A DNA stretch of 46,649 nt from NCBI GenBank assembly GCA_031276535.1, contig JAISMV010000054.1:1-46649 (forward strand). Reading direction: 5' to 3'. Positions 1 to 46,649 of the stretch are shown here, in pieces. The notes below the pieces were generated by a model, which was not told where the DNA came from, did not search any database, and saw nothing but the letters and a program-made list of their open reading frames with translations. The DNA is from Flavobacteriaceae bacterium (lineage in GTDB: Bacteria; Bacteroidota; Bacteroidia; Flavobacteriales; Weeksellaceae). How positions within the stretch are numbered: position 1 is the stretch's first letter; each line of letters opens with the position of its first letter. The position numbers and the translations under genes are program-made.

Positions 1-392
1 AACAATACTTTTTGGAAGACCAAGTCCTGCCTTTCAGGCAGTGCGGTACTTTCGTTATCTTCTCCCGCAAGTCGATGACTTGCGGTTATGAAGATCAAAT
101 CCTTTCAGGATTTTTGCTAGGTTATAAAAAAATTTCAAATATATAATCAATACGCCATCCATGAGCAAAAAAACCGGATTAAACTTATTTAAAATATTAA
201 TAATCAATATAATATATAAAAATTATTTATGACTCACAACTATTTTACAAGATATTATGTGTATTTCTCCCCATCTTATTTTTCTGAAAATATGATGCGT
301 TTGCCCTGATATAAGACTACGTTCTCGTGTACATTTTGGGATTATTTCGGATATTTGTACTTTTGTTTAAGAATCTTATTCCAACAACTGAA
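1..392. other. Gene-free leader with three compact hairpins
   Basis: The first 390 bases hold no supportable gene. Three perfect hairpins with three-base loops lie within 90 bases: CTGCCT/AGGCAG (27-41), CCGCAAGTC/GACTTGCGG (65-85) and AAATCCT/AGGATTT (97-113). The last is followed by a T run, so it could end a transcript entering from the left edge. The first and third share the core CCTTTCAGG. The rest, about 115-300, is very AT-rich and featureless apart from the uvrC promoter at its right end. Confidence 0.6.
335..365 (+). promoter_or_regulatory. uvrC promoter (-33 TTTG, -7 TACTTTTG)
   Basis: TTTG at 335-338 and TACTTTTG at 358-365 are separated by 19 bases, a full match to the Bacteroidota -33/-7 promoter. 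Transcription would start near 372, about 20 bases before the ATG at 393. The promoter lies inside the 5' extension of the ORF-track entry that begins at 327, which argues against that upstream start. Confidence 0.65.
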
Positions 393-2180
393 ATGCCATT
401 AGAACTTCAACTTAAAACCTTACCCAATAAGCCCGGAGTTTATCAGTTTTTTGACGAAAAGCAAAAAATCCTGTATGTAGGAAAAGCAAAAAACCTAAAA
501 AAAAGAGTTTCCTCCTATTTTGCAAAAGAACATTTCGGGAAAACAAAAGTTCTGGTTTCTAAAATAAAGAGTATAAAAACAACCATTGTCGACACGGAAT
601 ATGACGCCTTACTCTTAGAAAACAACCTTATTAAGGAATATCAACCCCGATATAATATCCGCCTTAAAGATGACAAAACCTATCCTTGGGTCTGCATCAA
701 AAAAGAGCCTTTCCCCAGAATTTTTCTGACCCGGAAACTCATTCATGACGGTTCCGAGTATTACGGTCCTTATGCCTCTGTTTTAATTGCCAGAACACTG
801 TTGGAACTTATAAAAAGCATATATCCGTTAAGAACCTGTAATCTGGATCTAAAAGAAGAAAAAATAGAAAATCATAAATTCACGGTTTGCTTAGAATATC
901 ACATCCATAACTGTTTAGCCCCATGCATAGGCTATCAGACATTGGACGACTATCAGGAAAGCATCCGGGAAATACGGGAAATAATAAAAGGGAACATTTC
1001 CGAACCGGTAAGTTCATTACGAAAAAAGATGTTGGATCATTCCGAAAAACTGGAATACGAAAAAGCACAATCCATTAAAGAAAAACTGGAATTACTGGAA
1101 AAATATCAGGTAAAATCAACCGTGATTTCTCCCTCTATCTCCAACGTAGATGTCTTTGGAATTACCTCGGACGAATCCGCCGCTTATGTGAATTATTTTA
1201 AAATAGTAAAAGGAAGGATCATCCGGTCTTACACAACGGAAATAAAAAAACAACTGGATGAATCCGAAGAAGAAATTCTGGAAAAGACCATAGTGGATAT
1301 ACGAGAAAAATTTAAATCCTTCTCAAAAGAAATCTATATACCTTTCCCGATTGATCTGGAAATTCCCGAAATAAAACTTTCCGTACCCAAGATAGGAGAT
1401 AAGAAAAAAATTCTGGATCTATCTGAAAGAAACGCGAAAGAGTACAGAATAGAAAAGCTGAAACAGGTAAAAATAACAGATCCCGAGAGGCATTCCAACC
1501 GAATTATGGCTGAAATGAAAAATTTACTCCACCTTCCGAAAGAACCCCGGCTGATAGAAGGTTTTGATAACTCCAATATTCAGGGAGCCCATCCCGTCTC
1601 GGCTTGTGTGGTTTTCAGAAACGGAAAGCCAAGTAAAAGCGAATACCGGATCTTCAACGTGAAAACCGTAGAAGGTCCCAACGATTTCGCTACCATGGAA
1701 GAAGTAGTATACCGCCGATACAGAAGACAACTGGAAGAAGGAAACGAACTGCCTCAGCTAATACTGATTGACGGAGGAAAAGGACAACTAAGTTCCGCTT
1801 ATAAATCGTTGGAATTATTAGGATTAGCAGGAAAAATCCCGATTATAGGCATAGCAAAACGACTCGAAGAACTCTATTTTCCCCACGATGCCGTTCCCTT
1901 ATATTTAGACAAAACCTCGGAAACCCTGAAAGTCCTTCAAAAAGTCCGTGACGAAGCCCACAGGTACGGCATTACCCGACATAGAAACAAAAGAAGCAAG
2001 CAAACATTTACTACAGAGCTGGACACTGTTCCCGGAATAGGAAAAAAAACCATTCAATTGTTACTGAGTCATTTCAAATCGGTTCGATTAATCAAACAAG
2101 CATCTCCGGAAGAAATAGAAAAACTGATAGGAAAAAAAAGAGCGGAGATTCTTCAGGAATATTTTAAAACACAAAAATAG
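393..2180 (+). CDS. uvrC: Excinuclease ABC subunit C
   Basis: UvrC makes the dual incisions on either side of a DNA lesion after UvrA-UvrB loading, in cytoplasmic nucleotide excision repair. The protein shows the family order: an N-terminal GIY-YIG nuclease (KPGVYQFF then ILYVGKAKNL, residues about 13-95), a UVR helix pair that contacts UvrB (around 205-240), the RNase H-like second nuclease (EGFDNSNIQG near 388) and a C-terminal helix-hairpin-helix (VPGIGKKT near 545). I chose the ATG at 393 (595 aa, normal family length) because a promoter overlaps the longer ORF and the extra 22 residues are hydrophobic and unlike UvrC. It is monocistronic or leads into the DUF4197 gene, which has its own promoter. 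Identity is certain; only the start is inferred. Confidence 0.96.
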   Translation: MPLELQLKTLPNKPGVYQFFDEKQKILYVGKAKNLKKRVSSYFAKEHFGKTKVLVSKIKSIKTTIVDTEYDALLLENNLIKEYQPRYNIRLKDDKTYPWVCIKKEPFPRIFLTRKLIHDGSEYYGPYASVLIARTLLELIKSIYPLRTCNLDLKEEKIENHKFTVCLEYHIHNCLAPCIGYQTLDDYQESIREIREIIKGNISEPVSSLRKKMLDHSEKLEYEKAQSIKEKLELLEKYQVKSTVISPSISNVDVFGITSDESAAYVNYFKIVKGRIIRSYTTEIKKQLDESEEEILEKTIVDIREKFKSFSKEIYIPFPIDLEIPEIKLSVPKIGDKKKILDLSERNAKEYRIEKLKQVKITDPERHSNRIMAEMKNLLHLPKEPRLIEGFDNSNIQGAHPVSACVVFRNGKPSKSEYRIFNVKTVEGPNDFATMEEVVYRRYRRQLEEGNELPQLILIDGGKGQLSSAYKSLELLGLAGKIPIIGIAKRLEELYFPHDAVPLYLDKTSETLKVLQKVRDEAHRYGITRHRNKRSKQTFTTELDTVPGIGKKTIQLLLSHFKSVRLIKQASPEEIEKLIGKKRAEILQEYFKTQK

Positions 2181-2242
2181 TGTCTCAATCCGTAAATCCT
2201 TTTTTTAACATAATTTAACCTGATACTATCCAAAGATAATGT

Positions 2243-2250
2243 TACTTTTG
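2243..2250 (+). promoter_or_regulatory. -7 element (TACTTTTG) of the DUF4197 gene
   Basis: TACTTTTG is an exact TAnnTTTG match 28 bases ahead of the ATG at 2278. It falls just after the ORF-track start at 2239, so the shorter start is preferred. No clear -33 TTTG is visible at the usual spacing. Confidence 0.55.
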
Positions 2251-2277
2251 CGCATTACTTTTAAAATATTTCAAATT

Positions 2278-2985
2278 ATGAGAACAATCCCTTTTTCAAA
2301 AATATTCTGGTTTTTTACCTTTATGTTAGGTTTTCAATCTTGCGACACCAAAAGCTCTTCCGTTGCAACCGACACAAGATTAAATACGGTAAAACAGATC
2401 TTGACTTCCGGTACAGATCAGGGATTTTCCGTATTGGGAAATGTCGATTCCTTCCTGACCAATACCTTAATCGATGCCGTTATACCGGAGGAATTAAAAA
2501 AAATAAATACCCAACTGGAAAACCTGGGATTGGAAAGTCTGGTAGAAAAAGAAAAACAATATATCGGAAAAGCAGCGGCAGCTTCCGTAAATACAGTCAA
2601 ACCTATCATTACTTCTGCAATTCAGGAACTGACCCTTTCAGACGCGATCAGCATCTTGTCCGGAGGCAAAGGAGCAGCGACGCAATATTTAAAGAATAAA
2701 ACCAGAGACAAATTGATTGAGGCCATTCAGCCACAGGTTGAAACCCTGTTGAATTCCGGCGAGGTACTTCCATTAATAAACAAAGCAACCAAAGACAAGA
2801 CCATCCAAAGCGCCATCAACATAATTACAGGAAATAAAGAAACAACAAATATTGAGGCAGGCAGCTCCATTAGTAGATATGCCACAGAGCAAATTGTGGA
2901 TGGATTATTTGAAGTTACTAAAGATTATGAAGTTAACAATTTCGGCCTTACCGAATCCATATTAAAATCTACATTGAATAAATAA
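2278..2985 (+). CDS. DUF4197 family lipoprotein
   Basis: This is a predicted envelope lipoprotein of 235 aa. It begins with a basic-hydrophobic signal peptide and a lipobox ending in FQSC, so the cysteine at about residue 22 would be lipidated after signal peptidase II cleavage. The mature part matches the DUF4197 pattern: alpha-helical, with a phrase like IPEELKKINTQLENLGL followed by SDAISILSGGKGAATQYLKNKT. The function of the family is not known to me. It follows uvrC by under 100 bases but has its own -7 element, so it is probably a separate unit. No catalytic motif is evident. The family call rests on recalled motif shape rather than a search. Confidence 0.8.
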   Translation: MRTIPFSKIFWFFTFMLGFQSCDTKSSSVATDTRLNTVKQILTSGTDQGFSVLGNVDSFLTNTLIDAVIPEELKKINTQLENLGLESLVEKEKQYIGKAAAASVNTVKPIITSAIQELTLSDAISILSGGKGAATQYLKNKTRDKLIEAIQPQVETLLNSGEVLPLINKATKDKTIQSAINIITGNKETTNIEAGSSISRYATEQIVDGLFEVTKDYEVNNFGLTESILKSTLNK

Positions 2986-3391
2986 CAATCCGAAATAAAA
3001 AAACCGAAAAAAGAGAAAGAATATTTGGTGCAAAAGGAGAAATTTCGTGTCTTTATAGTATAGGCTTTTCGGACACCGTCCGGCGGTGGTCTTTTCCCTA
3101 TTCCATATCCCTCATACTTCGGTGAGCCGTATCTGTCTGATATATAAAACCCGGCTTTCTTTCCAAAAACCACCTTTACTACGTTTGGATTAATCCCTCT
3201 CCGTTACTGTGGGCTTGCGTTTATCCCGAATTCAGAGCAGTTCCGCTTTGGGTTAATTTCCATCTCTTTATTTACGGACAAACAAACGGTAATAAGCGGT
3301 TTATTCGCTGGGATTCAGATTGAAAAAACAAAATTAGTATTGATTTTCCCAATAAATTCACTACATTTATAGAATATAAAATTCATAAACA
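2986..3391. other. Gene-free stretch with a GC-richer island
   Basis: Between the DUF4197 gene and the first PPK2 gene lie about 400 bases without a convincing gene. The part from about 3060 to 3260 is visibly richer in G and C than its surroundings and contains an imperfect hairpin (CACCG/CGGTG near 3074-3088). A minus-strand frame (ORF track 2925-3173) reads openly through it, but its 3' end runs into the DUF4197 gene and I recognise no family. It may be a repeat-like element or the remnant of a gene. The -7-like TACATTTA at 3362-3369 (one mismatch) probably serves the PPK2 gene. Confidence 0.45.
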
Positions 3392-4246
3392 ATGAAAGAG
3401 ATTGCAGATATTGCAAAAATTGAGGACAGAGAAGAACTTTTATCATTCTTGAAAAAAAATGAAAAAGAAAACCCCATGTACAGCAAGGTCCTCAGCAAAT
3501 ACAAATACCAGAAAGACCTGATTGAATTGCAGGGAGAGCTGGTGAACTTTCAGAAATGGGTGACCACTGAAAAGAAAAAAATTGCCATAATCTTTGAAGG
3601 AAGAGACGCCTCCGGAAAAGGAGGAACCATACGAAGATTTACGGAACATCTGAACCCTAGAGCCATGCGGGTGGTAGCCTTAAACAAACCCACGGAAGTT
3701 GAAAAGAACCAGTGGTATTTCAACCGGTACATCAAAGAACTGCCCAATGCCGGTGAAATAGTTTTTTTTGACAGAAGCTGGTATAACCGGGCTGTGGTGG
3801 AACCCGTAATGGGTTTCTGCACAGAAAAGCAATATAACGAATTTATGGTTCAGGTACCCGAATTCGAACATATGCTATACGAATCGGAAACACACATCAT
3901 CAAATTCTGGTTCTCGGTATCAAAGGAAGAACAGCAAAGACGGTTTGACAGCCGGCTTGGCAACCCCCTGAAAAAATGGAAATACAGCCCGGTGGATGAA
4001 AAAGGACAGGAACTTTGGGACAAATTCACCTATTATAAAGACCAGATGTTCACACGCACCCACAATTCCTTCAGCCCGTGGATTATCGTTAAGTCAAACG
4101 ATAAGAATTCCGCACGTCTGGAAAGCATACGGTATGTATTGTCTCAGTTCAATTATACCGGAAAGGAAGAAGCCAAGACCAATCTGTTGGTCGACCCCAA
4201 TGTTGTTCAGAGATATTTCAGATTAGTAAAACAAATAGATAAATAA
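3392..4246 (+). CDS. Polyphosphate kinase 2 family protein (first of pair)
   Basis: PPK2 enzymes transfer phosphate between polyphosphate and nucleotides, usually making nucleoside di- or triphosphates from polyP. The 284-aa protein has the single-domain P-loop kinase architecture: Walker A GRDASGKGG near residues 69-77, a lid and base-recognition region, and the Walker B-type FDRSWYNRAVVEP around 126-138. WKYSPVDEKGQELW near 200 is also diagnostic. It is followed after 19 bases by a second PPK2 gene, so the two are almost certainly co-transcribed. A one-mismatch -7 element lies about 22 bases upstream. Which nucleotide it uses, and whether it works alone or as a mixed oligomer with its neighbour, cannot be told from the sequence. 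Confidence 0.92.
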   Translation: MKEIADIAKIEDREELLSFLKKNEKENPMYSKVLSKYKYQKDLIELQGELVNFQKWVTTEKKKIAIIFEGRDASGKGGTIRRFTEHLNPRAMRVVALNKPTEVEKNQWYFNRYIKELPNAGEIVFFDRSWYNRAVVEPVMGFCTEKQYNEFMVQVPEFEHMLYESETHIIKFWFSVSKEEQQRRFDSRLGNPLKKWKYSPVDEKGQELWDKFTYYKDQMFTRTHNSFSPWIIVKSNDKNSARLESIRYVLSQFNYTGKEEAKTNLLVDPNVVQRYFRLVKQIDK

Positions 4247-4265
4247 CCCTTTTAAACCGAAAAAA

Positions 4266-5072
4266 ATGGAACTTAATACCCAGGATATAGAATTATTATG
4301 CTCGAAAAAAGGTTTATTAGCCGTTTTAAACGAAGAAACCTCCAACATCCCCAAAACCTTGCGTTATCTTAAATACGAACGCAGACTGGGAAAGCTTCAG
4401 GAAGAACTCATAAAACTACAAAGCTGGATTGTCAAAAACAAAAAAAAGGTAGTTATAATCTTTGAAGGAAGAGACGCCGCAGGAAAAGGAGGCGCCATCC
4501 GCCGCATCGTACAATATATGAATCCCCGCGAGTACAGAGTCGTAGCACTTCCAAAGCCGGATGAAGTGGAAAAAGGACAATGGTACTTCCAACGATACAT
4601 AAATCAGCTGCCCCGTGCCGGAGAGATCGTATTTTTCGACAGAAGCTGGTATAACAGAGCCGTAGTGGAACCCGTAAACAAATTTTGTACACAAAAAGAA
4701 TATACACTCTTTATGGAACAGGTAAACGACATCGAGAAGATGTGGATAAAATCCGGGATCTACCTGATCAAATTCTACTTTTCCATCTCAAAAGAAGAAC
4801 AGGCAAAAAGATTTGAAGAAATAAAAATAAGCCCCATAAAAAAGTGGAAATACAGTCCCGTTGACCAAAAAGCACAGGAATTATGGGATGTCTATACGGA
4901 ATATAAAGATAACATGTTCACTAAAACCCATACCAAAATTTCCCCTTGGGTTGTGATCAATGCAAACCGAAAAACTCGTGCGAGAATAGAAGCTCTGGAA
5001 TACATTTTGAAAAAAATACCCTATAAGATAAAAGACGAGAAAGCGTTGGAACACGAAGAAATTGATGTATAA
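4266..5072 (+). CDS. Polyphosphate kinase 2 family protein (second of pair)
   Basis: This is a second single-domain PPK2, 268 aa, clearly a diverged paralogue of the gene just upstream. It keeps Walker A GRDAAGKGG (about residue 68), the PKPDEVEKGQWYF segment, FDRSWYNRAVVEP (about 124) and WKYSPVDQKAQELW. The differences concentrate at the N-terminus, in the segment after KFCT and at the C-terminus, so both copies appear catalytically intact. The 19-base gap and lack of a terminator imply one operon. The family works in the cytoplasm on polyP. A split of labour (for example ADP versus GDP, or mono- versus diphosphates) is an inference only. Confidence 0.92.
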   Translation: MELNTQDIELLCSKKGLLAVLNEETSNIPKTLRYLKYERRLGKLQEELIKLQSWIVKNKKKVVIIFEGRDAAGKGGAIRRIVQYMNPREYRVVALPKPDEVEKGQWYFQRYINQLPRAGEIVFFDRSWYNRAVVEPVNKFCTQKEYTLFMEQVNDIEKMWIKSGIYLIKFYFSISKEEQAKRFEEIKISPIKKWKYSPVDQKAQELWDVYTEYKDNMFTKTHTKISPWVVINANRKTRARIEALEYILKKIPYKIKDEKALEHEEIDV

Positions 5073-5194
5073 AAGAGATAAATATTGATTTATTAACCTA
5101 TTTGAGTTGTGTTATGTGAAATTTATCATAGGTTTTTATGTAAATTTTGTTTTTCCGTTTATAACATAAAAGACGTAATTACATAAAAAATTCG

Positions 5195-5202
5195 TACCTT
5201 TG
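5195..5202 (+). promoter_or_regulatory. -7 element (TACCTTTG) of the E1 beta gene
   Basis: TACCTTTG ends 17 bases before the ATG at 5220, giving a leader of about 10 bases. No good -33 TTTG is seen at standard spacing. Confidence 0.6.
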
Positions 5203-5219
5203 CACCATTAAATTTTAGT

Positions 5220-6203
5220 ATGATGAAGGAAGTTCAGTTTAGACAGGCAATTTGTGAAGCCATGAGCGAAGAAATGAGAAGAGACCCTTCCGTTTTCCTG
5301 ATCGGAGAAGAGGTAGCTGATTATAATGGAGCATATAAAGCATCCAAAGGAATGTTAGATGAATTCGGAGCTAAGAGAGTTATTGACGCTCCCATTTCTG
5401 AAAGCGGATTTACCGGAATTTGTGTAGGAGCTGCAATGAACGGATGCCGCCCTATCGTGGAATTTATGACATTTAATTTCTCTCTGGTTGCCATTGACCA
5501 AATCATAAATAATGCCGCCAAAATATATCAAATGACCGGAGGACAGTGGAATGTTCCCATTGTGTTTCGCGGACCTACAGCTTCGGCGGGACAATTGGGC
5601 GCAACGCACTCTCAGGCTTTTGAAAGCTGGTTTGCTAACTGTCCGGGATTAAAAGTCGTGGTTCCTTCCAACCCCTACGATGCCAAAGGATTACTAAAAT
5701 CTGCCATCAGAGATAACGACCCGGTTATTTTCATGGAATCCGAACAAATGTATGGCGATAAAATGGAAATTTCAGAAGGCGAATATCTGATCCCCATAGG
5801 AGTTGCCGACATCAAAAAAGAAGGTTCCGATGTTACCCTCGTTTCTTTCGGAAAAATAATCAAAACAGCTCTACAGGCTGCCGCAGAATTGGAAAAAGAA
5901 GGAATACATGCAGAAGTAATAGACCTGAGGACCGTCCGACCGCTGGATTATACCACGGTTATCAATTCCGTGAAGAAAACCAACCGATTGGTTTTACTCA
6001 TAGAAGAATGGCCTTTTGCTTCTGTAGCAAGTGAAATTGCTTACATGGTACAACAAAAAGCCTTCGATTATCTGGACGCACCCATTAAAAGAATAACAAC
6101 GGCAGACACCTCTGCGCCGTATTCCGCCGCTTTGTTCTCCAAATGGTACCCTGACGTGAAACAGGTGGTTGCCGCTGTAAAAAACACTCTGTATAGAAAA
6201 TAG
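5220..6203 (+). CDS. pdhB: Pyruvate dehydrogenase E1 component, beta subunit
   Basis: E1 beta pairs with E1 alpha to form the thiamine-diphosphate active site that decarboxylates pyruvate and acetylates the E2 lipoyl domain, feeding acetyl-CoA to the TCA cycle. The 327-aa protein has the transketolase-like pyrimidine domain (FLIGEEVADYNGAYKASKGM near 26-45, PISESGFTGICVGAAMNG near 58-75, FRGPTASAGQLGATHSQ near 116-132) and the C-terminal domain (VIDLRTVRPLD near 235). A second ATG follows immediately, so the start is 5220 or 5223. No alpha-subunit or E2/E3 gene adjoins, so it is encoded alone here. Branched-chain 2-oxoacid dehydrogenase beta is the main alternative, but the motifs fit PdhB better. 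Confidence 0.9.
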   Translation: MMKEVQFRQAICEAMSEEMRRDPSVFLIGEEVADYNGAYKASKGMLDEFGAKRVIDAPISESGFTGICVGAAMNGCRPIVEFMTFNFSLVAIDQIINNAAKIYQMTGGQWNVPIVFRGPTASAGQLGATHSQAFESWFANCPGLKVVVPSNPYDAKGLLKSAIRDNDPVIFMESEQMYGDKMEISEGEYLIPIGVADIKKEGSDVTLVSFGKIIKTALQAAAELEKEGIHAEVIDLRTVRPLDYTTVINSVKKTNRLVLLIEEWPFASVASEIAYMVQQKAFDYLDAPIKRITTADTSAPYSAALFSKWYPDVKQVVAAVKNTLYRK

Positions 6204-6261
6204 CTATAACGACATTAAAAAAACCTATCGGAAAAATAACGGACTAAGACCATAGTGTGAT

Positions 6262-6269
6262 TACCTTTG
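6262..6269 (+). promoter_or_regulatory. -7 element (TACCTTTG) upstream of clpX
   Basis: An exact TAnnTTTG lies 126 bases before the clpX ATG. If used, it gives an unusually long leader of about 120 bases for this window, where 10-40 is typical. A second, poorer candidate (TATTTTAG, about 6304-6311) lies closer. Confidence 0.45.
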
Positions 6270-6395
6270 CATGGAAAATTTTTTATACTTCGAATTAATT
6301 TTTTATTTTAGCAGGGTGAAAAACCCTAAATCTTACTAAAATACCAACTTTATTTACTGAACAACAACAGCTTATCAAAGCTTATAGCTATATTT

Positions 6396-7592
6396 ATGGA
6401 GGAAAAATGTACTTTTTGCGGAAGAAAAAAATCGGAAGTTCAATTGTTAATTGCAGGTCTTAACGGACATATTTGTATAGATTGTATTGAACAGGCACAC
6501 AACATTGTAGTGCAGGAAAGAAATCATCAAAAGAACGGAAAGTTCGAGCTTGAAATAGTTCCCCCAAAAAAAATAAAGGAATTTCTGGATCAATACATAA
6601 TAGGTCAGGAAAACGCGAAAAAGGCTATATCCGTAGCTGTCTACAATCATTATAAAAGACTTTCTCATGCCTTTGAACTGAATAAAGAAGTTGAGATCGA
6701 AAAATCCAATATTCTGATGGTGGGAGAAACCGGTACGGGAAAAACACTCATTGCAAAATCCATAGCGAAGCTTCTGGATGTTCCCTTCACCATCGTTGAC
6801 GCCACGGTACTAACCGAAGCCGGTTATGTGGGAGAAGACGTTGAAAGCATCCTGACCCGGCTTCTTCAGGCTGCCGACTACGACGTGGAACGAGCGGAAC
6901 AGGGAATTGTCTTCATTGATGAAATTGACAAGATCAGCAGAAAAAGCGATAACCCCAGCATCACGCGGGATGTTTCGGGAGAAGGAGTGCAGCAGGCATT
7001 GCTAAAGCTTTTGGAAGGCAGCATTATAAATGTTCCCCCGCAGGGAGGAAGAAAACACCCCGATCAAAAATATATTCAGGTGAATACCCAGAATATTCTG
7101 TTTATCGCGGGAGGCGCTTTTTCAGGAATTGATAAGATCATTTCCAACCGGTTAAACAAAAATGTGATCGGTTTTGTTAAAGAAACCGAAGAACAATTGG
7201 AAAAAGAACACATCCTGTCCCGGGTTAACGCCCTCGATTTGAAAGCGTACGGACTTATTCCGGAACTTCTGGGAAGGTTTCCCGTTGTTACCAATCTGGA
7301 ACCCTTGGATGATGAAGCTTTGCTGCAAATATTAATTCAACCTAAAAACGCCATTATAAAACAATATCAGGCGCTTTTTGCTCTGGATGGAATCAAATTA
7401 TCCATAACAAATGACGTCCTGAAAGAAATAGTAAACCAAACAAGAGGTTTGGGTTTAGGAGCCAGAGGATTACGAAGTATTTCCGAAAATCTGTTCTCTC
7501 AGATAAGCTACAACATTGATGAATACAAGGGAGAGCTAAATATCGACAAGAAAAAATATGCTACTCTCATGAAGCACAAAAAAATAAACTAA
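6396..7592 (+). CDS. clpX: ATP-dependent Clp protease ATP-binding subunit ClpX
   Basis: ClpX is the AAA+ unfoldase that recognises substrates and threads them into ClpP. The 398-aa protein has the N-terminal zinc-binding domain with cysteines at 5, 8, 27 and 30, Walker A GETGTGKT near residue 110, Walker [11 protein letters not shown] near 170 and the IGF-type ClpP-docking tripeptide (in NVIGFV near 253). The pore loop GYVGED and sensor region LGRFPV are also present. The C-terminal end is a little short but within the family range. clpP is not adjacent, unlike in many bacteria, so the protease partner must be encoded elsewhere. A GGAGG lies immediately after the ATG rather than before it. 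Confidence 0.96.
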
Positions 7593-7598
7593 AAAAAA

Positions 7599-7630
7599 TT
7601 TGGTTAAAATTAATATATTCCGTACATTTG
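7599..7630 (+). promoter_or_regulatory. Promoter of the T9SS cargo gene (TTTG, 20 bp, TACATTTG)
   Basis: TTTG at 7599-7602 and TACATTTG at 7623-7630 are 20 bases apart, a textbook Bacteroidota promoter. The inferred leader of about 68 bases contains a weak AT-only inverted repeat, TTAATTAG (7655-7662) with CTAATTAA (7686-7693). Confidence 0.65.
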
Positions 7631-7704
7631 CAGAACGATGTATTGTATACTTTATTAATTAGCCATTATCATTAATAACTATTAACTAATTAAAAACTCA
7701 ATCA

Positions 7705-9750
7705 ATGAAAATGAAATTTATATCCTTGTTTTTTGTAGTAGGCTTGTTTTCAGCCTATTCGCAAATAACTGTAACAGGCGGAGCTAAGGTGTTCATAGGG
7801 AAAGAAACTCTCGTGTATAGTTCCAACGATGTAACCGTGACAAACCATGCAGATAATAAGGTTACTAACAGAGGAAACATAAGAATAGCCAGCGGAACAT
7901 TAAAACTGGATGATAAGAATAAACCGGAAAAATTTATACTGGACTACACGGAAACACCGGTTACTGGCCAAAATCCTATTATTGACTATGGTCAGTTGAT
8001 TATCAATGAAAGCAAGGCAGTAGACGGTAAGATAACTGTTAGAAAAAAATTACGCAGTGCCAATGACGACTATGCTTATTTTGGGACTCCTTTTAATGGG
8101 TTCACGCATACGGATTTTGAAGATGCCGTTGGGGCAAAAGAACTTGAGTTTGTATGTGGTTTATTTGCCGTAAATAATAACTGTAAAGGTTCCGCCAAGT
8201 GGAATCTGCATCCTATCTTCGTATGGAACAATGACCGGTTCAGATCTGATCCTTTTCAGGAGAATAGTGTTTTTATTCCCGGTAAATACCATGTTATTAG
8301 AAAAAATCAAGTTAAGGATAAGACTGACAATACTAAAGCTGTTGATTTTACAAGAATATTTTCTTTTACGGGAACTCCTTACGTTGCCGGAATTCCTCCT
8401 ATAGGAACTTCTATAAATGCCATTACTTTTCCTAAACGTGTAAAGGATGGGTATGAGATAGGTATAAACCATCCGAAAAAAGGGAAAAATGAGTATGGTA
8501 TTTATTATTATACCTACCTGAATGATCCTTTCGCCTCAGCACTTCAAACAACATATGATCAAAATACTGATAATGAAACCTTAAACACGGCTCGTTTTGC
8601 CGATGGGTTGTTATACTTAACTAATCCGTATACTTCAAATATAGATATAAGCAAATTAGTTGATTACGATAAGGTTATAGGTGTAGGCAGTGAGGGAAGA
8701 ATTTCTCAGAAAGCTACAGCAAAATCAAGGACTGTTCAGCTCTTCTTCGCTACTACTAGTCCCGGCTCAGGAGCAATAGGAGATATTGTAAAGTATATTC
8801 CCCCAATGACCAATTTCTTTATTAAAGTAAAGGGCACCTATGATAATTTTGAGGTTGCTAATCTTGATTTATTTGGAAGCAGTAATATTCAGACTTTTAC
8901 CCGATCATCACTGATAGATGAATTTGGGAGTGGAGGGTCTACTGTAGCTCAAAAGCCTGCAGGGGCAAAAGCAGCCAAATCGGTTAACACCGAACCGGAC
9001 AGATATCAGGTAAATTTGAAATTAAATTCCGGTGATGTCCTATATGGAAATACCTATGTGGCTGCCGGCCCGGATTTACCTACAGGTACTGCCAATGAAG
9101 CGGAAGCCAGAAATAATGATAATATAATAGAAGCTACAAGCATATACACCATACACGAAGCACAAACGGGAGGTATTGCTCCGGGCTACGAAGATTCAAA
9201 GCTGTATATTAATGTGATCAATACAGACGCGGCTAAAGTGGCTGTACCGGTAGGAGTAAATGTTATAGAGGAAGATAAAGGAAAAGAATTTGTTTTCACC
9301 TCTGATCTGAGATTTAATCAGGTTCCTCTGTCTGAGTCTAACTTTGATAATCCTAACGCGAAATTCTACTTCCACGATAAAAAAGCAAATAAAGTAAAAG
9401 AAATAGATACCGATTTTTCTTATGCAGTTACCTTAAACGAATCAACAAATGACCGGTTCGAAATTTTCTGGAGTGAAAGCACTATGGGAAATGAGGAGGA
9501 TATTCAGGCGTTGAAAGGGTTGACAACAATATATAAAAGCGGAAATGAATATAAGGTACGGTTTGATAAAAGCTGGAAAAAAGCGGAAGTTACCGTATTT
9601 AGCATATTGGGACAATTGATCTCCTCACAGAAATCTATTGATGCTCAACAAGACTATTTACTACCGGTTCATAATTCTTCTTCATTGTATGTTGTCGTGA
9701 TTGTCAATGAATTAACAGGAGAGAAAATAACTAAAAAAATAGTTAAATAA
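7705..9750 (+). CDS. T9SS type A sorting domain-containing surface or secreted protein
   Basis: The 681-aa protein has a Sec signal peptide (MKMKF plus a hydrophobic stretch, ending near AYSQ at about 20), a long beta-rich middle I cannot assign, and a C-terminal domain of about 75 residues typical of T9SS type A cargo: VTVFSILGQLI followed by a closing ITKKIVK. Such proteins cross the outer membrane through the type IX machinery and are anchored or released at the cell surface. Many are adhesins. It has its own strong promoter, and a small membrane protein gene follows after 16 bases, suggesting co-expression. Composition and spacing look native. The specific role is unknown. Confidence 0.85.
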   Translation: MKMKFISLFFVVGLFSAYSQITVTGGAKVFIGKETLVYSSNDVTVTNHADNKVTNRGNIRIASGTLKLDDKNKPEKFILDYTETPVTGQNPIIDYGQLIINESKAVDGKITVRKKLRSANDDYAYFGTPFNGFTHTDFEDAVGAKELEFVCGLFAVNNNCKGSAKWNLHPIFVWNNDRFRSDPFQENSVFIPGKYHVIRKNQVKDKTDNTKAVDFTRIFSFTGTPYVAGIPPIGTSINAITFPKRVKDGYEIGINHPKKGKNEYGIYYYTYLNDPFASALQTTYDQNTDNETLNTARFADGLLYLTNPYTSNIDISKLVDYDKVIGVGSEGRISQKATAKSRTVQLFFATTSPGSGAIGDIVKYIPPMTNFFIKVKGTYDNFEVANLDLFGSSNIQTFTRSSLIDEFGSGGSTVAQKPAGAKAAKSVNTEPDRYQVNLKLNSGDVLYGNTYVAAGPDLPTGTANEAEARNNDNIIEATSIYTIHEAQTGGIAPGYEDSKLYINVINTDAAKVAVPVGVNVIEEDKGKEFVFTSDLRFNQVPLSESNFDNPNAKFYFHDKKANKVKEIDTDFSYAVTLNESTNDRFEIFWSESTMGNEEDIQALKGLTTIYKSGNEYKVRFDKSWKKAEVTVFSILGQLISSQKSIDAQQDYLLPVHNSSSLYVVVIVNELTGEKITKKIVK

Positions 9751-9766
9751 TTAAAATTAAGTAAAA

Positions 9767-10033
9767 ATGAGAAAAATATTAGTTATAGCATTTACGGTTC
9801 TATTCTACATACAATCATTCGCCTATACGACATTACAGGTAATAGTGGAAGAAAATTCAACTTTCCTTCCTCCGCCGCCGCCTGAAGAAGGAGCAGGATT
9901 CACCCCTTTCATAGATCCGGGAGAGTCTTATTACACAAGGGTTCCTATTGACTTTATAACACCTTTTTTATTGATAAGCGCTATGTTTTTAGCCTTTTAC
10001 ATTGTCAAAAAGAATAAAGTGAAAACTATATAA
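9767..10033 (+). CDS. Small signal-peptide, Pro-rich, single C-terminal membrane-helix protein
   Basis: This 88-aa protein has an N-terminal signal peptide (hydrophobic 4-20, probable cleavage after SFA), a short Pro-rich linker LPPPPPEEG, the motif VPIDFITP and then one membrane helix (about 62-80) ending in a basic tail KKNKVK. Signal, linker, PID-like motif, helix and basic tail resemble the short PID-CTERM-type sorting tails of Flavobacteria. That resemblance is from memory and unverified. It sits 16 bases after the T9SS cargo gene and a strong terminator closes the pair, so the two probably form one operon. No function is known to me. Confidence 0.7.
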   Translation: MRKILVIAFTVLFYIQSFAYTTLQVIVEENSTFLPPPPPEEGAGFTPFIDPGESYYTRVPIDFITPFLLISAMFLAFYIVKKNKVKTI

Positions 10034-10055
10034 AAAGAATAAAAATTTATAAATT

Positions 10056-10084
10056 AGCCTTGTTAAATTAACAAGGCTTTTTTT
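10056..10084 (+). terminator. Rho-independent terminator abutting the next start codon
   Basis: AGCCTTGTTAA and TTAACAAGGCT form a stem of at least nine base pairs with a short AAATT loop, followed by seven T. It ends the T9SS cargo/small-protein unit. The T tract finishes exactly one base before the ATG of the TlpA-like gene at 10085. Confidence 0.85.
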
Positions 10085-11416
10085 ATGAGAAATTTTATGA
10101 AAAATATTTTAATATCAGGCGCATTTATAATAAGTTCCGTATTGCAGGCACAGTTCACCTTCAAAGGAACCATCACCGATTATCCGAACAAAAGAGTGGT
10201 GGTAAAACTAGACCGGGCTTTTGATGAGTTACTTGTAGGAACCGTTACTACCAATTCTTCCGGCTTTTTTTCCTTACCTGTTAAAGAAAAATATACGGGA
10301 ATCATAGAAATTTCATTACCGGATGCCAAAAAAGGATCTGTTTTTATTTCGGATAATACCGATATAGATTTCACCGCCTCCATCAGCAACGGCGCCGATG
10401 ACGGTTTTATCCTGTACAATCCCGGTAATTCCATAAACAAAGCATATCAGGAGTATTTAAATTACGAGTTAAAAAAGAGTTCCATACTCCCTCAGTTGCA
10501 ATCCATTTTAAATATCTATACCCCTTCGGATGATTTCTACTCATCGTTGAAAAAGGAAATTCAAACAATTTCCGGGCTGAATCCGCCGGATCTATCAAAG
10601 TATCCGTTTTTATCGTATTATATTTCCGCTCTGGAGCTTGTCAAAAATTCCGACTCGGATAGTGGATCCGGTTCCATCAAAAATGATATTATTGACCATC
10701 TGAAAAATTCGGGAGAAGAATTCGAAACCGCCGGATTGGGAAGAGCCCTGCTCTACAATTACCTGAGACAATCTTTCTCCGGGGTCTCCTCACGAACAGA
10801 TTGGGAGAACAATGTAGACAACGCGATAGAAATTTTGCTGAAGGAAGTGGGAGAAGATACCGACAGAGGGCAGGAAACCCTGTCTGCCGTTATCAACTTC
10901 TTAAACGGATACGGCATCACCAAACTTGCCGATAAATATATGAATAAAGCCGAATCCTTAACCTGCAGTATAAATCCTGAATTAAAAGAAACCATTACAA
11001 GGAATAATTCCATCAAAGAAGGAAAGATCATTCCCGACATAAAATTCACTCATAAATTAAACGGAAAATATTCTTCCCTGTATGATATTAAAACCAAATA
11101 TAAATTAATACTGGTTTGGGCATCCTGGTGTGCTCATTGTAAACAGGAAAAACCGTTTGTAAAACAATTTTATGAAAACTTTAAAAAATCGGGGGGCGAA
11201 ATCATAGCTTTGGCTATAGATAACGATAAAGCCCTTTGGGAAGACTTCATAAAGGATACCTCATGGCTCAACGATTCCGATCTGCTATACTGGGACAGCA
11301 AGTACGTAAAGGAACTTAACATAACCGGAACTCCGACCTTATTTTTAGTAGATCAAAACAATAAGATCTTAAAAATAACCGCCAAAATATCGGATATAAA
11401 CAGCCTGATCGAATAA
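10085..11416 (+). CDS. TlpA-like periplasmic thiol-disulfide oxidoreductase
   Basis: The 443-aa protein has a signal peptide (hydrophobic residues about 9-20, cleavage near LQAQ), an N-terminal beta domain resembling DUF4369 (FKGTITDYPNKRVVVKLD), a helical middle, and a C-terminal thioredoxin fold of the AhpC/TSA-TlpA type from about 315. The redox motif is WCAHC near residue 351 and the cis-proline loop is TGTPTLFLVD. It should reduce or exchange disulfides in the periplasm. The start is uncertain: ATG 10085 touches the T tract of a terminator, while ATG 10097 gives an equally good signal peptide. No TAnnTTTG is visible between the terminator and the gene, so expression may depend on read-through or a non-canonical promoter. 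Confidence 0.85.
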   Translation: MRNFMKNILISGAFIISSVLQAQFTFKGTITDYPNKRVVVKLDRAFDELLVGTVTTNSSGFFSLPVKEKYTGIIEISLPDAKKGSVFISDNTDIDFTASISNGADDGFILYNPGNSINKAYQEYLNYELKKSSILPQLQSILNIYTPSDDFYSSLKKEIQTISGLNPPDLSKYPFLSYYISALELVKNSDSDSGSGSIKNDIIDHLKNSGEEFETAGLGRALLYNYLRQSFSGVSSRTDWENNVDNAIEILLKEVGEDTDRGQETLSAVINFLNGYGITKLADKYMNKAESLTCSINPELKETITRNNSIKEGKIIPDIKFTHKLNGKYSSLYDIKTKYKLILVWASWCAHCKQEKPFVKQFYENFKKSGGEIIALAIDNDKALWEDFIKDTSWLNDSDLLYWDSKYVKELNITGTPTLFLVDQNNKILKITAKISDINSLIE

Positions 11417-11562
11417 TATCAGGTCAGCTCCCGAAAATGGCAAAAGTTCGGAAACTAACGACAAAGCCGGTTCTTACATAATTTACCCCGATGGACTTTC
11501 GTGAAGAACGGTAAAGAAACAGGATCATCGGTTTTTAATACCGGTGAAAGACTTTGATTTCT

Positions 11563-11570
11563 TATTTTTG
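11563..11570 (+). promoter_or_regulatory. -7 element (TATTTTTG) immediately before recG
   Basis: TATTTTTG ends four bases before the chosen ATG at 11575. If it is the true promoter, the recG message would be leaderless or nearly so. An upstream promoter in 11417-11560 cannot be excluded. Confidence 0.4.
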
Positions 11571-11574
11571 TATT

Positions 11575-13677
11575 ATGAGTAATTTGAATCTTCATACTCC
11601 TATTGAATATGTAAAAGGTATCGGGCTTGAAAAAGCAAACTTGCTGAAAAAACAGCTCAAGCTCAGTACCTGTGAAGATCTGCTTAATTATTTCCCTTTT
11701 CGGTACATTGATAAAAGCCGCATATATACGGTTGATCAGGTAGGAAATTCCTCCGCCGAAATACAGCTAAGGGGCAAGATTACTTCCATACAGGAAATAA
11801 GTCAAAACAAAAAAAAACGGCTGGTCGGAATTTTTGAAGACACTACAGGAACTCTTGAACTGGTATGGTTCAACGTAACCGACTGGCTGATTAAAAGTAT
11901 TCCTTTATATGAAGAAGTTTTAATTTTCGGAAAAGTCACCTCGTTCAATGGTAAGCTGAATATGGCTCATCCTGAAATTGAAAAACTTTCCGAAGTCAAA
12001 TCGGCACTTGCCGCACTGGAACCTGTGTATTCAAATTCGGAAAAACTTCAGAAACGAGGAATAAACCAACGTTTTTTCAAAAAAGTAATACGGGAAGTAC
12101 TTCATTGTCTGGAAGACCAAATAGAAGAAAATCTATCTCAGGAAATCATTTCCGACTACAAATTAGTATCCCGGAAAAAGGCGTATCAGGAGATTCATTT
12201 TCCTTCCCACTATCAAAAATTACAACAAGCCGAATATCGGTTAAAGTTTGAAGAAATGTTTTTTTTTCAATTAGGTTTCGGATTGCAAAAGATCTACCGG
12301 CAGAATACTACTCCGGGACATCCTTTTTTCAAGGTGGGAGACAATTTTAATGAATTTTATACCCGTCATCTGCCTTTTCCCCTAACCAACGCCCAAAGAA
12401 AGGTCATTAAAGAAATAAGAAAAGATCTGAGGAAAAACATACAAATGAACCGTTTGCTTCAGGGAGACGTGGGAAGCGGAAAGACCGTGGTTGCCCTGCT
12501 ATGTATGCTGCTTGCCATTGATAACGGATTTCAGGCTTCCATGATGGCTCCTACGGAAATTCTGGCGGCCCAGCATTTTAACAGCATCAGGGAATTTCTT
12601 AAAGATATGGATATTTCCGTAAGATTACTTACAGGCTCTACTCCCGTTTCGGAAAGAAAGATCATTTATGAAGAACTGGAACAGGGATCTCTGCATATTC
12701 TGGTCGGAACTCACGCCGTTTTAGAGGAAAAAGTGAAATTTAAAAATTTAGGATTAGCCGTAATCGATGAACAGCATCGTTTCGGAGTGGAACAACGTTC
12801 CCGGATCTGGAAGAAAAATCTCGTTCCACCCCATATATTGGTCATGACCGCCACCCCTATTCCCAGAACCTTAGCTATGAGTTATTATAGCGATCTGGAT
12901 GTTTCCGTCATTGATGAACTCCCCGCAGGAAGGAAAGAAATTAAAACTTTTCACAAAACGGATGCCAACCGGTTAGCGGTCTTTGGATTTCTTCGGAATG
13001 AAATAAAAAAAGGCAGGCAGGCTTATATAGTATATCCTCTTATTGAAGAGAGTGAAACTCTGTATTATAAAGATCTCATGGACGGATACGAAAGCATCAC
13101 ACGAGAATTTCCCATGCCCGAATATCAGGTAAGCATTGTGCATGGAAGAATGAAATCCGCAGATAAGGATTTTGAAATACAGCGTTTCAACAGCAATCAA
13201 ACGCAAATTATGGTTGCCACCACCGTTATCGAAGTGGGAATAAACATACCCAATGCCTCTGTAATGGTCATAGAAAGCGCCGAAAAATTTGGTCTTTCTC
13301 AACTGCATCAGTTACGGGGGAGAGTCGGCAGAGGAGCGGAACAATCCTATTGTATCCTTATGACCCGGTCGGAATTATCCAATGAAGCTCAAAAAAGAAT
13401 TTCAACGATGTGTGAAACTAATGACGGTTTCAGAATATCCGAAGTTGATCTGGAACTAAGAGGTCCCGGAAATATTCTAGGAACACAGCAAAGCGGTATT
13501 GTCGATTTCAAAAAAACGGATCTGGTACACGATAAAATTATTGTTTCTCTTTCCAAATCGGGAGTAGACCGGCTGCTGTCCGAAGACCCACAGCTTCAGT
13601 CAGAGAAAAACAAACCGATCAAAAAATTCTTTATCAGCCATCATAAGAATAAATTCCATTGGGCTAAAATAAGCTAG
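11575..13677 (+). CDS. recG: ATP-dependent DNA helicase RecG
   Basis: RecG remodels stalled forks and branch-migrates Holliday junctions. The 700-aa protein has the N-terminal wedge/OB domain (about 1-190), then the SF2 helicase core: LLQGDVGSGKT (Walker A, near 298), APTEIL, IDEQHRFGVEQR (DEQH box, near 397), MTATPIPRTLAMS and, in the second RecA lobe, VATTVIEVGINIP with HQLRGRVGR. These are RecG-specific forms. I chose the ATG of MSNLNLHTP because the longer ORF adds seven residues with no homologous look, and a -7 element overlaps that extension. It converges with the aldo/keto reductase gene about 55 bases downstream. Confidence 0.95.
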   Translation: MSNLNLHTPIEYVKGIGLEKANLLKKQLKLSTCEDLLNYFPFRYIDKSRIYTVDQVGNSSAEIQLRGKITSIQEISQNKKKRLVGIFEDTTGTLELVWFNVTDWLIKSIPLYEEVLIFGKVTSFNGKLNMAHPEIEKLSEVKSALAALEPVYSNSEKLQKRGINQRFFKKVIREVLHCLEDQIEENLSQEIISDYKLVSRKKAYQEIHFPSHYQKLQQAEYRLKFEEMFFFQLGFGLQKIYRQNTTPGHPFFKVGDNFNEFYTRHLPFPLTNAQRKVIKEIRKDLRKNIQMNRLLQGDVGSGKTVVALLCMLLAIDNGFQASMMAPTEILAAQHFNSIREFLKDMDISVRLLTGSTPVSERKIIYEELEQGSLHILVGTHAVLEEKVKFKNLGLAVIDEQHRFGVEQRSRIWKKNLVPPHILVMTATPIPRTLAMSYYSDLDVSVIDELPAGRKEIKTFHKTDANRLAVFGFLRNEIKKGRQAYIVYPLIEESETLYYKDLMDGYESITREFPMPEYQVSIVHGRMKSADKDFEIQRFNSNQTQIMVATTVIEVGINIPNASVMVIESAEKFGLSQLHQLRGRVGRGAEQSYCILMTRSELSNEAQKRISTMCETNDGFRISEVDLELRGPGNILGTQQSGIVDFKKTDLVHDKIIVSLSKSGVDRLLSEDPQLQSEKNKPIKKFFISHHKNKFHWAKIS

Positions 13678-13733
13678 GAATTACTTCACTAACAATGACT
13701 TATTCCGGACAGATTTAAATTTTAGACCTTTCT

Positions 13734-14576
13734 TTAAAAATCCACTTTGTCGGGATGAAGTCCGGAACCTCCCAGATCGGATATTTGATTGATCACTTTC
13801 ATATCCGTCTCAGAAATGGTAAAATCAAAGATTCTGATATTCTCGGCTATTCTTTGAGGGGTTACCGACTTGGGAAGAGGTAAGGTATCGTTTTGCAAAC
13901 ACCATTTAATACATAGCTGAGCTACGGATTTGTTATATTTTTCTGCAATTTCCGTAAGACCCGGATCCTGCAACAACCGCCCCGAACCCAACGGACTCCA
14001 AGCCTGAATTAAGATATTATTGGATTTGCAGAATTCCACCGCCTCCGACTGCGTATATCCGGGATGATATTCTATCTGATTTACCGCCGGTATGATTTCC
14101 GCTGTATCCAGTAAAGGTTGTAGATGATGAGGAAGAAAATTGCTTACTCCTATTGATCGTATCAGACCGTCCTTATATAATTTTTCGAAAGCTTTCCAGG
14201 TATCGGAATTAATCTTTTCCGTATTTTCTTTATTGGCAGGCCAGTGTATCAAGTACAGATCCAGATATTCCAAACCTAACTTTTGTATACTTTTTTCAAA
14301 TGCTTTTAATGTTGTGTCATATCCTCGTTCCGTATTCCATAATTTGGTGGTAATAAATAATTCTTTTCGGTCTGTTTCACTTTCGGCAATGGCTTTTCCC
14401 ACACTTTTTTCATTTCCGTATATCGCAGCAGTATCAATATGCCGGTATCCGAGTTCAACAGCATACCGTACGGCGTCAACAGCTGTCTGTCCATCGGGAG
14501 CCTGCCAGGTTCCAAACCCTATACAAGGGATTTCCACCCCGTTGTTTAATTTAAATTTGTCATTTGGAGAGTTCAT
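13734..14576 (-). CDS. Aldo/keto reductase (2,5-diketo-gluconate reductase-like)
   Basis: This 280-aa soluble NAD(P)H-dependent oxidoreductase reduces aldehydes and ketones. The AKR signatures are present: FGTWQAP early, GYRHIDTAAIYGNEKSVG (catalytic Asp and Tyr, about 45-62), TTKLWN with the catalytic Lys, and LIHWP with the catalytic His. Later motifs IGVSNF, QIEYHP and PLPKSV complete the TIM barrel and the phosphate-binding end. The small size and lack of insertions fit the AKR5-type bacterial reductases. The physiological substrate cannot be deduced. The nearest plausible promoter is TATATTTG on the minus strand at 14717-14724, leaving a 140-base leader. Confidence 0.9.
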   Translation of the reverse strand: MNSPNDKFKLNNGVEIPCIGFGTWQAPDGQTAVDAVRYAVELGYRHIDTAAIYGNEKSVGKAIAESETDRKELFITTKLWNTERGYDTTLKAFEKSIQKLGLEYLDLYLIHWPANKENTEKINSDTWKAFEKLYKDGLIRSIGVSNFLPHHLQPLLDTAEIIPAVNQIEYHPGYTQSEAVEFCKSNNILIQAWSPLGSGRLLQDPGLTEIAEKYNKSVAQLCIKWCLQNDTLPLPKSVTPQRIAENIRIFDFTISETDMKVINQISDLGGSGLHPDKVDF

Positions 14577-14716
14577 GATTTTTTAAATTTAGTTGATTAT
14601 ATTTCTTTATTACTTCTAAAAATCGTTCCCTTTTTTAACTATTTCCCCAACCATTCTTCGCAACAGAGTGTTGTTTTTGAATTATCATGCATGAAATACT
14701 AAAGATCAATATATTA

Positions 14717-14724
14717 CAAATATA
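14717..14724 (-). promoter_or_regulatory. Possible -7 element (TATATTTG) for the aldo/keto reductase
   Basis: An exact TAnnTTTG on the minus strand lies in the gap between the ABC ATPase gene and the reductase. The long distance to the start codon makes assignment tentative. Confidence 0.35.
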
Positions 14725-14736
14725 AAGCCAGAAAAA

Positions 14737-15405
14737 TTAATCTGCAATAATTCCGTCTTTCATCAGCAGGCTTCTGTCAGCCATTCCGGCAAGATGAGAA
14801 TTATGGGTTACGATAATAAAAGTCTGATTAAACTCTTTTCTTAATTGATAGAATAACTGATGTAGATCTTCTGCATTTTTTGAATCCAGATTACCGGAAG
14901 GTTCATCAGCAAGAATTACCTTAGGGTCGTTCATCAAGGCGCGGGCAACGGAAACTCTTTGCTGCTCTCCGCCCGAAAGTTCTCCGGGTTTATGTTCCAA
15001 ACGGTGGGAAAGTTTTAAATAACCCAATAAATCCTTAGCTTTTTTATGCAATACGGTCTTTGATTTTCCGGCGATCATGCCCGGCAGCATTACATTTTCC
15101 AAAGCGGTGAATTCGGGCAGTAATTGATGAAACTGGAAAATAAAACCAATATTCCGGTTTCTGAAAAGAGAAAGTTCCTTGTCCCGCAGCTGGGTTATGG
15201 GAAGATTGTCAATTTCAATAATGCTATGGTGCTTTTCCGGGGAAGTAGGCTTGTCTAATGTTCCTATGATTTGTAGTAAAGTAGATTTTCCGGCTCCCGA
15301 TTCACCTACAATAGCAACAATTTCGCCTTTTTGTATGTGTAAGGAAACTCCTTTTAAAACTTCCAGAGAGCCAAAAGATTTATGTATGTTTTTTATAAGT
15401 ACCAT
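14737..15405 (-). CDS. lolD: LolD-like ABC transporter ATP-binding protein
   Basis: The 222-aa single-domain ATPase has Walker [10 protein letters not shown] (about 38-46), Q-loop [15 protein letters not shown], signature LSGGEQQRV and Walker [14 protein letters not shown]. The [14 protein letters not shown] and PSGNLDS forms are characteristic of the LolD/MacB group, which powers outer-membrane lipoprotein release or related envelope export with LolC/E-type permeases. The permease is not adjacent. The ORF track extends the gene by 41 residues, but the conserved family start is [11 protein letters not shown] at 15405. Some Bacteroidota proteins of this group serve other FtsX-like permeases, so lolD is a probable rather than certain symbol. 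Confidence 0.82.
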
Positions 15406-15560
15406 AAAATATTTTATCAAAAGTAGTAAAAAAAGAAGCATTGAATGTTTTTCCGACCGAATTTTTTGATTGTTGCTGAACCTGAAAGCAAATGAGGCAT
15501 TTTCACCTTGTTTTCCGAACCAAAACAAGCCTTGCCGGAGAACAGTCCGTTAAAAACCAG

Positions 15561-16154
15561 TTACAAAATTCTTTTTTCTTCTTTCATCTTCTTTTTCATG
15601 GCGCTGAAGAATTCAGGGGTTACTCCGATGTAAGAGGCGATATGTTTTTGTGAAACCAGATTTTTCAATTCGGGGAATTTTTTACAAAAATCCATATACC
15701 GTTCTTCGGCAGATGAGTTTAAAATTTCATTCAACCTGTTTCGGAGAAAGATTACAGAGCGTTCTAAACTTTCATTATAATATTTGGCAAATTTAGGGAA
15801 TTTTTTTGTCGATTCTTCTTTTGCCGGTTTTGATAAGATCAAAATTTCGGAATCTACCGCCGCCACAATGTTGAATTTTGTAGGCTTACCCAAAAGAATA
15901 CTTTCGTTATCTGCTATCCACCAGCCTTGAGAGGAAAACTGGAGCACTTGTTCCATCCCTTTTTTATCGTTAATATAGCTTCTCAGGCATCCTGAAATTA
16001 CAAAATAATAACTATCTTCAATTTCCCCCTGTTTTAATAAGAATTCCCTTTTGTTAAGCTTTTTAAATTTTAAAATAGATTTCAGATATTCTTTTTCCTC
16101 TTTGGAGAGAGGAATAATTTTACTTATTTTCTCTAAAATTTTATCAAACATCAT
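15561..16154 (-). CDS. Crp/Fnr family transcriptional regulator
   Basis: The 197-aa protein has an N-terminal cyclic-nucleotide-binding beta barrel (about 15-110, with LLKQGEIEDSYYFVISGCLRSY) and a C-terminal helical region with a helix-turn-helix-like segment VSQKHIASYIGVTPEFFSAMKKKM. This arrangement is common in Bacteroidota Crp/Fnr homologues, which usually lack canonical cAMP contacts; I see no clear RXS-type phosphate-binding motif. It is encoded alone between lolD-like and lepA. A perfect eight-base palindromic repeat lies 10 bases upstream and may be an autoregulatory site. Ligand and regulon are unknown. Confidence 0.85.
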   Translation of the reverse strand: MMFDKILEKISKIIPLSKEEKEYLKSILKFKKLNKREFLLKQGEIEDSYYFVISGCLRSYINDKKGMEQVLQFSSQGWWIADNESILLGKPTKFNIVAAVDSEILILSKPAKEESTKKFPKFAKYYNESLERSVIFLRNRLNEILNSSAEERYMDFCKKFPELKNLVSQKHIASYIGVTPEFFSAMKKKMKEEKRIL

Positions 16155-16435
16155 GGCACAATAAAATTATTCAGAAATAATTTAACAAATATTTTTAATA
16201 CATACCTTATAATTGAGCCGCTATATTACGGCTGTACAAGGAATCGTTGAAAAACTGAAATTATATAGTGAAAAATATAACTTTCTGATCATTAAATTAT
16301 ACAGGTTAAATATCTACCGGTTTTTTCAGAGGTGTTTTTTAGGTTATACGGCACCCCGTCCACCCGAAAAACAGTCTCTTTGTTTGCGTAAATTCCGTAT
16401 ACCCAAATGTAGTAAAAAATCCGGAACTTATGGAT
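16155..16435. other. Intergenic region with palindrome upstream of the Crp/Fnr gene
   Basis: The stretch holds AAATTATT-CAGA-AATAATTT (16164-16183), a perfect two-fold site next to the regulator start, and a small hairpin AGCCG/CGGCT (16216-16233). No exact TAnnTTTG is seen for the regulator. The 77-aa plus-strand ORF here starts with TTG, overlaps the lepA 3' end and looks spurious. Confidence 0.45.
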
Positions 16436-18232
16436 CTAGTCGTTAATTTTCAATACTGCTAAAAAGGCTGATTGTGGAACTTCGACCCGTCCAATTTGCC
16501 GCATTCGTTTTTTACCTTCTTTTTGTTTCTCCAACAATTTTCTTTTTCGTGAAATATCTCCTCCGTAACATTTTGCCGTAACATCTTTCCTTAAAGCCTT
16601 GATGGTTTCCCGGGCAATAATTTTAGCTCCGATAGCTGCCTGAATAGGAATATCGAATTGTTGTCTTGGAATCAATTCTTTAAGCTTTTCACACATTTTT
16701 TTACCTATGTTATATGCATTATCCTGATGAATCAGGGCAGAAAGAGCATCTACCGGTTCACCGTTAATAAGGATATCCACTTTCACCAGTTTGGAAACTT
16801 TCATTCCGCTCGGAGAATAATCAAAAGAAGCATATCCTTTGGAAATGGTTTTCAACCGGTCGTAAAAGTCAAATACCACTTCCGCCAAAGGCATTTGGAA
16901 AATTAACTCCACCCGGTCTGTGGTCAGATACGACTGATTGACTATTTCTCCTCTTTTTTCGATGCAAAGGGTCATTACAGTTCCGACAAAATCCGATTTT
17001 GTAATGATAGACGCCTTGATGTACGGTTCTTCTACCTTATCCAGAACCGTAGGTTCGGGAAGTTCGGAAGGATTGTGTACCTGAATGGCTTTTGTCGGGT
17101 CTTTTGTTAAATATGCATTGTACGATACATTGGGAACGGTGGTGATGACGGTCATTTTAAATTCCCGCTCCAGACGTTCCTGAATGATCTCCATATGAAG
17201 CATTCCTAAAAATCCGCAGCGAAAACCAAATCCCAAAGCCGCGGAAGATTCCGGTTCAAAGACCAGAGAGGCATCATTGAGTTGAAGTTTCTCCAGCGCC
17301 GACCGCAACAGTTCGTATTCTTCCGTATCTACCGGATAAATTCCGGCAAAGACCATGGGCTTCACTTCTTCAAATCCTTCAATCGCAGATTGTGCGGGAT
17401 TTTCAAAGGAAGTGATGGTATCTCCCACTTTTACTTCACGGGCTTCTTTTATTCCACTTATGATATAACCTACATCTCCGCATTGAATGGCATTTTTAGG
17501 TACCTGATTCAACTTCAGAGTTCCTATCTCATCAGCTTCATAGCTTTTTCCCGTAGCCATAAATTTTACTTTCTGACCTTTTTTAATGTTTCCGTTCACT
17601 ACTTTAAAAAAAGCTTCTATTCCCCTGAAAGGGTTAAACACAGAGTCGAAAATTAAGGCTTGTAAAGGAGCTTTCGAATCTCCGGAAGGATGGGGAATTC
17701 TTTCTACTATCTGTTCTAATAATTCCGCGACTCCTTCTCCTGTTTTTCCGCTTGCACGAAGCACCTCTTCCGGTTTACACCCTAACAGGTTTACAATTTC
17801 ATCCGTAACTTCTTCCGGATTGGCAGAAGGTAAATCAATTTTATTCAGTACGGGAATGATTTCCAAATTATGTTCCAAAGCCAGATATAAATTAGATATC
17901 GTTTGTGCCTGTATGCTCTGAGCCGCGTCAACAATCAGCAAAGCTCCTTCACAAGCAGCAATGGAACGGGAAACTTCATAAGAAAAATCGACATGTCCGG
18001 GAGTGTCTATCAGATTCAGGATATACTTTTCTTCTTTATATTCATACTCCATTTGTATGGCATGGCTCTTAATGGTGATTCCTCTCTCACGTTCCAGATC
18101 CATGTCGTCCAGAGTTTGTTCCTGCAATTCCCGGTCGGAAATAGTTTTGGTTTGCTGCAACAGACGATCGGCTAAAGTGCTTTTTCCGTGGTCTATATGT
18201 GCAATGATACAAAAATTTCTAATATTCTTCAT
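16436..18232 (-). CDS. lepA: Elongation factor 4 (LepA)
   Basis: LepA is a ribosome-associated translational GTPase thought to act on initiation or on stalled ribosomes. The protein has the G-domain motifs AHIDHGKST (G1, about 9-17), DTPGHVDF (G3) and NKIDLP (G4), the EF-G-like domains II, III and V, and the LepA-specific C-terminal domain with [24 protein letters not shown] near 550. The family start [18 protein letters not shown] corresponds to ATG 18232 and gives 598 aa, the standard length. The -7 element at 18249-18256 overlaps the longer track start at 18259, which rules that start out. It is divergent from the YeiH gene. Confidence 0.96.
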
Positions 18233-18248
18233 ATTTTCAACCATGATG

Positions 18249-18256
18249 CAAAAGTA
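18249..18256 (-). promoter_or_regulatory. lepA -7 element (TACTTTTG)
   Basis: An exact TAnnTTTG on the minus strand, with transcription expected near 18242, about 10 bases before ATG 18232. Confidence 0.55.
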
Positions 18257-18322
18257 CATCTTTTTGTAAATATACTCCCATGAATCACTACAATATCACT
18301 GTTGCTCAAAAACGATAACTTT

Positions 18323-18357
18323 ATTTCCTATTATATCGATAGGAAATACTAACTTTG
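18323..18357 (+). promoter_or_regulatory. yeiH promoter with adjoining 9-bp inverted repeat
   Basis: ATTTCCTAT (18323-18331) and ATAGGAAAT (18339-18347) form a perfect inverted repeat with a 7-base spacer. Two bases later begins TAACTTTG (18350-18357), an exact -7 element. The repeat therefore occupies the -10 to -35 interval, where a dimeric regulator could block or assist RNA polymerase. The start codon lies about 50 bases downstream. Confidence 0.6.
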
Positions 18358-18407
18358 TTCTATAAAAGACAATGTATTATAAGGGATTTTAAAATTCAGG
18401 AACACAA

Positions 18408-19685
18408 ATGAAAAGAATAAATTTAACGGAGGACTGGACTGCTACGATCATCAGCGGGTTAGTTATCTTAATCGGTGTTGTACTGTTTTCCTCATTGGAG
18501 TATGTGCCCGGATGGCCAACAGTAAAATGGAGCAACGGAAACGAATTATTTTCTGACGTTTTTTCGGGGAAAAGCCTCCGGGATTTCTTATTTATTTTTA
18601 TAGTATCTTATGGAGTACTGCTTCTTGCCTCCTTTTTACAGGGAAAATCGGCAGGAACAATAAAAGGTTTTCCCGTTTTGTTTATTCTGACGGCACTTGC
18701 CATGATAATCGGGGGGAATAAGACCATAAATGATTGGGGGTTGGAAGCTGTGATATTTTGTCTGCTCACAGGTTTGGTAATTAATAACTTTCTGGGAGTC
18801 CCGAATTGGCTGAAAGGCTGTTTGTCTTCAGAATTATATGTAAAAACAGGTCTGGTATTTTTAGGAGGAACTATTATTTTTCAGGATATAATGAAAGCCG
18901 GGGCTTTAGGTCTTATCCAGTCTGTAGTGGTTGTTTTCACGGTTTGGTATTTTTCATTTTGGTTATGTAAAAAATTTCGGGTAGATAAGGAGATGTCTAT
19001 GATACTTTCCAGTGCGGTTTCCATATGTGGGGTTTCGGCGGCTATAGCTACGGCAGGAGCGATCAGGGGAGATTCTAAAAAACTGTCTTATGCCGTTTCT
19101 CTGGTTCTGGTGGTGGCCGTTCCTATGATCATTATAATGCCTGCACTCGCAAAGCTGATGGGGCTGGGAGAGGCGATGGCAGGAGCCTGGATCGGAGGAA
19201 CTATTGATACTACCGGCGCTGTAGTGGCTACCGGTGCACTTTATGGGGAAGAGGCTCTTAAAATCAGCTCCATTGTGAAGTTTTCGCAAAATGTATTATT
19301 GGGAATTGCGGCTTTTTTAATTGCCGTGTACTGGAGCTATACAAAAAAGGAAGGCAATGAATATGCAGACAAACCTAGTTTAAAAGTGATCTGGGAACGT
19401 TTCCCGAAGTTCGTACTGGGTTTTATTGCAGCATCCCTGTTATTTTCTTTTATACTCCCCACTGCTGAATATAAACCCCTGATTGATACTGTTTTGAAGA
19501 AATTCCAAGGACTGTGGTTTGCTTTAGGATTTACTTCTATCGGTCTGGAAACCAATTTCAGAACTTTAATCAATACGGAGAACAGGAAAGCTACTTTTGT
19601 GTTTTTAGGAGCTCAGACATTCAATGTTGTGTTCACTTTACTAATCGCTTACCTTGTATTCGGAATACAATGGGGTGAGGTATAG
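18408..19685 (+). CDS. YeiH/UPF0324 family membrane protein, putative anion exporter
   Basis: This 425-aa inner-membrane protein has about ten hydrophobic segments. The UPF0324 signature is clear: KTGLVFLGGTIIF, ILSSAVSICGVSAAIATAGAI near 205-225 and GGTIDTTGAVVATGALYGEEAL near 263-285. The family is often annotated as putative sulfate exporter. Direct evidence is limited. At 425 aa it is longer than the roughly 330-350 aa typical of YeiH, because of extra N-terminal segments and a loop before KTIND. It is transcribed alone, divergent from lepA and convergent with purN, from a promoter that carries an inverted repeat. Confidence 0.85.
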   Translation: MKRINLTEDWTATIISGLVILIGVVLFSSLEYVPGWPTVKWSNGNELFSDVFSGKSLRDFLFIFIVSYGVLLLASFLQGKSAGTIKGFPVLFILTALAMIIGGNKTINDWGLEAVIFCLLTGLVINNFLGVPNWLKGCLSSELYVKTGLVFLGGTIIFQDIMKAGALGLIQSVVVVFTVWYFSFWLCKKFRVDKEMSMILSSAVSICGVSAAIATAGAIRGDSKKLSYAVSLVLVVAVPMIIIMPALAKLMGLGEAMAGAWIGGTIDTTGAVVATGALYGEEALKISSIVKFSQNVLLGIAAFLIAVYWSYTKKEGNEYADKPSLKVIWERFPKFVLGFIAASLLFSFILPTAEYKPLIDTVLKKFQGLWFALGFTSIGLETNFRTLINTENRKATFVFLGAQTFNVVFTLLIAYLVFGIQWGEV

Positions 19686-19801
19686 AGAAATACGGTTTTG
19701 CATTTTCTGCTTTCGGAAAAATTTCACCCGATAAAAGAAATTCCGGTAATAAAGTGATTTTTTAAGCGTTGTACTTTCCGCTTTTTATGAATCGGGAGAA
19801 A

Positions 19802-20368
19802 TCATAAAGTACGGGAAATCTTGTTTATAGCATCAATCAGAATTTCCTGTTCTATTTTCATTACTTTTTCCTGCAAATCTTTTACCGTATCTCCTTTTTC
19901 AACAGGGAAAGATTTCCGGATAATAATTTCTCCCTCATCCACACCGGATGTTACAAAATGTACGGTCGCCCCGGACTCGGTTTCTCCGGCATCTAAAACT
20001 GCCTGATGCACCTTTGCTCCATACATGCCTTTTCCTCCGAATTTAGGCAGAAGAGAAGGATGAATGTTTATCATTTTCCCTGTCCATCGTGCGCAAAAAT
20101 CAGCCGATAATATAGAGAGGAATCCCGCGAGGACAATTAAATCTATATTCTGTTCGGATAAAAGTTCATTTATCTCTTCCGATAAATTTTTACCTCTTTC
20201 CAGTAAAAAAACCTGTAAATCCTTATCCAAAGCTCTTTCTATTGCAAAACAATCCCTGTCCGCGATGACAGTTTGAATCTTTGTATGTTTTAATTCTCCG
20301 GAGTCAATGGCATCTATGATACGTTGCAGATTTGTTCCTCCGCCTGATACCAATATAGCTATGTTCAT
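19802..20368 (-). CDS. purN: Phosphoribosylglycinamide formyltransferase
   Basis: PurN transfers a formyl group from 10-formyl-tetrahydrofolate to GAR in purine synthesis. The 188-aa protein has the N-terminal SGGGTNLQ phosphate loop (8-15), the catalytic NIHPSLLPKF (Asn and His near 105) and the ESGATVHFVTSGVDEG segment with the third catalytic residue, an Asp near 142. Length is normal. It stands alone in this region, converging with the YeiH gene; no other purine gene is near. A minus-strand -7 element lies about 42 bases upstream. Confidence 0.95.
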   Translation of the reverse strand: MNIAILVSGGGTNLQRIIDAIDSGELKHTKIQTVIADRDCFAIERALDKDLQVFLLERGKNLSEEINELLSEQNIDLIVLAGFLSILSADFCARWTGKMINIHPSLLPKFGGKGMYGAKVHQAVLDAGETESGATVHFVTSGVDEGEIIIRKSFPVEKGDTVKDLQEKVMKIEQEILIDAINKISRTL

Positions 20369-20409
20369 ATGTCGTAATTTTGATAAAAAGAAAAGCTTTT
20401 ATTATTTTT

Positions 20410-20417
20410 CAAAAATA
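20410..20417 (-). promoter_or_regulatory. purN -7 element (TATTTTTG)
   Basis: An exact TAnnTTTG on the minus strand, about 42 bases upstream of the purN ATG. Confidence 0.5.
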
Positions 20418-20762
20418 CATAATAAAGTTAACTTGAGTCCGGTTTAAGAAAAGACAATGGTTAAATTACACAAAAAAGAAAAGCTTGACCTATTTATATA
20501 CTGTAATACAGATACTTGAATATTTTTTTTACATATATTTCCCATACGATTAAAATACAAAATCCTGCTCATATTAATAATATGACTTTTTGTCTTATTT
20601 ACACCTATTTAATTTAAAATAGCGCGACTTTTTGTCTGATTTATTTAACCTGTTTTTCAATCTTTAAAGTGTTAATAGGTTATATTTTAACTACTTATTA
20701 ACCTATAACACAAAATTTGGTTCGTATTTTGCATTAATAAAAACAAAACATTAAAAAATACT
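20418..20762 (+). promoter_or_regulatory. clpB upstream region with two GACTTTTTGTC sites
   Basis: Two copies of GACTTTTTGTC, each part of a longer repeat GACTTTTTGTCTnATTTA, begin at 20584 and 20626, exactly 42 bases apart. Each contains GAC and GTC as inverted arms. Further down, ATAGGTTA (20675-20682) and TAACCTAT (20699-20706) form an inverted repeat with a 16-base spacer. The likely -7 is TATTTTG at 20725-20731, one base shorter than consensus. The arrangement suggests a regulated heat-shock-type promoter. The region is otherwise AT-rich and gene-free. Confidence 0.5.
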
Positions 20763-23408
20763 ATGGATTTTAACAAACTAACCATCAAATCACAAGAAGC
20801 TTTGCAACAGGCTCAGGTGATTGCACAAGGACTGGAAAATCAGGCGATAGAGCCGGCACATTTGCTCAAGGCTTTGCTGGAGAGCGAAGCCAGCGTTATT
20901 ACCTTTATACTGAAAAAACAAGATTCAAATTTAGCATATATTAATTCAGAGTTACAATCTATCCTTTCGGAGTTTCCTAAAGTTTCCGGAGGTCAGCTGT
21001 ATCTTTCTCAAAACGCCAACAAAGCTTTAAATGAAGCCTGGCTGGAAGCCAATAAAATGAAAGATGAGTTTGTAAGCCTTGAACATATCTTGTTGGGAAT
21101 TCTTTATGCAAATGATAAAACATCTCAATTATTAAAAAATCAAGGAGTTACAAAGAATGGGGTACTTAAAGCCATTGAAGAGATCCGGAAAGGAGAACGC
21201 GTAACCTCTCAATCAGCGGAAGACACCTACAACTCTTTGAATAAATATGCCAAAAATCTGAATGAATTCGCACAGGAGGGCAAATTAGATCCCGTTATCG
21301 GACGGGACGATGAAATCCGTCGGGTATTGCAAATCCTTTCCCGAAGGACCAAGAACAACCCTATCCTCATCGGAGAGCCCGGCGTGGGTAAAACCGCCAT
21401 AGCCGAAGGGATCGCCCATCGGATTATCAATGGGGATGTTCCCGAAAACCTGAAAGACAAAACAATATATTCTTTGGATATGGGAGCATTGATCGCCGGA
21501 GCCAAGTACAAAGGAGAATTTGAAGAAAGATTGAAGGCCGTGGTGAAAGAAGTGACCTCCTCCGAAGGAAGTATTATTTTGTTTATTGATGAAATTCATA
21601 CTCTGGTCGGTGCCGGAGGGGGTGAAGGCGCCATGGACGCCGCCAATATCCTGAAACCGGCTTTAGCCCGCGGGGAATTGCGTTCCATAGGAGCTACCAC
21701 CTTAAATGAGTATCAAAAATATTTTGAAAAAGACAAAGCCCTGGAAAGGCGTTTCCAAAAAGTATTGGTGGAAGAACCGGATGTGGAAGATGCAATCGCT
21801 ATTCTTCGGGGAATTAAAGAAAGATATGAAGTACACCACAAAGTGCGAATCAAAGACGAAGCAGTCATTACTGCCGTAGAGTTGTCTAACCGGTACATTT
21901 CCGACCGCTTTCTTCCGGACAAGGCTATTGATCTAATGGATGAAGCTTCCGCTAAACTTCGTATGGAAATGAATTCCAAACCGGAAGAACTGGACACACT
22001 CGACCGAAAGAAAATGCAATTGGAAATTGAGTTGGAAGCGGTAAAACGTGAGGCTGAGAGCCCTACCTCCAACGAAAGTATCAAACAATCTAATGAAAAA
22101 AGGCTGGCTTCGGTTAAAGAAGAACTAGCGCAGCTTAATGAAAAGAGGAATGCGCTCAGCGCTTCATGGAAAGCGGAAAAAGAAAGAGCGGAAAAGATTC
22201 AGGAAATACGTAAGAACATAGAAGAATACAAGTTGGAGGCTGAACGCGCTGAACGTATCGGAGATTATGGAAAAGTAGCCGAACTGCGCTACGGAAAAAT
22301 CAAAGAACAGGAAGGGCTGTTGGTTCAAGCCGAAGCTGAATTCTCCGAAGACCGCCCGAGACTGATTAAAGAGGAAGTGGACGGAGAAGACATTGCAGAC
22401 GTGGTTGCCAAATGGACGGGCATACCCGTAACCAAACTCATACAGAGCGAACGTGAAAAACTGTTGAAACTGGAATCGGTTCTCCATAAAAGAGTGGTCG
22501 GGCAGGAAGAAGCAATAGAGGCTGTTGCCGATGCCATCCGCAGAAATCGTGCAGGATTGAACGACGAAAGAAAACCTATCGGTTCTTTCCTTTTTCTGGG
22601 AACTACCGGTGTCGGAAAAACCGAATTGGCAAAGGCACTGGCGGAGTTCTTATTTGATGACGAAAACTCTATGACACGTATTGACATGAGTGAATATCAG
22701 GAAAAACATTCCGTAAGCCGTTTGGTGGGTGCGCCTCCGGGATATGTGGGCTATGACGAGGGAGGACAGCTGACTGAAGCCGTAAGAAGAAGACCGTATT
22801 CCGTAGTGCTTTTGGATGAGATTGAAAAGGCTCATCCCGATGTGTTCAACATTTTGCTTCAGGTTCTGGATGACGGTCGTTTGACCGATAATAAGGGGAG
22901 AACGGTTAATTTTAAAAATACCATTATCGTAATGACATCCAACTTAGGTTCTTCGCTAATTCAGGAGAATTTTGAGAATTTAACAAGTGAAAATTATACG
23001 GAAATTCTGAATTTGACCAAAGAGCAGGTGATGGAATTACTGCGAAAAACTCTGCGTCCGGAATTTTTAAACCGAATTGATGAAACCATTGTATTCAAGC
23101 CATTAAACAGAAATGAAATCCGAAGCATTATCGACATTCAACTGGATTCTCTGAACCGGATATTGGCTAAAAAAGGAATTCATATGAGCATGACCGATGA
23201 AGCCAAAGATTATGTGATGGGAAAGGGCTATGATCCTTCTTTCGGAGCCAGACCTTTAAAAAGATTAATCCAGCACGAAATACTAAATCAATTATCTAAA
23301 GAGATTTTGGGAGGAAAAGTTAACGATAACGATTGCATCATCGCCGATTATTTTCCTGAAACAGGCTTAGTCTTCAGAAAAGACAATAAAGATGTGGAAG
23401 TGGTTTAA
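20763..23408 (+). CDS. clpB: ATP-dependent chaperone ClpB
   Basis: ClpB is the hexameric disaggregase that cooperates with DnaK to rescue aggregated proteins. The 881-aa protein has the Clp-N domain (about 1-145), the first AAA+ ring module (Walker [14 protein letters not shown] near 202, [11 protein letters not shown]-like pore loop), a long coiled-coil middle domain (about 400-525) and the second AAA+ module ([12 protein letters not shown] near 618, [21 protein letters not shown] pore loop) with the C-terminal small domain. The middle domain and absence of a ClpP-binding loop separate it from ClpC, which lies 8 kb away. It is monocistronic, ending at a hairpin near 23495. The paired repeats upstream suggest stress control. 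Confidence 0.96.
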
Positions 23409-23493
23409 AAAACACTGGATTTATCTCAATTTTTATTTACAACAAGAGGGAACAAATGTTTTATCAACCTTAAAAATGAGGATAAGTTAATTG

Positions 23494-23528
23494 AAAAGAG
23501 ACTGTCTGAGACGGGCAGTTTCTTTTTT
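23494..23528 (+). terminator. clpB terminator
   Basis: AAGAGACTGTC pairs, with some G-U wobble, with GGGCAGTTTCTT around a short loop, followed by a run of T. It lies about 90 bases after the clpB stop. Confidence 0.7.
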
Positions 23529-23732
23529 ATTTTATAAAATTATCTTACGGAAATACGCCATTGGATAAAAACCATACGCGGGGTTTTATAATTTTTTCCA
23601 TATCCCCTGTTAAGCTGTATTTACTCATTGAACTTTTCGTTTTTCATTTCTTAAACCAGCTTCAGATTGATATAAACAATCGTATTATTGTTTTACACTA
23701 TGACAAACAAAGAAGAATTAAGTTTAAAACAG

Positions 23733-23740
23733 TACCTTTG
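23733..23740 (+). promoter_or_regulatory. -7 element (TACCTTTG) of the ABC-F gene
   Basis: An exact match ending 24 bases before ATG 23765. It lies within the ORF-track extension, which argues for the shorter start. Confidence 0.6.
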
Positions 23741-23764
23741 CATGTCGAAAATTTTAAAGGAAAA

Positions 23765-25672
23765 ATGATTTTAGTACAAAATTTGGGGCTACATTTTGCA
23801 GGAACCTATTTGTTTGAAAATGTTAATTTCAGGATTAACAAGAATGACCGCATCGGGCTGGCAGGAAAAAACGGAGCCGGAAAATCTACCTTGTTAAAGA
23901 TTTTGGCAGGGGAACAGCCTTCCACAGAAGGTTCGGTAGAAAAAGAAGGAGAAGTACGAATCGGGTTTTTGAAACAGGATCTTGATTTTGAAAAAGGTCG
24001 TACGGTTTGGGATGAGGCGAAACAGGCATTCAAGGAATTAAACAAGATCAACGATAAAATTGATAAGATCAACCACGAGTTGGCTACCCGTACAGATTAT
24101 GAATCGGAAGGATACCACAAGCTAATTCATGATCTGACAGATCTCACTGATCGGTTCTCTCATCTGGGGGGATACAACACTGAGGGAGAAATAGAAAAAA
24201 TACTAAAAGGGCTGGGCTTTAAAGAGTCCGATTTTGAAAAACTTACGGATGATTTTTCCGGAGGATGGAGAATGCGGATCGAATTGGCAAAATTATTGCT
24301 GGAAGAAAACGATGTATTATTGCTGGATGAGCCTACAAACCATTTGGACATAGAGTCTATTATCTGGCTGGAAGGCTTTTTAATCAACTACAGAGGCGCT
24401 GTAGTTTTAGTCTCCCACGACAAACAATTCCTGACCAATGTTACCAACAGAACCATAGAAATATCCAACCGTTCCATTCAGGATTATAAGGTCAACTATA
24501 CAAAGTACCTGATTTTAAGACAAGAACGAAAAGAAAAATTACTTCAATCCCAAAAAAATCAGGAGCAGGAGATCAAACGCACGGAACAACTCATCGAGAA
24601 ATTCCGATATAAAGCCAGTAAAGCCGCTTTTGCTCAGTCACTTATTAAAAAACTGGACAAGGTGGAACGGATCGAAGTGGAAGACGAAGATATTACCCGT
24701 TTTAACATTCGGTTTGAACCCAGTGTTACTCCCGGAAAAGTATTGTTTAAAGCAGAAAATTTAAGCAAGTCTTTCGATGGTTATCAGGTTTTCCAACATG
24801 CGGATTTTTATATTGAAAGAGGAGAGAAAATTGCTTTCGTGGGACAGAATGGGCAGGGAAAAACCACTCTAGCTAAAATTTTGGATGGTATCTTACCCTA
24901 TGACGGAACCTTGGAAATAGGACACAACGTACAGATCGGGTATTTTGCCCAAAATCAGGCGGAAGTTTTAGACGGGAACAAAACGATTCTGGAAGAAGCA
25001 GAAGATTCCGCAACGGAAGAATCCCGCCCGAGAGTACGGGATCTGCTGGGTTCTTTTCTTTTTCAGGGGGATGAAGTTCAGAAAAAAGTATCCGTACTTT
25101 CAGGAGGAGAAAGAAACCGGCTGGCTTTGTGTAAATTATTGCTTCGTCCTTTTAATACCTTAATTATGGACGAACCTACCAACCATTTAGACCTGCAATC
25201 CAAGGCGATACTGAAACAAGCCTTAAAAAATTATCAGGGTACTTTAATTCTGGTTTCTCACGACCGGGAATTTTTAGACGGTCTGGCAAATAAGATCTTT
25301 GAATTCCGAAACGGTGAAATAAAAGAATTTTTAGGAGGAATAACCGAATATCTGGACTACAGGAAAAAGGAAAACATGCGGGAGGTCGATTTGGAAAAAC
25401 CTGTTGCCCAACCGGTTCCTAAGACACCAACAAATGCTTCTAAAAGTAAAGGAGCACCACTTGAAGACAAGGAACGGAAAGCTTTGGAAAACAAATTATC
25501 CAAGCTGGAAAATGAAATTGAACAGGTTGAAGATCAGATTAAAAAAATAGAAGCTTCTTTTTCCGGAGAAAATCCTACGGAAGAACAGTTAAAAAAGTAC
25601 GTCGATATTAAAGAAAAATTGGCGAGCTTAAATACCGATTGGGAGAAAATTTTCAAACAATTGAACGAATAA
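23765..25672 (+). CDS. ABC-F family ATPase (Uup/EttA-like)
   Basis: ABC-F proteins carry two ATPase cassettes on one chain without membrane domains and act on the ribosome. This 635-aa protein has cassette 1 with GKNGAGKST (about 35-43), LSGGW-like signature FSGGWRMR and LLLDEPTNHLD. A linker with basic helices follows (about 245-310, the P-site tRNA-interacting motif position). Cassette 2 has GQNGQGKTT, LSGGERNR and LIMDEPTNHLD. The C-terminal end is a coiled coil (about 565-635) of the Uup type. The start MILVQNLGLHF is at 23765. The upstream 68 codons in the track contain the promoter and are not part of the protein. The exact subfamily is uncertain. Confidence 0.92.
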   Translation: MILVQNLGLHFAGTYLFENVNFRINKNDRIGLAGKNGAGKSTLLKILAGEQPSTEGSVEKEGEVRIGFLKQDLDFEKGRTVWDEAKQAFKELNKINDKIDKINHELATRTDYESEGYHKLIHDLTDLTDRFSHLGGYNTEGEIEKILKGLGFKESDFEKLTDDFSGGWRMRIELAKLLLEENDVLLLDEPTNHLDIESIIWLEGFLINYRGAVVLVSHDKQFLTNVTNRTIEISNRSIQDYKVNYTKYLILRQERKEKLLQSQKNQEQEIKRTEQLIEKFRYKASKAAFAQSLIKKLDKVERIEVEDEDITRFNIRFEPSVTPGKVLFKAENLSKSFDGYQVFQHADFYIERGEKIAFVGQNGQGKTTLAKILDGILPYDGTLEIGHNVQIGYFAQNQAEVLDGNKTILEEAEDSATEESRPRVRDLLGSFLFQGDEVQKKVSVLSGGERNRLALCKLLLRPFNTLIMDEPTNHLDLQSKAILKQALKNYQGTLILVSHDREFLDGLANKIFEFRNGEIKEFLGGITEYLDYRKKENMREVDLEKPVAQPVPKTPTNASKSKGAPLEDKERKALENKLSKLENEIEQVEDQIKKIEASFSGENPTEEQLKKYVDIKEKLASLNTDWEKIFKQLNE

Positions 25673-25775
25673 GGGAGGAATTTTATTTTTAATACAAACT
25701 ACTCTTTTCAGCATAATTAAAGTATGAAAAAATAATTTATTTGAGAATAAACAGTCCTTTTTTAAAAGGATTCTT

Positions 25776-25783
25776 TATCTTTG
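25776..25783 (+). promoter_or_regulatory. -7 element (TATCTTTG) of the TauE/DUF1634/FUSC unit
   Basis: An exact TAnnTTTG about 28 bases before the TTG start of the TauE gene. Confidence 0.55.
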
Positions 25784-25810
25784 TTATTAATTTCTTAATT
25801 TAGGTTCACT

Positions 25811-26686
25811 TTGAGTATATTTACTTTTACTCTCATCCTGTTCTTAGGAGCAATCGTGGCAGGAATGGTAGGATCTCTTACAGGACTGGGGGGAGGTGTG
25901 GTTATTATTCCTCTGCTCGCACTGGGATTTGGGGTGGATATTAAATATGTCGTGGGGACAGCATTGATAACTTCCATAGCGACTTCTTCCGGTGCTGCTA
26001 CTGCGTATATCAAAAAAGGAATGACGAATGTGCGAATCGGGATGTTTCTGGAGGTGGCAACTACGGCAGGTGCGGTTTTAGGAGCTTTGGTTGCGGTATT
26101 TTTATCGACTTCGGTTATTTACATTATTTTAGGAATTACCTTGATATTTTCTTCGGCAATGATTGTAAGAAAGAAAGACACTTCTGTTGATCATTCCTCT
26201 CCGGGAAGTAAATGGGCTTCCGTACTAAAGTTAAACGGAACCTGCCCCACTCCCGACGGAATACAAAAGTATAATGTGCGAAATGTCACTGCCGGATTCT
26301 CCTTAATGACTCTCGCCGGAGTACTTTCGGGAATTCTCGGAATCGGTTCCGGCTCCCTGAAAGTCTTAGCCATGGATATTGCCATGAAAATACCCTTTAA
26401 GGTCTCTACCACCACATCCAGTTTCATGGTTGGCGTAACCGCTGCTGCCGGTGCGGTAATTTACTTTCAGAGAGGACAGATTGATCCGTTTTTGGCAATG
26501 CCTGTCGTAACAGGCGTATTACTGGGGTCTTTTTTTGGATCTAAAATTTTAATGATTATTAATGTGGGATTATTACGTAAGATTTTTAGTTTTGTAATAG
26601 CTATTTTAGCTGTTCAAATGATATACAGAGGGATGGAATTTTATTTGTTAAAATGGTTTCCTTATATAAACCTTCCTGAAATTTAA
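25811..26686 (+). CDS. TauE/SafE family sulfite/anion exporter
   Basis: This 291-aa inner-membrane permease has about eight hydrophobic segments. The TauE/SafE hallmarks are GSLTGLGGGVVIIPLL (about 18-33) and the second repeat GVLSGILGIGSGSLKVLAM near 175-193. The family exports sulfite, sulfonates or related small anions. A central insertion, NGTCPTPDGIQKYNVRN, separates the halves. The start is a TTG codon: no ATG precedes the first membrane helix, and the -7 element gives a short leader. It is followed after 7 bases by a DUF1634 gene, a common partner. The substrate is inferred from the family only. Confidence 0.88.
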   Translation: MSIFTFTLILFLGAIVAGMVGSLTGLGGGVVIIPLLALGFGVDIKYVVGTALITSIATSSGAATAYIKKGMTNVRIGMFLEVATTAGAVLGALVAVFLSTSVIYIILGITLIFSSAMIVRKKDTSVDHSSPGSKWASVLKLNGTCPTPDGIQKYNVRNVTAGFSLMTLAGVLSGILGIGSGSLKVLAMDIAMKIPFKVSTTTSSFMVGVTAAAGAVIYFQRGQIDPFLAMPVVTGVLLGSFFGSKILMIINVGLLRKIFSFVIAILAVQMIYRGMEFYLLKWFPYINLPEI

Positions 26687-26693
26687 ATAAAGA

Positions 26694-27092
26694 ATGAGTA
26701 CTATTTTTTCCGGAGAGTTTTGGGCAAAACGAGATGTTGAATTCTACATCGGTAAGTTACTACGATATGGAGTAATACTCGCCTCTGTCATTACGGTTAC
26801 AGGAGGGGTTATTTATCTCATCCAACATCCTGATGAAAAACCCGATTTCAGGACATTTACAGGAACCCCCGAATATTTACGGGAACTATCAACCCTTCTT
26901 CCCCGGATCATTCAGTTTGACGGTCTGGCTATTATACAACTGGGCGTTGCGGTTCTGATTGCCACTCCCATATTGCGCGTAGTCTTATCCATTATAGCCT
27001 TTACCATTGAAAAAGACCGTATGTATGTGGTAATCACCTGTATCGTGCTGGCTATTATTTTATCCAATATGTTTTTCGGATTAAAGGAATGA
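26694..27092 (+). CDS. DUF1634 family membrane protein
   Basis: The 132-aa protein has three membrane helices (about 24-46, 80-100, 108-128) and a loop containing TPEYLREL between the first two. The pattern RDVEFYIGKLLRYGVILA at the start matches DUF1634. Members of that family are habitually encoded next to TauE/SafE permeases, as here with a 7-base gap, so it is probably an accessory subunit of the exporter. The molecular role is not established. Confidence 0.85.
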   Translation: MSTIFSGEFWAKRDVEFYIGKLLRYGVILASVITVTGGVIYLIQHPDEKPDFRTFTGTPEYLRELSTLLPRIIQFDGLAIIQLGVAVLIATPILRVVLSIIAFTIEKDRMYVVITCIVLAIILSNMFFGLKE

Positions 27093-27139
27093 AAAACCGG
27101 ATTTTTTAATTAAACTTTGTGCCTGTTTATTACTTTTAA

Positions 27140-29338
27140 ATGCAGAAAAAGATAAAACATATCGTATCTGAAAGTACTTTTTTTATTTTTAGTTTTTACT
27201 TCAGCCGTGGATTACGTATTACTCTTGCTATGGTTGCACCCATACTTATAGGAGGAGCATTTAACAGATTGGATATAGGAATATTAGTATCATCCGGAGC
27301 TTTAGTTGCAGGAATCGGAGACAATCCCGGGTCTTTTAAAATTAAACTTTACACCCAGCTGATAGGAGCGTTGTTTTATTTTATAGTGGTAGTAATCAGT
27401 CAGTTATTACTTCCTCACGAATACCTGTTTGGTATCTGGATCACTTTCTGCGGCTTTTTCTTTTCCATGTTTTTTATTTATGGTTCTCGGGCTGTAAGCG
27501 TCAGTATATCATCGCTGTTGTGTATTGTTTTTGCATGCGGTTTTCAAAATCAGGATATTATAACCAACACCGCGGGAATGATGTTCGGAGTTATCTTTTT
27601 TTATGGAATTCTTTCTCTGGGATTGTGGAGAGTACAGCCGTACCGGGTGATTGAACAAAGAATCAGTGAAAATATTAAACAGTTAAGTGAATACACGGAA
27701 CTGATTCGTCAATATTTTCTCCTAAAATCGGATTTCCCCAAAAGCAAACAAAAGCAGGAAGAAATTTCAAACAAAATTTTTGAAAAGCAGGAAAAAATAC
27801 ACGCCAATCATGAAGACATTCGGGAGAATCTGTTCAAACAGAGAATTAATGCCAAGAGCTTTTCCGCCAAAGGAAGAAAAATGACTTTGGTATTCAGCGC
27901 TTTGATCGATCTATACGAACAGCTGATCTCGTTCAATCTGCAAGACGATAAATTAATTTCTTCTTTGGAAAAAAGCGGATTACAAAATGATTTTCATTCC
28001 TGTCTGACCCATATGGGACACATATTGAATGAACTAAACTGGTCTATTAATTTAGGTAAAAAAGTTACGGTTCATATAGATACGTCTTTACTGGATCGTT
28101 TTAAAGAACGAATTTTAACTCTGGAAGAGGACGAAAAAGAGGTCGATATTCACGCCCTAAAACATATCCGATTCATATTCAGATCGTTTTATAAGCAAAC
28201 TTACGTTATTAAATCTCTTATCAATGGAGAATTTGATGCGGAAAAAAAACAATATGAGGATTTGGAACTGGAAAAGTTCACTAAACAATACAACTATAAT
28301 TTTTCCACTTTCCGGGCGAATTTAAATTTACGTTCCAACATCTTCCGGCATGCTCTCAGGGTAAGTCTCGCCATATTCCTTTCGTATATAATTTGCAGCA
28401 TACTGGAAATCAAATATTTTGCATGGGTATTCCTGACGATTATCCTGATATTGAAACCCGTTTACGGGAATACCAAAAACTTTGCCATTCAAAGATTGCA
28501 GGGAACTTTGATCGGAGCTGTAATCACACTGGGACTGCTGCTTCTCACCCAAAACATGTATGTTATCTGTGCCGTGACTTTCATTTGTATTCTCGGAGCC
28601 TACAGTTTCATTCCCGTCTATTACAAAACCGGTGTTGTCTTTGTTACTATTTTTGTAATTCTCCTTATTTTTTTAGAACATCAGGGCAGCGGAGGACTCA
28701 CAAATATATACCACCGTTTGGGTGGAACTGCCATAGCCGTAGTGATAGTCTTTATTCTCAGTTTTTCGTTTCTTCCCACTTGGGAATATAAGATCTTGCC
28801 TCTATTAATTGGAAAACTGGTAAAATATAATTTAACCTATTTTAAAAAAATTTCCCATATTCTGCAAAATGAAGATAAATTCTTCGATACGGAATTGAAA
28901 TTATCCAGAAAAGACGTGCTATTGGGAACTTCCAATCTCTCCGGCGCTTTCCAGAGAATTATTTCCGAACCTCAGCTTTCCAAAGATTATAAATCGGATG
29001 TATATAATATTCAGACAATTATTAATCTGCTTTCCACCCGGATTTCTTCCCTTAAAGCCTATGCTTCCCGAAGTCATGAAATTACGGAGACCGACCGGAA
29101 GCTGATCTACTTTATTGAAAATACTTTATACAACTGCCTATTGGCTGTCAGGGGGGATGAAATCACATTTGATGCTGACTGGAAAGAAGAGGAAATCAAT
29201 CTCTCTTTTGATGATCAATCTCTTATCACGTATCAATTAAGAGAAATTAATACTTTGGTGCAACAAATCTATATTTATATAAACAAGCTGAATAAGTTTC
29301 CGGAATGGAAAAATTCCCGAAGGGAAGTTCCTATTTAA
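27140..29338 (+). CDS. FUSC family (YccS-like) inner-membrane protein
   Basis: This 732-aa protein has the two-bundle architecture of FUSC/YccS proteins: hydrophobic helices at about 20-160, a long soluble helical domain at about 170-400 (rich in charged residues), a second bundle at about 405-550 that repeats the first (RHALRVSLAIFLSYIICS), and a C-terminal helical domain. Related proteins act in efflux of aromatic acids or other compounds, but for YccS-type members the role is unclear. It follows the DUF1634 gene by 47 bases and is probably co-transcribed. Its last 8 bases overlap the 3' end of the convergent plsC gene. Confidence 0.83.
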   Translation: MQKKIKHIVSESTFFIFSFYFSRGLRITLAMVAPILIGGAFNRLDIGILVSSGALVAGIGDNPGSFKIKLYTQLIGALFYFIVVVISQLLLPHEYLFGIWITFCGFFFSMFFIYGSRAVSVSISSLLCIVFACGFQNQDIITNTAGMMFGVIFFYGILSLGLWRVQPYRVIEQRISENIKQLSEYTELIRQYFLLKSDFPKSKQKQEEISNKIFEKQEKIHANHEDIRENLFKQRINAKSFSAKGRKMTLVFSALIDLYEQLISFNLQDDKLISSLEKSGLQNDFHSCLTHMGHILNELNWSINLGKKVTVHIDTSLLDRFKERILTLEEDEKEVDIHALKHIRFIFRSFYKQTYVIKSLINGEFDAEKKQYEDLELEKFTKQYNYNFSTFRANLNLRSNIFRHALRVSLAIFLSYIICSILEIKYFAWVFLTIILILKPVYGNTKNFAIQRLQGTLIGAVITLGLLLLTQNMYVICAVTFICILGAYSFIPVYYKTGVVFVTIFVILLIFLEHQGSGGLTNIYHRLGGTAIAVVIVFILSFSFLPTWEYKILPLLIGKLVKYNLTYFKKISHILQNEDKFFDTELKLSRKDVLLGTSNLSGAFQRIISEPQLSKDYKSDVYNIQTIINLLSTRISSLKAYASRSHEITETDRKLIYFIENTLYNCLLAVRGDEITFDADWKEEEINLSFDDQSLITYQLREINTLVQQIYIYINKLNKFPEWKNSRREVPI

Positions 29339-30083
29339 ATTCCGGATATTCTATCTTGTCATTTTTAATTCTCTCATAAATCATGTTATAAGTTTTTTCT
29401 TTAAGGGTGTCTTTTGTTTCCTTCTCATCCGGATATAAAATAGCCAGTCTTTCCACTTTTACTCTTCCCGGATATCCTAAAGTAAACACAAAAGGAAACA
29501 TGTTTTTCAGGTTATGAACGGCATAAACCACAATAGGAACATTACAATAAATGGAGGATACGAAAGCCCCGTCCTTAAATTTTCCTAAAACTATATCTCT
29601 GTCAGGTACACCTCCTTCTGAAAAAAGAACGATATTTTTATTTCTTTGGGTGATTGCTTTTTTCACCGCCGAGAATACGGTTCCCCGGCTTTCTTTGGAC
29701 GATCTGTCCACCAAAATGGAAATTCTTTTATAAATTCTTCCAAATACAGGATACCTTTCCAACTCTTTTTTTCCCACAAAAACTATCGGATGCTGAGGAT
29801 GCAGAATAAACATTAAAACTATGTCTATCATGGAGGTATGGTTAGAAACCAGTATATAATTTTCTTTCGGATTCAGTTTTTCGGAAGAATGCAGCGTATA
29901 AGAGAACCCTATTCCATAGAACAGAATATATGACCATAATCTTATAAAGAAATATGATAACTTGTCATTTTTACAATACGTCAGAATGTAAATGGTTATT
30001 CCAACGGAAATCGTAGTTAAAGCAACCAGAATATAAAACCAGATCTTCCAGATGACCACTAATGTAATTCTCAAATATTTCAT
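29331..30083 (-). CDS. plsC: 1-acyl-sn-glycerol-3-phosphate acyltransferase family protein
   Basis: PlsC acylates lysophosphatidic acid to phosphatidic acid at the inner membrane. The 250-aa protein has a hydrophobic N-terminus with two helices (about 5-55), the catalytic NHTSMID (NHx4D box, near 80), a glycine-containing block FVGKKELERYPVFGRI, and the phosphate-binding SEGGVPDRD, a variant of the usual EGTRS motif. The altered third block leaves room for a related acyltransferase acting on another lipid. It starts 5 bases after manA and is probably co-transcribed with it. Its 3' end overlaps the convergent FUSC gene by 8 bases. Confidence 0.85.
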   Translation of the reverse strand: MKYLRITLVVIWKIWFYILVALTTISVGITIYILTYCKNDKLSYFFIRLWSYILFYGIGFSYTLHSSEKLNPKENYILVSNHTSMIDIVLMFILHPQHPIVFVGKKELERYPVFGRIYKRISILVDRSSKESRGTVFSAVKKAITQRNKNIVLFSEGGVPDRDIVLGKFKDGAFVSSIYCNVPIVVYAVHNLKNMFPFVFTLGYPGRVKVERLAILYPDEKETKDTLKEKTYNMIYERIKNDKIEYPEFK

Positions 30084-30088
30084 GTTTT

Positions 30089-31060
30089 TTAATCAATATG
30101 AGCTTCCAGCAATATGGTTTTTTCTTTAGGTTTAAGTTCTATATCTTTAAGGGCTGCCGGAAGCAGAATGCTTTGACCTTTCGTAATTTCAACCGAGAAG
30201 GATTCGCCGTTTATGCTATAGTTTCCCTCCACACAAATTACTATTCTGAAAGATTGGGGAAGGTTTTCCAATTTCTTGTTTTCCGTAAGTATGAACCGGG
30301 AAACGGTAAAATAATCCGATTTCACCAATACGGCTTCTTTTGCGCTTTTATCATACGGAGAGAATGGTTGTTTTATAAAGGAAAAGTCGGAAACTTCTTT
30401 TGCCTGTTGAATATGCAATTCTCTTTTTTTCCCATCTTTATCAATTCTGTCGTAATCATAAATCCGGTAAGTAACATCTGAAGTCTGTTGAATTTCAACA
30501 ACGGAAACCCCTTTTCCCATCGCATGTACCCTTCCGGAGGGAATAAAAATGACTTCTTCTTTTTTTGGGTATACTTTTCTTAGAACGGATTCAACGGTAT
30601 TTTTTTCTATGCTTTCGGAGAAAATTTCCGGGGTTATACCTTCTTCAAATCCGAGGATAACTTCCGAATCAGGTTCGGTATCCAAGATATACCACATTTC
30701 CGTTTTCCCGAATGAATTGTGATTTTTTTTGGCATATTCATCGTTGGGGTGTACCTGAACGGAAAGCGGAGCTGCTGCATCCAGAAACTTGACCAATAGC
30801 GGAAATTGATCGCCATATTGCCGATAAACCTTTTCTCCTACCAACTTATCTTTATATTCTGTTATCAGATCATTCAAATTCTTTCCTTTAAGCACTCCAT
30901 TGGAAACCACACTCACAAATCCGGGAACTGTTGAAATTTCCCAACTTTCTCCTGTGTTCTCTTCTGTAATATCTTTCCCGAAATTCTTTAATTTGTTCCC
31001 TCCCCAGACTCTATAATGAAAGGTTGGTTGAAATAATAATGGATATAATGATGATGACAT
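30089..31060 (-). CDS. manA: Mannose-6-phosphate isomerase, class I
   Basis: ManA interconverts mannose-6-phosphate and fructose-6-phosphate, supplying either glycolysis or GDP-mannose synthesis. The 323-aa cupin enzyme is the short bacterial type. Zinc ligands are visible in VQVHPND (Gln and His near 96-101), in GKTEMWYIL (Glu near 114) and in IPSGRVHAMGKG (His near 172). The start of MSSSLYPLLFQPTFHYRVWGG is normal. It leads a two-gene unit with plsC, with a -7 element 23 bases upstream. Mannose activation would fit the glycosyltransferase cluster 4 kb away, but that link is inference. Confidence 0.93.
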   Translation of the reverse strand: MSSSLYPLLFQPTFHYRVWGGNKLKNFGKDITEENTGESWEISTVPGFVSVVSNGVLKGKNLNDLITEYKDKLVGEKVYRQYGDQFPLLVKFLDAAAPLSVQVHPNDEYAKKNHNSFGKTEMWYILDTEPDSEVILGFEEGITPEIFSESIEKNTVESVLRKVYPKKEEVIFIPSGRVHAMGKGVSVVEIQQTSDVTYRIYDYDRIDKDGKKRELHIQQAKEVSDFSFIKQPFSPYDKSAKEAVLVKSDYFTVSRFILTENKKLENLPQSFRIVICVEGNYSINGESFSVEITKGQSILLPAALKDIELKPKEKTILLEAHID

Positions 31061-31082
31061 TTTCTGTTTTTTATTTAGTACA

Positions 31083-31090
31083 CAAAATTA
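31083..31090 (-). promoter_or_regulatory. manA -7 element (TAATTTTG)
   Basis: An exact TAnnTTTG on the minus strand, ending 22 bases upstream of the manA ATG. Confidence 0.55.
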
Positions 31091-31408
31091 CTGTTTTTAA
31101 ATAAACTAAATATGATAGTTGTTAGCATACATGCCATTTTTAAACCGGATGCAAGGGTTTTGACAGACTAACAAGGGGTTGGAATAATAACGAAAACTCA
31201 TCACCGTCCGCTTTTGCCTGTGGCAAAAGCGGACGGTGCACACCCGACAACAGCATACGTCGTACATTGATATCCCTGCTTTTTGCTCTTACGGATAGGA
31301 AGAACTACTTACTTGTAAGTTACGATTTTTTTGGGTCTTATACAAGTCTTTTCGCTGTTTTTCTTGCCCGTGCGCTATAAACGTCTGTATTTTATTATGG
31401 TTTCCCAA
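31091..31408. other. Gene-free stretch with a 17-bp perfect hairpin
   Basis: CACCGTCCGCTTTTGCC (31202-31218) and GGCAAAAGCGGACGGTG (31222-31238) form a perfect 17-bp stem with a TGT loop. A smaller palindrome, ACTTAC-TT-GTAAGT, lies at 31307-31320. There is no T tract directly after the large stem on either strand, so it is not a classic terminator. The interval separates the 3' end of clpC from the manA promoter, and I see no gene in it. Confidence 0.6.
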
Positions 31409-33928
31409 TTATTTATTTTCAGACTCCTGCGACTTTTTCAGTTCCGTGTTGTCTTTTTCTTCATTTAAATCTATCAGCAAAGAATCTCCTTCCTGTATGG
31501 AGGAACTGATAATTTCTTCCGCTATCATATCTTCTATGTACTTTTGTATAGCTCTTTTAAGCGGACGTGCTCCAAAGTTTTTATCCCAGCCTTTCTCTAT
31601 GATAAAATCCTTAGCTTCCGGGGTCAGTTCTACCTTGTATCCTATTTTATTGATCCGAGCATATACTTTTTGCAATTCAAGGTCAATAATTTTTGATATA
31701 TCTTCTTTTTCAAGATTGTTAAAGACAATAACGTCATCGATTCTATTCAGAAATTCAGGGGCAAATGTCCGCTTCAGGGCATTTTCCAAAGTAGATTTGG
31801 CTCTTGTGTCGGAAGAAGATTTCTTCGCTGAAGTTCCGAATCCTACTCCATCTCCGAATTCTTTCAACTCACGGGTACCTATGTTGGATGTTAATATGAT
31901 GATGGTATTTCTGAAATCTATCTTTCTCCCCAAACTGTCTGTGATATGCCCGTCATCTAATATTTGCAACAGAATATTGAAAACATCCGGATGTGCTTTT
32001 TCTATTTCATCCAACAATATTACGGCGTAAGGTTTCCTTCTGACGGCTTCGGTCAGCTGACCTCCTTCTTCATAGCCTACATATCCCGGAGGGGCTCCTA
32101 TCAATCTGGACACGGCAAATTTTTCCATATATTCACTCATGTCAATTCTGATAAGCGCATCGTCCGAGTCAAACAGTTCCCGTGCCATTACTTTAGCTAA
32201 CTGTGTTTTTCCGACTCCGGTGGAACCTAAGAAAATGAAAGTTCCTATCGGACGGTTCGGGTCCTTCAACCCCGCCCGGTTTCTCTGAATGGCTTTAACC
32301 ACTTTATTTACCGCCTCATCCTGTCCGATGATCTTACCTCTCATTAAATCTTTCATCTGAGCCAGTTTTTTAAGTTCTCCTTCTGAGACTCTTTGTACGG
32401 GAACTCCGCTCATCATGGAGACCACTTCTGCCACATTATCTTCCGTTACGATTTCCCGATACTCTTTTGAAGATTTTTCCCATTCTCTTTGTGCGCTTGC
32501 CAGCTTGGCTTCCATTTCTTTTTCGGTATCTCTCAGTCTGGCTGCTTCTTCGTATTTCTGGCTCTTAATTACTTTTGTTTTTTCCGCCCTGATTTTTTCA
32601 AGCTCTTTTTCAAAAATCAATATTTCTTTCGGGACTTTAATATTTTTAATATGCACACGGGAACCGGCTTCGTCTAAGGCATCAATGGCTTTATCGGGTA
32701 AGAAGCGATCGGTTATATACCGAATCGTGAGGGCAACACATGCTTTTATGGCATCATCCGTATAGGTCACATTATGATGTTCTTCATATTTATCCTTAAT
32801 CTGGTTTAATATGATGACTGTCTCTTCCGGAGATGTCTGTTCAACCATTACTTTTTGAAAACGTCTTTCCAATGCTCCGTCTTTTTCTATATACTGACGG
32901 TATTCATCCAACGTCGTTGCTCCTATGCATTGGATGTCTCCTCTTGCAAGGGCTGGCTTAAACATATTGGAAGCATCCAGAGAACCGGTTGCTCCTCCTG
33001 CTCCTACAATTGTATGAATTTCATCGATGAAAAGTATGATGTCCGAATTTTTTTCCAATTCGTTCATTATCGCTTTCATCCGTTCTTCAAACTGTCCTCT
33101 GTATTTTGTCCCCGCTACAAGGCTTGCTACATCCAGAGTTACTACTCTTTTGTTATACAACACCCGGGATACTTTCTTTTGAATGATCCGTAAGGCCAGA
33201 CCTTCTGCTATGGCTGATTTCCCTACTCCCGGTTCTCCTATAAGAAGCGGATTGTTCTTCTTTCTCCTACTGAGTATCTGAGATACTCTTTCAATTTCCT
33301 TTTCCCGTCCGACCACAGGGTCTAATTTTCTTTCCAACGCGGCTAAAGTCAAGTCCCTCCCAAAGTTGTCCAATACGGGAGTTCTGCTTTTTGACTGACC
33401 TCCTCCTGTTTTAGGCACCTCATATTGGCCGCTTTCACTTCCTCCTCCTTCATCTTCGGAAAACTCTGCGGAAGGCTGATCTGCAAAATCTTCCTGAAAC
33501 TGAAATCGGTATTCTTCTCTTAACGTAGCCGCATCTATATCATATTTCTTAAAAATCTGAGTAACCGGATCACTCTCTATTCTCAATATGCATAACAATA
33601 AATGTATGGCTTCGATTTCCGGGCTACGAAACAATTTTGCTTCTAAAAAACTGGTTTTTAATGCCCTTTCGGCAGATTTTGTAAAGGGTATGCTATTTCT
33701 ATCTATTCTTATTATGGTTTTGGGTTCATTAAGGGTTTCTACTTGTCGTCTTAGTTCCCCTAAATCAACATTCAGACTCCGAAGTACGGTAATAGCCCTG
33801 CTATTACCCTCACGTAACATGCCCAATATAAGATGCTCCGTTCCTAAATAGTCATGCCCCAATCGTAATACTTCTTCATTGCTGAAGCTTATTACATCTT
33901 TTACCTGTTGTGAAAAATTCTCATTCAT
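31409..33928 (-). CDS. clpC: ATP-dependent Clp protease ATP-binding subunit ClpC
   Basis: ClpC is the AAA+ unfoldase that feeds ClpP and usually governs stress proteolysis with adaptor proteins. The 839-aa protein has a double Clp-N repeat (about 1-145, opening [29 protein letters not shown]), AAA+ module 1 ([13 protein letters not shown] near 230), a UVR-like segment with [16 protein letters not shown] near 450, AAA+ module 2 ([12 protein letters not shown] near 575) and a C-terminal VGF-containing loop (GDGVGFGTS) for ClpP docking. The short middle region separates it from ClpB. No mcsA/mcsB or ctsR genes adjoin. It is monocistronic with its own -7 element. Confidence 0.95.
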
Positions 33929-33958
33929 GTCTGAATTTATACTCTGTTGTTTTTTTAC

Positions 33959-33966
33959 AAATTTAG
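33959..33966 (-). promoter_or_regulatory. clpC -7 element (TAAATTTG)
   Basis: An exact TAnnTTTG on the minus strand, 30 bases upstream of the clpC ATG. Confidence 0.55.
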
Positions 33967-34132
33967 TAATTCTTCATAGAATCTATCATTTATTATGCCA
34001 TTTAATTTTTTTAGGATATTTTGTCCTTATTTTTTTATCTTTATTTTACTGAAGTTTTCTGTCAGATACATTCGCAATATGTTTGAAAAATAATTAAAAC
34101 ATTTAGTTACAATATGTTAAAAATTTAGTTTA

Positions 34133-34324
34133 CTACAATATAATTACCTTTCCAACTTTTTCCTGATTGATTTTTCCCTGAAAATGAATGTCCGAAGTTG
34201 AAACTAATTCTGTACTTTTGTTCGTAACATGGGTTTTTACATCAGATAAACGAATTATGGTATCCGTTCCAATCCAAATATGTTGGAAAAATTTACGTTC
34301 CATGCGTGTTTTTTTATCGGGCAC
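34133..34324 (-). CDS. Possible small protein, unknown
   Basis: A 63-codon minus-strand frame sits in the 475-base gap between clpC and the first glycosyltransferase. It starts with GTG; an in-frame ATG at 34303 would give 56 residues. The translation is hydrophilic and has a normal-looking composition, with phrases such as HIWIGTDTIIRLSD, but matches no family I know. No TAnnTTTG is visible upstream. It could be real, a 3' gene remnant, or chance. The remainder of the gap (33967-34132 and 34325-34404) is AT-rich and shows nothing else. Confidence 0.3.
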   Translation of the reverse strand: MPDKKTRMERKFFQHIWIGTDTIIRLSDVKTHVTNKSTELVSTSDIHFQGKINQEKVGKVIIL

Positions 34325-34404
34325 TAAAATGGAAAACCTATAAAAAATTAGGATGTAAACCTTATCAGAGACCTCAACGGTAAAAAAGAGAATGTTTAAA
34401 TTTT

Positions 34405-35574
34405 ATGGAGAAATCAGTTGAATTAAAAAAAAAGAAAAAAATACTTGTCAGAATCGGGTCTTTGCGCCACGGAGGGGCGGAAAAGGTATTGGTTACCTTT
34501 TTGAAAAATATTCCCGAAGGTAAGTACGAAATAGATCTGCTGTTAAATCTTAAATCGGGAAAATATCTGGAGGAAGTACCTAAATGGATTACCGTTTTTC
34601 ACCTTAATAAAGGAGAAATGATCACCACAAACCGCCCTTGGGAGATTCCCGAGAAAGCGTACAGAAAAATTTATCAGGGAATTTTAAAATTATTTCCTAT
34701 ACTTCTTTATAAATTTATTTTAAAAAAGAAAGATTACGACATAGAACTTATTGCAAATCATGAATTATTGCAGGAAGTATTAAAAAGCCCCGTAAAAAAC
34801 TCTAAAAAAGTCGTATGGGTACATAACGATCTATTCAGCATACCTAGATACACTCACGATAAATTAAAAGCCTTTTTTAAAGCGGACAGGATATGGGTCA
34901 TTTCCGAAAAAATTAAAAAAGAATTTGAGAAATTAGCGGGAACAGACGAAGAAAAAGAAAAACTGATACGGATCTATAATCCGATAGATTCCGTTGAGAT
35001 CATGGAAAGATCGGAAGAAAACGTTCATTTTGATTTTTCTCAGATAAAAGAAAAAACATTTGTAGCCGTAGGAACCGTTTTTCCCCAGAAAGGATTTGAC
35101 CGGTTGATTAAAATGCATAAAAAACTTCTGGAGGAAGGATTAAAACATAAAATAATAATTGTAGGAGACGGGTATGATCTTAAAAATATCAACAACCTGA
35201 TAAAAACCTTAAAAGTAGAAGACACGGTAAAGATGGCAGGATTCCAGAAAAATCCCTATCCTTTTTTTAAGAATGCGGATTTTTTCATTCTTTCGTCCCG
35301 ATACGAAGGGTATCCGACTGTGCTTTTTGAAGCCGTAACCCTGAAAAAACCGATTATCGCTACCGATGTTTCCGGAGTGCGGGAAATCTTACAGGAAGGA
35401 AAATTAGGCAAAATAGTGGAAAACTCAGAAGAAGGAATTTACAAAGGAATGAAAGAGTTTCTGACAAAACCGGAAGTTTTGGATCCTTACAAAGAAGAAA
35501 TGAATAATAAAGAATTACCGTTTTCATTGGAAAATGCAGTAAATTTGTTGATGAAAACCCTGGATAACTTATAG
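34405..35574 (+). CDS. Glycosyltransferase family 4 protein (first of operon)
   Basis: This 389-aa GT-B-fold enzyme lacks a signal peptide and is presumably cytoplasmic or membrane-associated. The N-terminal Rossmann half opens ILVRIGSLRHGGAEKVLV (acceptor side), and the C-terminal donor-binding half carries the GT4 pattern FFILSSRYEGYPTVLFEA near 300 with the conserved EX7E-type glutamates, followed by TDVSGVREIL. Donor and acceptor sugars cannot be predicted. The stop is followed after one base by the acetyltransferase gene, so translation is probably coupled. It likely acts in capsule, O-antigen or another surface glycan. Confidence 0.88.
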   Translation: MEKSVELKKKKKILVRIGSLRHGGAEKVLVTFLKNIPEGKYEIDLLLNLKSGKYLEEVPKWITVFHLNKGEMITTNRPWEIPEKAYRKIYQGILKLFPILLYKFILKKKDYDIELIANHELLQEVLKSPVKNSKKVVWVHNDLFSIPRYTHDKLKAFFKADRIWVISEKIKKEFEKLAGTDEEKEKLIRIYNPIDSVEIMERSEENVHFDFSQIKEKTFVAVGTVFPQKGFDRLIKMHKKLLEEGLKHKIIIVGDGYDLKNINNLIKTLKVEDTVKMAGFQKNPYPFFKNADFFILSSRYEGYPTVLFEAVTLKKPIIATDVSGVREILQEGKLGKIVENSEEGIYKGMKEFLTKPEVLDPYKEEMNNKELPFSLENAVNLLMKTLDNL

Positions 35575-35575
35575 A

Positions 35576-36124
35576 ATGTCACATACGCTTATACAAAAAG
35601 ACTATTACAGAATTTATGGGAAATGGCCCGGAAGATTTATAGGCAGAGCATTAATGAATCCTAATTTTCGGTATATATATCTTTTCAGAAAAGCATCGGA
35701 ACATAAAAAAAAATCAATTCCGGGAATGTTTTACCGATTGCTTTTGTATCGTTATCAGGTAAAATACGGATTCCAGATATATCCTGAAACAGAGATTGGG
35801 GAAGGATTCTATTTAGGGCATTGGGGAACGGTCATTATTAATCCTAAAGTGAAAATAGGAAAGAATTGCAATATCTCCGCCGGGGTCACCATAGGGCAGA
35901 CCAACAGAGGAAGCAAGAAAGGAGTTCCCGTTATAGGAAACGAAGTATGGATAGGAACAAATGCCGTTATAGTAGGAAATATTAAAATTGGAAATAACGT
36001 CCTGATTGCTCCCAATGCTTATGTAACAAATGATATTCCGGACAACTCGATCGTGACGGGCAACGTTGCTCAGGTTACACAAAATGAAAATGCCACCTCA
36101 GGATATATAAATAACAAAGTATAA
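35576..36124 (+). CDS. Hexapeptide-repeat acetyltransferase (serine acetyltransferase-like)
   Basis: This 182-aa trimeric left-handed beta-helix enzyme has hexapeptide repeats running from about 78 to 160 (IGEGFYLGHWGTVII, IGKNCNISAGVTIGQTN, IGNEVWIGTNAVIVGNIKIGNNVLIAPNAYVT). The His in LGHWG and the SAGVTIG phrase match the CysE-like subgroup. That subgroup includes both cysteine-pathway serine acetyltransferases and capsule-cluster O-acetyltransferases. Lying between two glycosyltransferases with gaps of one and zero bases, it more likely acetylates a sugar or glycan here than serine, but this is context inference. The N-terminal helical CysE domain is shortened, which also favours that reading. 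Confidence 0.85.
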   Translation: MSHTLIQKDYYRIYGKWPGRFIGRALMNPNFRYIYLFRKASEHKKKSIPGMFYRLLLYRYQVKYGFQIYPETEIGEGFYLGHWGTVIINPKVKIGKNCNISAGVTIGQTNRGSKKGVPVIGNEVWIGTNAVIVGNIKIGNNVLIAPNAYVTNDIPDNSIVTGNVAQVTQNENATSGYINNKV

Positions 36125-37189
36125 GTGAAAACAATTCTGTTTATTCTTCCGGATTTAAATATGGGTGGTGCCGAAAGGATAATCACTACACTTATCAACA
36201 ACATAGACAGAACAAAATTCATCCCGAAACTTCTTTTAATGAGGAAAGAAGGATATTATCTGGAAATACTGGATGAAAATACGGAAATCATAAATATCAA
36301 AAAAGAAAGAATACGAAATGCTTTCTTCCCGATTCTTAAAGTACTTTGCCGGCTTAAACCCGACATCGTTTTTGGCGGATGGGGAGAAGTTTCCGCATAT
36401 TTAGCCCCAATAATCCCCTTTTTTCCCAAAATCCGTTTTATAGCCCGGGAAACCAATATAGTATCCCACCATGTAACCCGTCCCGAAATAAAATTTTTCT
36501 ATCGATTTTACAATAATTATGAGGTCATTATTGCTCAAAGTGAAGACATGAAATCGGATCTTGTAGACAACATAAAGATAAAAAGATCTAAAATAATAAA
36601 GATTAATAACCCGATTGATTTAGACCTGATTGAATCGGAATCCGGGAAAAACATAAATCTGCCCTTTTCCAAAAAAAATAAAAATGTTCTGGCAATAGGA
36701 AATTTATCTTACCGCAAAGGATTTGACAATCTCTTACGTGTTTTTTCCCACCTGAAAGAAGAAAATATAAATTTATACATTTTAGGGGATGGAGACGATA
36801 AAGAAAAGCTACTGGAGCTAAAAAACGATTTAAAGCTTGAAAAAGTCAACTTTTTAGGCAAAGTAACCAATCCCTTTCCGTACCTGAAAAATGCAGATCT
36901 GTTCATTCTTTCTTCCCGCTACGAAGGGTTTCCTAATGTTTTACTGGAAGCCGGTGCCTGCGGCACCTTTTCATTGGTCAACGATTGCAAAGGAGGAATA
37001 AACGAGATCATTCAGCCGGAAATTAACGGAATAATTTCAAACATAGAAGAATATGAAAATTTTGCCACAGAAATAAAAAGAGTACTGAAACACACGTATA
37101 ATAGTGATAGTATAAAAAATTCCATAAGAAAAAGATTTTCAAAAGAAATCATACTAAAACAATACGACAAACTTTTCACGGAAATTTAA
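36125..37189 (+). CDS. Glycosyltransferase family 4 protein (second of operon)
   Basis: The 354-aa protein starts with GTG directly after the acetyltransferase stop codon (TAA GTG), a coupled arrangement. It opens with ILFILPDLNMGGAERIITTLIN, the GT4 N-terminal phosphate loop, and has the donor-site block LFILSSRYEGFPNVLLEAGACG near 255-280. That phrase is close to the first glycosyltransferase of the operon, so the two may be distant paralogues with different linkages. No signal peptide. The mature product of the operon is unknown. No terminator is obvious before the convergent DUF4136 gene. Confidence 0.88.
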   Translation: MKTILFILPDLNMGGAERIITTLINNIDRTKFIPKLLLMRKEGYYLEILDENTEIINIKKERIRNAFFPILKVLCRLKPDIVFGGWGEVSAYLAPIIPFFPKIRFIARETNIVSHHVTRPEIKFFYRFYNNYEVIIAQSEDMKSDLVDNIKIKRSKIIKINNPIDLDLIESESGKNINLPFSKKNKNVLAIGNLSYRKGFDNLLRVFSHLKEENINLYILGDGDDKEKLLELKNDLKLEKVNFLGKVTNPFPYLKNADLFILSSRYEGFPNVLLEAGACGTFSLVNDCKGGINEIIQPEINGIISNIEEYENFATEIKRVLKHTYNSDSIKNSIRKRFSKEIILKQYDKLFTEI

Positions 37190-37236
37190 CTTTCCGTCTG
37201 GATTCAATCCTGAGATTATTCGCTTTAGTTGTTTTT

Positions 37237-37758
37237 TTATTGCGGGGGATATTTTTTTAATAACGACTGAATATCCGATTTATAAAAAGACTTCTTCGAT
37301 TCGGAAGAGGCTTTGTATGAATGTTCTCGGAAGGTCTCACCCGTCCATTTCAGGGTTTTTGTCTTTGCATCATCAAAATCAATCCGAATGGAATATTTCT
37401 TAACCTTACCTTTTATGGGAATCCCTATGCCCGTACCCACACCAAATCCTCCGCTGCCGCCTCCCAGCCCCAGGTTTAGTATACTTTTAACTCGAGTTTC
37501 GTCTTTGCTTTGTACCTGTACGGCTATAAAAATATCCGGGTCCGGATCTTTAATTAATCCTTTAGCCTGCAATGCGGCATCCAGACTGCTTATGAAATTA
37601 ACGCTATCTATCCGGTTCAGTTGTATGGCATTATCTGTGTAATAACCGTAGGTTTTTACCGCAGAAAAATCGTATCCTTTCTCATAGTCTATTACTATAT
37701 TAGTAGTCTGGCAGCTTACCGCCAAAAGAACTAAAATCAACATCAAAAAATTTTTCAT
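37237..37758 (-). CDS. DUF4136 family lipoprotein
   Basis: This 173-aa predicted envelope lipoprotein has an N-terminal hydrophobic signal with lipobox LAVSC (Cys near 16). The mature part follows the DUF4136 layout: IVIDYEKGYDFSAVKTYGYY at the start, a middle with PDPDIFIAVQVQSK, a Gly-rich stretch LGLGGGSGGFGVGTGIGIP and a C-terminal SIRIDFDDAKTKTLKWTG. Function of the family is unknown. It is transcribed alone, convergent with the glycosyltransferase operon and divergent from the ThrE pair. Confidence 0.85.
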   Translation of the reverse strand: MKNFLMLILVLLAVSCQTTNIVIDYEKGYDFSAVKTYGYYTDNAIQLNRIDSVNFISSLDAALQAKGLIKDPDPDIFIAVQVQSKDETRVKSILNLGLGGGSGGFGVGTGIGIPIKGKVKKYSIRIDFDDAKTKTLKWTGETFREHSYKASSESKKSFYKSDIQSLLKKYPPQ

Positions 37759-37769
37759 ATCGTTACCCG

Positions 37770-37777
37770 CAAATATA
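37770..37777 (-). promoter_or_regulatory. DUF4136 gene -7 element (TATATTTG)
   Basis: An exact TAnnTTTG on the minus strand about 12 bases before the ATG, implying a very short leader. Confidence 0.55.
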
Positions 37778-37897
37778 GTTAAACAAATTCAACAATAATC
37801 TTATTGTTTCTTACTTGACACCTGCAAAAATCGTACAAATTTTGTGATTGTTGTCATATTTATGTATATTTACCCTATATCTGTCTTTTCTTGTTTA

Positions 37898-37905
37898 TAA
37901 TTTTG
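37898..37905 (+). promoter_or_regulatory. -7 element (TAATTTTG) of the ThrE pair
   Basis: An exact TAnnTTTG ending 26 bases before ATG 37932. It falls inside the longer ORF-track start at 37848. Confidence 0.55.
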
Positions 37906-37931
37906 TGGCAGTTTTTTTTAATTTTTCCCTT

Positions 37932-38705
37932 ATGGACGAATCATCAATAGAAATAAAATTTGTCAGTGAGGTGCTTTCCGAAATAGCTATTACTTTAATA
38001 ATGAATGGCGCAAATACCTCACGGGCTTTGAGAAACACACAGAGAATAGCGGAAGCTCTGGGTTATGAAGCTGACTTTTTCTTTTCCCTTTCAGGGGCGG
38101 TGCTGAGTGTGCGGGATAAAAAAACAAATGAAACGCATACCATTGTGCGGGCAATCCCTCATGTAGGGGTAAATTTCGGCATTGTTTCGGAAATAAGTAT
38201 CTTATCCTGGCGTGTGGTGCATGAAAATATGGACGTGAAATGCGTAAACGAACATTTTAAAGAAATCAAACGCATCAAACAATACCCTAAACCGATCCTA
38301 TGGTTATTTGTCGGACTTGCAGGCGCCGGACTAAGCAAAATACTGGAAGGCAGCTGGGTGGAATTTTTTGTAACTTTTTTTGCTACAGTTTTGGGATTAA
38401 TGGTCAGACAAATTCTTACCGAAAAGAAGTTTAATATTTTCATTGTATTTGCCGTTGCCTCTTTTACCGCTGTTTCTGTCGTAAACCTGTTACGATTAGT
38501 AACCGGATTTGACCTGAAAAGTGCTTTTGCCGCCAGCGTGTTGTTTTTAATTCCCGGCGTACCTCTTATAAATTCTTTTATTGATATTCTGGAAGGATAT
38601 GTGACACAGGGAATCGCCCGGGGGGTTCATGGTTCTATGCTGATTTTTGTTATTGCTATGGGTTTATTTTTATCATTATTCCTCTTTGGTTATGGATTCA
38701 ATTAA
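37932..38705 (+). CDS. Threonine/serine exporter, N-terminal (ThrE) half
   Basis: This 257-aa inner-membrane protein matches the ThrE/DUF1212 half: a soluble N-terminal region (ALGYEADFFFSLSGAVLSV, then a conserved RAIPH-like segment) followed by about five membrane helices from about 125 onward (GFDLKSAFAASVLFLIPGVPLINSFIDILEG near 205). In Corynebacterium the exporter is one chain; here the two halves are separate genes. It overlaps the second half by 14 bases, so the two are translationally coupled. The start at 37932 is chosen because a -7 element overlaps the longer reading frame. The substrate is inferred from the family. Confidence 0.87.
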   Translation: MDESSIEIKFVSEVLSEIAITLIMNGANTSRALRNTQRIAEALGYEADFFFSLSGAVLSVRDKKTNETHTIVRAIPHVGVNFGIVSEISILSWRVVHENMDVKCVNEHFKEIKRIKQYPKPILWLFVGLAGAGLSKILEGSWVEFFVTFFATVLGLMVRQILTEKKFNIFIVFAVASFTAVSVVNLLRLVTGFDLKSAFAASVLFLIPGVPLINSFIDILEGYVTQGIARGVHGSMLIFVIAMGLFLSLFLFGYGFN

Positions 38706-39267
38706 TTTTTTTTCCGGTCCTGAAATTATTTCCATCTGGGAAAAGATCTTTTGGTCTATGTGGGTATCTATCGGTTTTGCCGTGATTTTCAGAACCCCGA
38801 AACGCTCCATGTGGGTGGTCGCCCTGTTGGGAGGATTGGGATTTAGTTGCCGCGCTTTACTGTTATACTATTTTGACGATCAAATTGTTTTCGCCAGTTT
38901 TATAGCCGCCAGTCTGGTAGGAATTTTGAGCGTGTATTTTGCCCATCGGGTACACACCCCTCCTATTGTATTTACTATCCCCGCGGTAATCAACATTATA
39001 CCGGGAAAACCGGGATACGAATTTATGATCTCCCTTATTGAAGTGATGACTTTAAAGGAAGGAGAATCTCTTCAATTTAATTATCTGGTGGAAATGCTGG
39101 AAAAAGCTACCCGCACCGGATTTACTTTGCTAGCCTTAGCTTTCGGGGTGGTTTTTCCTCTTTTGATTTTTAAAACTCAATCTGTAAAACAAACAAACCT
39201 GAATCAGATATTTCTTTCAAAATTAGCAGGACTCAAAAAGAAAAAAGAAGAAGATCCTTCACCCTGA
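38692..39267 (+). CDS. Threonine/serine exporter, C-terminal (ThrE_2) half
   Basis: This 191-aa membrane protein, with four to five helices, corresponds to the ThrE_2/DUF3815 half. Family features include FAVIFRTPKRSMWVVALLGGLGFSCR near the N-terminus and the short loop IPAVINIIPGKPGYEFM (about 100-120). The C-terminus is a charged tail KKKKEEDP. The start ATG at 38692 lies inside the first half's coding sequence, giving a 14-base overlap typical of stoichiometric subunits. No other gene follows; the tRNA terminator lies about 85 bases downstream on the opposite strand. Confidence 0.86.
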   Translation: MDSINFFSGPEIISIWEKIFWSMWVSIGFAVIFRTPKRSMWVVALLGGLGFSCRALLLYYFDDQIVFASFIAASLVGILSVYFAHRVHTPPIVFTIPAVINIIPGKPGYEFMISLIEVMTLKEGESLQFNYLVEMLEKATRTGFTLLALAFGVVFPLLIFKTQSVKQTNLNQIFLSKLAGLKKKKEEDPSP

Positions 39268-39350
39268 AAAACAGCCGGATTATATTTATTCTGCAAATAT
39301 CGTCTTCGTTGAATTCAACGACACATCTAAAATTAGTGCTTTTTCTCCAT

Positions 39351-39388
39351 AAAAAACGCAACCAGTTGAAAGTTAACTGATTGCGTTT
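39351..39388 (-). terminator. tRNA-Met terminator
   Basis: On the minus strand AAACGCAA-CAGTT and AACTG-TTGCGTTT arms form a 13-bp stem with one mismatch and a 7-base loop, followed by a six-T run. It lies about 10 bases downstream of the tRNA 3' end. Confidence 0.8.
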
Positions 39389-39397
39389 CTCGATTTG

Positions 39398-39471
39398 TAG
39401 CGAGGAGCAGACTTGAACTGCCGACCTTTGGGTTATGAATCCAACGCTCTAACCACCTGAGCTACCTCGCC
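39398..39471 (-). tRNA. tRNA-Met (CAT anticodon)
   Basis: The 74-base minus-strand sequence folds as a cloverleaf: acceptor GGCGAGG/CCTCGCT (first pair G-U), D-arm GCTC..GAGC, anticodon loop TTCATAA giving CAT, and T-arm GGCAG-TTCAAGT-CTGCT. The sixth base pair of the anticodon arm is imperfect (A-C at the stem base by the loop). CCA is not encoded. Acceptor and anticodon features fit elongator methionine. An isoleucine tRNA with a modified CAT anticodon cannot be wholly excluded from sequence alone. It has its own promoter and terminator. Confidence 0.92.
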
Positions 39472-39484
39472 CTGAATTGAGGTG

Positions 39485-39492
39485 CAAATATA
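39485..39492 (-). promoter_or_regulatory. tRNA-Met -7 element (TATATTTG)
   Basis: An exact TAnnTTTG on the minus strand whose expected start site lies about seven bases before the mature tRNA 5' end. Confidence 0.6.
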
Positions 39493-40017
39493 ACGGGATT
39501 TCATTAATCTACAAAATTATTCATCTGAAAAATCTCACACGCAGATCTCCTTCTCCCGTAAAAAGGTTTATGCTATCATATTATACGTTTCCTCTGCCAT
39601 ATTTTTCAGCGGAAGGAATATCTACAACTAAAATTCCCCTGTTTTTATTAACGCAGCATCTATCTTAATATTAATACCCGAAATCAGCATAAACTCCCCT
39701 TTTTCTGTATTTTTACGAGGGGTTCATGCAAATAATCGCAAAATTTTTCAAAAAAATACCTAATCATAACAGGGGAGGTAAGTTTTTTTGATTTTTTTTA
39801 AAGTTTTTCATTCAATTATAAATTTAAACAATTAAAAGTTTTAATGCTTTTTATCCTGTAGACATTCAATAAAAGAGCTAAAAAATTCATTATTTATAGA
39901 AATTCTCCTATTTTTCAACCCACACAATAAGACGGATGTTCCTCGAAAATTTTGCACAAATAAGGATTCTGCATATAAAAAATACGGGGATATGATTATT
40001 TTTTTTAATTTTATTCC
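39493..40017. other. Gene-free stretch, possible gene remnant
   Basis: About 520 bases between the tRNA and glnN promoters. On the minus strand, between about 39530 and 39670, two adjacent frames read as protein-like text (LISGINIKIDAALIKTGEF, then after a frame change VVDIPSAEKYGRGNV and YDSINLFTGEGDLRVRF) interrupted by stops. This looks like the worn 3' end of a gene, but I cannot name the family. The rest is AT-rich, and the minus-strand 67-aa ORF at 39841-40044 overlaps the glnN promoter and appears spurious. Confidence 0.35.
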
Positions 40018-40025
40018 TATATTTG
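40018..40025 (+). promoter_or_regulatory. glnN -7 element (TATATTTG)
   Basis: An exact TAnnTTTG ending 21 bases before the glnN ATG. Confidence 0.6.
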
Positions 40026-40046
40026 CCCCCATAAAGAAATACACTT

Positions 40047-42239
40047 ATGTCAACATTACGATTTTATGCTTTAAAAAGACTGCCTTATTTACAACCTAGA
40101 CGTATTGAGGTTCCTAAAAAATTATCTGAACTATATTGTGAACATGTTTTCTCAGAATCTACCATGAGAGAATGTTTAACAAAAGATGCTTATCAAAGCA
40201 TTTCGGACGCTATAAAACATGGTAAAAAGATCTCCCGGGAGATTGCCGATCAGGTAGCGGTAGCTATGAAAGACTGGGCTATATCCAAAGGGGCGACTCA
40301 CTACACGCACTGGTTTCAACCATTAACCGGAGAAACCGCGGAAAAACACGATTCTTTTTTCAATCCTATTGGTGAAGGACGTGCTATTGAAAGATTCAGC
40401 GGGTCTCTGCTAATACAACAAGAACCCGATGCATCCAGCTTTCCAAACGGAGGAATCCGAAATACTTTCGAGGCAAGAGGATACACTGCATGGGATCCGA
40501 CTTCCCCCGCATTCATTATAGATACCACTCTATGTATTCCTTCCATATTCGTATCTTATACAGGAGAAACTCTGGACTATAAAACCCCTTTACTAAGAGC
40601 CTTACAAGCCGTAGATGAAGCTGCGACAGAGGTATGTAAATCTTATTTTGATAAAAATGTATCCAAAGTTCAATCTACCTTAGGATGGGAACAGGAATAT
40701 TTTCTGGTAGACTCTTCTTTGTTCCAGACCCGCCCCGACCTGGTTCTTACGGGCAGAACCCTATTAGGTCATGCTCCGGCAAAAGGACAACAGTTGGAAG
40801 ACCATTATTTCGGATCTATCCCTACACGAGTGAGGAATTTCATGAAAGAACTGGAAATAGACTGCATGAGATTGGGAATTCCGGTAACCACCCGGCATAA
40901 TGAAGTGGCTCCTAACCAGTTTGAATTAGCCCCTCTTTTCGAAGAAGGCAATTTAGCCGTAGACCACAACTCCTTACTTATGGATGTTATGAAGAAAGTA
41001 AGCCGAAGACACGGACTAAGTGTTCTATTCCATGAAAAACCTTTTGACGGTATTAACGGAAGTGGAAAACACAACAACTGGTCTCTTGCTACCGATACCG
41101 GAGAAAACTTATTAAGTCCCGGAAAAAATCCGAAGAAGAACTTACAATTCCTGACTTTCTTCATCAACACGATAAAAGCAGTTCACGATTACGGAGACTT
41201 GTTACGTTCTTCAATATCTTCTGCCGGAAACGATCACAGACTAGGCGCCAATGAAGCTCCTCCTGCTATTATTTCCATATTTATCGGTTCCCAGCTGACT
41301 GCCGTATTGGATGAACTGGAAAAAGTAACAAAAGGAAAACTTTCTCCGGATGAAAAAACCGACCTAAAATTGAACATTGTAGGGAAAATTCCGGAACTTT
41401 TACTGGATAACACCGACAGAAACAGAACTTCTCCATTCGCTTTCACAGGAAATAAATTCGAGTTCAGGGCAGTGGGATCACAGGCAAACTGCGGAGAGCC
41501 TATGACGGTTTTAAACACTATCATGGCTTATCAGCTTCAAAAATTCAAAAAAGAAACCGATGCCTTAGTAGAAAAAGGTCTTAAAAAAGACGAAGCTATA
41601 TTTAACGTATTAAGAGATTATATCAAAGCATCTCGAAGTATCTTATTTGAAGGCGACGGATACAGCGACGAATGGGTTAAAGAAGCTGCCAAAAGAGGTC
41701 TGAATAACAGAAAAACCACTCCGGAAGCATTAAAATTTGAATTGGAAAAAAGATTAATCGCCCCATTTGAAGAATTGGGAATCCTGACCCATAAAGAAAT
41801 TGAAGCCAGAAATGAAATCAAACTGGAAAAATATTCTAAAATGATCTCTATTGAGGCTAAGGTTTTAGGAGACATGGCAAGAAATCACATCGTTCCTGTA
41901 GCAGTAGATTATCAAACCAAATTAATCGAAAATGCAAAAGGATTAAAAGAGGTTTTTGGTGAAAAAGAAATGACAGCTATGTGCAAAGAACAGTTGGATC
42001 TGATTAAAACAATTTCTATTCACATCACGGAGATCAAAAGCAATGTCGATAAGTTATTTAAAGAACGAGACAAAGCTATTGACATTTCCGATCCGGCAAA
42101 ACAGGCGGAAGCTTTCTGTAATGAAGTTAAACCTATTTTTTCTTTAATCAGAAAAAATTCCGATGCTCTGGAAATGCTAATTGACAATGAAATGTGGCCG
42201 TTAACTAAATATCGGGAATTACTTTTCACCATAAGATAA
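40047..42239 (+). CDS. glnN: Glutamine synthetase type III
   Basis: GlnN makes glutamine from glutamate, ammonia and ATP. The 730-aa length and the opening region (WFQPLTGETAEKHDSFF near 90-105, FNGG-like RNTFEARGYTAWDP) are those of class III enzymes common in Bacteroidota, not the 450-aa class I. Active-site blocks are visible: GWEQEYFLVD near 213, TRHNEVAPNQFELAP near 284, FHEKPFDGINGSGKHNNWSL near 332 with the catalytic His/Asn, and ANEAPPAIIS near 408. It is monocistronic with its own promoter and terminator, without amtB/glnK or glutamate synthase nearby. Identity is certain. Confidence 0.96.
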   Translation: MSTLRFYALKRLPYLQPRRIEVPKKLSELYCEHVFSESTMRECLTKDAYQSISDAIKHGKKISREIADQVAVAMKDWAISKGATHYTHWFQPLTGETAEKHDSFFNPIGEGRAIERFSGSLLIQQEPDASSFPNGGIRNTFEARGYTAWDPTSPAFIIDTTLCIPSIFVSYTGETLDYKTPLLRALQAVDEAATEVCKSYFDKNVSKVQSTLGWEQEYFLVDSSLFQTRPDLVLTGRTLLGHAPAKGQQLEDHYFGSIPTRVRNFMKELEIDCMRLGIPVTTRHNEVAPNQFELAPLFEEGNLAVDHNSLLMDVMKKVSRRHGLSVLFHEKPFDGINGSGKHNNWSLATDTGENLLSPGKNPKKNLQFLTFFINTIKAVHDYGDLLRSSISSAGNDHRLGANEAPPAIISIFIGSQLTAVLDELEKVTKGKLSPDEKTDLKLNIVGKIPELLLDNTDRNRTSPFAFTGNKFEFRAVGSQANCGEPMTVLNTIMAYQLQKFKKETDALVEKGLKKDEAIFNVLRDYIKASRSILFEGDGYSDEWVKEAAKRGLNNRKTTPEALKFELEKRLIAPFEELGILTHKEIEARNEIKLEKYSKMISIEAKVLGDMARNHIVPVAVDYQTKLIENAKGLKEVFGEKEMTAMCKEQLDLIKTISIHITEIKSNVDKLFKERDKAIDISDPAKQAEAFCNEVKPIFSLIRKNSDALEMLIDNEMWPLTKYRELLFTIR

Positions 42240-42273
42240 AGTAATTACAATATACATTAATGTATTAAATGAG

Positions 42274-42305
42274 AAAAACCGGTTTTTAACTAAACCGGTT
42301 TTTTT
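42274..42305 (+). terminator. glnN terminator
   Basis: Two copies of the self-palindrome AAACCGGTTT (42276-42285 and 42292-42301) can pair as a hairpin and are followed by a T run. It lies about 35 bases after the glnN stop. Confidence 0.8.
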
Positions 42306-42315
42306 AATGGGTTTT

Positions 42316-42507
42316 AGAGCCTGTTTAAATTTTATTCAAATATTTATTTTAGGTTCTAATTATATTTTGCATTCTTTTTAAGCTCTTTTGAGTGTCTTTT
42401 TCACTTTTTCTTCTTGATTTAGCCCGCTAAATCTTCAAACAAAAAGCAAAAAATCCATCTCAAAAATAGCAATAAAAAATAATCGCAATAAAATTTAAAC
42501 AGGCTCT
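42316..42507. mobile_element. MITE-like or IS-derived element, copy 1
   Basis: This 192-bp non-coding element is bounded by perfect terminal inverted repeats AGAGCCTGTTTAAATTTTAT; the identity extends four bases beyond each side to 25 bp (42312-42336 with 42487-42511). It has no ORF. A perfect palindrome GATTTAGC-CC-GCTAAATC lies near its centre (42416-42433). Target duplication is unclear: taking the element from GAGCC gives flanking TA on both sides. It is nearly identical to the element at the right edge of the window. The likely nature is a non-autonomous derivative of an insertion sequence. Confidence 0.75.
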
Positions 42508-42566
42508 AAAATTAACGGATTGAATATTTATGATGAAGTTCAGAACATACCCGAAGAAATCATACA

Positions 42567-42599
42567 AAAAAGGCATCCGTATTTTTTGGATGCCTTTTT
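42567..42599. terminator. Bidirectional terminator after fucP-like gene
   Basis: AAAAAGGCATCC (42567-42578) and GGATGCCTTTTT (42588-42599) form a perfect 12-bp stem. The arms carry A and T runs so that either strand ends in U residues. It serves the minus-strand sugar permease gene and could also stop plus-strand read-through from glnN or the mobile element. Confidence 0.85.
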
Positions 42600-42688
42600 A
42601 CCTGTCATTTATCAATTTTGATCATCGATGGAAACGGTGCATTGATAAATTTGGTTCTGTCAGGTTTTGATAAATTCTTACTTATTAT

Positions 42689-44107
42689 TTATTGGGGAAC
42701 TTCCATAGAATTTTCATTTTTGTTTTTTCTGATGGCATATCCGACGAATCCGTACCACATCAGGTAAGCATAACAGAAAAGAGGCAGAATGAAGGCAACA
42801 TGGCTGTTGGTATAATCTGCTATCAAACCTTGCAATGGAGGTAGTAGGGCGCCTCCGAGAATCATCATCACCAATAAGGAAGAACCTTGTGAGGTATATT
42901 TTCCCAATCCGTTGATGGCAAGGGTAAAAATAGTCGGGAACATTATGGAATTAAATAGTCCTACTCCTAAAATAGTCCAAAGAGACAGGGTTCCGGTTGT
43001 GATCAGCATAATGAATATCAATGCCATGCTTGCTCCCGCAAAGTAACCTAAGGTTTTTGACGGAACAGAGCGGGCTGCGATAAACACTAAGTAATTCAAT
43101 GCTAAGAATAGAATAAAATACCGTACTTCGTTTATGGACACTCCTGTTATGGCGAAAATCAAAATAAAAGAAGCAATGGCTGCCACCGCCATTAAGGAAT
43201 ATTTTTTCGTTCTTTCCATGTCGCTCATGGATATAGCCCCCATGAAACGTCCTATCATTGCTCCTCCCCAATAAAAAGCGAGAAAAGATGCCGCTATTTC
43301 TTCCGATAATCCCTGAAATTCTTTCATATAAGCAACCAGATTACTTCCGATGGTAACTTCTCCTCCTACATAAAAGAAAATTCCTAACATTCCAAAAACC
43401 AAATGCGGATATTGAAGAGCTCCTGCCTTTTTTTCCAGTTTTTCTGAGGAGTCTTCCGTATTTCCGTTCGGGATCTTTGAGATGAAGATGACCACTGCCA
43501 GCAGCAGCAACACCACCGCTAAGAACAAATAAGGAATTTTCACCGCATTTGCCTGTACAACTTCGGATGCTTGTTCTGTGACAAAATATCTGAAAATAAA
43601 ATATCCCCCTATAACCGGTGCAATAGTCGTACCTAACGAATTAAACGCCTGAGAGAGATTTAAACGACTGGACGCCGTCTCCGATTTTCCTAATAGCGAG
43701 ACCAGCGGATTTGCTGCAATCTGCAAAAACGTAAACCCGCTTCCCAGCAGGAACAGTGCTAAAAGAAAAATTCCAAATTTCGGTGTACTGCTTCCTGCCT
43801 CTATAAAAAACAGCAAACAGGCAATGGCGGAAATTATCAGTCCGGCCATAACCGTATTTTTATAACCTATTTTCAAAATAGGGTCTCCGAATGTAGCCGA
43901 AACAATGAAATAGATCAAAGAGATAATAAAATACGCTAAGAAAAATGCTAATTGTACCAGATTTGCCTGAAAGTGAGTAAGTGAGAAAACTCCTTTTAGG
44001 AAAGGAATCAAAATATCATTCAGGCAGGTAATAAATCCCCACATGAAAAACAATGTGGTCAATGTAATCAGGGGAACCGTATAGTTCGTTGATTTTGTAG
44101 TATTCAT
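42689..44107 (-). CDS. fucP: Sugar:H+ symporter, FucP family (MFS)
   Basis: This 472-aa inner-membrane transporter has twelve predicted helices. It opens with the FucP/GluP motif FFMWGFITCLNDILIPFLKGVF (about 20-41) with the acidic residue used in proton coupling, followed by QANLVQLAFFLAYF. Later segments SRLNLSQAFNSLGTTIAPVIGGYFIF and FLAFYWGGAMIGRFMG are typical. FucP-type carriers in Bacteroidota move fucose, glucose, galactose or amino sugars, so the symbol is provisional. It lies about 100 bases after an outer-membrane-like gene on the same strand and may be co-transcribed with it. A sugar kinase is encoded 1.5 kb away on the other strand. Confidence 0.87.
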   Translation of the reverse strand: MNTTKSTNYTVPLITLTTLFFMWGFITCLNDILIPFLKGVFSLTHFQANLVQLAFFLAYFIISLIYFIVSATFGDPILKIGYKNTVMAGLIISAIACLLFFIEAGSSTPKFGIFLLALFLLGSGFTFLQIAANPLVSLLGKSETASSRLNLSQAFNSLGTTIAPVIGGYFIFRYFVTEQASEVVQANAVKIPYLFLAVVLLLLAVVIFISKIPNGNTEDSSEKLEKKAGALQYPHLVFGMLGIFFYVGGEVTIGSNLVAYMKEFQGLSEEIAASFLAFYWGGAMIGRFMGAISMSDMERTKKYSLMAVAAIASFILIFAITGVSINEVRYFILFLALNYLVFIAARSVPSKTLGYFAGASMALIFIMLITTGTLSLWTILGVGLFNSIMFPTIFTLAINGLGKYTSQGSSLLVMMILGGALLPPLQGLIADYTNSHVAFILPLFCYAYLMWYGFVGYAIRKNKNENSMEVPQ

Positions 44108-44209
44108 AATAAAAGTGAATTTATAGGGTTAATAATTTATTTTCAGTTAGTTTCTGGTACAATAAGCATTCCGTTTTATTGTTACACATCATAAATCATG
44201 TTTTTTATT

Positions 44210-44998
44210 TTAAAAAATAACTGCTGCGAGCTGTACTCTTGCCATTTTATTGGAAGGGTTCCACATTGCCGTAGCTGAAACGGGTACTTTGTGTTCCCAT
44301 AAGGTAAAAGCACGCGATGTGGTTATGCCGACATTAACGATGTCAAAATCATGTTTTCCGTTTCCATACATATGGGAATTTCCTCCATATCCGATCCCTG
44401 CACCACAAAATACGTTCAGGTTTGTTTTTTTATCACGAATCAGAGGATAATTTAATTCCGCATAGGTGGAATATTTCTGGTCTCCTTTCAGGGTGCGGTC
44501 ATCTCCATAAATAGAGGTTCCGAATTCTATTTTTAACGGGGTTTGTTCCGAAAGTACATAATAACCTCTGAAATCAACTCTGTGACCGGTAGTGTGTGTG
44601 TCGTAATTCCATATATCTCCTGACAGATCGTCGCGGTCTTTTCCCGAATCACTGAAACAGTCCCAAAGTCCTACCATAAACCTTCCGGTATCGTACTTAA
44701 AGTAGTAGTCTATTTCATGCCAGGCATAATTTTTACCATCAGCATGTTCTTCTCCCGCCAATTCGGAACCGCCCCACACTCCAAGTATGAAATGATTTTG
44801 TTTGTCAAAAGCATAGTTGATGTCTACTGACGAAAAGAGTACATCAGCCCCTACTAAACCACGCCAGAGGTGATTGTTCTTTAATTCCAGACTTACGTTA
44901 AGTTTTTCTTTTTCCGGCAGAGGTTGTTCCTGAACTTCCTGAGCTTTTAAAAATAAGCCAAATAATGGCACCACGGTCAGTAATAATTTAGTGTTCAT
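44210..44998 (-). CDS. Outer-membrane beta-barrel-like protein, unknown
   Basis: This 262-aa protein has a signal peptide (MNTKLLL plus hydrophobic run, cleavage near LKAQ) and alternating aromatic/polar strands throughout (NHLWRGLVGADVLFSSVDINYAF, WHEIDYYFKYDTGRFMVGLWDCF), ending in a hydrophobic ARVQLAAVIF with terminal Phe as in barrel proteins. The pattern brings to mind small-barrel families of the TIGR02001 type, but I cannot confirm it. The -7 element at 45025-45032 sits inside the longer ORF-track start, so the ATG at 44998 is chosen. Its position ahead of the FucP-like permease suggests a joint role in carbohydrate uptake. Confidence 0.72.
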   Translation of the reverse strand: MNTKLLLTVVPLFGLFLKAQEVQEQPLPEKEKLNVSLELKNNHLWRGLVGADVLFSSVDINYAFDKQNHFILGVWGGSELAGEEHADGKNYAWHEIDYYFKYDTGRFMVGLWDCFSDSGKDRDDLSGDIWNYDTHTTGHRVDFRGYYVLSEQTPLKIEFGTSIYGDDRTLKGDQKYSTYAELNYPLIRDKKTNLNVFCGAGIGYGGNSHMYGNGKHDFDIVNVGITTSRAFTLWEHKVPVSATAMWNPSNKMARVQLAAVIF

Positions 44999-45024
44999 CT
45001 TGATATTTGTTTTTTTAGTTAGTA

Positions 45025-45032
45025 CAAATTTA
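45025..45032 (-). promoter_or_regulatory. -7 element (TAAATTTG) of the outer-membrane gene
   Basis: An exact TAnnTTTG on the minus strand, ending 26 bases before ATG 44998. Confidence 0.55.
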
Positions 45033-45091
45033 CTATCGTTTACTTTATTATCTGTTTCTTTAGCGGGCTCGAAGTGTATTATTTTTATCAT

Positions 45092-45590
45092 AGTATTTTT
45101 AACTGATTATCAAATAATAGATTATGGTATTTAGAAATGAGATAAATCATGTAGATAATTCTTTTGCTTATACTTTAGGGTTTATGATATTTTTCAAACT
45201 CTTTTAAAAAATATCTCTGTGTTTCCTGCTCTAAAGTTCTATGTATGAATAATATATCGCATTGTGCTTTCTGAAACCGGGAAATACGATGACACAAGCG
45301 GATTTTACCTGCTCTTTTGCCGAAGATCAGTGAAACTTCCCGACATCCTGCTATTGTCAATTGTGATATAATCACCTAATATGATAAGGAAAATAAGAAA
45401 GATCTGTATGAAAAATATCTTATTATTTCTGTCATTACCGACTTGAAATGTGCCAATGTTCATCATGATATTTCCGCTTTCCCTCATTTCAATACGGATA
45501 AACAATTAATAACCAAATAATTATCAAATAGCTGGGTAAAAATCATCTACTTCATTTCTATTATTATTCCGAGTGTTATCCAATCTGATG
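45092..45590. other. Gene-free stretch, perhaps a worn gene
   Basis: The 500 bases between the outer-membrane gene and the kinase promoter hold two overlapping minus-strand ORFs of 66 codons in different frames (45175-45375 and 45305-45505). Neither matches a family I know, and both lack an obvious promoter. A frame change between them could mean a decayed gene, but composition gives no proof. I see no clear repeat or RNA fold. Confidence 0.35.
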
Positions 45591-45598
45591 TATCTTTG
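45591..45598 (+). promoter_or_regulatory. -7 element (TATCTTTG) of the sugar kinase gene
   Basis: An exact TAnnTTTG ending 45 bases before ATG 45644. It overlaps the TTG used as ORF-track start (45596), which rules out that start. Confidence 0.6.
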
Positions 45599-45643
45599 TA
45601 CGTATATAAGAACAATAATTATAAACTAAAAAACCTGAATCAT

Positions 45644-46501
45644 ATGATTTTATTAGCAGACTCCGGAGCCACTAAGGCAGACTGGGTTGCCATTGATAAA
45701 GATGGAAACCGTTTATTTTCTTCTCAAACCAAAGGATTAAGCCCTGAAGCCATAGGGAAAGAAGAAATGATAAAAAGAATGGGTGAGCGTTTTGATCTTG
45801 CTCAGAATAGGGATAAAGTAAATAAAGTGTTTTTTTATGGCGCAGGGTGCGGAACCAATACATTGAAATCGATTGCCCGCTCTGCCTTAAAAGAATTCTT
45901 CTTTAATGCGGAGGAAATTGTCGCAGAAGAAGACACCTATGGTGCCGTATACGCTACTACTCCTCCCGGGACACAGGCTATTGTTTGCATTTTGGGAACA
46001 GGATCCAACTGTAGTTACTACGATGGTGAAATTCTTCATCAAAAGGTATCGTCTTTAGGATATTTATTGATGGATGACTGTAGCGGAAACAAACTGGGAG
46101 CAGACCTGATCCGGGCTTATTACTTCAAAAGCCTTCCTGAGGAACTTTCTGAAAAATTGGAAAAAGAATACGTTATGGATGCCGATGAAATAAAGCTGAA
46201 TCTGTATAAAAAGCCTAATCCTAATGCGTATCTTGCCACTTTTGCAAAATTTATCATACAGAATAAAGATCATGAGTTTATCCAAAAAATAATTCAGGCA
46301 CAAATGCAGAATTTCATTGATCATTACATCAAGCAATATGAAAACTGTAACAAGGTGCCTATTAATTTTAATGGATCTATTGCCTTTTATTTAAAAGATG
46401 AGCTGGAAAAGAAATTATCGGAAAACGGCTTAAAAATGGGAATAGCCCTGCGGCGTCCTATTGATGGTCTTATTGATTACATCTATAAGCATAAACTTTA
46501 A
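45644..46501 (+). CDS. BadF/BadG-type ATPase, N-acetylglucosamine kinase-like
   Basis: This 285-aa protein belongs to the actin/hexokinase/Hsp70 fold. It has phosphate-1 motif LLADSGATKADWVAID (about 3-18), a central FFYGAGCG, the phosphate-2 block VCILGTGSNCSYYDG near 125-140 and the adenosine/sugar block LGYLLMDDCSGNKLGADLIRAY near 149-170. Bacteroidota members near this form are usually annotated as GlcNAc kinases, so it probably phosphorylates an amino sugar after import. It lies on the other strand 600 bases from the outer-membrane/FucP pair. A hairpin TTTTCGTT-TTG-AACGAAAA (46502-46520) follows the stop, and then the mobile repeat begins. Confidence 0.85.
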   Translation: MILLADSGATKADWVAIDKDGNRLFSSQTKGLSPEAIGKEEMIKRMGERFDLAQNRDKVNKVFFYGAGCGTNTLKSIARSALKEFFFNAEEIVAEEDTYGAVYATTPPGTQAIVCILGTGSNCSYYDGEILHQKVSSLGYLLMDDCSGNKLGADLIRAYYFKSLPEELSEKLEKEYVMDADEIKLNLYKKPNPNAYLATFAKFIIQNKDHEFIQKIIQAQMQNFIDHYIKQYENCNKVPINFNGSIAFYLKDELEKKLSENGLKMGIALRRPIDGLIDYIYKHKL

Positions 46502-46520
46502 TTTTCGTTTTGAACGAAAA
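46502..46520. terminator. Hairpin after the sugar kinase gene
   Basis: TTTTCGTT and AACGAAAA pair around TTG. The 3' side is followed by A rather than T on the plus strand, so as an intrinsic terminator it would work better for the minus strand. Confidence 0.4.
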
Positions 46521-46532
46521 AGGTCTTGCTTA

Positions 46533-46649
46533 AGAGCCTGTTTAAATTTTATTCAACTATTTATTTTTAGGTTCTAATTATATTTTGCATTCTTTTTAAG
46601 CTCTTTTGAGCGTCTTTTTCACTTTTTCTTTTTGATTTAGCCCGCTAAA
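46533..46649. mobile_element. MITE-like or IS-derived element, copy 2 (cut by window edge)
   Basis: The last 117 bases repeat the left part of the 42316 element in the same orientation, from AGAGCCTGTTTAAATT to the central palindrome, with about four differences (three substitutions and one inserted T). The right end lies outside the window, so this could be another short element or the end of a complete insertion sequence. Confidence 0.75.

Follow-up and report, generated by a model that had tools for sequence, protein, structure and literature searches.

Background

The sensing of heat and the response to it are poorly defined in the Bacteroidota. In Flavobacterium psychrophilum, a -24/-12 motif (SM4) accompanies the mapped transcription starts of groESL, lon, dnaK, grpE-dnaJ, htpG and clpB (PMC9723704), and these mapped starts are independent support for sigma-54 heat-shock promoters. 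A 2025 survey of the Bacteroidota predicted an enrichment of sigma-54 promoters at chaperone genes (PMC12316311). Since sigma-54 promoters at flavobacterial heat-shock genes have been published in both works, the link between sigma-54 and heat shock is not new. In Porphyromonas gingivalis, RprY acts as a repressor of clpB, groES and dnaK, whose promoters it bound in gel-shift assays (PMC3646045). An enhancer dyad, a paired geometry and the assignment of an activator were not found in the open-access literature searched. Here we put forward one particular DNA element together with one particular activator.

The window, i.e. the whole stretch of 46,649 nucleotides analyzed (contig JAISMV010000054.1), comes from a genome of Apibacter (Weeksellaceae), and the comparison set consisted of nine genomes of this genus, whose named members include A. 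adventoris, A. mensalis and A. muscae. We consider it quite probable that two sites upstream of clpB, at 20584 and 20626, form an enhancer, that is two activator sites for a bacterial enhancer-binding protein (bEBP) of AAA+-HTH_8 type which would drive clpB through a sigma-54 promoter at 20717-20732.

Results

The paired repeat upstream of clpB

The elements of the clpB upstream region are the following:
20583..20595: proposed upstream activator site 1 (UAS1), imperfect dyad TGACTTTTTGTCT with core GACTTTTTGTC at 20584-20594, centred about -155 from the predicted transcription start.
20625..20637: proposed upstream activator site 2 (UAS2), imperfect dyad CGACTTTTTGTCT with core at 20626-20636, 42 bp from UAS1, centred at about -113.
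20675..20706: inverted repeat ATAGGTTA-N16-TAACCTAT with 8-bp perfect arms, between UAS2 and the promoter.
20717..20732, plus strand: predicted sigma-54-type -24/-12 promoter TTGGTTCGTATTTTGC, read as TTGG-TTCGTATT-TTGC, GG-to-GC distance 12.
20744 (approximate), plus strand: predicted transcription start, 12 bp past the -12 element, placed by sigma-54 geometry.
20763..23408, plus strand: clpB, open reading frame of an 881-aa disaggregase (NCBIfam TIGR03346, 1309 bits, above cut-off).

The earlier note on this DNA had reported two copies of a repeat, 42 bp apart, and the sequence bears this out exactly: the 11-mer GACTTTTTGTC occurs at 20584-20594 and 20626-20636, and an 18-mer, GACTTTTTGTCTnATTTA, is common to both positions with the same period. 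A direct repeat of 18 bases (at most 1 mismatch, within 60 bp) arose in 1 of 400 Markov resamplings of the intergenic region. There are 3 exact copies of GACTTTTTGTC in the whole 2.29-Mb genome; the third, at C145:25109, falls within the gene of a phosphate-transporter permease and was set aside as a chance match. A genome scan with the 18-mer (at most 3 mismatches) gave no signal, with 28 matches against 57 for the reversed control, because real sites vary; among the genome scans, only a consensus derived from orthologues worked.

Conservation in Apibacter

Each of the nine Apibacter genomes carries a pair of related sites of the form G(A/T)C(A/T)TTnTGTC upstream of clpB, within intergenic DNA that has otherwise diverged. 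Eight genomes have the two sites in direct orientation at a spacing of 40, 41 or 42 bp; the ninth has them inverted, at a spacing of 31 bp. These spacings correspond to four or three helical turns, in agreement with the proposal that both copies face the same side of the DNA. The distance from the pair to the promoter is variable (54-91 bp). Such a combination of fixed pair spacing and variable promoter distance is the behaviour of an enhancer, so the pair is read as activator sites of a bEBP: the dyad form with consensus TGWCA-N3-TGWCA, the tandem arrangement and the tolerance to distance that characterize such upstream sites are all found at this locus. The claim that this is a conserved paired site, presumably for a heat-shock regulator, thus stood up to the comparison, and neither background scatter nor a lack of conservation at clpB orthologues, which had been named as outcomes that would refute it, was observed.

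The probability that the pair is a functionless A+T-rich repeat, arisen by chance or by recent duplication, is practically nil. Single copies with two mismatches are indeed at background within the window (26 against 24 expected), as such an origin would have it, but the resampling result, the retention of the pair in 9/9 genomes amid diverged DNA and the enrichment of sites at other heat-shock genes (below) refute it.

The predicted sigma-54 promoter of clpB and of other chaperone genes

A GG and a GC 12 bases apart are the hallmark of sigma-54 promoters. Upstream of clpB, a -24 GG and a -12 GC (GC or GA among orthologues) at this distance are located at -42 to -47 from the ATG in 9/9 Apibacter genomes, and the core conserved across orthologues is GG-N10-G(C/A). 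TTGG-N8-TTGA is found at the same gene in other Flavobacteriales and in two Bacteroidales. Elements of this type are also present at hsp20 (7/7), htpG (8/8), dnaK (9/9), grpE (8/8), lon (9/9) and clpC (8/9). For groES, strict matching yields five; the remainder reads TTGGCAT...TTCGA, and once TTCGA is allowed the count is 8/8 among genomes with readable upstream sequence. In the window genome, no groES promoter was seen in the 180 bp upstream, which extend up to the contig end, and this counts against our reading.

The spacing was examined with the pattern [AT]TGG[CT]-N7-T[TA]G[AC] in the upstream regions of the complete congener G005, where the sigma-54 gap (gap 9) gave 29 matches and gaps 5-8 and 10-13 gave 2-9; the excess is confined to upstream regions, and no genome-wide enrichment was found in G005. 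RpoN itself is represented in the window genome by a C-terminal match (G000:C106, 81% identity) and in G005 by a protein with the AID, CBD and DBD domains (Pfam). Beyond these, G005 has approximately 20 sigma-54-type promoters at which no clear site was seen, several of them before exported or envelope proteins.

These results bear on the model of the earlier note, taken here as a cooperative repressor operator at a clpB promoter of the primary sigma factor (-33/-7) with participation of the inverted repeat, to which we give hardly any credence. The pairing of the sites on one helical face and the proximity of the inverted repeat to the promoter would suit it. However, the conserved core is GG-N10-G(C/A) and not TTG/TAnnTTTG; the sites are centred at -113 and -155, a long way upstream; no other Apibacter genome compared has the inverted repeat; and HrcA is absent. 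What had been described as a -7 element one base short (TATTTTG against TAnnTTTG, with TTG at -33) is better read as the -12 element of TTGGTTCGTATTTTGC, and the primary-sigma reading was rejected on the spacing test and the conserved core. A repressor-type operator is wrong or unsupported here: given the sigma-54 spacing, an activating (enhancer) site is the better interpretation of the pair.

The inverted repeat at 20675-20706 is real, but the role assigned to it in the element is not supported. No second copy was found in its own genome or in other Apibacter (nine genomes), and it is lineage-specific and probably lies outside the conserved element. It is also very improbable that two circuits coexist, with sigma-54 activation through the pair and a lineage-specific regulator acting on the inverted repeat: the perfect 8-bp arms between UAS2 and the promoter are in favour, the lack of any other copy in the genome or in congeners is against.

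The statement that the site is not CIRCE proved correct. A CIRCE operator would read TTAGCACTC-N9-GAGTGCTAA and be accompanied by an HrcA gene; the sequence at the site is another one, and HrcA (PF01628) was found in 0/9 Apibacter genomes with working controls, which leads us to reject control by CIRCE/HrcA. For RpoH, a simple motif scan of one congener, which is a weak test, gave one sigma-70-type protein and no second group-1/2-type sigma.

Sites at other heat-shock genes

As the earlier note had suggested, enrichment was checked in the 250 bp upstream of genes. The exact motif GWCWTTWTGTC occurs 105 times in the nine genomes, and 30 of these sites fall within this distance of eight heat-shock genes, against 0.08 expected from length alone; when clpB is left out, 16 sites remain against 0.07 expected. 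In an unbiased scan, a weight matrix representing the clpB sites was applied to 2.26 of the 2.30 Mb of G005: the top two pairs belong to clpB and to hsp20 (small heat-shock protein), and weaker pairs are seen at thioredoxin, groES and lon. A gapped direct-pair pattern applied to the nine genomes returned 8 matches, at clpB or hsp20 only, against 2 for the reversed control. At dnaK, dyads of TGACAATATGTCA type are located about 50 bp 5' of the promoter. At htpG a single site lies some 22-23 bp upstream of the -24 element, and at clpC a site lies about 22 bp upstream of it; these distances are close for a looping enhancer and count against the enhancer reading. So do lon and grpE, for which the Apibacter upstream regions contain the promoter but no clear site was seen. 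The thioredoxin and BI-1 genes were left out as regulon members, their sites being inconsistent across genomes.

clpC is located in the same window, with two elements upstream (clpC ATG at about 33928):
33986..34001, minus strand: sigma-54-type element ATGGCATAATAAATGA, in the same register in 8/9 Apibacter genomes.
34015..34025, minus strand: diverged activator-type site GACAAAATATC, weaker than the clpB sites.
The site had been described as absent upstream of clpC. This holds for the exact motif and fails for the diverged site, which stands beside the sigma-54-type element; with both present, clpC may join the regulon.

Judged from the upstream sequences, the same sites and promoter type would control hsp20, htpG, dnaK and groESL in addition to clpB, forming a heat-shock regulon that is part of the same joint reading; clpC, grpE-dnaJ and lon probably belong to it.

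The candidate activator

Sigma-54 promoters need a bEBP. Two strong bEBPs (PF00158 proteins) are present per genome in 8/9 Apibacter genomes, the exception being the 83%-complete G006, with one bEBP and a contig-edge fragment. One of the two combines AAA+ and HTH_8; the other has a receiver domain and lacks an HTH. The former is a protein of 424 aa (G000:C45) encoded between two genes which, from a reading of their sequences, we take to be miaB and lptE. Its domains are those of a bEBP of the NtrC family: the GAFTGA loop and Fis-type HTH are readable in the window genome, the G005 orthologue matches PF00158 with 228 bits and PF02954 with 46.6 bits, and an N-terminal sensor domain is absent. 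This bEBP is present in 149/150 genomes of the family. It falls below the PspF models (TIGR02974, 277 bits for a cut-off of 443.55; NF008622, 225 against 529) and is not classed as a PspF orthologue. The choice was made by elimination and by gene neighbourhood: being the only one of the two to have a DNA-binding domain, this protein is the best candidate for binding the sites.

The second bEBP (L252, G000:C77:5024-5524), of which one per Apibacter genome was seen, consists of a receiver and an AAA+ domain with a GSFTGA loop. Lacking an HTH, it is disfavoured as a binder of the sites; it could nevertheless take part, which counts against our reading, and it might serve the approximately 20 site-less sigma-54-type promoters of G005.

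The main rival binder is RprY. Another regulator, such as an RprY-like response regulator of the OmpR family, that would repress or tune the sigma-54 promoter, is an unlikely occupant of the sites. The gel-shift binding and repression cited above speak for it, as do two ORFs with a response-regulator-type motif in a congener. Against it, the RprY literature searched yielded no binding motif for RprY, and fixed pair spacing with free promoter distance suits a bEBP better. The site is moreover a dyad, perfect (TGTCATAATGACA) in reduced genomes, unlike OmpR direct repeats. OmpR proteins usually bind direct repeats.

Proposed mechanism

Returning to activation by the AAA+-HTH_8 protein, comparison of genomes shows the gene set, RpoN, a single bEBP with a DNA-binding domain, and the conservation of both the paired sites and the -24/-12 elements. 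From these we infer binding of the sites by the bEBP, their activating effect, and heat as the signal. Two bEBP dimers would bind UAS1 and UAS2 on one face of the DNA and nucleate the AAA+ ring. Looping of the DNA would bring the bEBP to the closed complex of RpoN-RNA polymerase at 20717-20732, where ATP hydrolysis would remodel the complex and open the promoter, with clpB being transcribed from about 20744. Stress could be sensed by chaperone titration, by analogy with sigma-32/DnaK and HrcA/GroEL; as the bEBP has no N-terminal sensor domain, such control is only a guess.

Site variants in related lineages

In the Chryseobacterium group (Elizabethkingia, Kaistella, Soonwooa), pairs of TTCGGAAAATTTGTC type are present upstream of clpB, 42-43 bp apart. 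In this group the pair is there (CGGAAATTTTGTC type) but clpB showed no canonical -24 GG, which counts against our reading. Several of the Chryseobacterium-type clpB loci (L062, L064, L066-L068) show a (T/A)AGAAC...TTTTG(A/C)-like stretch at the expected place. In one metagenome-assembled genome (L063), a GACATTTTGTC and a CGGAAATTTTGTC lie at a spacing of 42 bp upstream of clpB, and this mixed pair links both forms of the site.

The recognition helix of the bEBP reads GISERTLYRK in Apibacter and in the other families sampled (L359, L368-L386) and GISQRTLYRK in seven proteins from two other genera of the family (L361-L367). The latter form possibly covaries with the CGGAAATTTTGTC/CGGAAA-type sites of Chryseobacterium-like genomes, if the two genera belong to those lineages. 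In families f8 and f11 (G156, G159, G169, G171, G180, G188, G190, G196, G197, G203, G210, G211 and G218), the match to the bEBP usually stops around residue 311-331 within a frame of about 390-405 aa; these proteins may have diverged at their DNA-binding end.

Reduced genomes of the order

The bEBP orthologue is kept in eight genomes of 0.3-0.6 Mb from the order; by their size and placement they are compatible with Blattabacterium and endosymbionts like it. In all eight, groES follows on the same strand, 330-925 bp past the end of the bEBP gene. RpoN was found in at least seven of the eight, namely the seven 0.6-Mb genomes, among the matches listed. In these seven (L373, L376, L378-L380, L382, L388), whose groES upstream regions are readable, a dyad is followed by the -24/-12 element TTGGCATGTTTTTGGC. 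The dyad is TGTCATAATGACA or TGACATAATGTCA or a close variant, and one of them, TGCCATAATGACA, has one mismatch. Together these dyads define the general form TGWCA-N3-TGWCA.

Retention of RpoN in tiny genomes of Blattabacterium type has been called unusual, with a guess that it relates to nitrogen (PMC3971599). A heat-shock activator circuit offers another answer: RpoN, the bEBP and the dyad with -24/-12 element at groES may explain why these endosymbionts have kept this factor. The circuit most likely recurs across Apibacter, which are insect-gut bacteria, and in related endosymbionts of very small genome size. Whether the bEBP linked to miaB-lptE or groES is the master heat-shock activator of the Flavobacteriales, and perhaps of most Bacteroidota, acting through TGWCA-N3-TGWCA enhancers and RpoN, is in our view an even bet. 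If true, this protein would stand in for sigma-32 or HrcA and explain the presence of RpoN in highly reduced endosymbionts.

Comparison with known systems

In CIRCE/HrcA, as proposed here, a DNA element before chaperone genes controls the heat-shock response, whereas its sequence and position differ from those of the Apibacter sites. RprY, from the same phylum, is a direct regulator of the same promoters (PMC3646045), but it is an OmpR-type response regulator and a repressor, unlike the Apibacter bEBP.

PspF of E. coli shares its domain architecture with the Apibacter bEBP, namely AAA+ followed by a Fis-type HTH with no N-terminal sensor, and uses paired sites upstream of a sigma-54 promoter. 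The Apibacter protein differs by about 120 extra residues before the HTH and is proposed to act on heat-shock genes, whereas PspF acts on psp.

Among promoter studies, the Flavobacteriia set of the 2025 survey comprises, as here, groES/EL, ibpA, grpE, dnaJ, dnaK, the COG0542 Clp ATPases and COG0466 (Lon); that work relied solely on promoter matrices, we found upstream activator sites nowhere mentioned in it, and no bEBP was assigned (PMC12316311). The SM4 promoters of F. psychrophilum are of the same type as those of Apibacter and lie at nearly the same genes, and the available part of that study describes no enhancer site and does not settle on the activators, for which there are three bEBP candidates (PMC9723704). 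Unlike that study, we propose for Apibacter a paired dyad and one candidate activator. The activator question left open there, as far as the available part of the study goes, for flavobacterial sigma-54 chaperone promoters thereby becomes simply testable.
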